DNA of 64,000 bases, from NCBI GenBank assembly GCA_026003175.1, contig BPGT01000002.1, positions 310,001 to 374,000 of the forward strand, written 5' to 3'. The DNA is from Armatimonadota bacterium (GTDB lineage Bacteria > Armatimonadota > HRBIN16). The number at the start of each line of letters is the position of its first letter. Positions within the stretch are counted from its first letter, which is position 1. The notes under the pieces were generated by a model that saw only the letters and a list, made by a program, of their open reading frames with translations, was not told where the DNA came from and made no database searches. Below are positions 1-64,000 of this stretch, piece after piece. A program made the translations under genes and the position numbers.

Positions 1-2
1 CA

Positions 3-893
3 CCGTCGGGGCAGCTGCGCATCGCGGTCGTGCCCAAGGGCACGGCACATTCGTTCTGGCTGACGGTGAAGGCAGGTGCAGAACAGGCAGGACAGGAGGA
101 GGGCGTGCAGATTCTGTGGAAAGGTCCCGCCGAAGAGACCGATGTGGAGGGACAACAGCGCATACTCGAGGATTTCATCAACCAGAAGGTAGACGCCATT
201 GTGATGGCGGCGTGTGATGCGGATGGCATGGTTCCCATCGTCAAGCAAGCGATGGAGGCAGGTATTCCCGTCATCACTATCGATTCGGGCGTGAACTCAG
301 ACGACCCGCTGAGCTTTGTGGCGACGGACAACGTCGCTGCAGCAGCGAAAGCAGCGGAGGTGCTGTGCCAGCTGGTGGGTGGCAAGGGCAAGGTGGGGAT
401 GATACCCTTCATCAAAGGCGCAGCCTCTTCCGAGCAGCGCGAGCAGGGCTTCCGTGAGGGCATCAAAAAATGCCCAGGGGTGACGCTGGGACCGGTGCTG
501 TACTCGCAGAGCCAGGTGGAACGCGCCATGCAGGTCACTGAGGATATGCTCACCGCCAATCCGGACCTGGCAGGCATCTTCGCGGCGAACGAGCCGGGTG
601 CAGTGGGCGCGGCGACGGTGCTGGAACAGCGCGGGCTGGCAGGCAAGGTGAAACTGGTGGCTTTTGACGCGGCGCAACCCGAGATCGACGCTCTGAGGCG
701 GGGCACGATCCAGGCGTTGATCGTGCAGAACCCCTTCAAGATGGGTTACGAGGGCGTGAAGCTGGCAGTGCAAGCCATCAAAGGCGACCGTGCCAGCATC
801 CCCAAGCGCGTGGACACAGGCGTTACCGTTGTCACGAAGGAGAACCTGGATAGCCCCGAGGTGCAGGAACTGCTGAAAGAGAAACAGCTCTGA
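3..893 (+). CDS. ABC transporter sugar-binding protein, 5'-truncated by window edge
   Basis: Periplasmic substrate-binding component of a ribose/galactose-type (Peripla_BP_4, RbsB-like) ABC importer. The reading frame is already open at base 3, so the signal or lipoprotein peptide lies outside the window; 296 residues are visible. The visible part starts in the first beta strand (IAVVPKG followed by HSFW, typical of the family), continues with a hinge-domain stretch ending PVITIDSGV, and carries the second lobe with GIFAANEPGAVGAA and KLVAFDAA. It ends with TGA. No permease or ATPase follows, so the rest of the transporter must lie upstream or elsewhere. The ligand cannot be read from the sequence. 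A GTG at 30 looks like a start but sits inside the first beta strand and is not used. Confidence 0.88.
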   Translation, partial: PSGQLRIAVVPKGTAHSFWLTVKAGAEQAGQEEGVQILWKGPAEETDVEGQQRILEDFINQKVDAIVMAACDADGMVPIVKQAMEAGIPVITIDSGVNSDDPLSFVATDNVAAAAKAAEVLCQLVGGKGKVGMIPFIKGAASSEQREQGFREGIKKCPGVTLGPVLYSQSQVERAMQVTEDMLTANPDLAGIFAANEPGAVGAATVLEQRGLAGKVKLVAFDAAQPEIDALRRGTIQALIVQNPFKMGYEGVKLAVQAIKGDRASIPKRVDTGVTVVTKENLDSPEVQELLKEKQL

Positions 894-979
894 GAGCAAT
901 CGTAGAGAGATGCCTTTTGTGCCATAACACACTCAGTTGCCGCTGAGCGTCTCGAACGCGAGGAGAGATATCTTGCTTC

Positions 980-1001
980 GGGCGGGGCAATCGCCTCGCC
1001 C
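980..1001. other. GC-rich inverted repeat downstream of the binding-protein gene
   Basis: GGGCG/GGC and GCC/CGCCC arms fold into a short hairpin about 90 bases after the stop of the binding-protein gene. There is no T-run, so it is at best a weak terminator or a dispersed palindrome. The rest of the 217-base gap holds the promoter at 1031-1059. Confidence 0.3.
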
Positions 1002-1030
1002 AGAACGCTACATCCTCTGTGTTCACCTTC

Positions 1031-1059
1031 TTCACAAGACACTGGAAACGTGATATAGT
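1031..1059 (+). promoter_or_regulatory. sigma-70-type promoter for the gene at 1111
   Basis: A -35 box TTCACA (1031-1036) and a -10 box TATAGT (1054-1059) are separated by 17 bases. Each differs from consensus at one position. The start codon lies 51 bases downstream behind a GAGGAGG Shine-Dalgarno. Confidence 0.65.
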
Positions 1060-1110
1060 TAACCCGTTGGGAGGCGCACGCTCTGACTCCACATAGAGGA
1101 GGCGAGGGCT

Positions 1111-2577
1111 ATGGTGCAGCAGTTTGCTATATGGTTCTACGCCGCGCTGAACCGTTCCATCGATTTCTTGCGGTCTGTCGCGCCGTGGGTGATACTGCTG
1201 GCAGCACTCGCGGCGGTTCTCGCTCTGGTATTTTATCTACGTGACAGGGATAGCTTCGACCGCTTCTGGAAAGCAGTCTCAGCTCGGCTGGCTGCGCTGG
1301 GGATAGGCGTTATTGCCCTCTTGTTGCTGGTGCTGGAGGTGCTTCTGTTGAACTTCAGCGTCGACGCCGTGGTGGAGCGTCGGAGGATAGAAGCGGCTTC
1401 GCCGTACACGCCCGGAGAAGAGGCGCCGGTCGGGATACTATACCAGTATGGACCCGTTGCCGCATATCTGCACGAGCGAACCTACACCCGCGACTATGTG
1501 TTTCCCGCGCAGGTGGCGCAGGTTCCAATGAAGGGCGGTGTTCCACAGGTGCAAAGTCTTCTGCCGTATTTGCGGGAGCAGGTGCCTTATACCGCCAAAA
1601 CCCCGGAGGTAGAGGTTACCGTGCGCCGAGTCGGCGAGGAGTGGGTGATCACGCGCAAGATAACCATGCTGGAGGAGGTGCCCATAACCATCGAGCGCGC
1701 GGATGTGACCGCCCGCTTCCAGACCCACCGGGACGCTCGTGGGCGGTTTTTCTACCGGCTTACTTTTGCTGGTCGCTATACTTTCCGCAACCCGCTGGAC
1801 TCCGAAGTACAGGCGCGGTTCGTATTCCCGCTGCCAGAGCCTCCTGGCACCATTGAGGGCTTCGAGCTGAAAGTGGGGGACAGTGTAGTCACGGAACCCA
1901 ACCAGTACGGCCAGTACACCTGGGAGGGCAAACTGCCACCGGGTACGTTGGTTACAGCGGTGGCACAGTTTCGAGCAACTCTGGGCGAAGGATGGCACTA
2001 CGACATCGGGTCAGGCAGGCGGCGCACCGGAGACTTTCGACTGGTAGTGGAGTCTGATAGCCCGCCACGCCTGCTGCGCCGCTCTCTCGCACCGACCGAG
2101 CGTCGGGGTAATCAGGCAATCTGGAAGCTGCACAACGTGATTACCTCCCAGAGAGTGGCGCTGGCGTTCCCTGCTGACGCCACTGCGCAGGAGACGATGC
2201 TGAAGGTTCTGAACTTCTTGCCGGTAGCGCTGATAGCGTTTGGGTTCTGGAGTGTTTTGCTGGCTCTGCTAGGTGCTTTGCGCGTTGTCCCGATCCGATG
2301 GTTGTTCACCGTGTTGGGCATGGGGCTGGGCTTTCTGGTGGTGCCGATACTGCTCAGCTATACGGCAGTGGAGTGGGCGGCGCTGGTGGGTAGCATATTG
2401 GCCTGCGCGATAGGAACATGGTCTATGAAGGGGCACCATATACCACTTGTGACATTGCCGGCAGTATCACCTCTAGCGTTCCTGGTAAGCGAGCACTCCG
2501 CGCTGTTGCTAGTTCTTGTGGTTCTGCTGACGTTGCTCTCTCTCTGGTGGGATACTCGTCACAAATGGTCACCTTAG
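1111..2577 (+). CDS. Polytopic membrane protein with large extracytoplasmic domain (CreD-like topology)
   Basis: 488 residues of unknown function. Two hydrophobic segments lie near the N-terminus (about residues 24-42 and 60-85). A soluble region of about 270 residues follows, with beta-rich stretches such as YTFRNPLDSEV and FVFPLPEP, then a cluster of about five membrane helices from residue 365 to the end. This N-terminal anchor, exported domain and C-terminal helix bundle recalls inner-membrane CreD-family proteins, but I see no diagnostic motif and the assignment is weak. Start ATG 1111 follows GAGGAGGCGAGGGCT. The last 13 bases overlap the start of the threonine ammonia-lyase gene in another frame, so the two are probably co-transcribed from the promoter at 1031-1059. 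Confidence 0.75.
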   Translation: MVQQFAIWFYAALNRSIDFLRSVAPWVILLAALAAVLALVFYLRDRDSFDRFWKAVSARLAALGIGVIALLLLVLEVLLLNFSVDAVVERRRIEAASPYTPGEEAPVGILYQYGPVAAYLHERTYTRDYVFPAQVAQVPMKGGVPQVQSLLPYLREQVPYTAKTPEVEVTVRRVGEEWVITRKITMLEEVPITIERADVTARFQTHRDARGRFFYRLTFAGRYTFRNPLDSEVQARFVFPLPEPPGTIEGFELKVGDSVVTEPNQYGQYTWEGKLPPGTLVTAVAQFRATLGEGWHYDIGSGRRRTGDFRLVVESDSPPRLLRRSLAPTERRGNQAIWKLHNVITSQRVALAFPADATAQETMLKVLNFLPVALIAFGFWSVLLALLGALRVVPIRWLFTVLGMGLGFLVVPILLSYTAVEWAALVGSILACAIGTWSMKGHHIPLVTLPAVSPLAFLVSEHSALLLVLVVLLTLLSLWWDTRHKWSP

Positions 2578-3773
2578 AACGCATCGAGGAGGCAAAGCGG
2601 GCAGCGCAGGGGATAGTGCAACATACCCCTCTGTTCCCTGCCCGCATGTTGAGCGAGCTGACGGGCGTGCCGGTGTGGCTGAAGGTGGAGAGCTTTCAAC
2701 GCACCGGCTCGTTCAAGATTCGCGGAGCGTACGAGTGCTTGCGTCGCCTACCACCGGAAGTGCGCGCGCGAGGGGTGGTGACCGGTTCGGCAGGCAACCA
2801 TGCACAGGGGCTTGCGCTGGCGGCGAAGACCTTCGGTATACCGGCAACTATCTTCATGCCGGTATTCGGTTCCATCGCCAAAATGCATGCGGCAAAAGCG
2901 TATGGCGCTACGGTGATTCTGCAGGGCGAGGGGTTTGCGGAAGCGGTGGAAGCGGCGCAACGTTTCGCGCAGGAGACCGGCGCAACTTACATCCCCGCTT
3001 ACGACCACGATGATATCATCTGCGGACAGGGTACCTGCGGACTAGAAATCCTGGACGACCTGCCCGAGGTGGAACAGATACTCGTGCCCGTTGGGGGAGG
3101 GGGGCTGTTCGCAGGCATCGCGGCGGCAGTGAAAGCGCGAAAGCCTGAGGTATCGCTGATTGGAGTGCAGTCGGAAGGGGCGGATACGGCGGTGCGCTCA
3201 TGGCGGGAGGGTAGATTGATAGAGCCTGCCCCGATACGCTACACCCTTGCAGATGGGATTGCCGTGAAGTCGCCTTCCGAGCGCACGTTTGCATATATCC
3301 GCCGCTTCGCCGACGAGATGGTGACCGTCGATGACCGCAGTATCGCGCGAGCGGTGCTGTGGCTGCTGGAGCGTAAGAAGATAGTGGCGGAGGGGGCAGG
3401 CGCGGCGGGCGTCGCTGCAGTGCAAAGTGAAAAGGTGCGCCTGCACGGAACAACGGTCATTGTGGTTTCCGGCGGCAACATCGACGTCAAGACCCTGTCC
3501 GACCTGATCGAGCGTGAAATGCTCTATGCGAATCGCTATTACCACTTTTTCACTGCGGTGCCTGACCGACCGGGAGGGCTCGCTGCGTTGCTGCAGCTGG
3601 TCGCGCAGGCGCAGGGCAACGTCATGAGCGTCAACCATGACCGCATCCACCCCTCTGTCCCACACGGCTGGACAGGGGTGGAGCTGCTGGTAGAGGTTCG
3701 CGACGGCGAGCATATCGCGCGGATAGAGGGGCTGTTGCGGGAAAACGGTTACGAAGTGAGGGTGCTGGAGTGA
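2565..3773 (+). CDS. ilvA: Threonine ammonia-lyase (threonine dehydratase)
   Basis: PLP enzyme that deaminates L-threonine to 2-oxobutanoate, the entry step to isoleucine (or a catabolic route); cytosolic. 402 residues. The PLP lysine is in SFKIRGAYE (K51), GSAGNHAQG is the substrate-binding loop, and VGGGGLFAG is the phosphate-binding glycine loop near residue 180. The last 80 residues, from about YHFFTAVPDRPGGL, form an ACT-like regulatory domain, as in the roughly 400-residue class. I chose ATG 2565 because family homology begins there; the frame is open back to 2418 only because it overlaps the upstream membrane-protein gene. It overlaps that gene by 13 bases and the convergent glycosidase gene by 25. 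Feedback control by isoleucine or valine through the ACT domain is likely but not shown. Confidence 0.93.
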   Translation: MVTLERIEEAKRAAQGIVQHTPLFPARMLSELTGVPVWLKVESFQRTGSFKIRGAYECLRRLPPEVRARGVVTGSAGNHAQGLALAAKTFGIPATIFMPVFGSIAKMHAAKAYGATVILQGEGFAEAVEAAQRFAQETGATYIPAYDHDDIICGQGTCGLEILDDLPEVEQILVPVGGGGLFAGIAAAVKARKPEVSLIGVQSEGADTAVRSWREGRLIEPAPIRYTLADGIAVKSPSERTFAYIRRFADEMVTVDDRSIARAVLWLLERKKIVAEGAGAAGVAAVQSEKVRLHGTTVIVVSGGNIDVKTLSDLIEREMLYANRYYHFFTAVPDRPGGLAALLQLVAQAQGNVMSVNHDRIHPSVPHGWTGVELLVEVRDGEHIARIEGLLRENGYEVRVLE

Positions 3774-5818
3774 AAGGGACAGGCGCGTGCTGCCTGCAGG
3801 CGCATCTGCGCTGCCCTGAGATTCGCCTCCCTCATGCGCTTGACCAGTTCCCACTTGGGGCGGTCGGTAAAGTCTACCAGCCCAAAGGCGAAGTGCTCGC
3901 CAATGACCAGCGTGTTGCCTTTGCCCGGACCTCGCCCCGTCAGGGGCTGGTCACGGTACTGGAACCACATCACGCCTACGCAGGCGGGATGGCGGGCGGC
4001 GTCGTTTACCCACCGCTTGTACATTTCCCCTGATTCCACCTCATCTTTTGCCCACACATGGTAGCGTCCGTAGGCACGTGCGCCGTCATTCCACGCCGGG
4101 AAAGAGAACTCGCCGCACAGGATGGGCTTGTCGATACGGGCAATCAGGCGCTGCATCCAGCTGTCCGCGAAGTCAGGGGCATAGCGGTCGTATCCCAGAA
4201 CGTCGCAGTGCTTGGCGATCAACAGCCAGTCTTCCTCGTTCTCCCACCAGCCCGGCACAATCCAGAAGCCGAAGTAGAGGTGGTTGGGGTCTATCTCCTT
4301 CACCGTGCGGTAAATCCAGCCGTAGTAGCGATCGGCATAAAAGCGACGCAGCATTTCAACGTCCTGTTCAGGCGGGTTGGGCTGAGAAGTGTACAGGTCG
4401 GCGCGGTCACGTGCTGTAATCCCCCAAGCTTGTGCCAGTCGCGAGATATCCTTTGCATAGAAGCTGTCAATCGCTTCGTCTATCAGGGCGCGTTTGCTGG
4501 CAGGCGCGCCGGGCAGACGAAGAATCTGCCTTATCTCCTCCCGAGTAACAATTTCGTCATACTCATTGCCCACCGACCATCCCAGCACCCAGGGGCTGTT
4601 GCGCAGAGGTTCTATCTGCCGCCGCAGGCTCTCGCGGAACCGCGCTTGAATCACGGGGTCAAAGATGTCAGGACGGCGTACCAGGTTCGGTACGTCCCAG
4701 TGTCCCAGCACCGGTGCGCAGGGGAAGTTTTCTATCCTGTCCCATTTGCCTGCGCCTGAAAAGCCCCAGGTGAGTAATCTTCGCCGTGCCATCTGGATAC
4801 TTTGCGTTTTCCAATCGTCACCGAAGCGGCGCATCAGGTTCACCGCATGCAGGCAGACGTATTCGGTGTCACCTCCTTCCCCCCACACGTTGCGACGCCA
4901 CAGTTCGGCGGTTTTGCCCTCGCGCGGTGGTAACCACTCGAACACCGCCTCGCGGTTGGACACGGGAGTCATTTCCCAGGTCAGGGCAGGAACAGAGCAT
5001 ACCCCCAGATAGAAACAGGGGTTCCCCTCGGGAGTAATTAGCCACCAGTAGTTGCCCTTGCGCACCGCCCGATAAAAGCCTGTGGCCTGTTCGCGCCAGC
5101 CTGCTTTCAGGTATCCGCCGAAGCGGTCATAACCGGAGGGCGTGCCCCATTGCGCCAGGAGACGGCTTTCTTCCTCAAGGCTTCGGCGGAGGTCAGCATC
5201 GGTACGCACCTTGTCTGATGTCTGAACGTAGCGGCATTGCCCGTATCGGTCGATGTACGGTTGATACCGCTTCCAGTCTGGCATTGTCCTCAAGCGGAAG
5301 CGCACCTCGATAGTGAGAGGTAACTCAGCCGAAAAGCCATCCTGTCGCACCGCTTGCCCCCACACTGTTTCGGGGTTGAACAGGCGCACAGGTTCGGGAA
5401 CAGAGGAGCTGGGACGCAGGGTAAATGGCAGAGGCTTGCCCTTGCCTGCGGTGATGGTCACCTGTGAAATGGCGTGGTAGGTGGTAGGTGCGTTCGCCCA
5501 TGCGGGCACCATACCCACATCCAGCACGCCGGGATGAGCACGGAACCCTCCTGCGCTTCTGCCGACCATCTGGTCATCCAGCTGAAGCGTCGCCTCCTGA
5601 GGGGTGATGCGTGCCTGCACCCTGTATTCACGATCAAGAGCCCATTTTGGCGTCGCTACAATGAACCTCCAGCGGTTGCCATCGCCTATGCCCAGCGCGA
5701 GGCGCAGCGTATCCAGACCTGCGACGGGCTGCTCCGCCTCGTTCTCCAGACTCAAGTAGAAACCAGTACACGCTTGCCAGTCGTGTTGTGAGGCAAAGTG
5801 GTACCGATGCGAAGGCAT
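3749..5818 (-). CDS. Putative clan-A glycoside hydrolase (agarase/GH42-like), tandem copy 2
   Basis: 689 residues. About 200 N-terminal residues look like a beta-sandwich module. A TIM-barrel-like domain follows with the clan GH-A signature: WSVGNEYDE around residue 415, with E as probable acid/base, and CGEFSFPAWNDG around residue 575, with E as probable nucleophile. Also visible are YIDRYGQCRY and GNPCFYLGVCSVP. No signal peptide is evident. It lies 6 bases downstream of a paralogue (5825-7891) with the same architecture, so the pair arose by tandem duplication and is probably co-transcribed. I cannot assign a numbered GH family with certainty; beta-agarase-like (GH50-type) or GH42-type are candidates. 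Its 3' end overlaps ilvA convergently. Confidence 0.75.
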   Translation of the reverse strand: MPSHRYHFASQHDWQACTGFYLSLENEAEQPVAGLDTLRLALGIGDGNRWRFIVATPKWALDREYRVQARITPQEATLQLDDQMVGRSAGGFRAHPGVLDVGMVPAWANAPTTYHAISQVTITAGKGKPLPFTLRPSSSVPEPVRLFNPETVWGQAVRQDGFSAELPLTIEVRFRLRTMPDWKRYQPYIDRYGQCRYVQTSDKVRTDADLRRSLEEESRLLAQWGTPSGYDRFGGYLKAGWREQATGFYRAVRKGNYWWLITPEGNPCFYLGVCSVPALTWEMTPVSNREAVFEWLPPREGKTAELWRRNVWGEGGDTEYVCLHAVNLMRRFGDDWKTQSIQMARRRLLTWGFSGAGKWDRIENFPCAPVLGHWDVPNLVRRPDIFDPVIQARFRESLRRQIEPLRNSPWVLGWSVGNEYDEIVTREEIRQILRLPGAPASKRALIDEAIDSFYAKDISRLAQAWGITARDRADLYTSQPNPPEQDVEMLRRFYADRYYGWIYRTVKEIDPNHLYFGFWIVPGWWENEEDWLLIAKHCDVLGYDRYAPDFADSWMQRLIARIDKPILCGEFSFPAWNDGARAYGRYHVWAKDEVESGEMYKRWVNDAARHPACVGVMWFQYRDQPLTGRGPGKGNTLVIGEHFAFGLVDFTDRPKWELVKRMREANLRAAQMRLQAARACPFHSSTLTS

Positions 5819-5824
5819 GTGCTC

Positions 5825-7891
5825 TTACCTCCCTTGTCGCATAGCCTGTAGCCGCCAGCGAGGCGACTGCAGATTGGCTTCTCGCATGAGCCGAACCAGT
5901 TCCCACTTGGGGCGGTCGGTGAACTCCACAATGCCGATAGGACTGTGTTCGCCGATAAACAGTTTCTTGTCTCTACCAGGGCCCCTGCCCGTCAACGGCT
6001 GGTCACGGTACTGGAACCACAATCCTCCGACGCACAGGGGATTCTGCGCAGCATCGCGCACCCATCGGGTGTACCATTCGCCTGCTTCTCGCTCGTCCTT
6101 CGCGGAACAGCCCATAAAGGCACCGTATCCGCGCCGTCCATCCTCCCAGGTGGCAAAGGTGAATTCGCCGCATAACACAGGTCTTTGCGTGCGCTGGAGT
6201 AAGCGTGTTATCGGTTCTGGTGAGAAGAAAAGGTGGTAATAGTCGTATCCCAGCACATCGCAGTGACGTGCCAGTACGAACCAGTCCTGCTCACTATCCC
6301 ACGCATACGGATATATCCATGAACCAAAGTAAAGGTGGTTGTGGTCTATCCGCTTTACCGTCCGATAGAGCCACTCGTGGTATTTGTCCAGATAGAACAG
6401 ACGCATCGTTTCCACCTCATCGTCGGGGGCTACGGTGATGGAAGCGCGGCAGAGGTCCTCCAGATTATGAGCGGCGAGGTTCCATGCCTCAGCCAGTCGT
6501 CGCACGTTGCCGTTGTACCTACTGCGTAGCAGGTGCTCTATCATCGCCCGTTTGGCGGGAGGCGCTGCAGGCATCGCGAGGATTTGCCGTACTTCCCTGC
6601 GCCGAATCAGCTCGCTTTCTTCATTACCCACCGACCAGCCGACCACCCAACTGTTCTGGCGTTGGGGAGCGATTTGGTTGCGGAGGTGCTGCTCGAATCG
6701 TCTTGCCACTTCGGGGTCAAAAATGTCGGGATGCTCGGCGAGGTTGGGCACTCCGTTGCGGTTCAACACGGGGTAATAGGGTGTATCAGCCACATAACCC
6801 CATTTTCCCACCCCTGCGAACGCCCACGTGCGCAGCCGTCTTCGTGCCAGATCGAAGGTGGTCTGTCGCCAGTCCTTGCCGAAACGCCGCATCAGGTTCA
6901 CCGCATGCAGGCTCACGTAGCGTGTGCCCTGTCCCTCTCCCCACACGTCCGTTGCCCACACGCCTGCATACTCGCCGTCCTGCGGCGGCAGCCACTCGAA
7001 CACCTCTTCGCGCTCCGACACGGGTGTATACTCCCAGAGGTCCATGGGCACAGAGCACACGCCCATGTAGAAACAGGGGTTGCCCTCAGGGGTAATCAGC
7101 CACCAGTATCCGTCGCGCTGTTGCAGGCGGTAGAAACCCGTGCGTTCAGCACGCCAGCCTGCCCGCTGGTATCCGCCGTACTGGTCAAAGTCGGGAGGGG
7201 TTCCCCAGCTTGACAGGATACGTTGTTCCTGTTGCCACTGCCGTCTCAGGTCGTCATCGCTGCGTACCTTGTGTTCAAAGTGCGCATATCGGCACTGACC
7301 GTAGCGGTCGATGTAGGGCACGTGGCGCCGCCAATCCGGGATAAGGCGCAGTTCGAACGAGACCTCGATTACTACAGGCAACACGACGGAGACATCCACA
7401 ATATGCGTAGCCCAACGACCTTCTGGTCCCCAGAAGTGGTGTGGGTTGAAAAGCAATAACGGCTCGCTCAGACGCAGGCGTGGACCCCCAATAGGATAGC
7501 TAGTGGTCCGCCCTCCACAAGTCAAGCGCAACTCGCAAGGAGCCAGATGGTATTCTGTTTGCCCACTTGCCCAGTGAGGCACTTCGCCAACTACCAGACC
7601 GCCTTCTGCAGTGACAAAGCCTCCGGGCTTCAGGTCTACCAGTTTACCATCAAGCCACAGACTGGCTGCATCGTGCTGAATCTCGGCTCGTACGTGATAG
7701 CGTGTTCCTGTTTCCCACTTTAGCCGTGGCGACAGAAAGCGCCACCCCTTTCCGTCACCAACGCCCAGTATCAATTGCAGGGTATGCAAGCGGCATATAG
7801 ATTCTTCTGTGTTGTTCTCGAAGCTCAGATAGAAGCCTTTGTTCTGCTCCCAGTGGAACTGGGAGGCAAAGAAGAAGCGATGCGCCGTCAT
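5825..7891 (-). CDS. Putative clan-A glycoside hydrolase (agarase/GH42-like), tandem copy 1
   Basis: 688 residues, clearly paralogous along its whole length to the gene just downstream. Shared blocks include HRFFFASQFHWEQ near the start, YIDRYGQCRYAH, GWSVGNEESEL (putative acid/base E) and VLCGEFTFATWEDG (putative nucleophile E), plus the same closing block WFQYRDQPLTGRGPG. I place the start at ATG 7891, giving MTAHR, because it aligns with the paralogue's start and has AGGG about 12 bases upstream; an extension to 7954 has no counterpart. First gene of a two-gene minus-strand unit, divergent from the fliD operon. The substrate is unknown, probably a polysaccharide-derived beta-galactoside-type linkage by analogy with the families it resembles. 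Confidence 0.75.
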   Translation of the reverse strand: MTAHRFFFASQFHWEQNKGFYLSFENNTEESICRLHTLQLILGVGDGKGWRFLSPRLKWETGTRYHVRAEIQHDAASLWLDGKLVDLKPGGFVTAEGGLVVGEVPHWASGQTEYHLAPCELRLTCGGRTTSYPIGGPRLRLSEPLLLFNPHHFWGPEGRWATHIVDVSVVLPVVIEVSFELRLIPDWRRHVPYIDRYGQCRYAHFEHKVRSDDDLRRQWQQEQRILSSWGTPPDFDQYGGYQRAGWRAERTGFYRLQQRDGYWWLITPEGNPCFYMGVCSVPMDLWEYTPVSEREEVFEWLPPQDGEYAGVWATDVWGEGQGTRYVSLHAVNLMRRFGKDWRQTTFDLARRRLRTWAFAGVGKWGYVADTPYYPVLNRNGVPNLAEHPDIFDPEVARRFEQHLRNQIAPQRQNSWVVGWSVGNEESELIRRREVRQILAMPAAPPAKRAMIEHLLRSRYNGNVRRLAEAWNLAAHNLEDLCRASITVAPDDEVETMRLFYLDKYHEWLYRTVKRIDHNHLYFGSWIYPYAWDSEQDWFVLARHCDVLGYDYYHLFFSPEPITRLLQRTQRPVLCGEFTFATWEDGRRGYGAFMGCSAKDEREAGEWYTRWVRDAAQNPLCVGGLWFQYRDQPLTGRGPGRDKKLFIGEHSPIGIVEFTDRPKWELVRLMREANLQSPRWRLQAMRQGR

Positions 7892-7958
7892 ATCCTCATA
7901 TTCCCTCAGGAATCCCGTACTTGTAACGGTGCATTCGATATGGAAGCGTTCCACTCCT

Positions 7959-7967
7959 GCCGATAAT
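7959..7967 (+). promoter_or_regulatory. Candidate sigma-28 (FliA) -10 element for the fliD operon
   Basis: GCCGATAAT ends 23 bases before the start of the gene at 7991. GCCGATAA is the classical flagellar sigma-28 -10 sequence. CCGATAAT recurs before fliP and cheC in this window. A TAAA -35 at the expected distance is not present, so the call rests on the -10 and on the recurrence. Confidence 0.5.
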
Positions 7968-7990
7968 ATCAGGTAGAGGAGGTTGGTCGT

Positions 7991-8416
7991 ATGGCATATC
8001 CAGCGCAGCGTATCGAGATTACGGGTATCGATGTCAACAGTGTGGAGAAGGACCCCTCGTTCGCCACCGCGTACGCTTTTTACATGCAGCTGTCCGAAAC
8101 ACCGAACGAGGCGTGGACACTAGCGTTCTCAGAGGAATGGAAAGCGATTATCGCGGCACGCAAGCTGCAGCTGGATGTGGTGGGCGACCGCCTGCGCTGC
8201 ATCGTTTCTGAAGGCGACGATTTGCGTCGGGTGGTTCAGTTCGCTTACGAGTTTGTGGAGCGAATCAATCAGCGGGTGCCGCACTACTGTGCCCAGCTGG
8301 AGGAGCGTGACCGCCGCGAAGAGGCGTATCGGCGCGAAGTGCAGGAGCGCATAGCGCACATCCAGAGCCGGTTACAGGCGATCGCTACAGAGATAGGCGC
8401 GAAGATGGCCGCATGA
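7991..8416 (+). CDS. Small protein of unknown function at the head of the fliD operon
   Basis: 141 residues, not recognised. The last 50 or so (RDRREEAYRREVQERI onwards) are highly charged and heptad-like, suggesting a coiled coil. The N-terminal half is a mixed globular sequence without a signal peptide or membrane segment. Start ATG 7991 is preceded by AGAGGAGG. It sits 30 bases upstream of fliD and behind the sigma-28-like element, so a role in filament assembly, such as an accessory or chaperone-like factor, is plausible but only by position. Confidence 0.75.
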   Translation: MAYPAQRIEITGIDVNSVEKDPSFATAYAFYMQLSETPNEAWTLAFSEEWKAIIAARKLQLDVVGDRLRCIVSEGDDLRRVVQFAYEFVERINQRVPHYCAQLEERDRREEAYRREVQERIAHIQSRLQAIATEIGAKMAA

Positions 8417-8446
8417 CGTATTTTATCGTCAGGAGAGGCAGGTGTT

Positions 8447-10729
8447 GTGGGTTTGAGCACAAGTGGTATCAACTTTTCCGGTCTTGTCTCGGGTATGGAT
8501 ACCGAGGCACTCATCCAGCAGATTATTCAGGTAGAAAGCCGCCGAAAGACTATCTGGTCCACCCAGCAGTCGCAGTTGACTCAACGTCTTAGCGGTTTAC
8601 AAGCGCTGCAAGCGCAACTGCTGGGTTTCCAGTCCGCTATCTCGCAGGTAACCATACAGACAGCGTTTAAAACCGCTACCGCTACCAGCAGTGCGGAGAG
8701 CGTTGCTCGTGTGACTGCGACTGCGGATGCCATACCCGGTACCTATCTGCTGGAGGTGTCGCAACTCGCTACCAACCACAAAATCGGCACGAGTGCGCAG
8801 GCTTCCGCCGACACCGCGCTGGGGCTGAGCGGCTCTTTTGTGGTGAACGGCAAGCAGGTGACTGTGGCTGCCAGCGATAACCTGCGCGATATTGCAGCGC
8901 GTATCAATGACGCCAAAGCGGGCGTCACCGCTTCGGTGCTTAGCGTGAGCAGCAACGAGCACTATCTCGTGCTTACCGCTCAAAACTCCGGAGCGGTAAA
9001 TGCTATCAGCCTGAACGATCTCGGTAGCGACAACGTGTTGCAGTCGCTCGGACTGGTTAGCGGCACGACCAGTATCAAGAACGCTATAACGAATGGGGCG
9101 CAATCCGATAAGTTCGCTGATACCAGTACCGCTATCGGCACCCTGTTGAACCTGAGCGGTGCTCCATCAGGGACCATACAGATTAACGGTGTGGATATTG
9201 CGATTGACCTGAGCACCGATTCGCTGAACTCCTTAGTCACCAAGATTAACAATGCAGGAGCAGGAGTCACCGCCTCGGTGGTGACGGTGAATGAGAACGG
9301 CTCTACGCGCTACCGCCTGCAGATTACTGGCGCCAGTACACCCACTTTCACTGACAACGAACACATTCTAGAAACACTGGGTATTCTGAAAGCGGGCTAT
9401 GGCAACGAGCTGGTGCAGGCAAAAGATGCCCAGTTCAAGATCGACAACATGAGCTTGACCAGCAGTAGCAACACGCTGACGAACATCATCCAGGGTACGA
9501 CCATCACGCTGCTGGATGCAGATGCGACCAACCCGAAGAAAACCACCATCACTATTGCCCGCGATACAGGCAGTGTCAAAAACGCAATCAAAGGGTTCGT
9601 TCAGGCGTACAATGATACGATAGACCTGATTAAAAAGTACGACTACTTCGATACGGAGACCTACGAGACAGGACCGCTATTCGGAAATGCTACCATCAAC
9701 GCGCTAACAGCGGAGTTGATGGCTGTGGTCTCTGATACAGTGGCGGGTGCGCCGTCCGATATGAGTATGCTTGCCCAAGTGGGTATCACCCTGGACCCCA
9801 CTGGTTCGGGCAAACTGGTGCTCAAGGAGTCGGATCTGGATAATGCGCTCAACAACCGGCTCGGCGACGTGGAGAGGCTCTTCCGGGTGATGGGCTCTAC
9901 CAGCGACCCGCGCCTGACATATGTGATTGCTACCGGTAAGACCAAAGCCACCGGCACCCCGCTCACAGTGGAAATCACCCAAGTGGCTACGCAGGCGCAG
10001 GCGGTGGCGTCGATAGCGCAGACCCAAGCCAGCACCGCAACGGAGAGGCTGACCTTCAACGGCACGTTGTTTGGCAACAGGGAGTACTCTATCACCCTGA
10101 ACGCGGGCAACACTATCGACGATACCATCGCCCAGATTAACGCCGACGCTACATTGTCGCGCTACCTGGTGGCTTCGAAGGACGAGAACGGGCGACTGGT
10201 GCTTACCTCCAAACAGTACGGCTCGAAGGCAGCGTTTACCGTCGTCAGCGACCAGGCTGCCGCGAACAACAACAGCGGTATCGGTACCACAGTCCTCTCT
10301 GTTCAGGGGCAGGACGTGGCGGGAACCATCAACGGCGAACCTGCTACCGGCGATGGGCAGTTCCTGACCGGCAACTCCGGCAACGCCACTACCGATGGAT
10401 TGCAGATACGAGTCACCGCTACCACGACAGGCATTATTGGCACGGTTACGGTCACACGCGGTATCGCTGATCAGGTTTTCCAGCTGATACGGCGGTTTAC
10501 CGATTCCATTAACGGTGCGCTGACAGATGAGACCAAAACGATACAACAGCAGATAGATGAGATTAAGCAGCGCATCTCGGCGTTTGACGAGGCGATGCAG
10601 CGCAGGGCGCAGGACCTGCGTGCGCAGTTCACCCGCATGGAGACCGCTTTGAACAAAATGCGCAGTGAGGCACAACGGCTTGCTGCTATCATGGGACAAC
10701 CCAGCTTACTGAGCAATCTGGGCGCATAA
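8447..10729 (+). CDS. fliD: Flagellar hook-associated protein 2 (filament cap)
   Basis: FliD forms the cap at the tip of the growing flagellum and folds exported flagellin. The N-terminal FliD_N signature is clear (SGLVSGMDTEALIQQI with a following basic coil). The C-terminal FliD_C region has paired helices ending at MRSEAQRLAAIMGQ, which form the coiled coil of the axial part. At 760 residues it is considerably longer than usual (about 450-650), with Thr/Ala-rich repeats in the middle (for example NATVT-like stretches and FTVVSDQAA) that probably form extra outer domains. The start is GTG 8447, with AGGAG about 12 bases upstream. fliS follows after 18 bases. No flagellin gene is in the window. 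Confidence 0.93.
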   Translation: MGLSTSGINFSGLVSGMDTEALIQQIIQVESRRKTIWSTQQSQLTQRLSGLQALQAQLLGFQSAISQVTIQTAFKTATATSSAESVARVTATADAIPGTYLLEVSQLATNHKIGTSAQASADTALGLSGSFVVNGKQVTVAASDNLRDIAARINDAKAGVTASVLSVSSNEHYLVLTAQNSGAVNAISLNDLGSDNVLQSLGLVSGTTSIKNAITNGAQSDKFADTSTAIGTLLNLSGAPSGTIQINGVDIAIDLSTDSLNSLVTKINNAGAGVTASVVTVNENGSTRYRLQITGASTPTFTDNEHILETLGILKAGYGNELVQAKDAQFKIDNMSLTSSSNTLTNIIQGTTITLLDADATNPKKTTITIARDTGSVKNAIKGFVQAYNDTIDLIKKYDYFDTETYETGPLFGNATINALTAELMAVVSDTVAGAPSDMSMLAQVGITLDPTGSGKLVLKESDLDNALNNRLGDVERLFRVMGSTSDPRLTYVIATGKTKATGTPLTVEITQVATQAQAVASIAQTQASTATERLTFNGTLFGNREYSITLNAGNTIDDTIAQINADATLSRYLVASKDENGRLVLTSKQYGSKAAFTVVSDQAAANNNSGIGTTVLSVQGQDVAGTINGEPATGDGQFLTGNSGNATTDGLQIRVTATTTGIIGTVTVTRGIADQVFQLIRRFTDSINGALTDETKTIQQQIDEIKQRISAFDEAMQRRAQDLRAQFTRMETALNKMRSEAQRLAAIMGQPSLLSNLGA

Positions 10730-10747
10730 AGAGAGGGTAAAGCGCGT

Positions 10748-11176
10748 ATGACGTTGACAAGCCCGTATGATGTGTACCAGCGTGCGCAGGTGGATACCGC
10801 TTCGCCTGCCAAGTTGGTGGTCATGCTGTACGATGGGGCCATCCGTTTTCTCAAACAGGGACAAACTGCTATGCAGCAGGGAAACCGCGAAAAACAGAAC
10901 CATTGTCTCGTCCGAGCACAGCGCATCATCACGGAGCTGGCAAGTTCGCTGGACATGGAAGCGGGCGGGGACATCGCGGCGAACCTGATGGCACTGTACC
11001 AGTTCATGCATGAGCAGCTGGTGCTGGCAAACCTGCAGGACGATGTGGATAAGGTGCAGAAGGTGCGCGAAATGTTGGAGAGCCTGCGCGAAGCGTGGGC
11101 GCAGGTGGAAATCGCTGTGCGAGAGCCGTCCAGCACCGTAGTAGCGTCAGGAGCGGAGGTGCTCCATGCTGCCTGA
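10748..11176 (+). CDS. fliS: Flagellar secretion chaperone FliS
   Basis: FliS binds the C-terminus of flagellin in the cytoplasm and prevents premature polymerisation. 142 residues, slightly longer than the usual 125-135. The hallmark N-terminal helix VYQRAQVDTASPAKLVVMLYDGAIRFL is present, matching the family pattern of Y-x-x-x-Q-V-x-T-A-S/P-x-x-L-x-x-x-L-Y-D-G, followed by an amphipathic helical bundle with EQLVLANLQDD. It lies 18 bases after fliD, and its 3' end overlaps the next start by 11 bases, indicating a fliD-fliS-fliT-like operon. Confidence 0.95.
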   Translation: MTLTSPYDVYQRAQVDTASPAKLVVMLYDGAIRFLKQGQTAMQQGNREKQNHCLVRAQRIITELASSLDMEAGGDIAANLMALYQFMHEQLVLANLQDDVDKVQKVREMLESLREAWAQVEIAVREPSSTVVASGAEVLHAA

Positions 11177-11531
11177 AGAGGACGGCTACTGGCAGAAATG
11201 GCTGGCAAAGCACGACGAGCGCATCAGGGTGCTTTGCGCTCTGCAGGAGAGCGCCATCCGCCAGCAGGATTGGGACGCCCTGCATCAGGTCACGCTGGAA
11301 AAAGAACAGATTCTGGAATCGCTGTGGCAGTGTCCTCCGGCACAGCTCCCGCCTGAGGCGCTGGCGTTTGTGCAGGAGCTGTGGCACATCAACCAGCAGT
11401 TGCAGCGGATGATGGAGGAGTGCATGTCCGCCTTACAGGCAGAGCTGGCGCACCACCATCGCACTCGCGACATGTTACAACGCTACTACGCAAACGCCTC
11501 GCCCGGCCGTGTGGAAGACCGCGCCGCGTAG
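11166..11531 (+). CDS. FliT/FlgN-like flagellar chaperone candidate
   Basis: 121 residues, all-alpha with heptad patterns (for example LYQ/ELWHINQQLQRMMEECMSALQAEL), directly overlapping fliS. In many flagellates a short helical FliT-type export chaperone for FliD follows fliS. Sequence similarity is too low for me to confirm the family, so the name rests on position, size and predicted fold. It ends in TAG. About 118 non-coding bases with a small CCGC-rich hairpin separate it from the convergent secreted-protein gene. Confidence 0.6.
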   Translation: MLPEEDGYWQKWLAKHDERIRVLCALQESAIRQQDWDALHQVTLEKEQILESLWQCPPAQLPPEALAFVQELWHINQQLQRMMEECMSALQAELAHHHRTRDMLQRYYANASPGRVEDRAA

Positions 11532-11649
11532 CGGTTCGGCGCGGCTGGGTAGTGTTTGCGGTTAAAGCCGCTCCTCACAAAACAAATCCTTCGCCTCCCG
11601 CAAGCGGGGGAACATCATGGGGGCTGACCGCCACATCATCAGCGCGCGT

Positions 11650-13185
11650 TTAACGTGGCGGAGGCACTACGTCCATATACAGGGTCACCGTAGGCGGAGT
11701 GCCTTCAGCCGGAACGTTGGCTTGAAACTGTTCTGTGCTTCCTAACAGGAACCGGTACCTCCAACCTTTGCCCAACCTGAGCAGTTTACCCTCAGGGGGC
11801 ACGATAACCTGATAATATGCCGGTGCTGGTGGCGGACCTGGTTGCAAAAGGGGCTGGACAGGTTCCATGGTTACCGTACCGCTTGTTGGTTCCTCCCTGC
11901 CGTCAGGAAACCTTGCTTTCACATATACCAGCCACTCCTGAACAGTGTTCACCACACGCGGGACGCTCATCGTGCCATCGGTGAGCACCGAGTACACATC
12001 CCCCCATGCCACCACCTCGCCCGGTTTTAGACCTGACGCCTGCTGGTTTTGCAGGTCCTGAAGCCATTGGTTCGCCGCATTCGCTGCAAGCACCGAAAGA
12101 AAACCGCGCTGTGGAGCAAGCAGGGTGTGAATGGTGCTCAGAAAAGCCTCCAGTGCCCTTTGACGCTTCTTGCGCTCGTAGGGGATCGCCAGCACCGCCG
12201 TCACCTGACCGGTAAAACCCACACGCCACCTCGCACAACCCTCCGAATAGGGCAACGCCTGCACAGACGGCAGCGGGCGAGAGGGATCCTCTGCCGCCGC
12301 CGTACTGACTGCCTGTACGAGCTGTGCCATTGCCTGCGGGTCGGCTACCCTGAACCGCCCAAAGTTTACTGTGTTCGCAATGGTCTTCTTCCGGTATAGC
12401 CCCCTAAACGGGTCTGGGGGCCATACATCAGTGATCACCACTGGGCTGTCGTTCATGAAGTCATGATACGCTGTGGAGTAGCTGCGCCCCATACCACTGC
12501 CTACGTAGGTTTTCGCGCCCGGTGGATTGTACGGGTTACCAGACCGGCTGCCCCCAGCATCGCCAGGCTGTTCCCCAAAGTGAGAGCAGTACGCCGGTTC
12601 AATATAGTAGGGTTCAAAGTTGCCTCCTACCAGCAGCGGCACCACCGTATCAAACTTGCCTACGTCTACCGCAATGCGAGCCAGCACCCGACCGGTGTCG
12701 TTCAACACCTCCGCCACCATCTCACGCAGGTCTGCGGGGATGGAGAACATCCCCGAAGCTTCTGTGCGATAAGCGTTCGCCCAGATGCTACCGACCAGTT
12801 GCCATGTTTCAGCGTTACGAAACTCCACCCGACCCAGCCTGCCCTGCCGGTCGGTCACGCGCACCTGAATCTCCAAGTAATCACCGGATGGAGTGAACAG
12901 CCCCCAACCGGGTTCCTCCGGCAGTTCCAATTCACTGAACGACCGGCTGAGCAGTTGGTCGAAGTCCACCGGCTCGTTGGGCGAAAAGTCCGCTGCCCAC
13001 ACGCGCAGGGTGAGTTGCCGCTGTGCATCCACGATGAGGCTGGTGAACTGCCCACGCACTGCGATGAGGGCAGCCAGACTGGAGTCGGTGTGTAGAGGCT
13101 TCGACGTGAGCGATTGCGCATGGGACGTTGTGGTACAGAGCAGCGCGATGCCCATCATGCCGATGACTACCCGGAGACTTCTCAT
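11650..13185 (-). CDS. Secreted protein of unknown function
   Basis: 511 residues. A clear Sec signal peptide spans residues 1-24 (basic MRSLR, hydrophobic core, cleavage after SHA). The mature part is mixed alpha/beta with a Gly/Pro-rich segment near residue 210 (GGSRSGNPYNPPGAK) and a C-terminal beta-rich region of about 100 residues ending in Pro-rich repeats. No catalytic motif was recognised. The start is ATG 13185 because GGAGGG lies 9 bases upstream and the signal peptide begins there; the frame is open further upstream to 13374, but that part lacks similarity to a leader. Transcribed divergently from fabI. Possibly an envelope or surface protein. Confidence 0.8.
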   Translation of the reverse strand: MRSLRVVIGMMGIALLCTTTSHAQSLTSKPLHTDSSLAALIAVRGQFTSLIVDAQRQLTLRVWAADFSPNEPVDFDQLLSRSFSELELPEEPGWGLFTPSGDYLEIQVRVTDRQGRLGRVEFRNAETWQLVGSIWANAYRTEASGMFSIPADLREMVAEVLNDTGRVLARIAVDVGKFDTVVPLLVGGNFEPYYIEPAYCSHFGEQPGDAGGSRSGNPYNPPGAKTYVGSGMGRSYSTAYHDFMNDSPVVITDVWPPDPFRGLYRKKTIANTVNFGRFRVADPQAMAQLVQAVSTAAAEDPSRPLPSVQALPYSEGCARWRVGFTGQVTAVLAIPYERKKRQRALEAFLSTIHTLLAPQRGFLSVLAANAANQWLQDLQNQQASGLKPGEVVAWGDVYSVLTDGTMSVPRVVNTVQEWLVYVKARFPDGREEPTSGTVTMEPVQPLLQPGPPPAPAYYQVIVPPEGKLLRLGKGWRYRFLLGSTEQFQANVPAEGTPPTVTLYMDVVPPPR

Positions 13186-13398
13186 TGTTAGCACCCTCCT
13201 CTCACGTGGTTTTTCTGTCGCCATTATACTGCTACCCCCCCCGTTGTCAAGTGTCTGAAACGAAGAAAAGGCTTTAGCTGTGAAAACACCGCGCGTTTCA
13301 GAGCATTTGTGCATGCTATCGCGTTCCCTGATGCAGGGAGACATCCTGCTCCCATCGAATAGAGTACATGTCAATCAGAAGTGGAGGTCAGTGATCCC

Positions 13399-14172
13399 AT
13401 GCCGGGTTTGGTAGAAGGCAAGAACGCTCTGGTGCTTGGCGTTGCCAGCGAGCGCAGCATCGCCTGGGCGATTGCCAGGCGACTGGCGCAGGGAGGGGCA
13501 AACCTCGCATTGACATACCAGAATGAAAGGCTGGAGAAGCACGTACGTCCGCTGGCGGAAAGCCTGCCGGGGACCCTGCTGCTGCCATGCGACGTATCGG
13601 ACGATGAGCAGGTAGCGAACCTGGCGCAGGAGCTGCAGGCGCGCTGGAGCAGGCTGGATATTCTCGTGCACAGCGTGGCGTTTGCGAAGAAGGAAGAGCT
13701 GTCGGGGCGGTACGTGGATACCTCACGCGAGGGGTTCCGAATCGCGATGGACGTAAGCGTCTTCTCGCTGGTTGCACTGTGCAAGGCGCTGGAGCCGTTG
13801 ATGGGTGAAGGCAGTAGTGTGGTGACGCTCACCTACATCGGTAGCGAGCGCGTGGTGCCCAACTACAATGTGATGGGTGTTGCCAAGGCAGCGCTGGAGG
13901 CGAGTGTACGCTACCTCGCTTCTGACCTCGGTCCGCAGGGCATCCGAGTGAACGCGATTTCGGCAGGACCCATCAGTACGCCGGCAGCACGTGCCATTGC
14001 GGGCTTTACTACCATGCTGCAGCGGGTGCGCGAGGTAGCTCCCCTGCGACGCAATACAGAGGCGGAGGAGGTTGCGGATGCTGCCCTTTTCCTTCTGAGC
14101 AATCTCGCGCGGGGCGTAACGGGAGAGGTGCTTTATGTGGATAGCGGTTACCACGTGATGGGCATGGTATAA
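13399..14172 (+). CDS. fabI: Enoyl-[acyl-carrier-protein] reductase (NADH)
   Basis: Last reductive step of each fatty-acid elongation cycle. 257 residues, the normal FabI length. It is an SDR-fold protein with the FabI-type nucleotide motif (VLGVASERSIAWAIA). The catalytic pair Y156/K163 in YNVMGVAK matches the FabI spacing of Y-x6-K rather than the Y-x3-K of other SDRs. It also has NAISAGPISTPAA, the loop that closes over substrate. ATG 13399 is preferred over the in-frame GTG at 13381 because the GGAGG Shine-Dalgarno lies between them. A single-gene unit or co-transcribed with the small secreted protein downstream. Confidence 0.95.
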   Translation: MPGLVEGKNALVLGVASERSIAWAIARRLAQGGANLALTYQNERLEKHVRPLAESLPGTLLLPCDVSDDEQVANLAQELQARWSRLDILVHSVAFAKKEELSGRYVDTSREGFRIAMDVSVFSLVALCKALEPLMGEGSSVVTLTYIGSERVVPNYNVMGVAKAALEASVRYLASDLGPQGIRVNAISAGPISTPAARAIAGFTTMLQRVREVAPLRRNTEAEEVADAALFLLSNLARGVTGEVLYVDSGYHVMGMV

Positions 14173-14197
14173 CCACAGGTAACATGGAGGTACTGCG

Positions 14198-14593
14198 ATG
14201 AAGAAGACACTGACTGTGACGCTGGCGTTGCTGCTCGCGACATTTGGTCCCTGCTGGGCACAGCAGGAGCAGCCCGCTGAGGTAACCGTCGGGGGGGAGT
14301 TAATCTTGCGCATTCGCTTTAGTGCAGGCGGAATGACCCCTCAACAACGCGCCGATGCGATTACCATGCGCTTGAGAACCATCTTGCAAGACCCCAATAT
14401 CCAGCCCTCGGATATCGTGGTCAAGCCGATTGCCGGTGGCGAAGCGGCGATATATGTGAAAGAGAACCTGCTGGTTACAGTGGATAAGAAACATGCGGCT
14501 TTGAACAAAACCACGCCTTTGAAGCTGGGCGAGATATGGGCGAAGCACCTGCGCGAGGTGATTCCGCAGGTCAATGTAAAACCGATGCGATAG
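14198..14593 (+). CDS. Small exported protein of unknown function
   Basis: 131 residues with a signal peptide (MKKTLTVTLALLL, cleavage near CWA-QQ). The mature part of about 110 residues is a single alpha/beta unit with GGELILRIRF and VVKPIAGGEAAIYV. No family recognised. ATG 14198 follows GGAGG. Lies 25 bases after fabI on the same strand. Stop is TAG. Confidence 0.8.
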   Translation: MKKTLTVTLALLLATFGPCWAQQEQPAEVTVGGELILRIRFSAGGMTPQQRADAITMRLRTILQDPNIQPSDIVVKPIAGGEAAIYVKENLLVTVDKKHAALNKTTPLKLGEIWAKHLREVIPQVNVKPMR

Positions 14594-14789
14594 TGGCTTC
14601 ACAATACGGTATGTGGTGGGGGGCAATCCCTGTCTTTGCTCCCCCTGCAGGTTTTGCAGATTGGTAGCGGTTACGGGGGGGTTCGTGAACAGAGACATTG
14701 GTAAACCTGTCGTACTCCTGACTTACCTCGTGTTCACTATTCTGAGGTGGACGCTCGCTCCCGCGATTGCCAGTATGGAGGATCCCACG

Positions 14790-17693
14790 ATGAACGCTGA
14801 AGTGCCTGAGAACGTTTACCGTTCAGAACTGGTCGCCTATCCGGGCGCATACGGGTTTGAAATCGGAAAATCCGCCATCATCCTGGTCAGCGACCGGGAG
14901 CTGGAGATGCTCTCCGACCCCGAGAGGGTGCTGAATCTCAGCCTCACTTTCGATAAACACGAAGCCAGCCTGCGCCAGATATGCGAGCGGGCGAAGGCGG
15001 CAGGGCATCGCACGCTCATTATCGCCTTTGACCATTTCTTCAGCCAGTACCGCCCCGGTCAGGCAGGACCGCGCCGCTACACGCCCGACATGGACGAGTA
15101 TGTACAGCGTATCGCCGGCATTGCAAAATTCGCACAAGGCTATGGCTTGGGACTGGAGCTCAGCCTGCTATCGCCGCTGGAGGTAGGACCCGCCTACCGC
15201 GCCCGCACAGGCGAATGTGGGGTGTGGATGCAATACCGCAAGGGCTTGCGCGACCCACAGACGGGCGCGTTCAGTGTGCAGCTGTGGCGACACAAACGCT
15301 GGGCGAACAACAAGGGTGTGGTGGAGCTGGAGGACGCGGGCGTACGTGTGTTTGCCTTTCGGGAACACCCGATACCTGGCACGCCTTACCGCGTGGTAGA
15401 CCCCAATGATATAGTGGAAATTAGTGAGGTAGCGAAGGTAGAAACGTTCCCGGGCGTTCAAGTACGGGCAGGGGACTTTACTGCCGAACGTATCCGCGTG
15501 TACGGCGAGGGGCGAACCGATGTGGGTAACCTGAACCGCGTGCTGGTAGTGCAGGTGTATCGCACACCCGAGATGGACTACTTTAGCGAGAAGGCTTTGC
15601 CGTTCTTGCAGTCGCTGGTGGATAAATACGCGGACGCAGGTGTGAAACTGAACGCGCTGTACTCTGACGAAATGCACATCCAGCAGGACTGGGCGTACTT
15701 TAACCATCACGAGCACGGCGAGTTTGCCATGCGCTACGTTACCGACAGCCTGGCGCGCCGCTATGCCCAGCTGTATGGCGATCAATATCGTGATTTCGCA
15801 AAATACCTTGTGTACTTCGCATATGCACAGGAAGATTTCGCCAGTGATTTGAGCGCGCGCCAGCCGGTGATGCACGTTTTTGGGGCGACGCCCGAAGCCA
15901 TCCGTGAAACCGCCCTCTTCCGTGCCCGCTACTACCGCCTGCTACAGGACGGTGTGGTAGAGCTGTTCGTTGCCGCTAAGCGCTACGCGGAGCAACGCAT
16001 GGGATACAAACTCGAAGCACGCGCCCATGCCACTTGGGCGGAAAGCCCCACAGTGGACTACTGGGACGCGGGGCAGGAGAACATGAACCGCCATAAGTAT
16101 GAGTACACCCCCAACTTTGTGTGGTCGGTGACGGTGCATCAGGCAGCATCAGCATGTTACGATTACTTTCGATGGGGCGATTTCTTAACTGGCAACGGCA
16201 ACGACCACTCGGAGGGTGGCTGGCTGGACAGGAACTACTATGGGCTCGCGCTGGGCTGTTCCACCGGCATCCTCAACGAAGTCCCCTACTCTTATGCGGC
16301 ACACTGGGGTTCTCCACAGGAAATCGCCCAGAGGCACTGGTGGCTACAGTGTGCATACGGAACCGCCGGGGGATATCATGGGCGCGTGCAGGGGATGCAG
16401 CACCGGGCGGTAGAGGTGCTGATGCTGTATCCGCTGGACCTGGTGGCGGTGGAAGAACGGTTCGGCAGCTGGATGACGCAGTACGGTTACGCCAACTACA
16501 TCACACAGTGGAAGCTGCTGGAGCAGGGTAAGCTGGAAGGCGGGGCTATCCACATTGGAGACTATCGCTTTACCACGCTGATTGCGTTGTTTGAGCCTTT
16601 CCCCTCGCGCAGAACGCTGGAGCTGATGCAGAAGATGGCGGATGCAGGTGGGCGGGTGATATGGTCGGGACCTCCGCCGGTGCTCACCGCTGAGGGCGAA
16701 CCGGCACTCCCGCTGTGGCAACAGATTTTCGGCGTGCGCTATACACCCAGACAGAGCGAGGGTATCGCCGTGCCCGGACGAGTGGTGACTTTCGCTGGAA
16801 CGCTGAAAGAAGTCACCCCACAAACCATCCTGACTGACTTTCTGGTAGACCACATCTACCCTGTAGAGGTGGAGCAGGGCACCGAGCCGGTGGCTTACGT
16901 TGGTAAACAGATGGTAGGTACTCTCAGGCGCACCGCCAGCGGGGGTATCGCAGCCTTTCTCGGCTACCGTCCGCGCGATGACCAGTCACGCAGTCTGGGA
17001 TACGATGTCCGCAACTGGTATGAAATACTGAATGCGCTGGGGGCTTATCTGCCAACAGGCAGGTTCGCCGATGTGAACGACAATACCGAGCATCTATCGC
17101 GCACAGGGCAGTATCTGGTCACCCGCTTCCCAAACGGCGCGATCTCCATGGCACCCCATACGCGCGATATTGTGGAGGACTGGGGCGGCGGCTTCGCCCG
17201 AAACAGGCAGGAGGACGAGCAGGTGCTGCAGAGGCTTAAACTGCCTTCGGAGCGGGTAGAGGTGAGGGAGTTCTCTGTGAACGGTCACCGCGTGACCTAC
17301 AACGGAAGGGGCACGGTCAGTTTCCGCGTAGACCAGCAAGGCGAACTGGTTGCCTTCTGCGGTTCAGACAGCACAGAGATAGAGGTGGACGGTAAGCTCT
17401 ACCGCTTCGCCGAGCGAATCGGCGAAACCCCGATTGCGCTGGTGGTATGGGCGCCTGTTGCTCCCGAGCGACAGGTTCCCAACGGGGCAGTGATGGAGAT
17501 ACAGGTGCACGGAGCGGCACGGCTGATGCTCTCTGAGAGGTTGTTTCCCAAAGAGTTTCGGCTGTTCCTCGAAGGGGCAACGCCCGGCAGTAAAGGGCAC
17601 GAAGTACCCTTCCGCCATGAAGGGGGTAAGGTGATAATCGATGTGACCCCGGATTTGTCGGGCAGATGGATGTTTGTAGTTGCCGGGGGGTAA
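14790..17693 (+). CDS. Large glycosidase-like protein, family unassigned
   Basis: 967 residues, no signal peptide at the chosen start. A central region of roughly 450 residues has barrel-like features with acidic residues in conserved-looking contexts (LYSDEMHI near residue 290, HATWAESPTVDYWD near residue 415). It is followed by a Rossmann-like segment (LFEPFPSRRTLELMQKMADAGGRVIWSGPPP, around residue 605), as in the middle domain of some beta-galactosidase-type enzymes, and by C-terminal beta modules. I think it is a carbohydrate-active enzyme but cannot name a GH family. The start is ATG 14790, with GGAGG 9 bases upstream; the open frame extends back to 14613 without similarity support. Confidence 0.65.
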   Translation: MNAEVPENVYRSELVAYPGAYGFEIGKSAIILVSDRELEMLSDPERVLNLSLTFDKHEASLRQICERAKAAGHRTLIIAFDHFFSQYRPGQAGPRRYTPDMDEYVQRIAGIAKFAQGYGLGLELSLLSPLEVGPAYRARTGECGVWMQYRKGLRDPQTGAFSVQLWRHKRWANNKGVVELEDAGVRVFAFREHPIPGTPYRVVDPNDIVEISEVAKVETFPGVQVRAGDFTAERIRVYGEGRTDVGNLNRVLVVQVYRTPEMDYFSEKALPFLQSLVDKYADAGVKLNALYSDEMHIQQDWAYFNHHEHGEFAMRYVTDSLARRYAQLYGDQYRDFAKYLVYFAYAQEDFASDLSARQPVMHVFGATPEAIRETALFRARYYRLLQDGVVELFVAAKRYAEQRMGYKLEARAHATWAESPTVDYWDAGQENMNRHKYEYTPNFVWSVTVHQAASACYDYFRWGDFLTGNGNDHSEGGWLDRNYYGLALGCSTGILNEVPYSYAAHWGSPQEIAQRHWWLQCAYGTAGGYHGRVQGMQHRAVEVLMLYPLDLVAVEERFGSWMTQYGYANYITQWKLLEQGKLEGGAIHIGDYRFTTLIALFEPFPSRRTLELMQKMADAGGRVIWSGPPPVLTAEGEPALPLWQQIFGVRYTPRQSEGIAVPGRVVTFAGTLKEVTPQTILTDFLVDHIYPVEVEQGTEPVAYVGKQMVGTLRRTASGGIAAFLGYRPRDDQSRSLGYDVRNWYEILNALGAYLPTGRFADVNDNTEHLSRTGQYLVTRFPNGAISMAPHTRDIVEDWGGGFARNRQEDEQVLQRLKLPSERVEVREFSVNGHRVTYNGRGTVSFRVDQQGELVAFCGSDSTEIEVDGKLYRFAERIGETPIALVVWAPVAPERQVPNGAVMEIQVHGAARLMLSERLFPKEFRLFLEGATPGSKGHEVPFRHEGGKVIIDVTPDLSGRWMFVVAGG

Positions 17694-17970
17694 GGGATTT
17701 GTGGAGCTGGGGCGCTCATGTCCCGGTAATCGCATACCCCAAAACGTCAGGGCTACCGACAGTCACGCCCGACCGATCATTATCTTCATTATTTGTTGTA
17801 ATTATAGGTGTTACTAATCCATTATCAAGTATAAATACTTGTTTTTCTTCAATTTTTTCTAAACTTCATAAAAAACGGGGTTTTTGGTACGGGTTATGCA
17901 CCTATAAATAGATTGGGAAGTTCATTTTGGTGTAGTTAATCAATCCATGGCGGAGAGGAGGGTACATCTG
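17694..17970. other. AT-rich intergenic region with 7-bp inverted repeat
   Basis: The 277-base gap before the interrupted dockerin gene contains about 150 bases (17770-17920) of strongly AT-rich sequence, unlike the surrounding GC-rich DNA. It holds a perfect inverted repeat CAAGTAT-AA-ATACTTG (17826-17841) followed by a T-run, and a TATAAA (17903-17908) that could be a -10 box with no good -35. It probably carries the promoter or an operator of the downstream gene; no coding signal. Confidence 0.45.
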
Positions 17971-20364
17971 ATGGCTCTACGGGTTATCTGGCTTGCCTTG
18001 TTCCCGTTGTCTGTGCTCGCATCCGCCCTTGCGGGTACGGGCAGTATCGGCGTTTACGTTTACGACCTGAAAACAGGATCTGAGGTGCGCCAGTTCACCG
18101 CAAGGATCGTTGGCTCGCAAGGCACGGACATCACCCTGAACAGCGGTACCAACTATTATGTACGCTTCAACAATCTGTCCACACAAGAGACATTTACCCT
18201 GACCGTGTCGCGAGATGGCTACCATAGCCGTTCGATTCCTGCGATCATCGTGTCAAAAGGCAACACGCGCGATTTCTCGTTGGCTCTCACCCCAACCTCC
18301 GGCGCAGGTACGCCTTTTTCCATCCGAGGGCGGGTGGTGGATGCGGTCACGAACCAGCCAATACCGAACGCTACGGTAGAGGGCTATCGTGCTGCTGCGG
18401 GGCAGTCTTTCCGCCGTGTGTACGCTGTAACCGATAACCAGGGGCGATTTACTATCCCACAATGCGTTCCCGGTACCTACTGGTTTGTGGCGTATCGTGT
18501 GGGGTACAACCGCTCTCCCGACTTCGAACTGTCTGCCAGCGGCGAAGTGACCGACCTGCTGTTGCCCTGTACACCTTCCGGTGTGCCTCTTGGCAGCTGG
18601 CGGCTGGATCGCATTTATGACGCACTGGGAGGGCAGGAGCTGCGCGGTGGGGAATGTCTGCTGCGCAGTGAGGCAGGCTAGGTGCTTCGTTTCACCTTCT
18701 GGGCTGAGAGGCAGTTGGAACGCTTGCCCGCAAACCATGTCTACTCTGCCACCGTTCGCTACACGAATACCGATGTGACTTACCACCCATCTACACGCGT
18801 CGCTCTGCGGCTGGTTCAGGGCGAGGCAGTTTATGAATCCTTCTTTCTGGTGCCAGCGGGCGTGACGGTTGGTACGTTGACGGGTGTGGTGCGCAACATG
18901 CTGGATGGCTCGCCGGTTCCCAACGCCTGGGTACAGCTGCGCTACGGAGGCCGCCCGATTTATTCTATGTTTACCGACGCGCAGGGAAGGTACTCCTTCG
19001 CGAACGTACCCAGGGACTACCGGGGATTGAACCTGAACATCAGTAAGCCGGGGTGGCTTTCGTATACGTGGTCGATCCCTGCACTGAACGCGAGCAGCAC
19101 CACGATAGACCTGTTCACCTGCCCGAACTGGACTCCCGTGGGCAATCTGCGATTCTGGGTACGGGATGAGCCGGCAGGTTTCTTCGTCGATGGAGCTACC
19201 CTGCGTATCACGCTGCCAACAGGTCAGAGTACCCTACTCGACATGGGCAGCGGAAATAGCATCCTAGTTAGCGGACTCCCTGCATGGATGTATTACGACC
19301 TGACTGTGAGCGCAGCAGGCTATCGCGCCGCTACTTACCTGAGCCAGCCGGTACCGTTTAACTCGGAACGTGGGCTGGAATACCGTCTGCTCCGTGCTAG
19401 CCAGTCAGCTGGACGTCTGCTCGGTACTGTGCGCGACCTGATGACGGGCAATCCGGTACCGAATGCGAAGGTTTCCGCTTACAGGGAGGTGCGCACTAAT
19501 AGCGCGGGGCAGTATACGCTAGGCGACCTCCCCCTTGGCGTGCTGGATGTGACGGTACAAGCCTCTGGCTACCGAGCACGTGTGGTCTCTGTCGCCGTAC
19601 AGAGCGGCGATAACCCGCGCGATTTCTTTCTGGCGCCCGCGGAGTATCCCTCAGGGCGCGTATACGGCTACGTGCGCAGCGCGGTGGATAATGGCAGCGA
19701 AATACCGAACAGTACCGTGATTGCAGTGGCACCGAACGGTTTAACCCTGACTGACGACACCGGACCCAATAGTGGATGGTATGATTTTCCTGACCTGCCG
19801 CACGATATACCGTTCACGTTTACTGCCTCGTCGCCGGGGTGGACCTCCGCCAGCGTGGAAAACTACTGGCCGAGACTCAACGACTCGGCGCAAATCGACT
19901 TCTCTCTCAACCCGAGCTGGGGCATGGCTCGGAAGCAAACGCTTAAGGGAAACATCGTGCTGGAAGGCTTTGAGGGCGACCCAGCAACTGTGTGGCTAAC
20001 CGTAGAGGCTTATCAGCATGGTGCTCCAGTGTGGCGCGGCGACGTCCACCCACGCAGCGACGGCTCCTTTGAAGTGCATTGCCCAGTAGAAGGAATGGTA
20101 GACCTGCGCTTGAAAGCAGATCGTTGGATCAGCGTCTGGCTGGACGGATACGACCTGCGCAACCGACAACTGCCCACGCTTATCTTCTCCGAGCTGGGGG
20201 ATACGAATAACGACGATAGCGTAGACCTCTTCGATTTCGGTGAACTGGTACAGCGCTTCGGACAAAAGGAGGTGAACCCACCGGACCTGAACGGCGACGG
20301 CTGGGTGGACCTGTCGGATGTGTTGCTCATGATTTCCCACTTCGGTGCCATGGGACGCCAGTGA
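17971..20364 (+). pseudogene. Secreted carboxypeptidase-regulatory-like repeat protein with C-terminal dockerin, interrupted by in-frame TAG
   Basis: One continuous frame of 798 codons, broken only by TAG at 18679-18681. Residues 1-24 are a signal peptide (start ATG 17971 behind GAGGAGGG; an ATG at 17947 precedes that Shine-Dalgarno). Several repeats of about 90 residues of the carboxypeptidase-regulatory/CnaB-like type follow (pattern G-x-V-x-D-x-x-T-x-x-P-I-P-N-A). The end holds a dockerin type-I-like pair (DTNNDDSVDLFDFGELV and DLNGDGWVDLSDVLLM). The TAG falls inside a repeat. In the equivalent repeat of the neighbour at 20379 the position is Trp, and in a later repeat of the same gene it is Gln, so TGG or CAG became TAG by one transition. 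The 560 codons after the stop are undamaged, starting with a GTG that has no Shine-Dalgarno. Options: recent mutation, sequencing error, or readthrough. Confidence 0.75.
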
Positions 20365-20378
20365 AAGGAGGAGACACG

Positions 20379-22763
20379 ATGAAGACCGGATGGACGCTTT
20401 CGCTCATAGCCGTATTGTTCACCTCGTGGTGTTGGGCACAGCCTAAAGCCACACTGCGCGTGGAGGTGTACGATATCGTAACGGGTAGCAATTTGAGCCA
20501 GGCGACCGTGCGAGTGGTCAGTTCGGATAACAGTATTGACCGCACAGCGAGCACTGGCAGCGGAAACGCAGTGAGCTTTACCGGCCTGCCCATCACACTG
20601 AGCTATCGAGTGACTGTCTCGCGCGCCGAATACCGCGAGCGTAGCTTGGAAGGTATTATCCTCGAGCGTGACACAACCAATTATGTGTCGTGCTTCCTCA
20701 CCAGCACCTTGCAAACGGTAGGTTCGGTAGCGGGCACAGTGCGTGACGCACTCTCCGGACAACCGTTGGCGGGTGCCATCGTGACGGCAAATCTCTCCGG
20801 GCGCGTGGTGTGGGCGTTGACTGATAGCAATGGAGTGTATCGTGTCGACAATCTACCGCGCGCCACGTATGCGATGGGAGCAGACGCGCGTGGCTACCAC
20901 TCGCAGGGTGCTTCTGCCAGCGTGACGCCCGGTGCGATAACCACCACCGACATGGTGCTGACGCCCCTGACGGAGCCGGTGGGTACCCTGCGCGGGCGTA
21001 CTTACGATCTGCTCTCGGGAGGCAACGTCAACAACGCCACGGTCACTCTGATAAGTGATCTCGGCTGGAGCCTCACGGTGAACACAGGTGGGGGAAACAG
21101 TTACCAGTGGACGAACTTGCCGGTGCGCACCCGTTACCGCCTTGCCTCTACCGCCGAAAACTACCGAACCAGCAGCAGGGTAAACATCGTGCTCTCGACC
21201 GACGATACTACAGATGTAGACCTGTTCATGGCATCTGTGTTGACTTCAGTGGGAACGCTGACGGGGCGCATTTACGACATCCGTACGGGGAGCCCCATCC
21301 CGGGCGCGTTTGTGCGAGTGGCGACAAGTGGGCGACCCATCAGCGTGTTCACCGACAACAATGGGGTGTACGAGATAAACGACCTGCCACCCATCCAGTA
21401 TCAGCTCTATGCAAGCGCCTCCGCCTACTACGATCAGACGCTGGACAATGTATCGGTGCAGCAGGGGACGAACACCGCGAATGTGTTGTTAACCCCGCTG
21501 GATATGCCCGTAGGGGCATGGCGATTCCGGGCGCTCGACTTCGGCACCGGTGGTAATGTGAACAATGTCGTCATCCGAATCACCGCCCCGAACGGATTGT
21601 CGATGACCACATCCAGCGGTGCAGGGGGCAACACCGATGACATAGGTAACCTGCCGGTGGGTATGTTATTCCGCGTGGAGGCATTTGCTCCCAACTACCG
21701 CAGCCGTCTATACGACAATCGTACAGTACGGCGTGGCCAGCTGGACGAGCTCCAGCTATGGCTGGTATCCGAGGACATCAACGTCGGACGGTTGCAAGGG
21801 CGCGTAACCGACCTGTTTACCGGTAGCGGTATCCCCAATGCCTATGTGTTCCTCTCACAAGTTAACACAGGGCGGTGGGCGTTGGTTTACACCGACATTA
21901 ACGGCGAGTTTTCCATCAACGATCTGCTACCTACCACCTACCACATTTACATTGGAGGCGCGGGTTACTACGAAAACATCGCCTATAACATCCCGATTGC
22001 GGTAGGCGACAACCTGTTGGAGTATGCGCTCACGCCATTCAACTACCCGTCGGGACGGCTATATGGGGACGTCATCAACGCCGCCAACAATCAGGGCATC
22101 TCCAACGCGGTGGTATTGTTGGTTGCCAGCACCGGAACCGCACGCCTGACCTACACAGGCAGCGGAAGCCAGTTCAACTTTTACAATTTGGCGTACGACC
22201 TCACTTATACGGTTGTTGGGCGCGCGGCAGGCTTTCAACCGGGGCAGGTGAGCAACATCGAGGTACCTGCCTTTGGAGAGGTGTACATCCGCCTCTTACT
22301 CAACGCCGGTCAGGATGGGCTAATAGGGCGTCTGGTATTGCAGGACTTCGAGGGCGATCCGGTAGGCATTCAGGCACTGGTGCAGATTCGTGATCGCGAC
22401 ACGGGGCAGGTGATACGCGAGGAGCTGGTGACCCTGGGCGAATCGGGGGCGTTGGTCATTCCGAATGTGCCAGCGGGCACATACAAGGTATGGAACAAGG
22501 CGAGCCACTGGCTGTCAAGTCTCACCGATGGTATCACCATACCCAACCTGCTGCCGGTAGCGTTCCTGTCGGGCCCGAATGGCGATATCGACAATGATAA
22601 CGAGATCACGCTGTTCGATTTCGGGCAACTGGTAGCGGCATTTGGCAGCATCCCCGGCGACTCCAACTGGAACCCTAACGCCGACTTGGATGGCGACCTG
22701 GAGGTGACCCTATTCGACTTTGGGATACTCGTTCAGAACTTTGGGGAGATTGGGGAGGAGTAG
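20379..22763 (+). CDS. Secreted carboxypeptidase-regulatory-like repeat protein with C-terminal dockerin
   Basis: 794 residues. Signal peptide 1-20 (MKTGWTLSLIAVLF, cleavage after CWA). About seven tandem beta-sandwich repeats of around 90 residues follow, alternating two subtypes: one with G-x-x-x-G-x-V-x-D-x-x-S-G-x-P (carboxypeptidase regulatory-like), the other with YDLLSGGNVNNATV-type motifs. The last 60 residues hold two calcium-loop segments (DIDNDNEITLFDFGQLV and DLDGDLEVTLFDFGILV), a dockerin type-I-like module. ATG 20379 follows AAAGGAGG, 14 bases after the stop of the interrupted paralogue, so the two form a tandem duplicate operon. Expected to be exported and bound to a cohesin-like or surface partner; no cohesin is in the window. 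Stop is TAG. Confidence 0.85.
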   Translation: MKTGWTLSLIAVLFTSWCWAQPKATLRVEVYDIVTGSNLSQATVRVVSSDNSIDRTASTGSGNAVSFTGLPITLSYRVTVSRAEYRERSLEGIILERDTTNYVSCFLTSTLQTVGSVAGTVRDALSGQPLAGAIVTANLSGRVVWALTDSNGVYRVDNLPRATYAMGADARGYHSQGASASVTPGAITTTDMVLTPLTEPVGTLRGRTYDLLSGGNVNNATVTLISDLGWSLTVNTGGGNSYQWTNLPVRTRYRLASTAENYRTSSRVNIVLSTDDTTDVDLFMASVLTSVGTLTGRIYDIRTGSPIPGAFVRVATSGRPISVFTDNNGVYEINDLPPIQYQLYASASAYYDQTLDNVSVQQGTNTANVLLTPLDMPVGAWRFRALDFGTGGNVNNVVIRITAPNGLSMTTSSGAGGNTDDIGNLPVGMLFRVEAFAPNYRSRLYDNRTVRRGQLDELQLWLVSEDINVGRLQGRVTDLFTGSGIPNAYVFLSQVNTGRWALVYTDINGEFSINDLLPTTYHIYIGGAGYYENIAYNIPIAVGDNLLEYALTPFNYPSGRLYGDVINAANNQGISNAVVLLVASTGTARLTYTGSGSQFNFYNLAYDLTYTVVGRAAGFQPGQVSNIEVPAFGEVYIRLLLNAGQDGLIGRLVLQDFEGDPVGIQALVQIRDRDTGQVIREELVTLGESGALVIPNVPAGTYKVWNKASHWLSSLTDGITIPNLLPVAFLSGPNGDIDNDNEITLFDFGQLVAAFGSIPGDSNWNPNADLDGDLEVTLFDFGILVQNFGEIGEE

Positions 22764-22771
22764 CAGGCGGC

Positions 22772-22800
22772 TTGACGTGCGCCCAAATTTGGACTATAAT
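22772..22800 (+). promoter_or_regulatory. Strong sigma-70-type promoter of tRNA-Pro
   Basis: TTGACG (22772-22777), 17-base spacer, TATAAT (22795-22800). Transcription would start about 8 bases before the mature tRNA 5' end. Confidence 0.85.
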
Positions 22801-22814
22801 AATAGCGCGATGGT

Positions 22815-22891
22815 CGGGGTGTAGCTCAGGTTGGTAGAGCGCCTGGTTTGGGACCAGGAGGTCGCTGGTTCGAGTCCAGTCACCCCGACCA
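22815..22891 (+). tRNA. tRNA-Pro (anticodon UGG)
   Basis: 77 bases with the CCA encoded. Acceptor stem CGGGGTG/CACCCCG is perfect, followed by discriminator A and CCA. The D arm is GTAGCTCAGG-TTGGTAGAGC. The anticodon stem CCTGG/CCAGG encloses TTTGGGA with TGG at 22849-22851. The T arm is CTGG-TTCGAGT-CCAG. It is downstream of its own near-consensus promoter and convergent with fliR. Confidence 0.97.
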
Positions 22892-22945
22892 GGCTACTGT
22901 TTCATCCACTTGGGGCAGGGCGTGGCACTGGGCATGTGATGGATG

Positions 22946-23731
22946 CTACCTGGCTATCGCCCTCAAGAGATTCACCACCTCCTGCGCCGCGATAGGCAAG
23001 GTGTTCACGAACACGTTCGTCACCAGTGGCAGCACGATGGCCAGTGTTATTAAGCCCATGGCGATTTTGGCGGGCGCGCCCACGAAGAACACAGGCATCT
23101 GCGGGACCGCCCGCGACACGATGGCTAACGCCGCATCCACCACAATCAGCACCGCGGTGGCAGGAGCTGCAATGCGCAACGCCAGCAGGAATATCTGCGC
23201 GACCACATCCGCGAGCAGGGGCTGCAACCGCGCCGCATCCAGTGCAACACCCCCCACCGGTACTGCCCCAAACGATTCCGCGAGCGCGGCGAGCAACCAG
23301 TGATGTGCGTTCACCTGCAGATACACCACCATCAGCAGCAGGGTGTGGAGCTGCGCCAGTAGCGAAGCAGGAGCAGGTGCGAAGGGGTTCATCAGCTGGT
23401 AGATACCGTAGCCTACCTGCATATCCAGAAACGCCCCTGCCATCTGCACCGCACTGAAGAAGAGCGACACCAGATAGCCGATCAGCATCCCCACCAGCGT
23501 CTCGCCTAGTAGGATGCCCACGAGGGTCAACCATTCATCTGGCGGTGTGCCTACTTTGCCCAACGCGGTGGGGGCAAGCGCGAGCGCGAAGGCAGTGCTG
23601 AAACCCAGCTTGACGAGCACAGGCACGCTGGGACTGCCGAACACGGGCGCGGTGACCATTAGCCCCGCGATGCGGAACAGCACCACCAGAAACGCCCAGA
23701 AGAGTTGAGTAGACGCCCAAACAGGGTCCAT
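22946..23731 (-). CDS. fliR: Flagellar export apparatus protein FliR
   Basis: Membrane subunit of the type III export gate; with FliP and FliQ it forms the inner-membrane channel for rod, hook and filament proteins. 261 residues, the usual size, with six predicted membrane spans (for example LFWAFLVVLFRIAGLMV, then APVFG, the conserved post-helix motif) and the family loop around DMQVGYGIYQLMNP. I use ATG 23731, 4 bases after the fliQ stop; a TTG at 23749 overlapping fliQ is an alternative. Last gene of the fliP-fliQ-fliR unit. flhB and flhA, its usual followers, are absent here and the next feature is a convergent tRNA. Stop is TAG. Confidence 0.93.
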   Translation of the reverse strand: MDPVWASTQLFWAFLVVLFRIAGLMVTAPVFGSPSVPVLVKLGFSTAFALALAPTALGKVGTPPDEWLTLVGILLGETLVGMLIGYLVSLFFSAVQMAGAFLDMQVGYGIYQLMNPFAPAPASLLAQLHTLLLMVVYLQVNAHHWLLAALAESFGAVPVGGVALDAARLQPLLADVVAQIFLLALRIAAPATAVLIVVDAALAIVSRAVPQMPVFFVGAPAKIAMGLITLAIVLPLVTNVFVNTLPIAAQEVVNLLRAIAR

Positions 23732-23735
23732 CGCT

Positions 23736-23996
23736 CTACCGCGGTACAAAGGAGAAGAGCTGCACCATAAACGCTACCATCGTGGCGAGCATCCAAGGAC
23801 CGAAAATCACCAGCGCGACTACTACTGCCACAATCTTGGGCACGAAGGTCAGCGTCACCTCCTGAATCTGTGTCACCGCCTGAAACAGGCTCACCAGCAC
23901 ACCCGCCACCATGCCGAATATCAGCACCGGCAGGGCGATTTGCACCAGCACCCATAAGGCTTGTCGTCCGACTTCTAGCACCTGGGCCTCGGTCAT
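23736..23996 (-). CDS. fliQ: Flagellar export apparatus protein FliQ
   Basis: 86 residues with two membrane helices, the standard FliQ form: MTEAQVLEVGRQALWVLVQIALPVL followed by GMVAGVLVSLFQAVTQIQEVTLTFVPKI, where QAxTQIxExTLxFxPK is the family signature. Export-gate component. I chose ATG 23996, which has GAGGTG upstream and starts at the conserved N-terminus; the frame continues upstream through a dispersed repeat but without homology. Lies between fliP and fliR. Confidence 0.95.
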   Translation of the reverse strand: MTEAQVLEVGRQALWVLVQIALPVLIFGMVAGVLVSLFQAVTQIQEVTLTFVPKIVAVVVALVIFGPWMLATMVAFMVQLFSFVPR

Positions 23997-24020
23997 TTTT
24001 GTACACCTCTTTTTATTCAA

Positions 24021-24103
24021 CCTCACCCCTAACCCCTCTCCTGAGAGGAGAGGGGAAGCTCTGCTCCCCCTTCGCTCGCAAGGAAGGGGGCAGGGGGTTA
24101 GGT
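24021..24103. repeat. Dispersed palindromic CCCCTCTCC repeat, copy 1
   Basis: About 83 bases between fliP and fliQ made of two nested palindromes: CCCCTCTCC-TGAGA-GGAGAGGGG and CCCCCTTC-GCTCGCAAG-GAAGGGGG, bounded by CCTCACCCCTAAC and GGGGGTTAGGT. Similar arrays occur at 54826-54912 and, inverted, at 56784-56862. Non-coding; in the transcript it would fold strongly between the two cistrons. Confidence 0.75.
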
Positions 24104-24115
24104 CTTTACAGGTTC

Positions 24116-24874
24116 TCACTTAAACCCCGCCGCCAGCGAGCCAATCAACAGCGTCCAGCCGTTCGCCATGATGAACACCAGCAGCTTGAACGGCAGGGAG
24201 ATGACGATAGGTGGTAGCATCATCATGCCCATGCTCATCAGCGTACTGGCGACGAACAGGTCGATAATCAGGAACGGGATATAGATATAAAAACCGATGA
24301 TGAACGCTGTTTTTAACTCGCTCAGGATGAAGGCAGGGATGACGGTGGTAATAGGTACGTCGTCGGGCGTGCGAGGCGGCTGTTTGGGCTTGCTCAGGTT
24401 GATGAACAGTTGCAGGTCTTTTTCGTAGGTCTGGCGCAGCATGAAGGCGCGTAACGGTTTCTCAGCGTTGGTCAGCGCCTGCTGAAAGCTGATGTGATTG
24501 TCGAGGTATGGCTGCAGGGCGTTTCGGTGAATGTCGTTGAACACGGGAGCCATCACAAAGAAGGTGAGGAACAGGCTGATGCCGATTACCACCTGATTGG
24601 GTGGGATGGTGGGCGTGCCGATGGCAGTGCGCAGGAACGACAGCACAATGACGATGCGCGTGAAGGCGGTGGTCATGATGAGCAGGGCTGGTGCGAGCGT
24701 GAGCAGGGTCATCAGGATAAGTACCTGTAGGGTAACCGCCACATCCTTCGGGTTTTGCGCCGTGCCCACCTGCACGGAGACGCGCGGTACCGCTACCGGC
24801 GTCTGCGCCCACGCACACGCTGTCAGTACCAGAAGGAACAGGATAAGCAACCGGTTGTGTACTCTGCACCGCAT
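24116..24874 (-). CDS. fliP: Flagellar export apparatus protein FliP
   Basis: 252 residues, the typical size. A cleavable signal peptide (MRCRVHNRLLILFLLVLTACAWA) is characteristic of FliP. It is followed by LTLAPALLIMTTAFTRIVIVLSFLR, the family signature TxFxRxxIVLSxLR, and by the pair of C-terminal helices with PFLIIDLFVASTLMSMGMMMLPP. Core of the type III export channel. First gene of the fliPQR operon, 23 bases after a CCGATAAT element. It is divergent from cinA. The 2'-cistron gap to fliQ contains a dispersed repeat. Confidence 0.95.
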   Translation of the reverse strand: MRCRVHNRLLILFLLVLTACAWAQTPVAVPRVSVQVGTAQNPKDVAVTLQVLILMTLLTLAPALLIMTTAFTRIVIVLSFLRTAIGTPTIPPNQVVIGISLFLTFFVMAPVFNDIHRNALQPYLDNHISFQQALTNAEKPLRAFMLRQTYEKDLQLFINLSKPKQPPRTPDDVPITTVIPAFILSELKTAFIIGFYIYIPFLIIDLFVASTLMSMGMMMLPPIVISLPFKLLVFIMANGWTLLIGSLAAGFK

Positions 24875-24897
24875 CGCCCTGAAACCTCGCAGGCTTA

Positions 24898-24905
24898 ATT
24901 ATCGG
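24898..24905 (-). promoter_or_regulatory. Candidate sigma-28 (FliA) -10 element for fliPQR
   Basis: On the minus strand CCGATAAT ends 23 bases before the fliP ATG, the same spacing as in front of the fliD operon. The base before it is T instead of the canonical G. The -35 region (CAAG) only loosely resembles TAAA. Confidence 0.45.
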
Positions 24906-24955
24906 AAAAGTGAAGAAAACGCTTGAGGGTTGGATACCTGTGATGTGGCATCTCG

Positions 24956-24964
24956 TGCTATAAT
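24956..24964 (+). promoter_or_regulatory. Extended -10 promoter of cinA-thpR
   Basis: TGCTATAAT is an extended -10 box (TG-N-TATAAT). No good -35 lies 16-18 bases upstream, as is common for this promoter class. The cinA ATG is about 50 bases downstream. Confidence 0.5.
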
Positions 24965-25013
24965 GAGTGAGAACGTGATCCCCCAACCGAAGTTGCATGG
25001 TGAGGTGGAAAGT

Positions 25014-26249
25014 ATGATTGCTGAAATCGTCTCGGTAGGCACGGAGTTGCTGATGGGGCAGATTGTGGATACCAATGCAGCTACCATCAGCGCCGCGCTA
25101 CCTTCTATCGGATACAGAGTGCTGTATCGGCAAACGGTGGGCGATAATCTAGAGCGGCTCACCGAGGCGCTGAAGCTCGCGCTATCGCGGGCAGATGTGG
25201 TCATCACCATTGGGGGGTTGGGACCCACCATGGACGACCTCACCCGGGAGGGCATCGCTGCCGCGCTGGACGAACCGCTTATCTTAGACCACGACCTGCA
25301 ACAGGAACTACAGCAAAAGTTCCAGCAACGCCGCTACCCGATGGTGAGCAGCATCATTCGACAGGCTTATCGCCCTGCGTGCGCCCGTCCTCTGCCCAAC
25401 CCGAACGGCACCGCGCCCGGTCTTATCGCCGAGAAAGGCGATAAGGTCATCATCGCTCTGCCCGGTCCCCCGGCGGAGCTGATACCGATGTTTAACGACT
25501 ATGTGCTGCCCTACCTGCGCGAGAGGGCAGGGGGCGAGCCCGGCGTCATCCTGTCGCGTATCCTGCGCGTGTGCGGTATGGGCGAGTCGCTGGTGGAAGA
25601 CCGCATCAAGGATCTAATGCAAGGTTCCAACCCGACGGTTGCCCCTTACGCCAAAACGGGCGAGGTGCACCTGCGCATCACCGCCAGCGCGCCATCTCCC
25701 GAACAGGCTCGGGCGATGATTGCCGAAGTAGAGGCGCAAATCCGCGAACGACTGAGCAACGCGGTGTACGGCGTGGACGAGCAGAGCCTGGAGCAAGTGG
25801 TGATGGAGCTGCTGTGGGCTAAGGGTGCGACCGTCGCGATTGCCGAGTCATGCACCGGTGGGCTGATTGGGCATCGGTTGACGGAGGTGCCCGGCAGTTC
25901 GAAGGCATTGATAGGGGGAGTGGTCGCCTACAGTAACGAATTGAAGATACGGCTGTTGGGCGTCCCTGAAGAGACCTTACGACAGCATGGTGCGGTAAGC
26001 GAACCCACTGCACGCGCGATGGCGGAGGGAATCCGTCGGCTAACAGGTGCGCACTACGGCATCGGCACGACGGGCATCGCCGGACCAACGGGAGGCACAC
26101 CGGAAAAGCCAGTGGGGCTGGTGTACATCGCCATCGCCTCGGAGAAGGGTACGCGCGTGGTGGAGCATCGCTTCATCGGCAGACGCAGCGAGGTAAAGTG
26201 GCGAGCGTCGCAGGCTGCGCTGGTGATGCTGCGAGAGGAGTTGTTGTGA
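25014..26249 (+). CDS. cinA: CinA family protein (nicotinamide-nucleotide amidase / ADP-ribose pyrophosphatase-like)
   Basis: 411 residues, the full two-domain form. The N-terminal MoCF-biosynthesis/COG1058 domain (SVGTELLMGQIVDTNA at the start, TIGGLGPTMDDLTRE near residue 65, LPGPPAE) is followed by the C-terminal CinA domain (IAESCTGGLIGHRLTEVPGSS, GTTGIAGPTGG), which is the NMN deamidase unit in PncC. It recycles or repairs pyridine nucleotides; in some bacteria it is also linked to competence. ATG 25014 follows GAGGTGG; upstream codons lack homology. Its TGA shares one base with the ATG of the next gene. Confidence 0.93.
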   Translation: MIAEIVSVGTELLMGQIVDTNAATISAALPSIGYRVLYRQTVGDNLERLTEALKLALSRADVVITIGGLGPTMDDLTREGIAAALDEPLILDHDLQQELQQKFQQRRYPMVSSIIRQAYRPACARPLPNPNGTAPGLIAEKGDKVIIALPGPPAELIPMFNDYVLPYLRERAGGEPGVILSRILRVCGMGESLVEDRIKDLMQGSNPTVAPYAKTGEVHLRITASAPSPEQARAMIAEVEAQIRERLSNAVYGVDEQSLEQVVMELLWAKGATVAIAESCTGGLIGHRLTEVPGSSKALIGGVVAYSNELKIRLLGVPEETLRQHGAVSEPTARAMAEGIRRLTGAHYGIGTTGIAGPTGGTPEKPVGLVYIAIASEKGTRVVEHRFIGRRSEVKWRASQAALVMLREELL

Positions 26250-26818
26250 TGCGCCTGTTCTTTGCGATATGGCTGGACGAGCACACGCGACGGCGTGTCG
26301 CGCTGGTTCAGGAGACGATGAAGCGTGCGCTGGCGGGGCAGCGCATCTCATGGGTGAAGCAAGAGAACCTGCACCTGACCCTGCGCTTCCTAGGCGAGCA
26401 AGACGAACAGGGATTGCGTCGGGCGATAGAAGCGGCACAAACCGTTGCCTGCGAGCATCAACCTTTTCGCTTCGTGGTAAAGGGCGCAGGCGCGTTCCCC
26501 GACCCGCGTCGGGCGAGGGTGCTGTGGGTGGGAGTGGAGGAGCCGGTAGAGCCTTTGTATCATCTGGCGTACCAGTTGGAAAAATACCTGCGGCAGCACG
26601 GCTTCCCCCCGGAAGACAAACCGTTTCGCTCGCACATCACGCTGGCGCGTATCAAGGAGCCTCCCCCCGCGCAGGTGGTGCAAAGGTTGATAGAATCTCT
26701 GCCAGGCGAGCCGCTGGGCAGTGTGGAAGCACGCTCCTTTGTGCTGATGCAGAGTGTGCTGCATCCCAACGGCTCGCTGTATACCCCAGTAGAAGAGTTT
26801 CCACTTGGCGCAGGCTGA
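26249..26818 (+). CDS. thpR: RNA 2',3'-cyclic phosphodiesterase (2H family)
   Basis: 189 residues with the two HxT/S motifs that define the 2H phosphoesterase fold: HLTLRFLG at about residue 44 and HITLARIK at about residue 130. Family members hydrolyse 2',3'-cyclic phosphates at RNA ends (formerly 2'-5' RNA ligase, LigT). The start is ATG 26249, translationally coupled to cinA (TGATG); cinA-thpR is a common bacterial pairing. MRLFFAIWL is a typical N-terminus. Confidence 0.92.
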   Translation: MRLFFAIWLDEHTRRRVALVQETMKRALAGQRISWVKQENLHLTLRFLGEQDEQGLRRAIEAAQTVACEHQPFRFVVKGAGAFPDPRRARVLWVGVEEPVEPLYHLAYQLEKYLRQHGFPPEDKPFRSHITLARIKEPPPAQVVQRLIESLPGEPLGSVEARSFVLMQSVLHPNGSLYTPVEEFPLGAG

Positions 26819-26861
26819 CGCTTGCGGCTACAGGGAAGGCTTCCACCCATTTGCTCCCCGC

Positions 26862-26925
26862 GTCATTGTGAAGCACGTGGTGACGCTTCATGTCTGGCGG
26901 AGATTGCTTCGCGGCTCGCAATGAC
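26862..26925. repeat. Dispersed GTCATTG...CAATGAC palindromic element
   Basis: Arms GTCATTG (26862-26868) and CAATGAC (26919-26925) enclose GCGGAGATTGCTTCGCGGCTCG. This is the kind of element scattered in many environmental bacterial genomes; related pieces are at 54775-54815 and 56976-57046. It fills most of the gap between thpR and the OsmC gene. Confidence 0.55.
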
Positions 26926-26936
26926 ACCCGCTTGTG

Positions 26937-27425
26937 CTATCGCGCCAAAGGCTCGGCAACCGGTGAGGAGGCGAGCCACTCGCTGCGTACCTCTACCCCC
27001 GCCGCCTTCAACAGGGTGTATACCGGGCAACGACGCTGTACTTCCTCCTGCAACGCCCGAACCTGCTCCGGCGAGGCGTTAGTAACCAGTTCGACTCTCT
27101 CGCGCACTGTGCGGAAGTAAGGCGGTACGCTCGGATCGCCCATCGCGCCACGCAGGTCTAAATCGCCCTCAGCGTGCAGGGTGATTCCACGCACTTCGAT
27201 GCCTTTCTCACGGGCAATCACCTGAGTCATCACCGTCAGACAACCGTTCAGGGCTGCCAGCAGCAACTCCATCGGGTTCGGTGCGCTGTCCTGTCCGCCA
27301 AACGAGGGCGGTTCGTCGCTGTAGATGGGCTCGAAATCGCGCACCTGCAGGCGCGTGCGCATTCCACCTTCCCACTTGCCATCCGCGCTGAGGTGCATCC
27401 ATACCGGTCCGTTTGTGCTCGCCAT
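26937..27425 (-). CDS. OsmC/Ohr-family peroxide-detoxifying protein
   Basis: 162 residues of the OsmC superfamily (YhfA/OsmC-like), thiol peroxidases that reduce organic peroxides in the cytoplasm. The two conserved cysteines are visible: NGC in LLLAALNGCLTVM (about residue 61) and RRCPVY in the C-terminal helix (about residue 132). The latter is the family pattern xxCPV. EPPSFGGQDSAPNPMELLLAAL is the usual dimer-core segment. ATG 27425 has GGAGGTAGAAC upstream. Divergent from the XdhC-like gene. Ohr is less likely since the surrounding motifs are those of the YhfA branch. Confidence 0.88.
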   Translation of the reverse strand: MASTNGPVWMHLSADGKWEGGMRTRLQVRDFEPIYSDEPPSFGGQDSAPNPMELLLAALNGCLTVMTQVIAREKGIEVRGITLHAEGDLDLRGAMGDPSVPPYFRTVRERVELVTNASPEQVRALQEEVQRRCPVYTLLKAAGVEVRSEWLASSPVAEPLAR

Positions 27426-27563
27426 GTTCTACCTCCAGTGTAAAGTATTGTTGACTAATTTTATCATAGAAATCATATTTAATGCAATACCCACCAGAGA
27501 AGGGTTTCACAGAAGACCCCTCTGTAGGGTAAACTGAGGCATGGAGATACGGAGGAGGTTGCG

Positions 27564-28658
27564 ATGGAGAATCTCGCCCTGTCGATGAGCCTGATACACA
27601 GCGACGTCCTTCACGCACACTGTGTACTGGTGCGCAAATCGGGGTCGGCTCCTCAGAATCCGGGTGCGCGTCTGCTGGTACAGCGTGATGGTGTTATGCA
27701 CGGCACAATAGGTGGCGGCTGTGTGGAAATGGAGGTGCGTCGCCTGGCTCTCAACGCCTTACGCAACGGCAAGGCGCAGTTGCACATCTTTCGTATGGAC
27801 GACGACTACGGCTACGACGACGGCTTGATATGTGGCGGCAGGGTATGGGTATTTATTCAGCCCGACCCTGGACGATGGCTGGCTTCTCTGCAAGCAGCGC
27901 AACGACTGCAAGAGGAAGGCAAATCAGGGGCTTGGGTGCTGGTCACGCGGGCGCAGGAGCACTTGGGCGACGCCTTTTGCGTGTCTGAAGAGGATATTAC
28001 CCCCGACCCACCAGATGGGTGGCGGGAGGCATTGCACGCGGTATCCCGACAAGCGCTTCAGCAGGACAAGACCCTGTACACTTCTCTCTATGAAGGCACA
28101 GAAGTTTACGCGGAGCCGGTGCAGCCGCAGCCCAAACTGGTGTTGGTAGGAGCGGGGCACATTGCCCACGCCCTCGCGCCGATGGCGTCGGCGGCAGGGT
28201 TTGACGTGCTGGTAATAGACGACCGTCCCTCTTTTGCCAACCCCGAACGGTTTGCTGTGGCTTCCCGGTGCATCGTGGGAGACATCGCACAGAGCCTTCG
28301 GGAGTTACCAACCGATTCTCGCACGTACATTGTCATTGTCACACGCGGGCATCGGCACGATGCAGACGCCCTTCGTGTGGCAGTACACAAGCAGGCGGCG
28401 TACGTGGGCATGATTGGCAGCAAGCGCAAAATCACGGTGATTTATCGTGACCTGTTGCAAAGTGGCGAAGCCACACTGGAGCAGCTGGCTGAAGTGCACG
28501 CTCCGCTCGGTCTGGATATCGGCGCCGAGACGGTAGGCGAAATCGCGGTAAGCATTCTGGCGGAGCTGGTCGCCGTGCGGCGCGGTAAGCTAAAAAGTAG
28601 AAATAGTTCATCTATTGTCCCTATGATGTCGCTCTACGATATATCTATTTTGGGCTAG
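27564..28658 (+). CDS. XdhC/CoxI-family molybdoenzyme maturation protein
   Basis: 364 residues. The N-terminal XdhC/CoxI domain has SAPQNPGARLLV and HGTIGGGCVE (conserved GSxPRxxGAxMLV / GTIGGGxxE region). The C-terminal Rossmann XdhC_C domain has LVLVGAGHIAHALAPMASAAGF and the closing YVGMIGSKRK. Family members bind molybdenum cofactor, sulfurate it and hand it to xanthine-dehydrogenase-type enzymes. No molybdenum hydroxylase subunits are nearby, so the client is elsewhere. ATG 27564 follows GGAGGAGG. The last 20 residues (after VAVRRGKL) look like a readout into AT-rich sequence and may not be conserved. Confidence 0.88.
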   Translation: MENLALSMSLIHSDVLHAHCVLVRKSGSAPQNPGARLLVQRDGVMHGTIGGGCVEMEVRRLALNALRNGKAQLHIFRMDDDYGYDDGLICGGRVWVFIQPDPGRWLASLQAAQRLQEEGKSGAWVLVTRAQEHLGDAFCVSEEDITPDPPDGWREALHAVSRQALQQDKTLYTSLYEGTEVYAEPVQPQPKLVLVGAGHIAHALAPMASAAGFDVLVIDDRPSFANPERFAVASRCIVGDIAQSLRELPTDSRTYIVIVTRGHRHDADALRVAVHKQAAYVGMIGSKRKITVIYRDLLQSGEATLEQLAEVHAPLGLDIGAETVGEIAVSILAELVAVRRGKLKSRNSSSIVPMMSLYDISILG

Positions 28659-28757
28659 CAATCCTATTGTCAGAACAGGTGAGATGCTATGTCCTGAATT
28701 CGTAATCATTTTGTGCACGAAATCTCAATCTTAACATTTTCTTAACAAAAGCCATGA

Positions 28758-28763
28758 TATAAT
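28758..28763 (+). promoter_or_regulatory. -10 box of candidate small RNA
   Basis: A perfect TATAAT within an AT-rich stretch. The -35 is poor (TTAACA at 28731-28736 is 21 bases away). It starts the only plausible plus-strand transcript ending at the terminator at 28904-28933. Confidence 0.45.
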
Positions 28764-28769
28764 AATAAG

Positions 28770-28933
28770 CGGAAAGAGGAAGACGCCGCGACGATAAGAG
28801 ATAAACAGCAATCATCGCACGGTACTTGCTTCGCGGCGATGAAGACAGGCTTAACAGCACCCTCTACACAACAACAAGCGAACACGGGAGACTGTGCGCA
28901 TTTGGCGGGGCTAGCTACCCCGCCATTTTTTTT
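28770..28933 (+). ncRNA. Candidate stand-alone structured small RNA (about 165 nt)
   Basis: A non-coding, plus-strand interval with a perfect -10 box just before it and a strong intrinsic terminator at its end. CGCCGCGA (28784-28791) can pair with TCGCGGCG (28831-28838). A competing hairpin TCATCGC (28812-28818) / GCGATGA (28836-28842) shares three bases with it, so the two folds exclude each other. A loosely structured A-rich linker (about 28860-28882) follows. No open frame of note and no gene downstream on this strand (cheW is convergent), so a cis-acting leader is unlikely. It does not match the signatures I know for 4.5S, tmRNA, RNase P RNA, or GEMM riboswitches. It could alternatively be the long 3' UTR of the XdhC-like gene. 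Confidence 0.4.
28904..28933 (+). terminator. Intrinsic terminator
   Basis: Stem GGCGGGG/CCCCGCC (28904-28910, 28918-28924), 7-base loop, then A and eight T. Only the plus-strand transcript ends in U8. Confidence 0.9.
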
Positions 28934-28949
28934 GCTAAATGGATGCAGA

Positions 28950-29420
28950 CTACGCAGCTTCTTGCAGGCGGTTCAGTTTTTCAATCTGCTTTTTCTCCAG
29001 CAGATGTTCGGGGTTGAGCAGAAGTACTAACCTGTCGCCATCATGCCCGATGGCTTGAACGTAGCTGTTCTGCTCGTTCAGCAGGAGGGTGGTAGGGGGC
29101 TCGATATCTTCCTCTGCGAAGCGGTGCACGGTATACACGCCGTCTACGAGGAAGCCTATCGGTTGTCCATGCACTTCCGTTACTACAACGCGCATCTTCG
29201 GTGAAGGTTGCGCCGGTTCGATACCAAATCGCTCGCGCAGGCACACGATAGGGATGGTCTGTGCTCGCAGCGCGGCTGCGCCGCGCAGCCAGCGCGGTGC
29301 ACGGGGAATGCGACAGATGGGAGGAACGTGGATAATCTCCCGAACTGCTTCTACGGGAAATCCCACTATCTCCTCACCTACCTGCGCCTGCACGTACAGG
29401 TTCAAACCTTCTTGTGGCAC
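28950..29420 (-). CDS. cheW: Chemotaxis scaffold protein CheW
   Basis: CheW couples chemoreceptors to the CheA kinase. 156 residues with the CheW-domain core: VGFPVEAVREIIHVPPICRIPRAP, LRGAAALRAQTIPIVCLRERFG, and MRVVVTEVHGQPIGFLVDGV. I prefer the GTG at 29420, which has GAGGAGG nearby, over a GTG at 29450 that lacks a Shine-Dalgarno. Last gene of the chemotaxis unit that runs leftward from 33366. No cheA and no receptor gene is in the window. Confidence 0.9.
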   Translation of the reverse strand: MPQEGLNLYVQAQVGEEIVGFPVEAVREIIHVPPICRIPRAPRWLRGAAALRAQTIPIVCLRERFGIEPAQPSPKMRVVVTEVHGQPIGFLVDGVYTVHRFAEEDIEPPTTLLLNEQNSYVQAIGHDGDRLVLLLNPEHLLEKKQIEKLNRLQEAA

Positions 29421-29474
29421 TGGCGTTGCCTCCTCGATACGGTGAAGCACGAATAGTGGGCTAGCTTTACCTTG

Positions 29475-29654
29475 TCAGGCTCGAATATCGAGCAGCCTGC
29501 CCGCATCCTCAATCATTTGCACCATTTGCTCGCCTGTTTGCTGCTGGGCGTCCATCGTTTCGCGTAACAGCTTCACCTGATACTCCTGTCCTTGTTGCTC
29601 ACTGCGTAGCATAGACGCCAGCAGGTTCATCGCGGCGCGTTCTTCTACACGCAT
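29475..29654 (-). CDS. Small YjfB-like putative motility protein
   Basis: A 59-residue gene (ATG 29654, TGA 29475) squeezed between cheX and cheW. Start ATG is preceded by CAGGAGAGGAAG and begins one base after the cheX stop. The sequence starts MRVEERAAMNLLASMLRSEQ and continues with KLLRETMDAQQQTGEQMVQMI, which resembles the YjfB_motility (DUF) pattern of two helices with a (L/V)LKxTMDxQxxxGxxLLxMI block. Small proteins of this type occur in flagellar and chemotaxis clusters of Firmicutes and other bacteria. Its molecular role is unknown. It is easily missed because it is under 60 codons. Confidence 0.7.
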   Translation of the reverse strand: MRVEERAAMNLLASMLRSEQQGQEYQVKLLRETMDAQQQTGEQMVQMIEDAGRLLDIRA

Positions 29655-29655
29655 T

Positions 29656-30126
29656 CTACTTCCTCTCCTGTAGGCTCACGTTGATTTCGATATCCCCAAA
29701 GTCGCCCAACAGTATCGGCACAACGAGCGCGGGCGTATTGACCGTGGAGATTTTGACGTTGCTACCCCGGATGATGCTGGGGGGGGAGATGTCGCAGGTA
29801 TATCCCTTCTCCGCGAGTAATGCTGCAGCGTTGCCGGTAATCATATTACCCAGCTCGGCAATCGCGCTGGCGGCGAGTGCGTCAAAGGTACGGATGGGCT
29901 GACCAATCATGTGCGAGGCGATTTTATCGGCGGTAGCGAGGCTCATGCCGTAGATAACCGAACCCTCTACCTTGCCGGTCACACCCATTACGATACTGCA
30001 TTGCTGAGTGGTGAAGATGCCTGGGCGCATTGCCAGCTGACCTTTCTCCGGTTGAACGCCCAGCACCATTTCCAGCACGGAGTATGCCGCGCTCACGAAG
30101 GGATTAATGTATTCTACGCGCATCAT
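29656..30126 (-). CDS. cheX: CheX-type CheY-P phosphatase
   Basis: 156 residues of the CheC/CheX/FliY phosphatase family. The catalytic helix AELGNMITGNAAALL supplies the E-x-x-N motif that attacks CheY-P; a single such helix per monomer, as in CheX. NPFVSAAYSVLEMVLG at the start is a typical CheX N-terminus, and KISTVNTPALVVPILLGDFG is the C-terminal strand region. ATG 30126 has AAAGGAG nine bases upstream; a second ATG directly follows. It is downstream of cheY in the same operon, fitting signal termination. Stop is TAG, one base before the small motility gene. Confidence 0.88.
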   Translation of the reverse strand: MMRVEYINPFVSAAYSVLEMVLGVQPEKGQLAMRPGIFTTQQCSIVMGVTGKVEGSVIYGMSLATADKIASHMIGQPIRTFDALAASAIAELGNMITGNAAALLAEKGYTCDISPPSIIRGSNVKISTVNTPALVVPILLGDFGDIEINVSLQERK

Positions 30127-30140
30127 CGTTCTGGCTCCTT

Positions 30141-30509
30141 TCAGTTGCTGCCCAGCAGTTTCTGCACGCTCTCTATCACCCGCTCGGGCTGGAACGGCTT
30201 GACGATGAAATCCTTCGCGCCCGCCTGTATCGCCTCCACCACCAGGTTCTTCTGTCCCATGGCGGTTACCATCACGATACGCGCGTTCGGGTCGATCTTT
30301 TTAATCTCCCGTACCGCGCTAATGCCGTCCATCTCCGGCATGGTGATGTCCATTGTCACCAGGTCGGGCTTCAGGTTTTTATACATCTCTACCGCTTCGC
30401 GCCCATTGGTAGCTTCGCCAGCTACCTCGTAGCCGTGCTGAGTCAAGATATTTTTCAGGGTGACACGCATGAACAGCGCGTCATCAGTTACCAGTATCCT
30501 CTTGCCCAT
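30141..30509 (-). CDS. cheY: Chemotaxis response regulator CheY
   Basis: 122 residues, receiver domain only. Acidic pocket DD in ILVTDDALF (residues 9-10), phospho-acceptor D in LVTMDITMPEMDG (about 54), switch T in VMVTAMGQ (about 82) and K in DFIVKPFQPE (about 104) are all present. In its phosphorylated form it binds the flagellar switch. ATG 30509 follows AGGAGG; GTG 30512 directly before is less likely. Its kinase CheA is not in this window; cheX and cheC supply dephosphorylation. Confidence 0.93.
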   Translation of the reverse strand: MGKRILVTDDALFMRVTLKNILTQHGYEVAGEATNGREAVEMYKNLKPDLVTMDITMPEMDGISAVREIKKIDPNARIVMVTAMGQKNLVVEAIQAGAKDFIVKPFQPERVIESVQKLLGSN

Positions 30510-30555
30510 CACTCGTTCTCCTCCTTGCCTCTCCTCCTGTTGGGTTATTCCATGT

Positions 30556-31350
30556 TCAAGCAGCCCTGCGCAGTCCCGCTGCAGGCTTGCGATAGAAAAA
30601 CGATAACGGCATCTCGAAGCCGATTTCGCGGTAGTTGAAAATACGTTCAGTGCTACCTACAAATAGCACCCCGCCGGGCACCAGCGATTGGAAGAAACGC
30701 GCGTACAACCTGTCCTTTGCCTCCTCGGTGAAATAAATCACCACGTTGCGGCAAACGATAAGGTGGAAGCCCGTCTCGAACGGGTCTGCCAGCAGGTTGT
30801 GCTTGCGGAAGGTAATGTTTCGTTTCAGCTCTGGCTTCACCTGATAGCGATTGCCCTGCTGCACAAAGTACCTCTGTTTCCATTCCGGCGAGACATTGCG
30901 CATATCTTCGGCGGCGAAGGTTCCTTCTCTCGCCTTGTTCAGGATGGTTTCGTCCACATCGGTGGCGAGAATCTGATAGGGTAGCGGGCGCATCTCTTCC
31001 AGCAAGATGGCCAGCGAGTAGGGTTCCGCTCCGTATGAACATCCCGCGCTCCATACCTTGAGTGGGCTACCCAGATGGCGTAATTCGGGCAGGATCACCT
31101 TGCGCAACTCCTCGAACTTCTCCGGATTGCGGAAGAGCTCGGAGACGTTGATGGTGATCCGGTCGATGAAATAGGCGAACTGCTGGGAATCCTTCTGTAA
31201 AACCGCCCAGTACTCTTCCAGATTGCTCGCCCCCACACGCTCCGCCATCGAGCGCAGACGACGCTCCATCTGCGGGCGTTTGTACTGCTGCAGATCGAGC
31301 CCGGTTTTACGTAGCACCTGTTCGCAAAACCACAGATAGTCGTCCTTCAC
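30556..31350 (-). CDS. cheR: Chemoreceptor methyltransferase CheR
   Basis: SAM-dependent methyltransferase that methylates glutamates on chemoreceptors for adaptation. 264 residues with the N-terminal all-alpha domain (LDLQQYKRPQMERRLRSM), ITINVSELFRNPEKFE, then the SAM motif WSAGCSYGAEPYSLAI and ILATDVDETILNKAREG. FHLIVCRNVVIYFTEEA is the conserved catalytic-domain strand. It begins with GTG at 31350, overlapping the HDOD stop by four bases. With cheD and cheC it forms the CheC-CheD adaptation loop. Confidence 0.93.
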   Translation of the reverse strand: MKDDYLWFCEQVLRKTGLDLQQYKRPQMERRLRSMAERVGASNLEEYWAVLQKDSQQFAYFIDRITINVSELFRNPEKFEELRKVILPELRHLGSPLKVWSAGCSYGAEPYSLAILLEEMRPLPYQILATDVDETILNKAREGTFAAEDMRNVSPEWKQRYFVQQGNRYQVKPELKRNITFRKHNLLADPFETGFHLIVCRNVVIYFTEEAKDRLYARFFQSLVPGGVLFVGSTERIFNYREIGFEMPLSFFYRKPAAGLRRAA

Positions 31351-32228
31351 CGCAACATAACCTCCGTCTGCTCTTGCAAATCAGCCGCTTGCGCCAACTG
31401 GTCTACAATCTGGTTGCACAGGTCGTCGATGTCCGCCTGTTCCAGCCCGAACCGCTGCAAGGTTCCTTCCTCCAACGCATAGTACAAGCCATCCCCACCG
31501 ATTCCGATGCCCATGGTGATAGAGAGGATATCCGCCAGATGCACAACGGCAATCATGGGGTCGTTATCGGGTGCGGCGGATGGCTGGTGATGGTATTTAA
31601 TCACCGAGACCAGTGTGGGCGGCAGGTTCCATTTTTCGGCGATAAGCCCGCCTGCCATCGCATGGTTAAAACCGAGGACTGCCTGCTCTGCTTCCACGAA
31701 AGGAATCCGCTCTTGCTGGGCATGTTCCATTATCTGGTCAAATTGCTCGCGTACAAAGAGGTTGATTGCCACCTTGCCGATATCGTGCAGCAGTCCACAG
31801 ACAAACGCCTCTTCGACGACGGGCAAGCGAACCTTGCGTGCAATCAATTGCGCGCCGATTGCGCAAGCCAGAGAGTGTCGCCACAGTTCACCGCGTTGCA
31901 ACCAGTATCCCGCGATTTCGCGGTTGAGCAGTTCGAAAGTGGAAGCGGCAATTGCCAGGTTTTTGATGGTGCGAAATCCCAGAATGACTACTGCCTCCGA
32001 GAGGGTACTCACCCGACGTGGTAGCCCGTAGAAAGCGGAGTTTGCCAGCTTGAGCACGCGAGCTGTCATCGCCTGGTCGGTAGCGATTACCCGGGCGATG
32101 CTCTGGGCATCGGAACGGGGGTCTTCAGTCATCCGCATTACCCGAACCACCACTTCGGGCAGCGCAGGCAGGTCGCGGATGGTTTGTACCAGTTGTTGTA
32201 GTTTGTGCGGTGCCCCTGTTGCGTTCAT
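31347..32228 (-). CDS. HDOD-domain signalling protein
   Basis: 293 residues. An HDOD domain, a degenerate HD relative, is visible: ELPALPEVVVRVMRMTEDP, KLANSAFYGLPRRVSTLSEAVVILG (the typical SAxFG-like turn) and [15 protein letters not shown], where HD of a true HD motif is retained. HDOD proteins act as dimeric signal adaptors, some as sensors for c-di-GMP. It sits between cheD and cheR with four-base overlaps on both sides, so it is translated with the chemotaxis genes and probably feeds into motility control. The catalytic status cannot be judged: the H-D pair is present but other HD ligands are unclear. Confidence 0.88.
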   Translation of the reverse strand: MNATGAPHKLQQLVQTIRDLPALPEVVVRVMRMTEDPRSDAQSIARVIATDQAMTARVLKLANSAFYGLPRRVSTLSEAVVILGFRTIKNLAIAASTFELLNREIAGYWLQRGELWRHSLACAIGAQLIARKVRLPVVEEAFVCGLLHDIGKVAINLFVREQFDQIMEHAQQERIPFVEAEQAVLGFNHAMAGGLIAEKWNLPPTLVSVIKYHHQPSAAPDNDPMIAVVHLADILSITMGIGIGGDGLYYALEEGTLQRFGLEQADIDDLCNQIVDQLAQAADLQEQTEVMLR

Positions 32229-32752
32229 GCTGCCACTCCCGAAGAGGTAAAGATGTTACCCAGCACCACCAGTTCACGCTCCGCTCCGCCAATCGCGCGC
32301 ACCACGACCAGCCCATTGTCCGAAACCAGCCGAAGGGTGCGTCCTGCATTGCCCCCCACGTCCTTCGCCTGCAAGGAGATGCCAGCTTCGCGCAGGGCAG
32401 CGACCACCGCCTCTGCGTTGCGCGCCCCAACATCCAGCGAATTGCTCACACCGAACTGAAAGAGCTGGGCACCTCCGGCTATCGCTGCCTTCAAACGAGA
32501 AACGTTCGCTCCCTGCTCCACCATCCGCTGGACAATAGCGGGGATAGCTGTATCCGCAAACTTGCCTGGTAGCTCTCCCGTCTTATCTGCCTGGCTTTTG
32601 GGAAGCACCACATGCACCATACCTGCCACGCGTGTCAACGGATCATACAAACATACACCGATACAAGAGCCCAGCCCTAGAGCAGTCAATACGTTGCCAA
32701 CACCGCGAACCACCTGAATCTCTCCCATACCGACGGTGAGCTGTACCCCCAT
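32225..32752 (-). CDS. cheD: Chemoreceptor glutamine deamidase CheD
   Basis: 175 residues; CheD deamidates specific glutamines on chemoreceptors and stimulates the phosphatase CheC. The catalytic cysteine and histidine are in LGLGSCIGVCLYDP (C about 31) and AGMVHVVLP (H about 48), followed by the T/S residue zone in KFADTAIP. C-terminal AGISLQAKDVGGNAGRTLRLV is the usual family block. Directly downstream of cheC and overlapping the HDOD start by four bases. Confidence 0.93.
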   Translation of the reverse strand: MGVQLTVGMGEIQVVRGVGNVLTALGLGSCIGVCLYDPLTRVAGMVHVVLPKSQADKTGELPGKFADTAIPAIVQRMVEQGANVSRLKAAIAGGAQLFQFGVSNSLDVGARNAEAVVAALREAGISLQAKDVGGNAGRTLRLVSDNGLVVVRAIGGAERELVVLGNIFTSSGVAA

Positions 32753-32754
32753 GT

Positions 32755-33366
32755 CTATACCATCCCTATCGCTTCAAGGATTCTGTGGATACCGCCCGGC
32801 TCGGGCAGGAAAACAAACGTACCTGAAATAAGCCCAGTGGGGTCGTAGATGTCGGTAGCGATGGTCACCGCAAAGTCGTCCAAACGTTGCATGTTCGCGA
32901 TGACCGCGCTGAGGATCGCACATCCCATATCCAGCGCCATCACAGGCGGGCTCGGTAGCAGCACCAGTCCCGTGAAGTCGCTGATGGCGGTGAGATATGC
33001 GCTGAGCATGATGTTGCCTATCTCCATCAGCACAGAGGCACTGGTCTCATCGAGGCCGGCTTCGGGCATTCCCAGCAACATGCCAGCCAGACGCTGGGCG
33101 CTGTGTACCTCGAACACAAATACCGCGTGCCCTGAAATGTCCCCTGTTACCTGCAGGTAAACGCCTGCAGTGACCTGCTCTGGCTCACGCAGGATGTTAG
33201 AAAGGTTGCTGATGGGAACGCAAACCGCCTGTGGCACATTGATGAGGATGGTCGTGCCGATAAGGTCAGCTAAAGCCGAAGAGGCTTTGCCCATCCCGAT
33301 ATTGGCGATTTCGCGCAGCGCGTCGAACTGTTCCTCGCTGAAAGCATATTCTGGCTGGGCGCTCAT
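32755..33366 (-). CDS. cheC: CheY-P phosphatase CheC
   Basis: 203 residues; two catalytic helices, each with E-x-x-N, are visible: LREIANIGMGKASSAL near the start and LMEIGNIMLSAYLTAI in the middle. This distinguishes CheC (two sites) from CheX (one site). It dephosphorylates CheY and is stimulated by CheD. First gene of the chemotaxis operon, 32 bases after a GCCGATAAT element that may be a sigma-28 -10 box. Stop is TAG, two bases before the cheD start. Confidence 0.93.
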   Translation of the reverse strand: MSAQPEYAFSEEQFDALREIANIGMGKASSALADLIGTTILINVPQAVCVPISNLSNILREPEQVTAGVYLQVTGDISGHAVFVFEVHSAQRLAGMLLGMPEAGLDETSASVLMEIGNIMLSAYLTAISDFTGLVLLPSPPVMALDMGCAILSAVIANMQRLDDFAVTIATDIYDPTGLISGTFVFLPEPGGIHRILEAIGMV

Positions 33367-33398
33367 GTCTTCATCCCTTTGGTCGCAAGGCTATACCC

Positions 33399-33407
33399 AT
33401 TATCGGC
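33399..33407 (-). promoter_or_regulatory. Candidate sigma-28 (FliA) -10 element for the cheC operon
   Basis: GCCGATAAT on the minus strand, 32 bases before the cheC ATG. Identical nine bases precede the fliD operon. The -35 region reads TCAG instead of TAAA. Confidence 0.5.
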
Positions 33408-33450
33408 ACTTTGTGTGCTGTACTGAAGTGCGCCCAGCCAGTAAATGGCA

Positions 33451-34311
33451 CTATTTTATCTCGGACCGCCAGGAACGTCGCGCTCTCCATCCCAGCACCT
33501 GCGTGGCATGGGAGGTGTCAATCAGCGCGCGATGGGGATTATCCGCCACGTACGCTGTCAAATCGCCTCGCCAGGGCAGATGTGACCAGTACTTCTGCAC
33601 CAGCTCCAGCGTGGGGACATCGATGCTAGTGTCTTCTGCGCTCAGTAAGAAAGCATCGTGCTGCACGCCTTCCGCCTTCAACGCCAGCAACACCGCATCG
33701 CACACATCCTGAAGGTCTACGTACGCCCACAGTTCGTCCTTGCCCCACTCGGCACGCATCTCGGTAGGCACACGTCTCCACCAGGAGAACGGTTGTGCGG
33801 TGTTCACCACGAACACCGGCCGAAGGCATATTGTCACGATGCCGTATCGTTCGGTGTAACTGCGGCACACTTCTTCCGCCAGATGCTTGGACAGCTGGTA
33901 GGGTGTCATCGGGTGGCGAGGATGGAGGTCATCCAGCGGAAGGTACTCCGGTGGACGATGTCCGCCCACACAACCCAGCGCGTTGATGCTGGAGAAGTAT
34001 ACTACTCGCCCGACGCCGACCTCGGCGCAGGCTTGCAGGACGTTCCATGTGCCCTGCACGTTTACCGCTAGCACCTCATCGGCGGCGTTGCGGCGGTCGC
34101 TGGACATCGCGCCCAGATGCACCACCGCATCCACCCCCTGCACCACACGCCGAACGGTAAACACGTCGCGCAGGTCGCCCGCCACATGCTCCCATTCCAT
34201 GCTTGCGCTGGCTGTGCGGTCAAAGGTGCGCAGAGTGTACCCTTCTTCCAGTAGTCGCTTCACCAGCTCCTGTCCGATGAAGCCGTTGCTTCCCGTTACC
34301 AGCAGACGCAT
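33451..34311 (-). CDS. NAD-dependent epimerase/dehydratase (extended SDR)
   Basis: 286 residues, an extended-SDR nucleotide-sugar epimerase or dehydratase. The Rossmann motif TGSNGFIGQELV (G-x-x-G-x-x-G) is at the start. VVHLGAMSS follows, and the catalytic YQLSK (Y-x3-K) is near residue 147. The substrate cannot be read; it may act on UDP- or GDP-sugars for cell-surface glycans. The start is ATG 34311 with GGAGG 11 bases upstream, and a promoter lies at 34350-34379. Divergent from acnA. Confidence 0.85.
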   Translation of the reverse strand: MRLLVTGSNGFIGQELVKRLLEEGYTLRTFDRTASASMEWEHVAGDLRDVFTVRRVVQGVDAVVHLGAMSSDRRNAADEVLAVNVQGTWNVLQACAEVGVGRVVYFSSINALGCVGGHRPPEYLPLDDLHPRHPMTPYQLSKHLAEEVCRSYTERYGIVTICLRPVFVVNTAQPFSWWRRVPTEMRAEWGKDELWAYVDLQDVCDAVLLALKAEGVQHDAFLLSAEDTSIDVPTLELVQKYWSHLPWRGDLTAYVADNPHRALIDTSHATQVLGWRARRSWRSEIK

Positions 34312-34349
34312 TGTCGTATTATCCTCCACGGTGTATATCCTGCCTGTGT

Positions 34350-34379
34350 ATTATAAGTGGGTATGCGTGAAGATTTCAA
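34350..34379 (-). promoter_or_regulatory. sigma-70-type promoter of the epimerase gene
   Basis: On the minus strand TTGAAA (34374-34379), 18-base spacer, TATAAT (34350-34355). The start codon is 38 bases downstream. Confidence 0.7.
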
Positions 34380-34483
34380 CGTGGCACGCACAGCCGCTCC
34401 TTTGCAAACGAAACCTCACAATGCACTTGCCCGCGCAATTCTGGTAAAATATTACAGAACGCTTTGAACAGAGGATGACAGCC

Positions 34484-37174
<2,691 letters not shown>

Positions 37175-37193
37175 TGACCCATCGTCTCTCTTA

Positions 37194-37220
37194 CCCCCTT
37201 CTCCTTTTGGGAGAAGGGGG
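37194..37220 (+). terminator. Hairpin after acnA
   Basis: Perfect 11-base stem CCCCCTTCTCC/GGAGAAGGGGG with a TTTTG loop, 20 bases after the acnA stop. The following sequence is pyrimidine-rich (TCTATTCTTTCTCC) rather than a clean U-run. It also resembles the dispersed CCCCTCTCC repeats. Confidence 0.5.
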
Positions 37221-37341
37221 CAGGTCTATTCTTTCTCCATAGCGTGCTGTTTAACGTATTCGGGCATTGCTTCCCCCGACCTTTATCGCCCCATCTACTC
37301 CTCTGTTACTACCTTGAAAGGTATTGGGTGCGGAATGCGCA

Positions 37342-38115
37342 TCAGCAGCCTCCGGTAACGCGCTCCCAGATGATTCGTAGTCCCTCCAGAGTTAACCAGG
37401 GGTCTACATGCTGGATGGTGCGGGCTTCGGCGGCGATGCGCTCCGCCAGCCCACCGGTGGCGATGACCGTTGTTTGGCAACCCAGCTCTTTGTGAATGCG
37501 TTCCACCAGCGCGTCGATCGCTCCCGCATAACCCAGCATGATGCCTGACTGCATGGCTTCTACCGTGGTGCGTCCGATGACGTGTTCAGGAGCGACCAGT
37601 TCAATACGGGGCAGGCGAGCAGCGGTGCGGAATAACGCCTCTGCGGAGATACCCACACCTGCCATGATGCACCCTCCTAAATACTCGCCATCGGCGGAAA
37701 TCACGTCCAGCGTGGTTGCCGTGCCGAAATCCACTACGGTGGCGGGCGCGCCGTACTTGTGAATGGCAGCAACGGCGTTCACCAGCCGGTCTGCTCCTAC
37801 CTCACGCGGGTCGTGATAACGAATGGGCACGCCCAGGTCCAGCTCATGCGAGACAAATATCGGCTCTACGTGGAAGAAACGCCTCGCCATACCCTGCAGG
37901 GCATCGGTCATCGGGGGCACCACACTGGAGATGATGACGCCATCGATGCCTTCCGGTGGAAGGGCAGCATATTGTAGCAGATGCGTCATCAGCAGACCGT
38001 GCTCGTCGGCAGTGCGTTCGCGATCGGTGCGCACGCGCCAGTGTTCCACCAGCCTCTGCTTTTCGAACACGCCCACCACGATATTCGTATTGCCTACATC
38101 CAGTGCCAGCAGCAT
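37342..38115 (-). CDS. coaX: Type III pantothenate kinase
   Basis: First committed step of coenzyme A synthesis. 257 residues with the ASKHA-fold signatures: LALDVGNTNIVVGVF (phosphate-1 motif) at the start, VGADRLVNAVAA, VVDFGTATTLDVIS (phosphate-2) and GLAERIAAEA near the C-terminus. Five bases downstream of glmM, suggesting a hrcA-grpE-glmM-coaX transcript. Insensitive to CoA feedback as a type III enzyme (family knowledge). Confidence 0.94.
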   Translation of the reverse strand: MLLALDVGNTNIVVGVFEKQRLVEHWRVRTDRERTADEHGLLMTHLLQYAALPPEGIDGVIISSVVPPMTDALQGMARRFFHVEPIFVSHELDLGVPIRYHDPREVGADRLVNAVAAIHKYGAPATVVDFGTATTLDVISADGEYLGGCIMAGVGISAEALFRTAARLPRIELVAPEHVIGRTTVEAMQSGIMLGYAGAIDALVERIHKELGCQTTVIATGGLAERIAAEARTIQHVDPWLTLEGLRIIWERVTGGC

Positions 38116-38119
38116 TCCG

Positions 38120-39469
38120 TTACTCCTGTAGTTCGCCGCACACCTGCTGCACGATTTGCTCCAGCTCCGCCGCCACTTGCTCCATCCGCGCCAGCTCGGT
38201 GGCTTCGATCATGATGCGCACCACCGGCTCGGTGCCCGAGGGGCGGATGTTCACGCGCGACGGGCTGCCAAGCTGCTGCAACGCCCGGGCTTCTACCTCT
38301 TTCGCCCCTTCATATCTTTGCCAGGCATGTTTATCTCGCACTCGCACGTTGCGTATTATCTGCGGATACTTCTTCATCACCCTCATCAGTTCCGAAAGCG
38401 GCTTACCGGTATGTTGCATTAGCGCGAGTACCTGCAAAGCGGTCAGTAAGCCATCTCCGGTGGTGGTGTACTCCGCGAAGATGATATGTCCGGATTGTTC
38501 GCCGCCCAGTACAGCGTCCAGCTCGCGCATCCGCTCGGCGACATAGCGGTCTCCCACCCGGGTGCGCTCCAGGTGGATACCGTGCGCCTTCATCGCCTCT
38601 TCAAGCCCCAGGTTGCTCATAATGGTACCGACGAGCACGTGGTTGCGGAGACGGTTGGCTTGCTTCAGATGAATAGCGGTCATCGCCATGATGTAATCGC
38701 CATCCACCTCGTTGCCATGTTCGTCGCTCATAATAACCCTGTCAGCATCGCCGTCAAAGGACAGCCCGGCGTCTGCGCGTTGCTCCTTTACTGTCCGGCG
38801 CATACTTTCGGTATGTAGCGAGCCACATCCGGCGTTGATGTTGGTGCCATCGGGATTGCAGTGGATGGGGATAACCTCTGCGCCAAGCTGCGAGAGCACG
38901 CGCGGCGCGATACTGTACGCCGCGCCGTTAGCTGCGTCTACTACCACGCGCATGCCTTTCAGCAAGCATCCCGCGCTGGCGATAAGGTGGGCAACATACT
39001 GATCTACCCATTCGCTGTCGCGCTGTACGCTACCGATATGCTTACCGTAGACGCGAGGAATCTGCTCCCAGTTTTGTACTAAAGCCGCGATGTCGTCCTC
39101 TACCTTGTCGGGCAGCTTGTGTCCATCAACGCTGAAAAACTTGATGCCGTTGTCTTCAAAGGGGTTGTGTGAAGCGGAGATGACCGCACCGGCATCGGCG
39201 TGAGAGTTCCTGGTGCAGTAGGCTACCGCCGGGGTCGGCAGGATACCTAACAGGGTAACTTTTGCTCCTGCAGAACATAGCCCCGCTACCAGCGCCGCTT
39301 CGAGCATATCCCCCGACAAACGAGTGTCACGCCCCACCAGTATATGTGGGGCGTGATTGCCGTTGCTTAGAACCGTTGCTGCTGCCATACCCAGCTGCAT
39401 CGCCAGAAGAGGGGTTAAATCGCGGTTGGCGACGCCGCGCACCCCGTCGGTTCCGAACAGTTTTTCCAT
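38120..39469 (-). CDS. glmM: Phosphoglucosamine mutase
   Basis: Converts glucosamine-6-P to glucosamine-1-P for peptidoglycan and lipopolysaccharide precursors. 449 residues, the normal length. FGTDGVRGVANRDLTP is the N-terminal signature. The catalytic serine is in VISASHNPFEDNGIKFF (about residue 100). The metal loop is DGDADRVI (about 243), and RPSGTEPVVRIMIEA is the phosphate-binding loop in domain 4. Start ATG 39469 overlaps the grpE stop (TGATG), an unusual neighbour for glmM. Confidence 0.95.
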   Translation of the reverse strand: MEKLFGTDGVRGVANRDLTPLLAMQLGMAAATVLSNGNHAPHILVGRDTRLSGDMLEAALVAGLCSAGAKVTLLGILPTPAVAYCTRNSHADAGAVISASHNPFEDNGIKFFSVDGHKLPDKVEDDIAALVQNWEQIPRVYGKHIGSVQRDSEWVDQYVAHLIASAGCLLKGMRVVVDAANGAAYSIAPRVLSQLGAEVIPIHCNPDGTNINAGCGSLHTESMRRTVKEQRADAGLSFDGDADRVIMSDEHGNEVDGDYIMAMTAIHLKQANRLRNHVLVGTIMSNLGLEEAMKAHGIHLERTRVGDRYVAERMRELDAVLGGEQSGHIIFAEYTTTGDGLLTALQVLALMQHTGKPLSELMRVMKKYPQIIRNVRVRDKHAWQRYEGAKEVEARALQQLGSPSRVNIRPSGTEPVVRIMIEATELARMEQVAAELEQIVQQVCGELQE

Positions 39470-40080
39470 CAGTTCTTTACCACCTTTACTCGGCTGGGGC
39501 GCAGAACACGCGACTGTATCATATAGCCGCGTTCTACCTCTTCCAACACCGTTTCGTCTGGATGCTCGGGGCTTTCCACACGCTGCACCGCCTCGTGGAA
39601 GTTGGGGTCAAAGGGCTTGCCTACTGCCTCGATGGGCTGCACGCCCGCTTCCCGAAGCAGAGCCTGCAGTTGCCTGTAGATTAGCTGCACGCCCTCCATG
39701 AGTTTCTCAAAAGATTGTGTCTCTTCTGCCGCCTGCATAGCGCGCTCGAAGTTGTCCATCACGCGCAGCAGGCTGCGCAAGAACTCCTCGAGGGCGATAC
39801 GGCGGATTTCCTCCATCTCCTGGCGCGTGCGGCGACGGAAGTTATCGAAGTCCGCCATGGTACGCAAAAGGCTATCGTGTTTCTCCGCCAGCTGCTGTTT
39901 GAGCAGCGCGTTCTCTTCCTCTAGTGTGCGCAAGCGCGTCTCGAGTTCAGTAACATCTACCGCTACCGGCTCGCCTGTTGCCTCTGAGGACATCTCCGCC
40001 TCAGGCGTGGACGCAGCCGGTGAGTTCTCTTGGCGCACTTCTGGTTCTTGCTCCTGATGGTGTTGCGCTTTACGTTTCAT
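39469..40080 (-). CDS. grpE: Nucleotide exchange factor GrpE
   Basis: Co-chaperone that releases ADP from DnaK. 203 residues. An acidic, disordered N-terminal 45 residues is followed by the long coiled coil (LETRLRTLEEENALLKQQL), then DFDNFRRRTRQEMEEI, the family core, and PFDPNFHEAVQRVESPE in the C-terminal beta domain. ATG 40080 follows GAGGAG. Directly downstream of hrcA; dnaK and dnaJ are absent from the window. Confidence 0.95.
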   Translation of the reverse strand: MKRKAQHHQEQEPEVRQENSPAASTPEAEMSSEATGEPVAVDVTELETRLRTLEEENALLKQQLAEKHDSLLRTMADFDNFRRRTRQEMEEIRRIALEEFLRSLLRVMDNFERAMQAAEETQSFEKLMEGVQLIYRQLQALLREAGVQPIEAVGKPFDPNFHEAVQRVESPEHPDETVLEEVERGYMIQSRVLRPSRVKVVKN

Positions 40081-40126
40081 GCTGTTTCTCCTCATGTTGT
40101 ATTACGTGTGTGATACAGACGATCTG

Positions 40127-41179
40127 CTATGAGCTCACACTCAGATATGTTAGCACGCGCGAGAGCGCGTTGGCGATATATTCTACAGCAGCGGTTGCTA
40201 CCTCATAATGCATTCGGGTAGGACCCAGCACCGACACCGTGCCTGCAATACGGTCCCCTATCCGATAAGAGGACGCCACAAAGCTGCAGCAGCGCATCTC
40301 CGGCAGGGGGTTCTCCTCGCCGATGAGCACCTGCACCCTGCCCGATGCTCCTAGCCGGTGCAGCACGCGCATGAGCGTTTGAGGATGCTCCAGAAGCGAA
40401 ATCACCGGATACAGGCGCTCTACTTGCCGGAACTCCGGTTGTTCCAGAATATGTTGCAATCCCTCAAGAAACACTTCCTGCTGGCTCAGCGATTCGATAC
40501 AGTCCTGTACTGCCTGCTCCACCAGTCTCCACACCGCCTCCATGCCGGACATTTCGGCGGGCATCGTCAACGGTTCTATGGTCAACAGTTCACGCACGGC
40601 GTGCCCAGCGTATCGTTCCTGGAGCAGGCTATCTATCAGTGCTATCTGCTGGTCGCTCAGCCGGTCGGGAGCAGGGATGAGCCGGTGTTCCACCTGTCCG
40701 CTGCTGGCAACGAGCACCAATAGCAGTTTGCCGGGAGCCGGTTGGGATAGCAGGATGTGGCGCAGCGAAACCACATCCGTTTCTGGCGCCGTTGCCACTG
40801 AGGCGTAGCGGGTGGATGTCGCTAGGAGACGGCAAGCGGTTTGCAGAAGACGCTGTACCTCGCCCACCTCTGGGTTATTTGGCGAGAACAGGCTGGTCTG
40901 CTGAGGAGAGAGCAGTTTATTCACCGGAACCGGTTTCATCAGGTATTCCACATAGTAGCGATAGCCCATGTCGGAGGGGATGCGCCCTGCCGAGACGTGC
41001 GGTTGACGCAAATAGCCCATCTCCGCCATCTCCGCCATCTCGTTGCGCACAGTGGCAGAGCTGAGGCGCAAACCGTAGCGCTCCACCACTGCCTCCGAGC
41101 CCACCGGCTCGGCGGTCGCCACGTAGTCCTGAACTACGGCTTGCAGGATGAAGGCTTTTCGGGCATCCAGTGGTCGCAT
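40127..41179 (-). CDS. hrcA: Heat-inducible transcription repressor HrcA
   Basis: 350 residues. The N-terminal winged helix is recognisable (LQAVVQDYVATAEPVGSEAVVERYGLRLSSATVRNEMAEMAEMGYLRQPHVSAGRIPSDMGYRYYV matches the family block closely, here cited by position 12-78), followed by the GAF-like domain and the closing VLGPTRMHYEVATAAVEYIA. HrcA represses groE and dnaK operons by binding CIRCE. I see no CIRCE palindrome near its own start, so it may not be autoregulated this way. First gene of the grpE-glmM-coaX transcript. Confidence 0.95.
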   Translation of the reverse strand: MRPLDARKAFILQAVVQDYVATAEPVGSEAVVERYGLRLSSATVRNEMAEMAEMGYLRQPHVSAGRIPSDMGYRYYVEYLMKPVPVNKLLSPQQTSLFSPNNPEVGEVQRLLQTACRLLATSTRYASVATAPETDVVSLRHILLSQPAPGKLLLVLVASSGQVEHRLIPAPDRLSDQQIALIDSLLQERYAGHAVRELLTIEPLTMPAEMSGMEAVWRLVEQAVQDCIESLSQQEVFLEGLQHILEQPEFRQVERLYPVISLLEHPQTLMRVLHRLGASGRVQVLIGEENPLPEMRCCSFVASSYRIGDRIAGTVSVLGPTRMHYEVATAAVEYIANALSRVLTYLSVSS

Positions 41180-41201
41180 CTCTGTTCTCTCCCCTTATGT
41201 G

Positions 41202-41231
41202 AATATAGCCTTACAATGGGCGTTTTGTCAA
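41202..41231 (-). promoter_or_regulatory. sigma-70-type promoter of hrcA
   Basis: On the minus strand TTGACA (41226-41231), 18-base spacer, TATATT (41202-41207), about 22 bases before the hrcA ATG. A consensus -35 with no CIRCE operator overlapping it. Confidence 0.75.
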
Positions 41232-41295
41232 GTTTGCCTCGCCTACTGGTATCCATTGTGGCAGAGGGAGTAGGATTATGGAGATGGATGGGCTA

Positions 41296-41327
41296 AGCCC
41301 CTCTCCCGAAGTTTCGGGGGAGGGGCT
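41296..41327. repeat. Near-perfect 15-bp palindrome after the Gly-rich protein gene
   Basis: AGCCCCTCTCCCGAA and TTCGGGGGAGGGGCT, two-base loop, one mismatch (T against G, which pairs in RNA). It belongs to the CCCCTCTCC-type palindromes seen elsewhere and may act as a terminator for the gene ending at 41336 (minus strand), although no T-run is obvious. Confidence 0.5.
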
Positions 41328-41335
41328 GGGGTCGT

Positions 41336-42523
41336 TTATTCGTTCACCGTAATTCTGGTCGTGGTGACGAGGGGTTTCTTCAAACCATAGATATCGGTGA
41401 CGGTAAGGGTGACGATGTACTCGCCCGGCTTGCGATAGCGAGTGGTTACCACCTTACCGACCGCGTCCTCCTGGATGCCGTCGCTGGCATCAAAGTCCCA
41501 CGAGTATTTCAGCGGGGTGATGCCTGCACTGGCGCGCGCTTCCAGCCTCACCAGGTCGTTGGCGGCGACGATTTGCTCTTCACCCGCATCGCCGGTGATG
41601 GGGGTGGGGTCAGTGGCTATCCGTATCTCTCCCACGTAGAACACGCCGTATGCATCGCCGAAGACGCGGATTTCCTTAATCTTCGCATCGGGTGACAGTC
41701 CTTTGAACGCCCCCAACGCAACGCCGATGGGGAACCAGCCTTCCTGGTCGGTAATAGGCGGTTCAAAGGGTGCAACCGCTTCGTACTGCTTGCCGTCGGT
41801 GGTCACGACAACCACACGCATCTGCTTCATCACGCGCGTGGTCATGGTGGGAGCGGTATAGCCGCCCCTGTACCCACCGTATCCGCCGTAGCCATAGCCC
41901 GGCATCCCCGGGTAACCGCCTGCCGCTGCGCCGGTGCGTCGTCCAGTTCCTGCGGCCGGTGCGCCTGGCACGCCCCCTGCACCGGGCGGCGCTCCCATGC
42001 CGGGGGCTCCGCCCATAGGTGGACCTGTCATGCCGCCCAGCATCCCCCCGGCTCTACCGGTAGCCCGTCCGGTGCCTGTTGCTGCGCCGCCAAGCCTGCC
42101 TCCACGCGCCCCGGCAAGTCCGCCCATTTCGGGTGCGCCCATACCGGGCATACCATAGCCTCTGCCATAGCTGCCGGCATACAGACTGCCCGTGCCCCTG
42201 GGCAGGCGAACCTGAAATATCAGGTAGGCGTCGGGACGGTTTGCGAAATTGCCCAGGCTGACCGGTTGCTGCAGGGCGATGCGCCCGCCCTGGTAGAAGC
42301 TCTGGGTGACCACCTGCAGAGAGGTGCTGCCGATATACACGGCTTCCCCCGACTCGCGGATGTCGCCACTGCCCCATCCGCTCAAGACCAGCCCTGCATC
42401 CGCAGGCTTATCGCCTTTGAAGATGACTAGCTCCTGTTGCGCCGATGCTATCAGGCAGACCGCCACGCCGACAGCTGCCAGCACCATCTGAACGCTCTTT
42501 CGCAACCCTCTTGATGTTCGCAC
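41336..42523 (-). CDS. Exported Gly-rich protein with a C-terminal PKD-like domain
   Basis: 395 residues. Signal peptide 1-28 (MVLAAVGVAVCLIASAQ core). An N-terminal beta module of about 90 residues is followed by a roughly 120-residue low-complexity segment rich in Gly, Ala, Pro, Met and Tyr (for example GYPGMPGYGYGGYGGYRGG), then another beta-domain and a C-terminal PKD-like fold (YSWDFDASDGIQED with the WDF and Y-x-V-T-L-x-V-T motifs: YIVTLTVTDIYG). GTG start 42523, GAGGTG upstream. Probably a surface or adhesive protein. The Gly-rich region is unusually long for a PKD protein and may be a disordered linker. Confidence 0.8.
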   Translation of the reverse strand: MRTSRGLRKSVQMVLAAVGVAVCLIASAQQELVIFKGDKPADAGLVLSGWGSGDIRESGEAVYIGSTSLQVVTQSFYQGGRIALQQPVSLGNFANRPDAYLIFQVRLPRGTGSLYAGSYGRGYGMPGMGAPEMGGLAGARGGRLGGAATGTGRATGRAGGMLGGMTGPPMGGAPGMGAPPGAGGVPGAPAAGTGRRTGAAAGGYPGMPGYGYGGYGGYRGGYTAPTMTTRVMKQMRVVVVTTDGKQYEAVAPFEPPITDQEGWFPIGVALGAFKGLSPDAKIKEIRVFGDAYGVFYVGEIRIATDPTPITGDAGEEQIVAANDLVRLEARASAGITPLKYSWDFDASDGIQEDAVGKVVTTRYRKPGEYIVTLTVTDIYGLKKPLVTTTRITVNE

Positions 42524-42553
42524 TTCGGTTCACCTCGTTTCCGTGGAGTGCCC

Positions 42554-43390
42554 TTATTCGGGTGGTAACCCGTGCTCAGCACGCAGGGTGATGTCGCCTG
42601 AGCCGGGTAACGCTTGAAATCGCTGTATTTGCCGGGCGTGACCGGTGTCGGCATCTATTTCCACGTATACGCCCTGCACCGCCGGACGACCACGCGCCGC
42701 CTCGAACTTCACCGGCAACTGCGAACGGAACCTCTGTATCACCTGTTCCGTTTGCATTCCTATCACTGAATCCAGCGCACCGCACATACCCGCGTCGGTG
42801 ATGTACGCTGTGCCCCTGGGCAGGATGCGTGCATCTGCTGTCTGCACATGTGTATGTGTGCCGATCACCGCGCTGCACCGTCCGTCCACGTACCAGCCAA
42901 ACGCCTGTGCCTCTGAAGTGGCTTCCGCATGGAAGTCCACCAGCACCATTGGTGTAGCGCGCAACGCCTCTTCCAGTATAGCATCTATCGCCCGGAAAGG
43001 GCAATCCACATGGTCCATGAACACCCTGCCGCTAAGGTTCACTATCGCTATCTGGCGCGGTCCTGCTGGGTAAACTGCCCACCCGCGCCCCGGCGCCCCT
43101 GGGGGATAGTTGGCAGGGCGCAGAATGCGCGGCTCGGCGTCCAGATAGGGATACACTGCCTTCTCCTTCCACGCATGGTTGCCGGTCGTCAACACATCGA
43201 TACCATACCCCAGCAGCTGCGTGGCAATCTCGGCGGTGATGCCGATGCCGCCCGCCGCGTTTTCTCCATTAGCAATCACGATGTCGGGCGCGAACTCTTT
43301 TTTCAAGAAGGGCAGGCAGTGTTGAACCACATGACGCCCTGCTCTGCCCACGATGTCGCCCAGAAACAGCACGCGCGCTATGTCGCTCAT
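42554..43390 (-). CDS. ymdB: YmdB-type metallophosphoesterase (2',3'-cAMP/cGMP phosphodiesterase)
   Basis: 278 residues of the TIGR00282 family. Calcineurin-like motifs: [11 protein letters not shown] (D at metal site), [10 protein letters not shown] (N/E), [20 protein letters not shown] (H) and [12 protein letters not shown] (H-T-H), all in the right order. The family hydrolyses 2',3'-cyclic nucleotides and influences developmental decisions in Bacillus. The start ATG overlaps the rny stop by four bases; rny-ymdB coupling is conserved in many bacteria. The metal is probably Fe or Mn by analogy. Confidence 0.93.
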
Positions 43391-44928
43391 CGGGCGTACT
43401 CCACTGCGCGCGTCTCGCGAATAACGGTGACCTTAATCTGCCCCGGATACTCCATTTCCTGCTCTATTTTGTTTGCGATTTCGCGCGCCAGCCGCATCGC
43501 TTCCAGGTCGTCTATCTGGTCGGGCTTCACAATCAGACGCACCTCGCGCCCAGCCTGCACTGCGAACGCCTTCTCGACGCCCGGGAACGAATCGGCGATT
43601 TTTTCCAGGCTCTGCACGCGCTTGACGTAGTTCTCCAGCATCTCGCGCCGTGCGCCCGGGCGTGCTGCCGACAGCGAGTCCGCAATAGCGACGATAAGCG
43701 CTTCGATGCTAGCTGGCTCCACGTCGAAATGATGCGCTCCTGCCGCGTTGGCTACCTCTTCCGGTTCGCCGTAGCGGCGCAGGATTTCAATGGTCAACAG
43801 GGCGTGTGGTCCCTCCTGCTCGTGGTCTGCCACTTTGCCGATGTCGTGCAACAAGCCTGCCCGTTTTGCCAGTGCGACGTTGACCCCCAGTTCGCTGGCG
43901 ATTACCCCACACAAATGCGCCACCTCTATACTGTGTGCCAGTACGTTCTGTCCGTAGCTGGTGCGATAGCGCATCTTTCCCAGCATTTTGACGAGCTCGG
44001 GTGCCAATCCGGTTACACCTGTTTCCAGTACCGCACGCTCGCCCGCCTCCCAGATGCGCCTTTCCACCTCTTCACGTGCCTTTTCCACTACCTCTTCGAT
44101 ACGCGCCGGGTGGATTCGCCCGTCCGCAATGAGGTTGGTGAGCGCGATGCGTGCCACTTCCCGCCGGATAGGGTCAAAGCACGAAAGCACCACCGCTTCC
44201 GGCGTATCATCGATAATCAGGTCTACACCCGTCGCGATTTCAAAGGAGCGGATATTGCGCCCCTCGCGCCCGATGATGCGTCCCTTCATCTCGTCACTGG
44301 GCAACGGCACCACCGATACGGTGGTTTCAGTCACTTGGTCCACAGCACATCGCTGCATAGCATCAATCAGTATCTCGCGGGCGCGTCGCTCCCCTTCGCG
44401 ACGGGCGTCCTCTTCGATTTCCCGAATCAGATGAGCCGCTTCCTGGCGAGCGGTCTCCTCAATGCTGCGCAGGAATATCTGCCTCGCCTCCTCCGGGCTC
44501 AAACCGGAGATGCGCTGCAGTTCCTGCTTTTGCTGTTCTACCAGTGCTTCTGCCTCACGGCGCAGGTTCTCTATCTCTGCTTCTCTGGCAGCCAGCTGTC
44601 GCTCCTTGCGCTCCACCCCTTCCAGACGCCGGTCAAGGGTCTCTTCCTTATGAGCCAGCCTTCGCTCAATCCTCTGTATCTCCGCACGTTTTTCACGGTT
44701 CTCACGTTCCGCCTCTGCACGGATGCGGTAGGCTTCTTCTTTTGCCTCCAGTACCGCTTCCTTTTTGAGGGCATCTATCTGTTTGAGCGTTTCCTCGCGC
44801 TCTTGCTGTAGCTGGGCAAGGCGCGCCTTGATTTCAGTTTCCTTCGGTAGTATCAGCGTTCGCCATAGAATAACAGTGGCGGCAGCTGCCACCACCAATC
44901 CGGTTGCCGTGCTGATAAGTATATCCAT
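43387..44928 (-). CDS. rny: Ribonuclease Y
   Basis: Membrane-anchored endoribonuclease that initiates mRNA decay. 513 residues in the usual order: N-terminal transmembrane helix ([18 protein letters not shown]), long coiled coil (about residues 35-190), KH domain ([21 protein letters not shown] about 208), and HD domain with [13 protein letters not shown] and [18 protein letters not shown] 44928 behind GGAGG. Downstream of recA and upstream of ymdB, an order often seen. Confidence 0.95.
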
Positions 44929-45020
44929 GACCTTCTCTCACCTCCAGGCTCGCGGGGGAGACCAGAGGGTGAGCGAAGGGCTTCGGGAAAAGGTCGCCCT
45001 GATACCGTTATACACGTTAA

Positions 45021-46058
<1,038 letters not shown>

Positions 46059-46098
46059 GAGCGTTCGCTCCTTTACCAGAAGATTGTATACCTAAAGG

Positions 46099-46127
46099 AT
46101 TATAGCATATTGCGCCAGCTCTGTAAA
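46099..46127 (-). promoter_or_regulatory. sigma-70-type promoter of recA
   Basis: On the minus strand TTTACA (46122-46127), 17-base spacer, TATAAT (46099-46104). One base off consensus in the -35. Start codon about 40 bases downstream. Confidence 0.75.
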
Positions 46128-46281
46128 GGTACGGTGGAATCTCTTTTTCGATGAGGGATGAGGTTTTCCTCTTCGAGGGGCAGCGTTCTCACCCTGCGAT
46201 CTCGGCGGAGCGCATCCCTCCACCAGCGTCGAAGGAACGCGCTCCGTTGCTCCTCAGCAGAAGGTTCTTGCTCCCAGCGAT

Positions 46282-47475
46282 TCAGGCTTTGCGTCGTCGC
46301 AAGAACAGCCCGGCCACGCCCGCGCCCAGAATCACCAGCGATGCCGGCTCCGGAACCGCCTGAAAGATATCCAGCCGGTCAATTGTGCCAGCAGGTGAGC
46401 CGGGGGTGTGTCCGCTTACCACGAACAGCAGCAGCTTACCGTCCTGCGTCTGGTAGGGGAAGGCGTTGATGAGGTTGTGCTTGTACTCGCCAAGGTCTAC
46501 GCCGTCTTCTGTCAAGCCCGATCCGTCGATTTGCAACACCACCGTACCGTCAAGCGTGGCAAGGAACAGCCTGTTGGTTTCGGCAGTGACGGCAGCAGGA
46601 CGGCGGTTGTATGCCAGCATATCACCCAGCGCGGGAAACACCTGCGAGCTGGGGATGTAGGTCACCGTGGCTTCCTGAAAGTTCCCTTCATCTACCGAGA
46701 TGATGTTGGAAAGGGTGCTGTAGCTATCGACGCCTGTGCGCTCGGCTTTGAAAATGCCGTCGTTAGCGTCGGCAGAAGCACGGTGGATGTATACGTCCCC
46801 GTTGGGCGCGAAGGCGATGTCGCGCAAGTAGGTTGGTCCTATCGCGTTGGAGCTACCCAGCAATGCTCCGGTCTCCAGCGAGAATCGTTTGATAGGCTGA
46901 GTTGCGGTCGTGCTCAACGAGGTCACTGCCAGGCTCGCCCCCGATCCGCCATAGCCGGGGTCGATCTCTATCGTGTCGTAGCGCCCGAAGCCCGCCTCGG
47001 TTAGCGACAGAACACCGTCTACCGCCCAGTCGGTGACTAGGGTGCCATCCGGCGTGAACTTGCGGATGGCGCTATCGGGACTGGTGCCCTGACCGAGCCC
47101 AGTACCAAGATAGAGATAGCCGTTGTGGTATACCAGACGAGTATCCCTGCCGCCGCCCGCTGCCGAAACCGCAATGATTCGGCTGACGCCTGGCGTTGCA
47201 GAGTTCACCGTGCCGCTGGGCAGGCTTAGCACGTTCTCCATGCGTACGACACCTACCGTCCCCAAACCGGACTGCGAGCGAAAGCCGGCAAGATAGGCGT
47301 TCGCGCCGTCGAACGTTACATCGATTACCGCGTCACCTGCGCCACTGGCGGATCCGTCAAAAAACGTGGACAGGTTGAACGCTCTGAGGTGCTTGAAAAC
47401 CGGCTGCGCCTGTACCGACGGAGCCAGCAGACACACTGCGACGACAAATACCACGAACCCTCGCAAGCGGAACAT
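46282..47475 (-). CDS. PEP-CTERM secreted protein
   Basis: 397 residues. Signal peptide 1-25 (basic MFRLR then FVVFVVAVCLL, cleavage near VQA). The body is beta-propeller-like in sequence (FDGANAYLAG, YLYLGTGLG, LRDIAFAPNGDVYIHR), without an assignable family. The C-terminus is a PEP-CTERM sorting signal: VPEPASLVILGAGVAGLFLRRRKA, with the PEP motif, a hydrophobic span and a basic tail. Such proteins are cut by an exosortase and often become extracellular-polysaccharide-associated. No exosortase (EpsH/XrtA) gene is in the window. ATG 47475 has AAAGGAG upstream; the open frame extends to 47553 without support. Confidence 0.88.
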   Translation of the reverse strand: MFRLRGFVVFVVAVCLLAPSVQAQPVFKHLRAFNLSTFFDGSASGAGDAVIDVTFDGANAYLAGFRSQSGLGTVGVVRMENVLSLPSGTVNSATPGVSRIIAVSAAGGGRDTRLVYHNGYLYLGTGLGQGTSPDSAIRKFTPDGTLVTDWAVDGVLSLTEAGFGRYDTIEIDPGYGGSGASLAVTSLSTTATQPIKRFSLETGALLGSSNAIGPTYLRDIAFAPNGDVYIHRASADANDGIFKAERTGVDSYSTLSNIISVDEGNFQEATVTYIPSSQVFPALGDMLAYNRRPAAVTAETNRLFLATLDGTVVLQIDGSGLTEDGVDLGEYKHNLINAFPYQTQDGKLLLFVVSGHTPGSPAGTIDRLDIFQAVPEPASLVILGAGVAGLFLRRRKA

Positions 47476-47696
47476 ATCCAGTCTCCTTTCACGATGGGCT
47501 AAGTTATATAACGCTTGTGGGTATATTATAGATGATGTCGTAGAAGGGGGCACCTCGTATAATTACCGGTTTTTCCCGAATCGACGGAACGAACTTTCCC
47601 TTGATACACAATGAAACCCGATACACTCATCGGCAAGACTATGATATACTATACTATATCAATCATCAAAATCACCTTTTGAAGGAGGAGATTCCG

Positions 47697-48197
47697 ATGT
47701 CCTTTTACCAGCAAGCCCTGCAGGCGAACGCCCGCTACGCGGAGGGTTTTCAGCATGGCGACTTGCCTACCCCGCCATCTCGCAAGGCGGTAGTGCTCAC
47801 CTGTATGGACGCCCGTCTGATGCCCGACCAGTTTCTGGGCTTTGGTATTGGCGAGGCGCACGTTATCCGCAACGCGGGCGCGTTGGCGACGGACGATGCC
47901 ATCCGCTCGCTGGTTATCTCCACTAATCTGCTGGGCACGCGCGAGATCCTGATCATCGCCCACACTGGTTGTGGGATGCTTACCTTCCGCGACGAAGAGG
48001 TGCAGAAACAGCTGCAGCAGCAGTACGGCGCGGACGCCAGCGGACTCGCTCTGCACGCTTTCCCCGACCTGCACGAGAGCGTACGCCGGCAGGTACAACG
48101 AGTGCGCGAATGTCCCTTCATCGCGAAGGATATCCCTGTGTACGGGTTGATTTACCATGTGGAGACGGGCAGATTAGAGGAGGTCGTACAGGCATAG
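47697..48197 (+). CDS. Beta-class carbonic anhydrase
   Basis: 166 residues, a short beta-CA. Zinc and catalytic residues are all visible: C36-x-D38-x-R40 in CMDARL, and H89-x2-C92 in AHTGCGM. Interconverts CO2 and bicarbonate in the cytoplasm, supplying carboxylases. The start is ATG 47697 behind GAAGGAGG, preceded by an AT-rich stretch with several TATACT-like boxes (47640-47660). The frame is open back to 47601 but those residues are not conserved. A perfect hairpin follows at 48215-48248. Confidence 0.93.
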   Translation: MSFYQQALQANARYAEGFQHGDLPTPPSRKAVVLTCMDARLMPDQFLGFGIGEAHVIRNAGALATDDAIRSLVISTNLLGTREILIIAHTGCGMLTFRDEEVQKQLQQQYGADASGLALHAFPDLHESVRRQVQRVRECPFIAKDIPVYGLIYHVETGRLEEVVQA

Positions 48198-48214
48198 ACG
48201 CCTCCTTCGCAGTC

Positions 48215-48248
48215 TCATAGCGAGGGTATTGCAACACCCTCGCTATGA
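48215..48248 (+). terminator. Perfect 13-bp hairpin after the carbonic anhydrase gene
   Basis: TCATAGCGAGGGT and ACCCTCGCTATGA are exact inverse complements separated by ATTGCAAC. No U-run follows, so termination efficiency is uncertain; it may instead protect the 3' end or be a dispersed palindrome. Confidence 0.5.
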
Positions 48249-48328
48249 CGCAAAAGGGCATGGTAGCAACCCCGCCTTCTAGAGAGCATGCTAAACCTTT
48301 GAATATCCCCTCTGGCAGATTCCCCGTT

Positions 48329-48366
48329 TACAGGTTACAATAATCGGTGGAAGCAAGTAACCTGTA
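48329..48366. promoter_or_regulatory. 10-bp inverted repeat upstream of the URO-D/HAD/GH65 operon
   Basis: TACAGGTTAC (48329-48338) and GTAACCTGTA (48357-48366) are exact inverse complements with an 18-base spacer, 15 bases before the first start codon. The left arm overlaps a TACAAT -10-like box (48336-48341). The arrangement suits a two-site operator for a dimeric sugar regulator, or an RNA hairpin masking the translation start. Confidence 0.45.
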
Positions 48367-48381
48367 GAGGACCCGTACAAC

Positions 48382-49476
48382 ATGAACCGCGAACGCGCGC
48401 TGAAGGCTTTTCAGGGCGAGATGACCGATCGCATCCCGCACTGGGAGATCATCTCCTGCCCGGACGCTATCGAGTACATCACTGGCATCGACCCGTGGCA
48501 GCATCCGCGTCTGGCGCAGAGGGCACTGGTGGAGCGCTATGCCATTGACCTGTATACGCTGCCTGCCGAGGATACTCCTGTCCCACGACCACCGGACGGG
48601 GTGGTGTACGAAGATGCGGAAGGGCGCAAGACCGTGCGCTGGGGGTGGGACCACACCTGGCACTGGGACTGGGGACACCGCTTCGAGTGCGTTGAGGATG
48701 TGCTGCGCTATCAGCCGCTGGAGCACTGGGATTACCGCGACATGGACCCGCTGGGCATAGACCTTTCACCGTCAGAAGAGGATCTGGCAAGGCGGTTTCA
48801 GGAGCAGGTAGATCGCGACCGCGCTGCCAACGGTGATCTCTGTCTGGAGATCGGGCATTTCTACAATACGCTGTTCATGTGGCCGCTTCTGACCTTTGGC
48901 TGGGAGCTTTGGCTAGAGGTAGCGGTATGCTACCCGCAGGAGGCGAAACGCCTGTTGCGCGACTTTGCTGAGATCTCACGCAAGGTGTTCCGCGCGTGGG
49001 CGAAGACGGATGTGCAGGTCTTCTCCAGCCATGACGACATCTGCCACCGGCAGGGACCGGTCTTTTCACCGAAGTGGTTACGCGAGAATATCTACCCCTA
49101 CTACGAAGAGTTTTGGGGTTATCTGAAGGCATCGGGCAAGAAGATATTCTTCGTCTCCGATGGCAATGTGGACCTGGTGGCGGATGACGTGCTGGCATGT
49201 GGAGCAGACGGTATCTTCTGCGAAACCTACACCGACTGGAAAGCCTTCGCCCGCAAGCATCCCGACAAGGTGTTGCTGGGAGGCGGCGATAACCGGATTA
49301 TCATGAGTAATGACCGTGAGGCAATCGAAGCGATGGTGCGCGAGATGGCAGAGGTCGGTTGTCACATGCCCGGCTACTTTTTCTGTGTGGGTAACCACCT
49401 GACATGGGACCTGCCACCGGAGGGTGTGAAGGTTTACTTCGACGCTGCCGAGAAGTACGGAGTACGTAGCGTATGA
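48382..49476 (+). CDS. Uroporphyrinogen decarboxylase (URO-D)-like domain protein
   Basis: 364 residues of the URO-D/methyltransferase superfamily (COG0407): MNRERALKAFQGEMTDRIPHWE is the typical N-terminus (xRExxLxAxxGxxxDRxP), with FFVSDGNVDLVADDVLACGADGIF and the late strand LLGGGDN. These TIM-barrel proteins are often corrinoid methyltransferases (MtaA/CmuA-like) rather than real HemE, whose PRPEYMAMRQAGR signature is absent. The gene heads an operon with a HAD phosphatase-like protein and a GH65 phosphorylase. Its sugar-operon setting is unexplained. Its TGA overlaps the next ATG (ATGATGG). Confidence 0.82.
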   Translation: MNRERALKAFQGEMTDRIPHWEIISCPDAIEYITGIDPWQHPRLAQRALVERYAIDLYTLPAEDTPVPRPPDGVVYEDAEGRKTVRWGWDHTWHWDWGHRFECVEDVLRYQPLEHWDYRDMDPLGIDLSPSEEDLARRFQEQVDRDRAANGDLCLEIGHFYNTLFMWPLLTFGWELWLEVAVCYPQEAKRLLRDFAEISRKVFRAWAKTDVQVFSSHDDICHRQGPVFSPKWLRENIYPYYEEFWGYLKASGKKIFFVSDGNVDLVADDVLACGADGIFCETYTDWKAFARKHPDKVLLGGGDNRIIMSNDREAIEAMVREMAEVGCHMPGYFFCVGNHLTWDLPPEGVKVYFDAAEKYGVRSV

Positions 49477-50225
49477 TGGAGGCGGCGATATTCGACATCG
49501 ACGGCGTGCTGGTGGACTCACCGCACGAACGCGCGTGGGGAGAAACTTTACAAAGACTCATGAGTACCCGCTGGGCAGATATCGCTTCTGGCTCCCGCTA
49601 TGCACCGGAGCGCTACACTTCCGAAGTCTATCAGCAGGTCGTATCTGGCAAGCCCAGGCAGGAGGGGGCAGCGGCGTTGTTAGAATACTTTGGTATTCCC
49701 GACCCCGACGGCAGGCGCATGCAAGAGCTATGCGACTTCAAACAGCAGATGATTGTGGATCTGATAGAGCACGGGCTGTTTACCGCTTTTGAAGACGGCT
49801 TGCGCTTCATTCTCGCGTTGAAGGCTAAGGGGATAAAACTTGCCGCCGCCTCGTCGTCCAAGAACGCCAATCGAATGCTGGAGCGGGTGTTTCTGCAACC
49901 TTTCTGCAAAAGGCAATGCCTGCACTTGCCTTTTGTCACCGCTGAAACGCGCCTGATAGACCTGTTCGACGCCAACGTCTGCGGACGTGACTTCGTACAC
50001 GGCAAGCCGCACCCCGAGATATTCCTCACTGCGGCGGCTTTGCTGGGCGTCCCTCCTGAACGATGCGTCGTTATCGAGGATGCACCCGCAGGAGTGCAGG
50101 CGGCGAAGGCAGGGGGGATGCGCTGTGTCGGCGTGGCGCGACGGGGCGACACCGACCTGTTGCTCGCTGCTGGCGCGGACCGGGTGGTAGTAAGTCTGGA
50201 CGAGGTGAACCTCGAGGAGCTGTGA
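49473..50225 (+). CDS. HAD-superfamily beta-phosphoglucomutase-like hydrolase
   Basis: 250 residues, HAD class with the nucleophile motif FDIDGVLVDSP at residues 6-16, KLAAASSSKNANRML (S/T motif II) around residue 125, GKPHPEIFL (K motif III) around 175, and EDAPAGVQAAKAGGM (motif IV acid) around 200. Sequence and size fit the beta-phosphoglucomutase branch, which converts beta-glucose-1-P to glucose-6-P. The gene lies 6 bases upstream of a GH65 phosphorylase that would produce that substrate; GH65-PgmB pairing is well established. Overlaps the URO-D-like gene by four bases. Confidence 0.9.
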   Translation: MMEAAIFDIDGVLVDSPHERAWGETLQRLMSTRWADIASGSRYAPERYTSEVYQQVVSGKPRQEGAAALLEYFGIPDPDGRRMQELCDFKQQMIVDLIEHGLFTAFEDGLRFILALKAKGIKLAAASSSKNANRMLERVFLQPFCKRQCLHLPFVTAETRLIDLFDANVCGRDFVHGKPHPEIFLTAAALLGVPPERCVVIEDAPAGVQAAKAGGMRCVGVARRGDTDLLLAAGADRVVVSLDEVNLEEL

Positions 50226-50231
50226 GGAGGT

Positions 50232-52541
50232 ATGGACGAGTACGACTTTATCGACGGCTGGATCATCCGCGAAACGACGTACAAACCGGAAGAGGAGAGC
50301 GCAAAAGCAACCGTTTTCGCGCTGGCGAACGGCTACATGGGACTGCGCGGAGCAGGGGAGGAACTCCCTCCCACCATCCCAGGCGTCAAGGGATGTTACA
50401 TCAACGGCATCTACGATACCCCGCGCGGCAAGCTTACCGAGCGCGAGTTCCCCAACATGCCCGATTGGACGTTCATCCAGTTCTGGGCGGACCATGACCC
50501 ATTTGACCCCGCCAACATGGGCGAACTGCTGGAATACAGTCGCGAGCTGGATATGCGCAGGGGGGTGATGCGCCGGTACATCCGCTGGCGAAGCCCATCG
50601 GGCAAAACGGTGCGTATGGAGAGCCAGCGTCTGCTCAGCATGACACACCGGCACGTGGGGGTTATTCGTTACCGGCTGCTTGCCGAAGACCCGGTGCACA
50701 TCGAACTGCGTTCCAGCATCGACGGAGCGGTGAACAACCGCTGGGCGTATCACTTCAAGCGGTTCACCCGCCGGCAGGATGGCGAGGAAGACTATCTGGA
50801 AGTGGAGACCTTCGAGCCCGGCTACCATATCGGCGTGATGGCGAGACACGAGGTGCATACACCCGCGCAGGTCAGCGTGGAACGGGACGACCCTACGGAC
50901 CGCTGCGTACAGACCATCTTCACCTTTGACCTGCAGCCGGAGCAGGAGTTCGAACTGACCAAATGGTGCGCCCTGACCGATAGCCGTTTCAGCGAGGGTG
51001 ACCTGCACGCACTCTGCCTTGCCGAACTGGATAGCGTCTGTGCGCTGGGCTTCGAGGCGTTGAAGGCGGAAAATGCGTACCGCTGGGAAGATCTCTGGCA
51101 GGCATCTGACGTGCAGATTGAGGGCGATGATGAGGCGCAGATGGGCATCCGGTTTGCCATATTCCATCTGCTCGCCGCCGCGCCTTACCATGATGACCGT
51201 ATCAGCATCCCCGCGCGCGGTTTACAGGGGCAGGATTACTATGGCTCCATCTTCTGGGACTGCGAGATATTCGTGCTCCCTCTGTTCATCTATACCCAGC
51301 CGCAGGTGGCGCGGAACATCCTGCGCTATCGCTACCACACGCTCGAGGGCGCGAGGCGGAAGGCGAAGAAGCTGGGCTTTCAGGGGGCATACTATGCCTG
51401 GCAAAGTCAGGAAACCGGCGACGAGCAGTGCGACCTGTACGTGTTCACCAATCCGCTCACCGGTGAGCCGATACGCAGTTACTTTGCCGACGAGCAGATA
51501 CACATCTCCGCCGACATCGCCTACGCAATATGGCAATACGTACAGGCGACGGGCGATGAGGGGTTCTGGCTGGACGGCGGCGCGGAGATTCTGGTGGAGG
51601 TGGCGCGTTTCTTCGTCTCGCGGGCGCACTGGAACGCTGAGCGCGAACGATACGAACTGCGTTCGGTGCTTGGTCCTGACGAGTATCATGAGCGCGTGAA
51701 CAACAACGCCTATACCAACGCGCTGGCGCAGTTCAGCGTGCAGAAAGCGATGGAAGTGCTGAACCTGTTGCGAGAGAAGCATCCTGAGGCATACGATACA
51801 CTCAAGGTACAAACGGGGCTGACCGACGGCGAAATCGCCCGATGGCAACACTTCGCACAGAAGGCGTACGTGCCTGCCCCTGACCCGAAAACACGCTTGA
51901 TTCCGCAGTTCGACGGCTACTTCGAGTTGCGCGACGAGCCGGTAGAGGAGACGCGCAAACGCCTGGCACACCCCGACCTGCATCCGGGCGGTCCGCTGGG
52001 TCCCTATCAGCAGACGCAAAACATCAAGCAGGCGGACGTGGTGCTGCTACTGTACCTGTTGCGCGACCACTATGACACCGAAACCAAGCTGGCGAACTGG
52101 CGTTATTACGAGCCGCGCACTGCGCACGACTCTTCGCTCAGCCCGATGGCGTACTCGCTGGTGGCGGCGGATGTGGGCATGGTGGAGTGGGCGTACAAGT
52201 ACTTCCTGTACACCGCCTTTATCGATCTCGCCTCGTACGGACCGCACTGGAATCTGGGCATTCATGCTGCGTCGCTGGGGGGAGCATGGCAGGCAGTGGT
52301 CAACGGCTTCTGTCAGCTGGAGTTGACCGCAGAGAGCATCCGTTTCCTCAAGCCGCCGGTTATCCCGTCACACTGGCGGAGTGTGCGCTTCCGTGTGGTG
52401 TGGCACGGACAGCCGGTGCGGGTGAATGTAGATGGCACGAGCGTGCAGTTGACCAACGAGGGCACAGGCGATGTTCCCGTGCGAACCCAGTCAGGCAGAG
52501 CGGTCCTCGCCCCCGGCCAAAGTTGGCGGTGGGAGCACTAA
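50232..52541 (+). CDS. Glycoside hydrolase family 65 disaccharide phosphorylase
   Basis: 769 residues in the GH65 layout: N-terminal beta-sandwich (FALANGYMGLRGAGEE is the hallmark start), helical linker, catalytic (alpha/alpha)6 barrel, C-terminal beta-sheet. The catalytic acid E is in LGPDEYHERVNNNAYTN (about residue 483), the GH65 signature. FWDCEIFVLPLFIYTQP and KLGFQGAYYAWQSQETGDEQC are other conserved blocks. It likely phosphorolyses an alpha-glucoside such as maltose, trehalose or kojibiose to beta-glucose-1-P; the specificity cannot be read by eye. Starts ATG 50232 behind GAGGAGGT. Three-gene operon with the HAD and URO-D-like proteins. Confidence 0.94.
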   Translation: MDEYDFIDGWIIRETTYKPEEESAKATVFALANGYMGLRGAGEELPPTIPGVKGCYINGIYDTPRGKLTEREFPNMPDWTFIQFWADHDPFDPANMGELLEYSRELDMRRGVMRRYIRWRSPSGKTVRMESQRLLSMTHRHVGVIRYRLLAEDPVHIELRSSIDGAVNNRWAYHFKRFTRRQDGEEDYLEVETFEPGYHIGVMARHEVHTPAQVSVERDDPTDRCVQTIFTFDLQPEQEFELTKWCALTDSRFSEGDLHALCLAELDSVCALGFEALKAENAYRWEDLWQASDVQIEGDDEAQMGIRFAIFHLLAAAPYHDDRISIPARGLQGQDYYGSIFWDCEIFVLPLFIYTQPQVARNILRYRYHTLEGARRKAKKLGFQGAYYAWQSQETGDEQCDLYVFTNPLTGEPIRSYFADEQIHISADIAYAIWQYVQATGDEGFWLDGGAEILVEVARFFVSRAHWNAERERYELRSVLGPDEYHERVNNNAYTNALAQFSVQKAMEVLNLLREKHPEAYDTLKVQTGLTDGEIARWQHFAQKAYVPAPDPKTRLIPQFDGYFELRDEPVEETRKRLAHPDLHPGGPLGPYQQTQNIKQADVVLLLYLLRDHYDTETKLANWRYYEPRTAHDSSLSPMAYSLVAADVGMVEWAYKYFLYTAFIDLASYGPHWNLGIHAASLGGAWQAVVNGFCQLELTAESIRFLKPPVIPSHWRSVRFRVVWHGQPVRVNVDGTSVQLTNEGTGDVPVRTQSGRAVLAPGQSWRWEH

Positions 52542-52675
52542 ACACTCTTCCCTGGCGGTCGCCGGGGCTACCACAGCCTGGCAAAGTGCGTTCATATAAC
52601 CTTAACATCTCCTGAAGGTATAATGAGGGCAGACGGGCAATCAGAAGGGTATGCAGGAAAGAGGGGAGGAGGCAT

Positions 52676-54175
52676 ATGACACCTTCAGAACTTTCACGTC
52701 GGGAACTGTTGCAGGCAGGAGTGGCGGCACTGGTCAGTAGCGGGCTGTTGCTGCGTGAGGCATCGGCACAGTCGCGTCCCCGTGCGTCGCGCGCGCCAAA
52801 GAACATCATCTTCATGGTCTCCGATGGGATGAGCATGGGCGTGCCAACGATGGCAGAGCCGTTCTCGCAGGTGGTGCGAGGCAGAGGCACAAACTGGTTC
52901 CGCTTGTTGCAGGACCCCGAATCGGTGACGGGATTGTTCGAGACCAGCTCGCTGGACTCTCTGGTAACCGATTCATCGGCGGCGAGCAGTGCATGGGGCA
53001 GTGGCTCGCGGGTGTTCAACGGGGCGGTGAACGTTCTACCCGACGGCACGAAGCTGACGCCCATCGCGCATGTCATGCGACGAGTGGGCAAGAAGGTCGG
53101 ATTGGTGACCACCACCACTATCACCCACGCTACGCCCGCGGGGTTTGCCGCATCACACAAGAGCCGCGATGAAGAACAGGTCATAGCCGAACAGTATCTG
53201 GACGTGGTAGACGTGCTGATGGGAGGCGGCAGGCGATTCTTTGACCCCCAACAGCGTTCAGATAAGCGTGACCTGATCGCCGAATACCGGCGCAAGGGTT
53301 ACGCTTTCTGGGAGAAGCGCGAACAAGTGCAGGGACGCGAACGACCGGAAAAAGTGCTCGGGCTGTTTTACAACGGGCATGTGCCCTATACAATCGACCA
53401 CCAGAACACTCCCCAGCTCTGGGAGCAAGTACCCACGCTGGCGGAGATGGCGCGCGTTGCGCTAGAAATCCTCTCGCGCTCTCCAAAGGGCTTCCTGCTG
53501 CAGATCGAGGGCGGGCGTGTAGACCATGCGGCGCACTCCAACGATGCGGCGGCTCTGCTGTGGGACCAGCTGGCTTTTGATGACGCTATCGCAGTAGCGG
53601 TGGACTTCGTGCGCAGGCATCCCGACACGCTGCTGGTGATTACCAGTGACCACGGCAACTCCAACCCCGGTTTGAACGGCATGGGCGAGGAGTATCGTGA
53701 TAGCACGAAGTGTCTGGAGCGGATCGCGCAGGCGAAAGGCTCCTACGTTGCCGTTCAGGACCTGCTGAAGAAGGCGGGCACGCCCACACCCGATAAGGTG
53801 CGTGAGGCAATACATGAAGTAACTGGCATCGAAATCACGCGCGAGGAGGCGGACGTTATCGCCAGCGTTGCCAGCGGAAAACCTGCCCCCACATTGAACC
53901 GCGCCCATGCGAATCTGGCGGGCGTTCTGGGCGAGGTGCTCTCCAATTACAACGGTGTGGCGTGGACGATGATGAGCCATACCAGCGACTGGACACTGGT
54001 AACCGCTTTAGGAGCGGGCAAAGAGATGTTTGCGGGCATTCAGCCGCACAAGGAGGCGTTCCACCGAATGCTGAGGCTGACCGGCATCTCCTTCCGCAAC
54101 CCGGAGATGACACCCGAGCAGGCAAAGCGCTACCTTGCCCGTGCTCCGCGTGTGCGTACGGTGCACTGGGTGTAA
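52676..54175 (+). CDS. Alkaline phosphatase, Tat-exported
   Basis: 499 residues. A twin-arginine signal (SRRELLQAGVAALVSSGLLL, cleavage after SAQ) leads to the alkaline-phosphatase fold: FMVSDGMSMG (first metal aspartate), LVTDSSAASSAWGSG (catalytic serine), GRVDHAAHSNDAA and VITSDHGNSNPG (metal ligands D/H), MMSHTSDWTLV (H). Releases phosphate from organic monoesters in the periplasm. A TATAAT at 52619-52624 lies upstream, though without a good -35. The 134-base gap before it holds only this box. Stop TAA precedes a relic gene by 24 bases. Confidence 0.93.
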   Translation: MTPSELSRRELLQAGVAALVSSGLLLREASAQSRPRASRAPKNIIFMVSDGMSMGVPTMAEPFSQVVRGRGTNWFRLLQDPESVTGLFETSSLDSLVTDSSAASSAWGSGSRVFNGAVNVLPDGTKLTPIAHVMRRVGKKVGLVTTTTITHATPAGFAASHKSRDEEQVIAEQYLDVVDVLMGGGRRFFDPQQRSDKRDLIAEYRRKGYAFWEKREQVQGRERPEKVLGLFYNGHVPYTIDHQNTPQLWEQVPTLAEMARVALEILSRSPKGFLLQIEGGRVDHAAHSNDAAALLWDQLAFDDAIAVAVDFVRRHPDTLLVITSDHGNSNPGLNGMGEEYRDSTKCLERIAQAKGSYVAVQDLLKKAGTPTPDKVREAIHEVTGIEITREEADVIASVASGKPAPTLNRAHANLAGVLGEVLSNYNGVAWTMMSHTSDWTLVTALGAGKEMFAGIQPHKEAFHRMLRLTGISFRNPEMTPEQAKRYLARAPRVRTVHWV

Positions 54176-54199
54176 TCGCCAGCGTACGGGAGGAGAGCC

Positions 54200-54735
54200 G
54201 TGCCCCAACCGGATATCTGCAAACAGTTCCTGGTTTCGTTTCGGTGCGCGCCGCCTGGCGAGGAGGCGAATCTGCAAGGCTATCGGGAAATTGCAGAATG
54301 TGGTTTCAACGTGGTGCTTCCACCATCCAGTGCATGGAGCGTGGAGTTGAATCGCCAGATTCTGCACCTGTGCCAGCAAACCGGTCTAAAGGCGATTATC
54401 GGCGACGGCAGGGTGGTGGCGAAGCAACCCGATGATCCCGAATTCGCACGCAACCTGGACGCGGTCATCGCCGACTATGCTCACCATCCCGCTCGTTCTG
54501 GCAAAGCCATCGCGTGATGCTGCGCCTGCGTGCCTCCGTCAGCGAGGTGGGGGAGGTGAACCAGATGGACGGGCTGGTACAACCTGCCACCTACGACGTC
54601 TCCAGTCGCCGATTGCAGACCGCCTTGTTGCCCGGAGAGGGTAAACTGTTCGTGCTGGCGTTAGCCGCGAGGGGGCATCTGGTAATCCGTCTGAGCGACG
54701 CGAAGGCTCTCTTTTCAGAAACATCAGGTGCGTCC
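54200..54735 (+). pseudogene. Relic of a large glycosidase-like gene with the central part deleted
   Basis: Two in-tandem pieces in different frames. Piece 1 (GTG 54200, good GGAGGAG Shine-Dalgarno) reads FLVSFRCAPPGEEANLQGYREIAECGFNVVLPP and ends in a segment with DAVIADYAHHPA, the usual lead-in to the catalytic TIM-barrel of this protein type. It then runs 7 unrelated codons to a stop at 54517. Piece 2 (from about 54500, two-base frame offset) resumes at MLRLRASVSEVGEVNQMDG and ALLPGEGKLFVLALA, the typical C-terminal beta-module. Roughly 300-500 residues are missing between them. An internal deletion at about 54495 joined HHPA to the C-terminal part. It ends against dispersed repeats. Confidence 0.65.
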
Positions 54736-54825
54736 ATGCTCCATCTTGCAAATAGTCTTTCCTCGCGCGCCCCATGCGTCCTTGCGAGCCGCGAAGCGGC
54801 GAAGCCATCTCCTGCGCCAGAGCAA

Positions 54826-54912
54826 CCTCACCTCCGTCCCCTCTCCTATGAGGGGAGGGATGATTGCAGTTCCCCCTATTCCCCCGCAGGGAAGGGGACC
54901 AGGGGGTTAGGT
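54826..54912. repeat. Dispersed palindromic CCCCTCTCC repeat, copy 2
   Basis: Same orientation as copy 1 at 24021: CCTCACC, CCCCTCTCC-TATGA-GGGGAGGG, CCCCC...GCAGGGAAGGGG, ending GGGGGTTAGGT. Partly diverged. Upstream (54775-54815) lies a piece of the CTTGCGAGCCGCGAAGC-type element. The whole 54736-55039 stretch is repeats without a gene. Confidence 0.65.
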
Positions 54913-54932
54913 GGAAGGCGCGGGCACACCAA

Positions 54933-54958
54933 CGGTTCGGCAGGAGCCTCGCTCTCCA
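54933..54958. repeat. Dispersed GCTCGGCAGGAGCC hairpin, copy A
   Basis: CGGTTCGGCAGGAGCCTCGC then TCTCCA; nearly identical to 59308-59333 and, inverted, to 62228-62253. The core forms a hairpin (GGCTC/GAGCC in the perfect copies). Non-coding. Confidence 0.6.
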
Positions 54959-55039
54959 CCGGGTGAGGAAGAATTCACGCTGGACAGACTATGAGTCAGG
55001 TTGTCACACAGCGTATTTCCTGAAAGGCATGTTCCAAGC

Positions 55040-55939
55040 TCAGTGTCTCTTCAACGGTACCGGCGGCGCAAGCAGGGGGAAGGGCGCGCCCTTTTGTTTC
55101 TTCTGCTTCTGCTTCGCGGGAGGAGCGGGTTTGGCATTGCCCTTCGGGGCGACAGGTGACTGCGCCACCTTCTGCGTGCTCTGCCCCTTCGCCTGCCCAT
55201 CGGGGTAGAAGTTGGTCAGCTTGCGCAGTCCCGTGCCATCGATGCGGCAGATGTACAGGTCAGTGGCTTCGTACTCACCGCGTGCGAATGCTAGATACTG
55301 CCCGTCGGGAGAGAAATCGGCATCTGACTCCGCCATGTGCATATTGTCCCCTAATGGCAAGCAGTGCATATCGGCACCGCTCCGACGGATCAACTACACT
55401 GATGAGCCTGTAAGCGACCGCCCCGGTGACGAGAAAACTACCCATTCCCCATCAGGCGAATAGCGTGGCTCTCCGTCTATGACATTTTCACCAAAAGTAA
55501 CTTGCCGCCTCTGCCTGGTGCGCAGATCCACCTCATAAAGATGGGAACGTATCCCTTCCCCTGGAGGCGGCAAGTCGCTGACGATTGCATATTCGCCCGA
55601 CGGATGCCAGTCAGCCTCGCAGGCTTTACACCAAAATCTTTCCTCTGCCCCGTTTGTAGCATCCATCGTTCCCAAAAGCGGACCTCCTTCACCGCGATGC
55701 ACAAGGAATATGATACGTCCGTCCGGCAACCAGCGCACCAGTTCCACAATACCCGGATGCCGTCCAAGCGGCGTGATGCCTGTGCCGTCCGCTTTCATCC
55801 TGTACACATTCGCCGTGCCCCGCGTAGAGGAGATAAATGTGACGTACTGACCGTCTGGCGACCACACAGGGGACGAATCTTTGCTGCCAGCTGGAGACAA
55901 CGCAGTCAAACCGGTCCCGTTCACATGAACTTTGTAGAA
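55040..55939 (-). pseudogene. TolB-like WD40/PD40 repeat protein fragment, interrupted by TAG
   Basis: Minus-strand fragment of a TolB/DPP-IV N-terminal beta-propeller protein with repeated SPDGQY motifs (VWSPDGQYVTFIS, YSPDGEWVVFSS, FSPDGQYLAFARG) and WHPSGEYAIVSD. A TAG at 55394-55396 splits it in frame; before the stop the frame reads GRSLTGSSV, after it LIRRSGADMH, which joins into one propeller strand. The N-terminus is cut: the frame meets a TGA at about 55952, and no start or signal peptide exists. A Lys/Pro-rich tail (KPAPPAKQKQKKQKG) follows the last repeat. Decayed, not an active gene. Confidence 0.7.
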
Positions 55940-56068
55940 CGGTAATCTCGATCAAGCATTTGGCACAAATCGTCTGCGTTGGTCATAAAACCCAGCTCTA
56001 CCAGCACAGCCCGCACGCGCATATCCTTCTGGAGAAAGCCTTGCCCAGGATATAAAGATGGTCGTTTT
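55921..56068 (-). pseudogene. Fragment of an N-acetylmuramoyl-L-alanine amidase (Amidase_3) C-terminus
   Basis: Minus strand. The frame RVRAVLVELGFMTNADDL, followed by LDRDYRST and a TGA at 55921, fits the conserved end of AmiC-type amidases (P-A-V-L-V-E-x-G-F-x-S/T-N). Just upstream, in a shifted frame, is VKNDHLYILGKAF, another family block. So at least one frameshift lies at about 56030, and the catalytic front half is gone. Its last bases overlap the truncated head of the TolB-like fragment, marking a deletion junction at about 55940. Confidence 0.5.
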
Positions 56069-56073
56069 TCACA

Positions 56074-56634
56074 TCAAGACACTCCCAGTATCTCATCTCG
56101 GGAACCTCTTGTGTCGTCTATTTCCAGTTTGGTCTCCGTAATGCGCAGCGTGCCAGAACGGTTGCTATCGCTGTCTGGCAGGGTGGGCACGTAGGTCAAC
56201 GCCGAGAGGCGATAGGTGTAGATGCCACGCGGTGCTATCGTGCCATCCGCGAGCTTACCGTCCCACGTCCACGACCAGTTACCCGGATGAGGAACGCGGT
56301 CGAACTCCTTCACCAGAACAGGGTTCTGGTTATCGTCGCTGCGGAATATCTCCAACTTCACCCGGCTGATGTCGTTGGCGTCATCGAAGACGGTTAACTG
56401 TTGCGCATGTCGCAGTTCCGCTGAGAACTGTACGCCACTCATCTCATCAGGCTTCCAGATGAAATACGGGTCTTCACGGCTGTCCACCAGCACCAGGTTG
56501 TTCATCGTCAAAGTCATGCTGGCGGTCTCTGTAAACACCTGATAGGGTATCGGTCCCGTGTAGTAGCGTACTGTGACCTGAATCAGATAGGTGCCGTTAT
56601 GTATGGCAAGATTCATGAAGGGGCTTTGTAGCAC
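56074..56634 (-). pseudogene. Fragment with FlgD-type Ig-like beta-sandwich, no credible start
   Basis: 186 codons on the minus strand. WTWDGKLADGTIAPRGIYTYRLSAL is the FlgD-Ig/DUF4448-like W-D-G-x-x-D-G-x-x-x-x-G-x-Y-x-Y strand pattern. The only in-frame start, GTG 56634, has no Shine-Dalgarno. The coding pattern continues upstream (WYGALRLAVYAVV) to a TGA near 56718, with an ATG-led, Shine-Dalgarno-bearing alternative in another frame that stops after ten codons. The C-terminus runs directly into the amidase fragment. Most likely the truncated middle of a larger secreted protein, maybe frameshifted at its 5' end. Confidence 0.5.
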
Positions 56635-56735
56635 TACCGCATAAACAGCAAGTCTAAGCGCTCCATACCACTCACTCCTTGTCGAGAGAGTTCCGAGTTC
56701 TGTACGAATGATAACTCACCTGTTACTATCTGTCA

Positions 56736-56942
56736 AGGTTTCTCCCCGAGGGTGTTCGAAATTGCTGGTTGAATGGATAGATAACCTAACCCCCTTGCCC
56801 CCTTCCCTGCAAGGGAAGGGGGAACGCCCCTCTCCTCGCAGGAGAGGGGACGGGGGTGAGGTAAGGCAGGGATAGCAAGAACGCCTCTCTCCTTGCGCTA
56901 CAACCAACTTCTCAACAATTCTCGAACACCCTCAGGTTTCTC
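56736..56942. mobile_element. MITE-like element with 9-bp flanking repeat
   Basis: The 9-base direct repeat AGGTTTCTC (56736-56744 and 56934-56942) brackets a segment of about 190 bases that begins GAGGGTGTTCGA-AATTG and ends CAATT-CTCGAACACCCTC. These are imperfect inverted repeats of at least 12 exact bases each (56748-56759, 56922-56933), extending to CTGGTTG/CAACCAAC. No transposase. Inside lies an inverted CCCCTCTCC repeat (56784-56862). Consistent with a non-autonomous transposable element and its target-site duplication. Confidence 0.5.
56784..56862. repeat. Dispersed palindromic CCCCTCTCC repeat, copy 3 (inverted)
   Basis: Reverse orientation to copies 1 and 2: ACCTAACCCCC, CCCCCTTCC-CTGCAA-GGGAAGGGGG, CCCCTCTCC-TCGCA-GGAGAGGGG, GGGGTGAGGT. 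The best preserved of the three. It sits inside the MITE-like element. Confidence 0.75.
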
Positions 56943-56975
56943 ACGAGCCCCCGTTGCAAAAATTCAGTTTCTTTT

Positions 56976-57046
56976 TGTCATGCTGAGCGAAGCGAAGCAT
57001 CTCACTGTAGCGACACTTTGGGATGCTTCGCTGACGTCCAACATGG
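56976..57046. repeat. Dispersed TCATGCTGAGCGAAGCGAAGCAT palindrome
   Basis: TGTCATGCTGAGCGAAGCG continues to AAGCATCTC and is answered by GGGATGCTTCGCTGAC (57019-57034), giving a hairpin arm GAAGCATC/GATGCTTC. Sequences of this kind are scattered in many environmental bacteria. Fills the space before the GH5 gene end (56943-57076) with no gene. Confidence 0.6.
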
Positions 57047-57076
57047 CAAGAAAGTCGGCTACACATCTGTCGCTCG

Positions 57077-58090
57077 TTACATCGCCTGCAGCAGTTCGAG
57101 CATCTCGCGGTCCAGCTTGTGCCCCCGCCAGTCCTCGTAGCGCACGTCGGCACGTCCGCTGTCTACCGGACCGAACGAGCCGTAAAAGTTCCACATCGCC
57201 CAACCCCAGCCTGCCTCCTTCCAGAGGCTCAGCAGGTCACGCAGCCAGGCGATAACCACCTTGTGGGGGGTCTGGTTGTGCGCACCGAACTCGCCAATCA
57301 TCACGCCGACGCCCTTCTTCTCCAGTTCCTTCCAGGGCTTGTAAATGCGCTCCCATATCGTCTGTTTGTCCCACACAGTGTTGCCCTCACGCCACGGGTA
57401 GGTGGGTTCGGGCCACTTGTCGGACCCCTGCACCCAGCTGGCTTTGTAGTGGGAGATGACGAAGGGGTCGTAACCGCGCGTGGCACCCGCTACCTTTAGC
57501 CCCACCAGTTCCTCGATGGGGTTCCTTGCCCAGTTCAGACCGTCGCAGATGATGAGGCGGTCGGGGTCTTGCTCGCGGATGGCTTCCACCACACGCTCTA
57601 CCACCCTGCGGTGGGTTTCGGGAGAAATGTTTGCAGGCTCGTTAAACAGGTTGAAACTCACCTGACTATTCGGGATGCCCTTGTAGCGTTTCGCGAAGTG
57701 CGCCCAGTGCAGGCAACACACTTTGAGCGCCTCAGCGTCTGTCCACAGCGGTTTCGGCTCCGGCGGCGAGGCGACCGTGTAGCCGGGCGCGCGGTGGAAG
57801 TTGATGCATACATGCACTCCATGCTTCTGCCCATAGCGCACTGCCGCATCGATCTCTTTCAGTATCTCTTCACGCAGCTTCGTCCAATCCGAAGGGTCCG
57901 TCCAGCATCGGTAGTCCATCGGCAGGCGTACGAAGTTGAAGCCCAATTCCGCGAGCCACGCGAAGTCCTGTTCGCTAAACGGTCGGTTGTTCCAGTCGCG
58001 ATGAAACTTATTCAGCAGATTAAAGCCACGCCATCGGGGTAGCTTCTGCGGCGTTGCTGCAGGAAGCTTGCGCTGTGCTGCTTGTGCCAT
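57077..58090 (-). CDS. Glycoside hydrolase family 5 (cellulase-like) enzyme
   Basis: 337 residues, a GH5-type TIM barrel. RWRGFNLLNKF at the start is the usual first strand. GFNFVRLPMDYRCW is strand 2. The acid/base E is in FNLFNEPANI (about residue 145), and the nucleophile E is in VMIGEFGAHNQTP (about residue 260). H-x-N-F-H in VCINFHRAPG is strand 4. No signal peptide, so cytosolic, or its partner is secreted; the substrate is a beta-1,4-glucan or mannan-type oligosaccharide by family. ATG 58090 follows GGAGGAGG. This is the only intact gene inside the decay zone. Confidence 0.9.
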   Translation of the reverse strand: MAQAAQRKLPAATPQKLPRWRGFNLLNKFHRDWNNRPFSEQDFAWLAELGFNFVRLPMDYRCWTDPSDWTKLREEILKEIDAAVRYGQKHGVHVCINFHRAPGYTVASPPEPKPLWTDAEALKVCCLHWAHFAKRYKGIPNSQVSFNLFNEPANISPETHRRVVERVVEAIREQDPDRLIICDGLNWARNPIEELVGLKVAGATRGYDPFVISHYKASWVQGSDKWPEPTYPWREGNTVWDKQTIWERIYKPWKELEKKGVGVMIGEFGAHNQTPHKVVIAWLRDLLSLWKEAGWGWAMWNFYGSFGPVDSGRADVRYEDWRGHKLDREMLELLQAM

Positions 58091-58311
58091 TCTCTGCCTC
58101 CTCCTTCGGTTGTGGGTACTGTTGGCTTCTATGCTCTCGTTGCCAAATCCTCTTGCGAAGCAGTCTGGACAGAACAGAGTATTCAGGGTAAACTATGGGT
58201 GGCTGAAGGTTCAGGGAAGCGTTTTCGTGACCATCGCTGTGACAAGAGAGATGGCGCGGATATCTTAGCCGTCTCGTCACTCAACACGAGAAAACGCTTC
58301 TGGAGCGTAGC

Positions 58312-58512
58312 ATGACTACTTTGACGCTTGAAACTGAACCGCTCGCTGCGGGTGTAGAGGTGAGCGAAGAGGAACTGATTGTGCGTCTGGTAGATGGCGG
58401 CGAATTGCTGTGCCACTGACTTGGTACCCCCATCTACTGCGCGCAACGCCAGAAGAGCGACAAAACCGACAGTTGCTAGGCGAGGGTTATGCCATCGAAT
58501 GGTACGATCACA
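58312..58512 (+). pseudogene. Frameshifted DUF2442 gene, possible DUF4160 remnant upstream
   Basis: ATG 58312 starts MTTLTLETEPLAAGVEVSEE, continues with LIVRLVDGGELLC and stops at TGA 58417. In the +2 frame, starting at 58410, the missing part continues as PLTWYPHLLRATPEERQN and GEGYAIEWYD. Joined, this is the DUF2442 pattern (x-V-x-F-x-D-G-R-x-L-x-V-P-L-x-W-Y-P-R-L-x-x-A-T-P-E-E-R, G-x-G-x-G-I-x-W), with one base lost at about 58408. The 5' flank (58250-58311) reads ISRLVTQHEKTLLE in one frame, like a DUF4160 C-terminus, the usual partner. The rest of that partner is not recognisable. These small pairs are often toxin-antitoxin-like. Confidence 0.65.
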
Positions 58513-58535
58513 TACAGAGTGACCGATGTAAGCAT

Positions 58536-59291
58536 ATGTCCGAAGCCGCTTTCACACTGATTGCTCCTTACTACGATGAGCTCATGCACAACGTGCCCTA
58601 TGATTTCTGGGTACGCTATGTACATGAGTTGGTGGAACGCTACCGTCTGAAGGTGCACAGTATCCTCGACCTTGCCTGTGGCACGGGCAACGTGGCAATG
58701 CGGCTGGCAAGGATGGGCTACGAAGTGTGGGGAGTAGACATCTCCGCACCGATGGTGGCGGAAGCGCAGCGCAAAGCGCAGGAAGCAGGGCTACATATCC
58801 ACTACGAGGTGCAAGACGCTGCGCAGCTGCAACTGCCCAGGCAGTTTGACCTTGTGCTGAGCCTGTTCGACAGCCTGAACTACATCCTCTCTCCCGAAAA
58901 GCTGCTGGAGGCGTTCCGAAGGGTTTACGCTCATTTACAGTCTGGCGGCGCGTTCATCTTCGACGTGAACACCGAATACGCCCTGCGCGAGGGGCTGTTT
59001 GACCAGGACAACCTCGGTTCACGTCGCCGGCTGCTTTATCGCTGGAAGAGCCGATACGACGAGGAAACCAGAATCTGCACGGTGGAAATGGAGTTCTGGC
59101 TACGCGACGAGAAGGGAGACGTCAGCCAGCACTTTGTGGAGGTGCATCGCCAGCGAGCGTACACACTAGACGAGTTGAACGCTATGTTGAGAGGGGCTGG
59201 CTTCGATTACGCCCGCGCCTTTCACGCCTATACCCTGCGCCCCCCCAACGCCACCACCGACCGCGCCTTCTTTGTGGCGACCAAATGGTAG
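58536..59291 (+). CDS. SAM-dependent methyltransferase (class I)
   Basis: 251 residues, a Methyltransf_25/11-type enzyme. N-terminal APYYDELMHN is the typical cap. Motif I is LDLACGTGNVAMRLA (about 47), motif II VWGVDISAPMVAEAQ, motif III QLPRQFDLVLSLFDSLNY. It continues with FIFDVNTEYALREG and late beta strands. The substrate is unknown. The start is ATG 58536; the frame runs upstream into the remnant of a DUF2442 gene, which is not part of it. TATAA-like sequences upstream were not convincing. Confidence 0.88.
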   Translation: MSEAAFTLIAPYYDELMHNVPYDFWVRYVHELVERYRLKVHSILDLACGTGNVAMRLARMGYEVWGVDISAPMVAEAQRKAQEAGLHIHYEVQDAAQLQLPRQFDLVLSLFDSLNYILSPEKLLEAFRRVYAHLQSGGAFIFDVNTEYALREGLFDQDNLGSRRRLLYRWKSRYDEETRICTVEMEFWLRDEKGDVSQHFVEVHRQRAYTLDELNAMLRGAGFDYARAFHAYTLRPPNATTDRAFFVATKW

Positions 59292-59307
59292 GCTAATATT
59301 GATGATA

Positions 59308-59333
59308 CGGCTCGGCAGGAGCCTCGCCCTCCA
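59308..59333. repeat. Dispersed GGCTCGGCAGGAGCC hairpin, copy B
   Basis: CGGCTCGGCAGGAGCC continues TCGCCCTCCA; a copy of 54933-54958. The stem is GGCTC/GAGCC. The 150-base gap also has a GGCGGAGCGTATCTCTCC word (59386-59404) close to one at 46204-46221. No gene. Confidence 0.65.
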
Positions 59334-59441
59334 GGTTGCTACACCAGCAGGGTGCTGCTCTGTCGTGATCGCAAAATTCGAATGCGGCGGAGCGTATCTC
59401 TCCCCTTTGATGGGGAGCGGCTTTAGGCGCAGAAACCCGCG

Positions 59442-61874
59442 TTACGTACCCACCGCCCCTTCGAGAAGGTTCACCTCCGCAATCTCAGGCAGCTCGCTCG
59501 GCACTATACGCCACGTCTTGATTTCACACGCGCCGATAGGAGCCTCCCATCGGATACCTGTCAGAGGCATCTCGATTCGCACGGTGCAGGCCGTGCCGGT
59601 ACTCTCGTATGCTCGCACGATCAGAGCATCGGCATCCTCTGCTTTCTTGCACACCGTCACCAGCACGTTCTCTGGTTCGACGCTCAGTAGGGAGGCGGTC
59701 GGTGGTAGATCGCCCTCATGCACATACTCGTTCACGGTGATGGGCGGCACATTCAGCTCCCACGCGCGTCGGGGGATGTGTGCCTGTTGCCAGCTGCCTG
59801 CATGGGGCATCAGCCGATAGGTAACCGTCTGGATACCCTGATCGATATACTCGTAACGCTTCTCGGTGTCCAGCGTGTTCGGGGCGTGATGCGCGTAGGC
59901 AGGGCTGCGCAGAATGCTCAGACGCAATTCGGAACCCAGCGTATCATAGCCGTGCTTGCTGTCGTTGAGCAGGGCGAAGCCGTAGGGGATGCGTTCGCCG
60001 TCGTCGTTCACCGCCCAGCCCGACAGGTCTATCCACTGCTGGCAGGGTTCTTCCTCGCCGTTCGGTTCGCGCACCGTGAAGCCGTACGGTGCCTCGGCGG
60101 TGACCAGCGCTTCCTGCAGGCACAGGGGGAAGCTTATCTTCAGCATCTTGTACTGCTCCTGCCAGTTGATGGTAGCTCGGCACTCGATGAGGTCTAAGTC
60201 ACGATACAGGTACAGTCGCTGGGTCATTTGCGAGTGACCCCAGCGGGTCTCGATGCGCAGGCAGGCGCGTACGTCTCCTAGCTCCTCGAGAGCCAGCTGT
60301 GCGCCGTCGAACCGTCCCAACTCGTTGCGGAAGGAGGAGACGTCATGACTCCACGTGTCGCTGGGGTCGTCGATGACAATGCCCACGTTGGCAGGTGCAG
60401 AAAGCACCTCCACTCGGTGGCGCTTGTCGTACAGGCGCGACAGATGACCGGCAGGGTTGACCTCCAGCCGCCAGAAGTCGTTTTCCAGCACCGCACCTTC
60501 CGCCTTCAGTTCCGCACGAAGGGTACGCTGAGGCTGGACAGAGGCAACCTGCACGTCCGAGCGTAACACCCGATAGCCCATCGGTGGCAGGTCTAAGACG
60601 AGCACACTGCGCCGCTGTCCGCTGGCGGTGGTAGGCTGGATGTTTTGTGCTGGCACAGGGTTGCCCGCCTCGTCCTTCAGCTGCGCCGAGCCACGTTCCA
60701 CCTCCACAGGAACCCTGATCGCCCAGGGCAGGGGGTTAAATACCACCAACGGATTACCCTCGCCGCGCGTGTCCATATGTGCTGTCAACGCCTGCAGGCT
60801 GGTGTGCAGGGCATATCCGCCCAGTGTGGCGGCGTGTCCGTACAGGTCGCGCGCGTCCTGGTAGCCTTCGGGCAGGCTGGTACCGGCGAGAATGTCGTGG
60901 AACTGGTTGAACAGCGCGCTCTGCCACGCTTCGGTCAACGCTTGCTGCGGATATTCCCGCCCCAGCAATGCCCACGCCATCGATGCCACGCGCTCGGCGG
61001 TCATCAGCAGGTGCTCGGTGCGGCGGTTCTGGCGTTTGACCTCCGAGTGGGCGGTGTAACAGCCGCGTGCGTGGTGCTGCAGCTCTTCGGGCACAGTGGG
61101 GATGGATGCACCTGCCTCCGCCTGTGCTTCTACCGCCTCGAAGAAGGCTTTCAGGGTGCTGAGCCGAACGGCTGGCATATCGGGGTTCCGGCTCATCTCC
61201 AGCAGGGAGCGGACGTTCTGGATGGTTGGACCTCCCCCGTGATTGCCTACGCCGTAGAAAACGATATAGTCCCGCAAGAAATCGGGTGCACCTCCTGCGC
61301 TGGCGCGAACATGCTCCGCCAAATCCTTGCCCCACGTGGCGTAAGAGCGGGTGATTCGCGCCGTCAGCACGCGCGAGCCGTCAGGCGACTGCCACCAGAA
61401 GACGTTGGCAGGCAGGGTTTTCTCATGCGGGCCGGGACGCATGAAAATATAGCGTGTCAACCCCGCTTTGCGCAGAATCTGCGGCAGGGTGCCTGCGTGC
61501 CCGAAGCTATCGGGGTTGTACCCCACCTTCGCGGTCACGCCGAAGGTCTTCCGGAAGTAACGCTGCGCGTACAGCGCCTGACGCACGAAGGACTCGCCGC
61601 AGGGGATGTTGCAATCGGGCTGTATCCACCATCCGCCCACGATTTCCCACCGTCCCTCGCGCACGCGCTCGCGGATTTGCGCCAGCATGTCGGGCTCGGT
61701 CTGCTCTAACAGCCAGTAAAACGCGGCGGAACTGCCCGTGAAGTGGAACTCGGGGAACTCCCGCATCCGTTCCAGCACACTGGCGAAGGTGGAGCGGATG
61801 GTCTCTAGCCCCTCCGTCCATCGCCATAGCCACACCGGGTCGATATGCGCGTTGCCAATAGCGTGAAGAGTCAT
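59442..61874 (-). CDS. Glycoside hydrolase family 38 alpha-mannosidase
   Basis: 810 residues. The GH38 catalytic domain starts at once: HAIGNAHIDPVWLWRW (zinc H-x-D), GWWIQPDCNIPCGE (family pattern GGWVxxDE/xN), and YNPDSFGHAGTLPQIL, in which D is the nucleophile region. Zinc ligand-like and helix-bundle parts lie mid-protein, then C-terminal beta domains (VNPAGHLSRLYDKRH). Hydrolyses alpha-mannosides from glycans. I use ATG 61874 (MTLHAIGNAHID, AGGGG upstream); the frame open to 61952 is not conserved. No signal peptide. Stop is TAG-free (TGA/TAA not distinguished by context). Confidence 0.9.
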   Translation of the reverse strand: MTLHAIGNAHIDPVWLWRWTEGLETIRSTFASVLERMREFPEFHFTGSSAAFYWLLEQTEPDMLAQIRERVREGRWEIVGGWWIQPDCNIPCGESFVRQALYAQRYFRKTFGVTAKVGYNPDSFGHAGTLPQILRKAGLTRYIFMRPGPHEKTLPANVFWWQSPDGSRVLTARITRSYATWGKDLAEHVRASAGGAPDFLRDYIVFYGVGNHGGGPTIQNVRSLLEMSRNPDMPAVRLSTLKAFFEAVEAQAEAGASIPTVPEELQHHARGCYTAHSEVKRQNRRTEHLLMTAERVASMAWALLGREYPQQALTEAWQSALFNQFHDILAGTSLPEGYQDARDLYGHAATLGGYALHTSLQALTAHMDTRGEGNPLVVFNPLPWAIRVPVEVERGSAQLKDEAGNPVPAQNIQPTTASGQRRSVLVLDLPPMGYRVLRSDVQVASVQPQRTLRAELKAEGAVLENDFWRLEVNPAGHLSRLYDKRHRVEVLSAPANVGIVIDDPSDTWSHDVSSFRNELGRFDGAQLALEELGDVRACLRIETRWGHSQMTQRLYLYRDLDLIECRATINWQEQYKMLKISFPLCLQEALVTAEAPYGFTVREPNGEEEPCQQWIDLSGWAVNDDGERIPYGFALLNDSKHGYDTLGSELRLSILRSPAYAHHAPNTLDTEKRYEYIDQGIQTVTYRLMPHAGSWQQAHIPRRAWELNVPPITVNEYVHEGDLPPTASLLSVEPENVLVTVCKKAEDADALIVRAYESTGTACTVRIEMPLTGIRWEAPIGACEIKTWRIVPSELPEIAEVNLLEGAVGT

Positions 61875-62030
61875 GGCTGCCCCTACAGTGTTTCGGTCAT
61901 CTGACTTCGCCTCACCACCCTCGATTCGCGGGAGAGGGGCGTTTTCCTGCATCTGCTATGCAGGAAGGCTTCCATCCGCTAACGTTGGTCTTCTTCCAGA
62001 CCGATGGCGGAATCCAGCCAGCGCGAGTGC

Positions 62031-62155
62031 GAAAGTCGCCAGTTGTTGCTGACCACCCGGCGACTGGAAGTCACGGGCAACGTGCACAAAACCTCCTTCG
62101 GGGGTTGATAACCTGCGTGAGCAGGTTTCGTCCTCTGTTGCCCGCGACTTTCCAT
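62031..62155 (-). repeat. Branched multi-hairpin element
   Basis: An outer stem CGGGCAAC (62074-62081) / GTTGCCCG (62137-62144), extended by GGAAGTC/GACTTTCC with one mismatch and one bulge, encloses two hairpins: AACCTCC/GGGGGTT (62090-62106) and AACCTGC-GTGA-GCAGGTT (62110-62127). A third hairpin GTCGCC/GGCGAC (62035-62040, 62059-62064) abuts it. It resembles dispersed, highly folded repeats of cyanobacteria and Chloroflexi, but I cannot prove it is transcribed. Strand is arbitrary. Confidence 0.5.
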
Positions 62156-62227
62156 CGCTGGGGCAAAACCAACATCTTAAGGAAAGGGTTTGACAAAGCA
62201 GTACCACTCTGTCAAGGCTCCATCCTC

Positions 62228-62253
62228 TGGAGGGCGAGGCTCCTGCCGAGCCG
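62228..62253. repeat. Dispersed GGCTCGGCAGGAGCC hairpin, copy C (inverted)
   Basis: TGGAGGGCGAGGCTCCTGCC continues GAGCCG; the reverse complement of copies at 54933 and 59308, identical over 26 bases to the copy at 59308. Confidence 0.7.
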
Positions 62254-62334
62254 TTGTGGATGTGATGTTCGGCTCACCGGCATGTCGCCCTCCAGAGTAT
62301 CAGGGCGAAGATGCATGTTTGACAGAGTACTGCC

Positions 62335-63999
62335 TCAGTACCATTCTAACTGTAGACCACCCAACAGGTGTTCGCCCTCCAGCGTGCTTATAATGCCCTT
62401 GTCCGTCAGGCTATACACCACCCAAGGCACCTCGCCCTTTTGCCAGTTTGCCAGAGGCAGCAGAGGCACGCGGCACGGATAGGGAGCGGTCTGGCGCAGG
62501 CGTACTACGTTGCGCGTGCGGTCTATCTGCAGCCCACATAGCGCGAACAGGTAACCGATGGAGGTGATTCCGCGTGGGTAGAAGCAGAGGTTGTTGGTAA
62601 AGTAGGTATCGATGAACCCCTTGTCCAGCCCTGCGGTGTTCATCAGCATCTCCATCGCCATGTAACGTGAAGAGTTATCGGGCAATCCTACGTCCAGATA
62701 GGCGGCGATATAGTCGCGCCACAGGTTCTGCGACAGCCACACATTGCTCTTGTCTGCGCTGGTGTGGGTACAGCCGTATTCGGTGAGCGCGTGTCGGTAG
62801 GCGTTGGCGATGTCCTGTTTCATGCGCGAGAGGTCTACCGGCGGCGTATGTCCGCTCATCAGCAGGTACAGCAAGCCATTGGCGGTGTAGATAGAGTAAG
62901 CGTCCCAGCCGCCCAGCTCACCGTGCAACGGCTCACCGGTCCAGGGGTCTTTCAGTCCCTCGGCGGTGCGCTCCAGACACACCGCGTAGTGGTCGCCCAG
63001 CCACGCCTGCGCGTCCAGCGTTTCTCGAATGCGCATCACGATGCGCTCGCACTGCGTCTGCCATTCGCCATCTCCCAGAGCCTGCGCGATGTGCGCCGCA
63101 GCATAGCAGGCGGAGAGCGTCTTTACCGCCAGATATACCTGCTCACGAGCGTATTGCACCGCAGGCGAGGCGTCATCGATGGTGTTCGCCACGCCCTCGT
63201 TGGGAAAGCCGTTGCCAGTGGTGTCGCTGCGCTCGAAGTAGTCCACCAGCCGTCTGCACAGGGCATGGTGTCGGCGTGCTGGCTCCATGTTACCCGTCCA
63301 CCGCCAGTATGCGTGCAGCATCAGCAGATAGTTGGCGTTTTCTTCCACCTGCATCGGGTGCGGATACGCCTGCTTGCCGACCCTGGCGTGTGTGCCCATA
63401 TCGTGCGCGAGGTAGCTGCCCACCTCGTCCTGCATCTCGAAGCGCGCCCACTCGTCCAGCAGCTTTTCCAGCAGAGGCAGCCAGAAAGCGAAGTACACCA
63501 GCCCGTTGTTGTACTCCACGTCTATGGTGCTATGGAAGTAGCAGGAACCTTCCCATACGCTGAACCACTCCTCGCCCTGCTCGTCCACCACCCACCAGCT
63601 GTCCAGCAGGAAGTTCTGGAAGGAGAAGCGGATAAGGTCTAACTGCGATTTGCTCAGGCTGGCTTCGTCCAGCAAGCTTTCCACGAACTCCGTTTTGCGC
63701 AGCAGGGTATCTGCTTCTTCTCTGGCGAAACGGGCGACCTCTTCCACGTTCGCGAACCGGCGCGTGTACAGGAAGCGCATCGGCTTGCCGAACACCTTCA
63801 GCACGGGCGCATCCACGTAAGCGCACCACGCCCATTGTAGGCAGGCTTGCTCGTTCTGGGCGAGGTCAAACGGCAGCACCAGCCCGTTGTTCTCCACGAG
63901 GGTGCCCTCGGTCAAAGGCACGATACGCTCGTGTGCTATGGGTGGAGTATCCCCGACGATAAAATCGTTTATCGCAAATCGCTCATCGGCGACATGCGA
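62335..63999 (-). CDS. GH52-like glycosidase (beta-xylosidase type), 5'-truncated by window edge
   Basis: 555 residues visible; the frame is open to the window end, so the N-terminal part (about 150-200 residues if like known GH52 enzymes) lies beyond. Similarity to GH52 is seen in RRFANVEEVARFAREEADTL, in SVWEGSCYFHSTIDVEYNN, whose E aligns with the GH52 nucleophile in NEGEYRMMNTFDLTVD, in NTIDDASPAVQYAREQVYLA (D aligned with the general acid), in SNVWLSQNL and in CFYPRGITSIGYL near the end. The residue alignment is from memory of the Geobacillus enzyme. Most probably an (alpha/alpha)6-barrel glycosidase cutting xylo-oligosaccharides or related sugars. GTG 63921 is not the true start. Confidence 0.65.
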   Translation of the reverse strand, partial: SHVADERFAINDFIVGDTPPIAHERIVPLTEGTLVENNGLVLPFDLAQNEQACLQWAWCAYVDAPVLKVFGKPMRFLYTRRFANVEEVARFAREEADTLLRKTEFVESLLDEASLSKSQLDLIRFSFQNFLLDSWWVVDEQGEEWFSVWEGSCYFHSTIDVEYNNGLVYFAFWLPLLEKLLDEWARFEMQDEVGSYLAHDMGTHARVGKQAYPHPMQVEENANYLLMLHAYWRWTGNMEPARRHHALCRRLVDYFERSDTTGNGFPNEGVANTIDDASPAVQYAREQVYLAVKTLSACYAAAHIAQALGDGEWQTQCERIVMRIRETLDAQAWLGDHYAVCLERTAEGLKDPWTGEPLHGELGGWDAYSIYTANGLLYLLMSGHTPPVDLSRMKQDIANAYRHALTEYGCTHTSADKSNVWLSQNLWRDYIAAYLDVGLPDNSSRYMAMEMLMNTAGLDKGFIDTYFTNNLCFYPRGITSIGYLFALCGLQIDRTRNVVRLRQTAPYPCRVPLLPLANWQKGEVPWVVYSLTDKGIISTLEGEHLLGGLQLEWY

Positions 64000-64000
64000 C

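What the first reader, a model, noticed from the sequence alone, without database searches (positions are those of the whole stretch)
17971..20364. Single in-frame TAG splits an otherwise intact 797-codon dockerin protein
TAG at 18679-18681 is the only defect in a frame running from signal peptide to dockerin. The matching repeat of the downstream paralogue has Trp at that position (GWSL against G-stop-VL), and a later repeat of the same gene has Gln (TGQSTLL), so one transition (TGG or CAG to TAG) explains it. The 560 codons after it show no other damage. This fits a very recent mutation, a phase-variation or readthrough event giving short and long surface proteins, or a sequencing error. TAG is used as a normal stop by other genes in the window (for example 2577, 11531, 22763), so global recoding is not the explanation.
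Basis: partly seen in the sequence, partly recalled or inferred. Interest (0 to 1): 0.6.

Follow-up and report, generated by a model that had tools for sequence, protein, structure and literature searches.

The report
Recent stop mutation in secreted repeat protein
One copy of a secreted repeat-protein gene in a hot-spring bacterium of the HRBIN16 lineage carries a single stop codon where its two closest relatives encode tryptophan, which looks like an ordinary, very recent gene-breaking mutation (or a sequence error) rather than a new way of reading the code.

Summary
In detail: TAG at 18679-18681 is the only stop in a 797-codon frame (17971-20364) running from signal peptide to a dockerin-like C-terminus. 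Full-length orthologues exist in two same-genus genomes (86% and 80% identity). They have exactly 797 codons and no stop, and both have TGG (Trp) at codon 237. The event is therefore one G-to-A change in this lineage. The 560 codons after the stop show the same purifying selection as the 236 before it, so the stop is recent on the evolutionary scale, or is an assembly error, or is tolerated. I found no support for a special mechanism: none of the 50 tRNA genes detected reads UAG, RF1 is present, TAG ends 11 of 42 curated window genes, no downstream structure or conserved readthrough site was seen, and no repeat explains phase variation. About 40 other window genes compared with G004 show no comparable truncation. 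Raw reads, which I could not see, are needed to separate real mutation, strain polymorphism and error. The finding is ordinary. Side notes: the 140-residue C-terminal module recurs about 42 times in a genome with no detectable cohesin, and the locus lies at a synteny breakpoint next to tRNA-Pro.

The parts
17971..20364 (+). Interrupted gene: signal peptide, several CarboxypepD_reg-type beta repeats, C-terminal beta module plus dockerin-like calcium-loop repeat (797 codons including the internal TAG)
   Evidence: identical length in two orthologues
18679..18681 (+). In-frame TAG (codon 237); TGG (Trp) in both same-genus orthologues
17971..18681 (+). Predicted truncated product, 236 residues, ending part-way through the third repeat
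   Evidence: repeat boundary judged by eye
18682..20364 (+). 560-codon open frame after the stop, still under purifying selection; begins with a GTG directly after the TAG, with GAGG at 18670-18673; no signal peptide
20379..22763 (+). Intact downstream paralogue (ORF from 20361; likely start ATG 20379 after AAAGGAGGA), 32% identical to the interrupted protein, also paired with it in G003 and G004
22815..22891 (+). tRNA-Pro (TGG anticodon); end of the block that is collinear with G004

Best explanation
A recent G-to-A nonsense substitution (TGG to TAG, Trp237 to stop) in the lineage or strain sequenced. Translation ends at codon 237, leaving a 236-residue exported fragment that stops inside the third beta repeat and lacks the C-terminal dockerin-like module, so the allele is most likely a loss of function that has not yet decayed further. 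The nonsense change against relatives is shown; its reality in the cell, the loss of function and the fate of the fragment are inferred.
For: Orthologues G004 (86%) and G003 (80%) are full length with TGG at codon 237. NG86 dN/dS between G000 and G004 is 0.23 before and 0.17 after the stop. Changes assigned to the G000 branch: 22 synonymous/18 non-synonymous before, 64/51 after; G004 branch after: 48/34 (Fisher P = 1.0 and 0.77). A simulation of neutral substitutions reaches a second stop in this frame after 32 on average and 93 at the 95th percentile, 0.019 and 0.055 per site, against dS of about 0.42 for the pair, so an old dead gene is unlikely. No UAG-reading tRNA among 50 tRNA matches; RF1 present above cut-off.
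Against: A consensus error in an assembly would look the same. Purifying selection after the stop is equally what a tolerated, read-through stop would show. A mild cluster of G000-only residues lies at and just after the stop (codons 237, 238, 245, 246, 248; P about 0.07 in a crude shuffle), unexplained.
Confidence: 0.63

Rival explanations
1. Sequencing or consensus error, or a minority strain variant taken into the consensus; the cell's gene is intact.
For: Only defect in the frame; same selection on both sides of the stop; no comparable truncation in the other window genes compared with G004, so the site is an isolated event. Relatives of this lineage in public data are mostly metagenome-assembled genomes.
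Against: The same cleanliness of the other genes argues against a generally error-rich assembly. No homopolymer at the site; a substitution rather than an indel.
Confidence: 0.26
2. Tolerated or regulatory readthrough: near-cognate decoding of UAG gives a small amount of full-length anchored protein and mostly the short exported form.
For: Purifying selection continues after the stop. In-frame stops with low dN/dS have been reported as widespread in bacteria and proposed to lower expression (PMC7918605).
Against: The stop is not conserved in either relative; no CUA-anticodon tRNA found; RF1 present; the 79 nt after the stop fold no better than shuffles (z 0.82). A recent stop explains the low dN/dS equally well.
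Confidence: 0.07
3. Gene fission by termination and re-initiation: the ribosome stops at TAG and restarts at the GTG directly after it, helped by GAGG eight bases upstream, giving two polypeptides.
For: TAG-GTG adjacency and GAGG at 18670-18673. GTG is specific to this genome (ACG/ACA in relatives).
Against: The second polypeptide would have no signal peptide, so it could not reach the place where this secreted protein works; the break lies inside a repeat, not between repeats; a start codon after a stop is expected by chance in several per cent of cases (rough estimate).
Confidence: 0.03
4. Phase variation switching between short and long surface proteins.
For: Surface or secreted repeat protein, a class in which phase variation occurs (general knowledge).
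Against: No tandem repeat at the site, no repeat pair that would swap this codon; a single-base substitution is not a phase-variable change.
Confidence: 0.01

Closest known systems
Recent nonsense allele / young pseudogene in bacteria
   Same: Single in-frame stop, rest of the frame intact, functional orthologues in relatives.
   Different: No difference found; only the absence of read support keeps it open.
In-frame stops under purifying selection in bacterial genes (Belinky et al. 2021, PMC7918605)
   Same: dN/dS well below 1 on both sides of the stop.
   Different: Here the stop is seen in one genome only, so persistence of the stop under selection is not shown.
Dockerin-bearing secreted proteins of cellulosomes
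   Same: C-terminal duplicated calcium-loop-like repeat, Dockerin_1 just above cut-off.
   Different: No cohesin found in the genome; not shown to be cellulosomal.

Membership tests
Recent nonsense allele (young pseudogene) | Full-length orthologue with a sense codon at the site in close relatives | tested here: met
   TGG in G004 and G003, no stops
Recent nonsense allele (young pseudogene) | Stop truly present in the organism's DNA | not testable with these tools
   No raw reads
Recent nonsense allele (young pseudogene) | Downstream part free of decay, if recent | tested here: met
   No second stop or frameshift; selection unchanged
Programmed or tolerated UAG readthrough | Stop conserved among relatives | tested here: not met
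   TGG in both
Programmed or tolerated UAG readthrough | Dedicated UAG-reading tRNA | tested here: not met
   50 tRNA matches, none with anticodon CTA; four that ARAGORN did not call were read by eye; genome 97% complete, so a missed gene is possible
Programmed or tolerated UAG readthrough | Long product in the cell | not testable with these tools
   Needs mass spectrometry or a reporter
Global TAG reassignment | TAG rare as a stop, RF1 absent or altered | tested here: not met
   11 of 42 curated window genes end in TAG; prfA at 530.9 bits
Phase-variable gene | Repeat tract or invertible element at the switching site | tested here: not met
Cellulosomal dockerin protein | Cohesin partner in the genome | tested here: not met
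   PF00963, no match at E 0.001
Cellulosomal dockerin protein | Dockerin type I domain | tested here: met
   PF00404, 23.5 bits against 22.9, marginal

The most novel reading that the evidence does not exclude
The TAG is genuinely fixed in the population and is read through at low level, throttling the amount of full-length, module-bearing protein while a short exported form is made.
Probability: 0.06. Interest if true: 0.4.

Novelty: already known. Interest (0 to 1): 0.12.

Why it matters
Mostly as a caution: an isolated in-frame stop with an intact remainder is what a recent nonsense allele or a consensus error looks like, and comparison with two relatives settles the ancestral codon without invoking recoding. 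If readthrough were shown, it would be one more case for the proposal that in-frame stops in bacteria can lower expression without killing a gene.

Tried and rejected
Plasmid collection, megablast: no match. Genome-contig scan with the protein: no relative found, with near records possibly withheld. Suppressor tRNA: none found. Global recoding: rejected. Phase variation: rejected. Downstream RNA structure: none beyond shuffles; Rfam finds only the tRNA in the window. The densest run of G000-specific bases in the gene (12 in 45 nt, P 0.0055) lies near codon 410, not at the stop, so the mild residue cluster at the stop (P about 0.07) was not taken as a signal. Other stops in the G004 comparison were read as artefacts: one lies before the start of this gene, one near the start of an ORF, one 8 residues from the end of an ORF, and one in a frame on the wrong strand; these were judged from position and not examined further.

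Full report
Observation. The frame 17971-20364 was translated directly: 797 codons, one internal stop, TAG at 18679-18681 (codon 237), then 560 open codons to TGA. The assembled genome shows the same.

What it encodes. Read through for searching only, the protein has a signal peptide, several repeats matching CarboxypepD_reg (170.5 bits, four stretches), and a C-terminal Dockerin_1 match that just passes its cut-off (23.5 against 22.9 bits). The NCBIfam hit to an anammox S-layer glycoprotein is far below that model's cut-off and reflects the shared repeat. An intact paralogue, 32% identical, follows directly, and the pair is kept together in both relatives. The genome has no detectable cohesin, so calling this a cellulosomal protein would not be justified.

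Where it comes from. The HrcA protein of the window is 75-90% identical to HrcA of a group of bacteria that includes Bacterium HR16 (HRbin16) and Armatimonadetes genome bins. Literature places HRBIN16 as a class-level Armatimonadota clade found in hot springs, rich in glycoside hydrolases (PMC9671151). The placement of this genome in that lineage is inferred from HrcA alone.

Relatives. Among 41 genomes searched, two of the nine other same-genus genomes hold full-length orthologues: G004 at 86% and G003 at 80% identity, both stop-free. After orienting G003 correctly, all three align without gaps over 797 codons, and codon 237 is TGG in both relatives. An earlier comparison used G003 on the wrong strand and its G003 figures are to be ignored. 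The simplest history is one TGG-to-TAG change on the branch leading to this genome.

Selection. By Nei-Gojobori counts, dN/dS between this genome and G004 is 0.23 before and 0.17 after the stop; against G003 it is 0.105 and 0.118. Bases assigned to this branch by using G003 as outgroup give 22 synonymous and 18 non-synonymous before the stop and 64 and 51 after it; the G004 branch gives 25/24 and 48/34. None of these contrasts differs (Fisher P = 1.0 and 0.77). A simple neutral simulation meets a second stop after 32 substitutions on average, 93 at the 95th percentile, that is 0.019-0.055 per site, while synonymous divergence of the pair is about 0.42. The stop is therefore either much younger than the split from G004, or not real, or tolerated. 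The simulation is crude (fixed 2:1 weighting of transitions, no indels).

Decoding. The tRNA family search found 50 matches. ARAGORN names no anticodon that reads UAG; the four matches it did not call were printed and read by eye as GAC, TCC, CAT and GCC (sequences). RF1 is present at 530.9 bits. TAG ends 11 of 42 curated window genes. None of the 41 other places in the genome that match the protein contains a stop. The 79 bases after the TAG fold no better than shuffles. Together these remove global recoding and give no support to a dedicated suppressor.

Base rate. Forty-one matches between G004 ORFs and the window, about 15,700 residues, were examined for stops. Apart from this gene, stops occurred only near the ends of ORFs or in a frame on the wrong strand; these were judged by position. 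Isolated nonsense changes of this kind are ordinary in bacterial genomes (general knowledge; see also PMC7918605).

Other mechanisms. No tandem repeat lies at the site and the repeat pairs found are short, diverged gene-internal matches, so phase variation has no substrate. A GTG directly follows the TAG with GAGG eight bases upstream, which would allow re-initiation, but the resulting protein would lack a signal peptide; this is kept as a low-probability rival.

Verdict. An ordinary, recent nonsense substitution or a consensus error. Which of the two cannot be decided without reads. The rest of the argument does not depend on that choice.

Noticed in passing
window 19921-20361 (residues about 655-797) and about 41 other places in G000, e.g. 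L003-L012: A C-terminal module of about 140 residues, a beta region plus a duplicated (N/D)GDxDGD-NEVTLFDFG...FGAxG motif, ends many secreted proteins with unrelated N-terminal parts. It is common in all ten same-genus genomes and rare or absent elsewhere in the phylum sample. With no cohesin detected, it may be a lineage-specific sorting or anchoring tag; function untested.
   Followed up: partly
window 17680-17824 and 22891: Gene order relative to G004 breaks on both sides of the pair plus tRNA-Pro: window 3-17680 matches G004 in inverted order about 30 kb away, while 17824-22891 is collinear elsewhere. The block may be a rearranged or mobile segment beside a tRNA gene.
   Followed up: no
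window 18679-18714 (codons 237-248): Five residues unique to this genome fall within 12 codons at and just after the stop (P about 0.07); not significant, unexplained.
   Followed up: partly
window 46282-47553, minus strand: Protein with a PEP-CTERM sorting signal at its C-terminus (TIGR02595, 26 bits against 16), so this genome seems to carry a second, different C-terminal sorting tag.
   Followed up: no
window 14613-17693: 1026-residue protein directly upstream with no Pfam or NCBIfam match although 91% identical in G004.
   Followed up: no

Follow-up and report, generated by a model that had tools for sequence, protein, structure and literature searches.

The question raised by this locus is whether a short intergenic unit, a -10 box with ~165 non-coding bases behind it and then a strong U8 terminator, is a stand-alone gene, and when its product would be made. 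The unit occupies positions 28758-28933 (+) of the window (the whole 64,000-nucleotide stretch of DNA analysed, from a 4.1 Mb Armatimonadota genome), between an xdhC-like gene (+, PF13478/PF02625, ending at 28658) and cheW (-, PF01584, 28950-29450). An earlier note, made from the letters alone, had proposed a stand-alone small RNA with a perfect -10 box, about 165 non-coding bases and a U8 terminator, running opposite to cheW with no gene attached. All of these elements are present in the sequence, with cheW on the minus strand and the RNA on the plus strand, and the stand-alone reading is supported by a conserved promoter and terminator of its own, variable flanking genes and the lack of an Rfam family. 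We conclude that the unit is very probably a genuine small regulatory RNA gene, previously undescribed, of uncultivated hot-spring bacteria; the RNA gene as such is well supported, and the RNA is apparently turned on upon phosphate exhaustion.

The -10 box (TATAAT, 28758-28763, +) is identical in all seven full loci, and ~140 bases without a credible gene separate it from the intrinsic terminator (28903-28933, +). The predicted transcript spans 28769-28933 (+), its start probably falling at 28769-28772. The terminator consists of an 8-pair stem (28903-28925) with a 7-nt loop, followed by U8 (28926-28933); it is the only terminator-like site in the region 27500-30200, a count which proves nothing alone, since shuffles of this region averaged 2.2 such sites.

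The RNA is conserved in seven of ten genomes of the HRBIN16-type Armatimonadota class, a class sample whose members all belong to one genus. An eighth locus (G008) has its contig end within the promoter, and no match to the RNA was found in G005 (98% complete) or G007, both fragmented assemblies (430 and 350 contigs). A DNA search of 41 genomes (the window's own and 40 relatives) returned E values of 4.9e-85 to 5.3e-101 in six relatives; conservation of the RNA is far above chance. Beyond the seven, a covariance model searched against 291 genomes of the phylum yielded only weak matches, either partial or shortened, with E values of 0.009 to 0.48. A 20-mer of the RNA was found at four loci in genome contigs, which are apparently those of genus members, and at none in viral contigs. 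At the sensitivity used, the RNA is restricted to the class. Within it, a block of 76 nt (28849-28924, +) is identical in all seven species, whereas the fourfold-degenerate pstS sites of the same seven differ by 32-64% (21 pairs); such a block, set against silent divergence on this scale, is therefore under extreme constraint. The 5′ part of the RNA differs by 7-20% among the same species. Constraint over the full 76 nt exceeds the need of a short seed; numerous partners, or a tight complex with protein, would account for it.

Flanking genes vary between the loci. The xdhC-like gene is upstream in six of eight and cheW is in reach in five of eight: G002 and G004 possess cheW and lack xdhC, G006 and G009 possess xdhC with no cheW within the fetched flank, and G008 is truncated. 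The sequence upstream of the -10 box (a Pho-box-like repeat, described below), the -10 box and the RNA are nevertheless present in all seven full loci, and the RNA is independent of both xdhC and cheW. This bears on the possibility, raised in the earlier note as what would undo its proposal, that the RNA is merely the 3′ UTR of the xdhC-like gene. In G000 the RNA does begin 100 nt beyond xdhC, and the gene is upstream in most loci as counted above, but G002 and G004 retain the RNA and its whole promoter without an adjoining xdhC; as a general explanation the 3′ UTR is refuted, and we regard it as extremely improbable for this locus. It is also very improbable that the RNA is the mRNA of a small protein. 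The only long open frame, which starts with an ATG at 28839 (MKTGLTAPSTQQQANTGDCAHLAGLATPP in G000), is open across the 76-nt block in all seven species, but it reads through the terminator to species-specific ends, and conservation covers every base, wobble positions too, and stops at the terminator. With the wobble positions invariant and the frame running through the terminator, a protein is therefore not the reason for the conservation. As a separate observation, the presence or absence of xdhC (window 27564-28658) beside the small RNA differs by species, a gain or a loss (window versus L003 and L006); the gene on the other side of xdhC from the RNA is, we presume, OsmC-like.

At gathering thresholds, Rfam covariance models recognised only a single tRNA in the whole window, in keeping with the first impression that the RNA belongs to no known family. 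Low-threshold matches (SorX, AgvB, SorY, ar9 and others) fell far below their cut-offs and rested mostly on the terminator. SorX (RF02784), for example, likewise has a small hairpin followed by a terminator, but scored 22.9 bits against a gathering score of 46.6, with a 13-nt stretch of the model missing and no shared 5′ domain. In Sinorhizobium meliloti, phosphate-stress-responsive sRNAs are described, some of them Hfq-bound, and PhoB-like sites were predicted before some candidates (PMC8829014, PMC2573895); candidates that rise in phosphate starvation have no evident PhoB site in PMC2573895. The likeness to our RNA would be one of phosphate response and Hfq binding, and the host is unrelated. 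In the open-access papers searched, judged by titles and abstract openings, none described an sRNA for Armatimonadota, Pho-controlled ones included. Phosphate-responsive sRNAs are thus known in other bacteria; our RNA stands out by its unusually strong conservation.

The main clue to the control of the RNA, overlooked in the earlier note, lies just upstream of the -10 box. A Pho-box-like direct repeat, CTTAACAT-TTT-CTTAACAA (28730-28748, +), comprises two 8-bp units with a 3-bp A/T linker and ends 9 nt upstream of the -10 box; it is unchanged in six of the seven full loci, with two changes in G006 and one in the G008 fragment. No good -35 element is found at the standard distance from TATAAT, and the direct repeat occupies that position. 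A missing -35 match at normal spacing is expected for an activator-dependent promoter. The promoter has the makings of a Pho box: its two 8-bp direct repeats, joined by a 3-bp A/T linker, lie at about the usual 10 bp from the -10 box (here 9 nt), and within this genome the motif also precedes pst and phosphatase genes. According to PMC1906773, an E. coli Pho box consists of direct repeats of 8 bp, separated by an A/T-rich linker of 3 bp and placed 10 bp ahead of the -10 box, and cyanobacterial boxes are CTTAACCT repeats. Our site shares with the E. coli PhoB and cyanobacterial SphR boxes the repeat length, the linker and the distance to the -10 box, whereas it has two clear repeat units against the at least three described for SphR sites (PMC1906773). 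As with PhoB/SphR-controlled genes, the same repeat here precedes pstS and an alkaline phosphatase gene; unlike them, the repeat here would control an RNA without a gene, in a host of another phylum.

To score this motif, both strands of the window were scanned with a matrix built solely from nine pstS promoters. Its input was the nine long pstS loci, and four other PBP_like_2 matches (L040, L041, L042 and L051), three shorter paralogues and one fragment, were excluded beforehand; TTAA-type repeats occur near the locus ends in L040 and L041 and are absent from L042 and L051. The RNA site at 28730 ranks first in the window with 26.5 bits (training sites 28.0-31.3), the maximum across eight mononucleotide-shuffled windows being 16.9 bits. 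The next-best site belongs to the promoter region of an alkaline phosphatase gene (52676-54175; PF00245, 234 bits), where ranks two and three overlap at 52590-52619, just upstream of a TATAAT; the second Pho-box-like site reads GTTCATAT-AAC-CTTAACAT, then 10 nt, then TATAAT (52590-52624, +). It provides an independent check because this gene was not used for the matrix, its own score of 13.6 bits falling inside the shuffled range. The pstS box itself is present in all nine genomes with a long PstS, as CTTAAAA-N4-(C/T)TTAACA with a -10-like element, TACGAT or a variant of it, behind it, and the gene order pstSCAB-phoU was confirmed in G000. Allowing up to one mismatch, CTTAACNNNNNCTTAAC has five sites in G000. 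The only perfect one is that of the sRNA; the others belong to pstS, to a phosphoesterase gene lying 300 bp downstream, to a DUF1559 gene and to a PEP-CTERM gene. This genome-wide number of relaxed CTTAAC repeats is not above a reversed-pattern control (4+2); the Pho argument rests on where the CTTAAC repeats lie, not on their number. On this sequence evidence, Pho control of the RNA is strongly supported.

The same repeat extends beyond phosphate genes. Of the 13 exact TTAAC-N6-TTAAC places in three relatives, 11 were viewed: six precede DUF1559 pseudopilin genes (five assigned by Pfam scan and one by sequence recognition), three are the sRNA itself, one precedes a purple-acid-phosphatase-like gene (N-terminal domain at 28.6 bits, just below the cut-off of 30) and one has no assignment. 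A DUF1559 gene of G001, itself followed by a PF04185 phosphoesterase gene, has a multi-unit repeat with one mismatch ahead of it. This leaves two possibilities, DUF1559 pseudopilins as part of the Pho regulon or a regulator with a wider range than PhoB. TTAAC repeats with an 11-bp period and up to four units were seen directly before DUF1559 genes at L084 (assigned by sequence match), L086, L087, L088, L090, L091, L093 and L094, in G000, G003, G001 and G002.

We consider it probable that the unit belongs to the Pho regulon as a stand-alone sRNA gene whose product acts in trans by base-pairing, possibly with Hfq. By computation we observe the conserved gene unit, its independence of its neighbours, the Pho box that it has in common with the pstS and alkaline phosphatase genes, and genes for Hfq and for a single PhoB-like regulator; we infer that the RNA is transcribed, induced at low phosphate, bound by Hfq and paired with targets as follows. 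Upon phosphate starvation, a response regulator of the PhoB/PhoP type would bind the CTTAAC direct repeat, which would replace the -35 element, and would bring RNA polymerase to the TATAAT box. The transcript, ~165 nt and ending at the intrinsic terminator, would fold into an outer stem around a long 5′ stem. A bare A/C linker would come next, then a small hairpin of GNRA type and finally the terminator. The linker and U8 tail could bind Hfq, and the invariant unpaired stretches could reach mRNAs.

The predicted fold of 28769-28933 (165 nt) has an energy of -51.5 kcal/mol, compared with -40.1 +/- 3.9 in 200 shuffles, none of which did as well (z -2.9). Its outer stem pairs AGAGG (28775-28779, +) with 28861-28865 and encloses the long stem B, formed by CGCCGCGA (28784-28791, +) and TCGCGGCG (28831-28838). 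The unpaired linker ACACAACAACAA (28866-28877, +) contains A-R-N-like triplets that continue into AAG, and is a candidate Hfq or pairing site; it is followed by the hairpin GCG-AA-CACGG-GAGA-CUGUG-CGC (28878-28899, +), with a GNRA-type tetraloop and an invariant sequence, and by the terminator. An Hfq gene scores above the cut-off in all ten genomes, and the RNA carries the marks of an Hfq-associated sRNA, an intrinsic terminator with a long U tail (U8) and an unpaired A-R-N site (the AAC-AAC-AAG linker), A-R-N being the pattern given for Hfq-bound RNAs in the abstract of PMC4104026. The Hfq gene in every genome and the triplets of the linker therefore favour an Hfq-associated base-pairing sRNA.

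Mutually exclusive stems had also been proposed for this RNA, and the pairing itself can be seen: besides stem B, a stem C joins TCATCGC (28812-28818) to GCGATGA (28836-28842), and the two share three bases, 28836-28838. The invariant AGCAATCATCGC (28807-28818, +) is mostly loop, its 3′ part being an arm of stem C, and the invariant TCGCGGCGATGA (28831-28842, +) is common to both stems and holds their overlap. That the stems exchange on protein or ligand, with the exchange as the function of the RNA, is a reading we hold to be improbable, and this part of the proposal found no support. Neither the arms of C nor the core of B vary among the seven species, and stem C is the minimum-energy state in G001, where B is behind by 2.4 kcal/mol, and lies within 0.4 kcal/mol of B in G004; in the other five genomes, however, stem B is favoured by 3.6-10.3 kcal/mol (4.7 in G000, 7.3 in G003, 10.3 in G002, 3.6 in G009 and 3.7 in G006), so that the balance varies by species. 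Moreover, there is no downstream gene that a switch could control, and both stems stay clear of the terminator. None of the 39 consensus-fold pairs shows a double change in the seven genomes, although both stems are nearly invariant and no covariation is therefore to be expected; with the arms of the alternative stem unchanged, its absence is weak evidence against a switch.

The linker invites a different comparison, with the anti-GcvB sRNA AgvB (RF02702), which also has a CA-rich unpaired stretch before its terminator (PMC4104026). If our RNA were a sponge or target mimic of this kind, its CA-rich linker would capture a G/U-rich sRNA. The linker is invariant and unpaired, and together with the terminator it gives a sub-threshold AgvB match, but its 20.2 bits fall far short of the family's gathering score (56), no GcvB-like partner was found here, and no conserved complementary non-coding site for the linker was found in the ten genomes; we judge a sponge quite improbable. 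The remaining alternative keeps the same RNA and changes its regulator, which would be another OmpR/PhoB-family member with pst and the phosphatases in its range, for example a regulator of surface pseudopilins. Since the same repeat precedes many DUF1559 pseudopilin genes, including six of the 11 places above, the regulator need not be PhoB. Against a different family member, the pstS box is present throughout the nine genomes, and alkaline phosphatase and PF04185 phosphoesterases are linked to the repeat too. Genes for pst, alkaline phosphatase and phosphoesterases form the classical Pho set. We consider such a substitute regulator unlikely. One PhoB-like regulator per genome is found at E <= 1e-40 in each of the ten genomes, scoring 264-273 bits, below the TIGR02154 cut-off of 296, and in G000, where its gene spans C1:554422-555090, it is followed by a PAS-domain histidine kinase gene.

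For the favoured base-pairing sRNA, targets were sought with complements of the linker plus anti-Shine-Dalgarno sequence, as a 20-mer (G-U allowed, up to three mismatches) and as a 14-mer (up to one mismatch). Neither linker complement gave a gene-start match common to the relatives (context of 19 loci read). A single match common to three genomes was rejected, as it lies within a coding sequence, which we take to be HdrC-like, and is explained by protein conservation. The 5′ loop complement, taken as an exact 13-mer with G-U allowed, returned a list of matches. Duplex energies at 17 pseudopilin, nine pstS and 45 window gene starts gave no clear gain over shuffles: at these starts the linker did no better than a shuffled linker, and the 5′ loop paired with the pseudopilins ~1 standard deviation above shuffles, a set of mutually homologous and hence not independent sequences. 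We claim no target. On a more speculative footing, and unlikely as it stands, the RNA, whose 3′ half does not vary among species close to silent-site saturation, might link phosphate scarcity to cell-surface remodelling. The TTAAC repeat would then drive pst, phosphatases and the RNA as well as numerous DUF1559 pseudopilin genes, and the RNA's invariant loop would perhaps pair with the shared 5′ coding sequence of pseudopilin mRNAs, an sRNA that would tune pseudopilins within the Pho regulon.

If its transcription holds true, the RNA represents an undescribed sRNA family in Armatimonadota, and comes with a hypothesis on when it is made. The TTAAC/CTTAAC motif also sketches a Pho regulon for the class HRBIN16, apparently including the DUF1559 pseudopilins. 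One member of this class is reported to rank with the most active taxa in Yellowstone mats, for which metatranscriptomes exist (PMC11788075), and the claim can therefore be checked on existing data.

The regulator may itself be part of this circuit. A weaker box (13.1-21.4 bits) lies upstream of the PhoB-like gene in four of the six loci viewed, G000, whose flank may end sooner, not being among the four, and the operon of the PhoB-like regulator may thus be Pho-controlled. These weaker Pho-box-like sites (L174, L176, L178 and L179) stand upstream of the gene that precedes the regulator.
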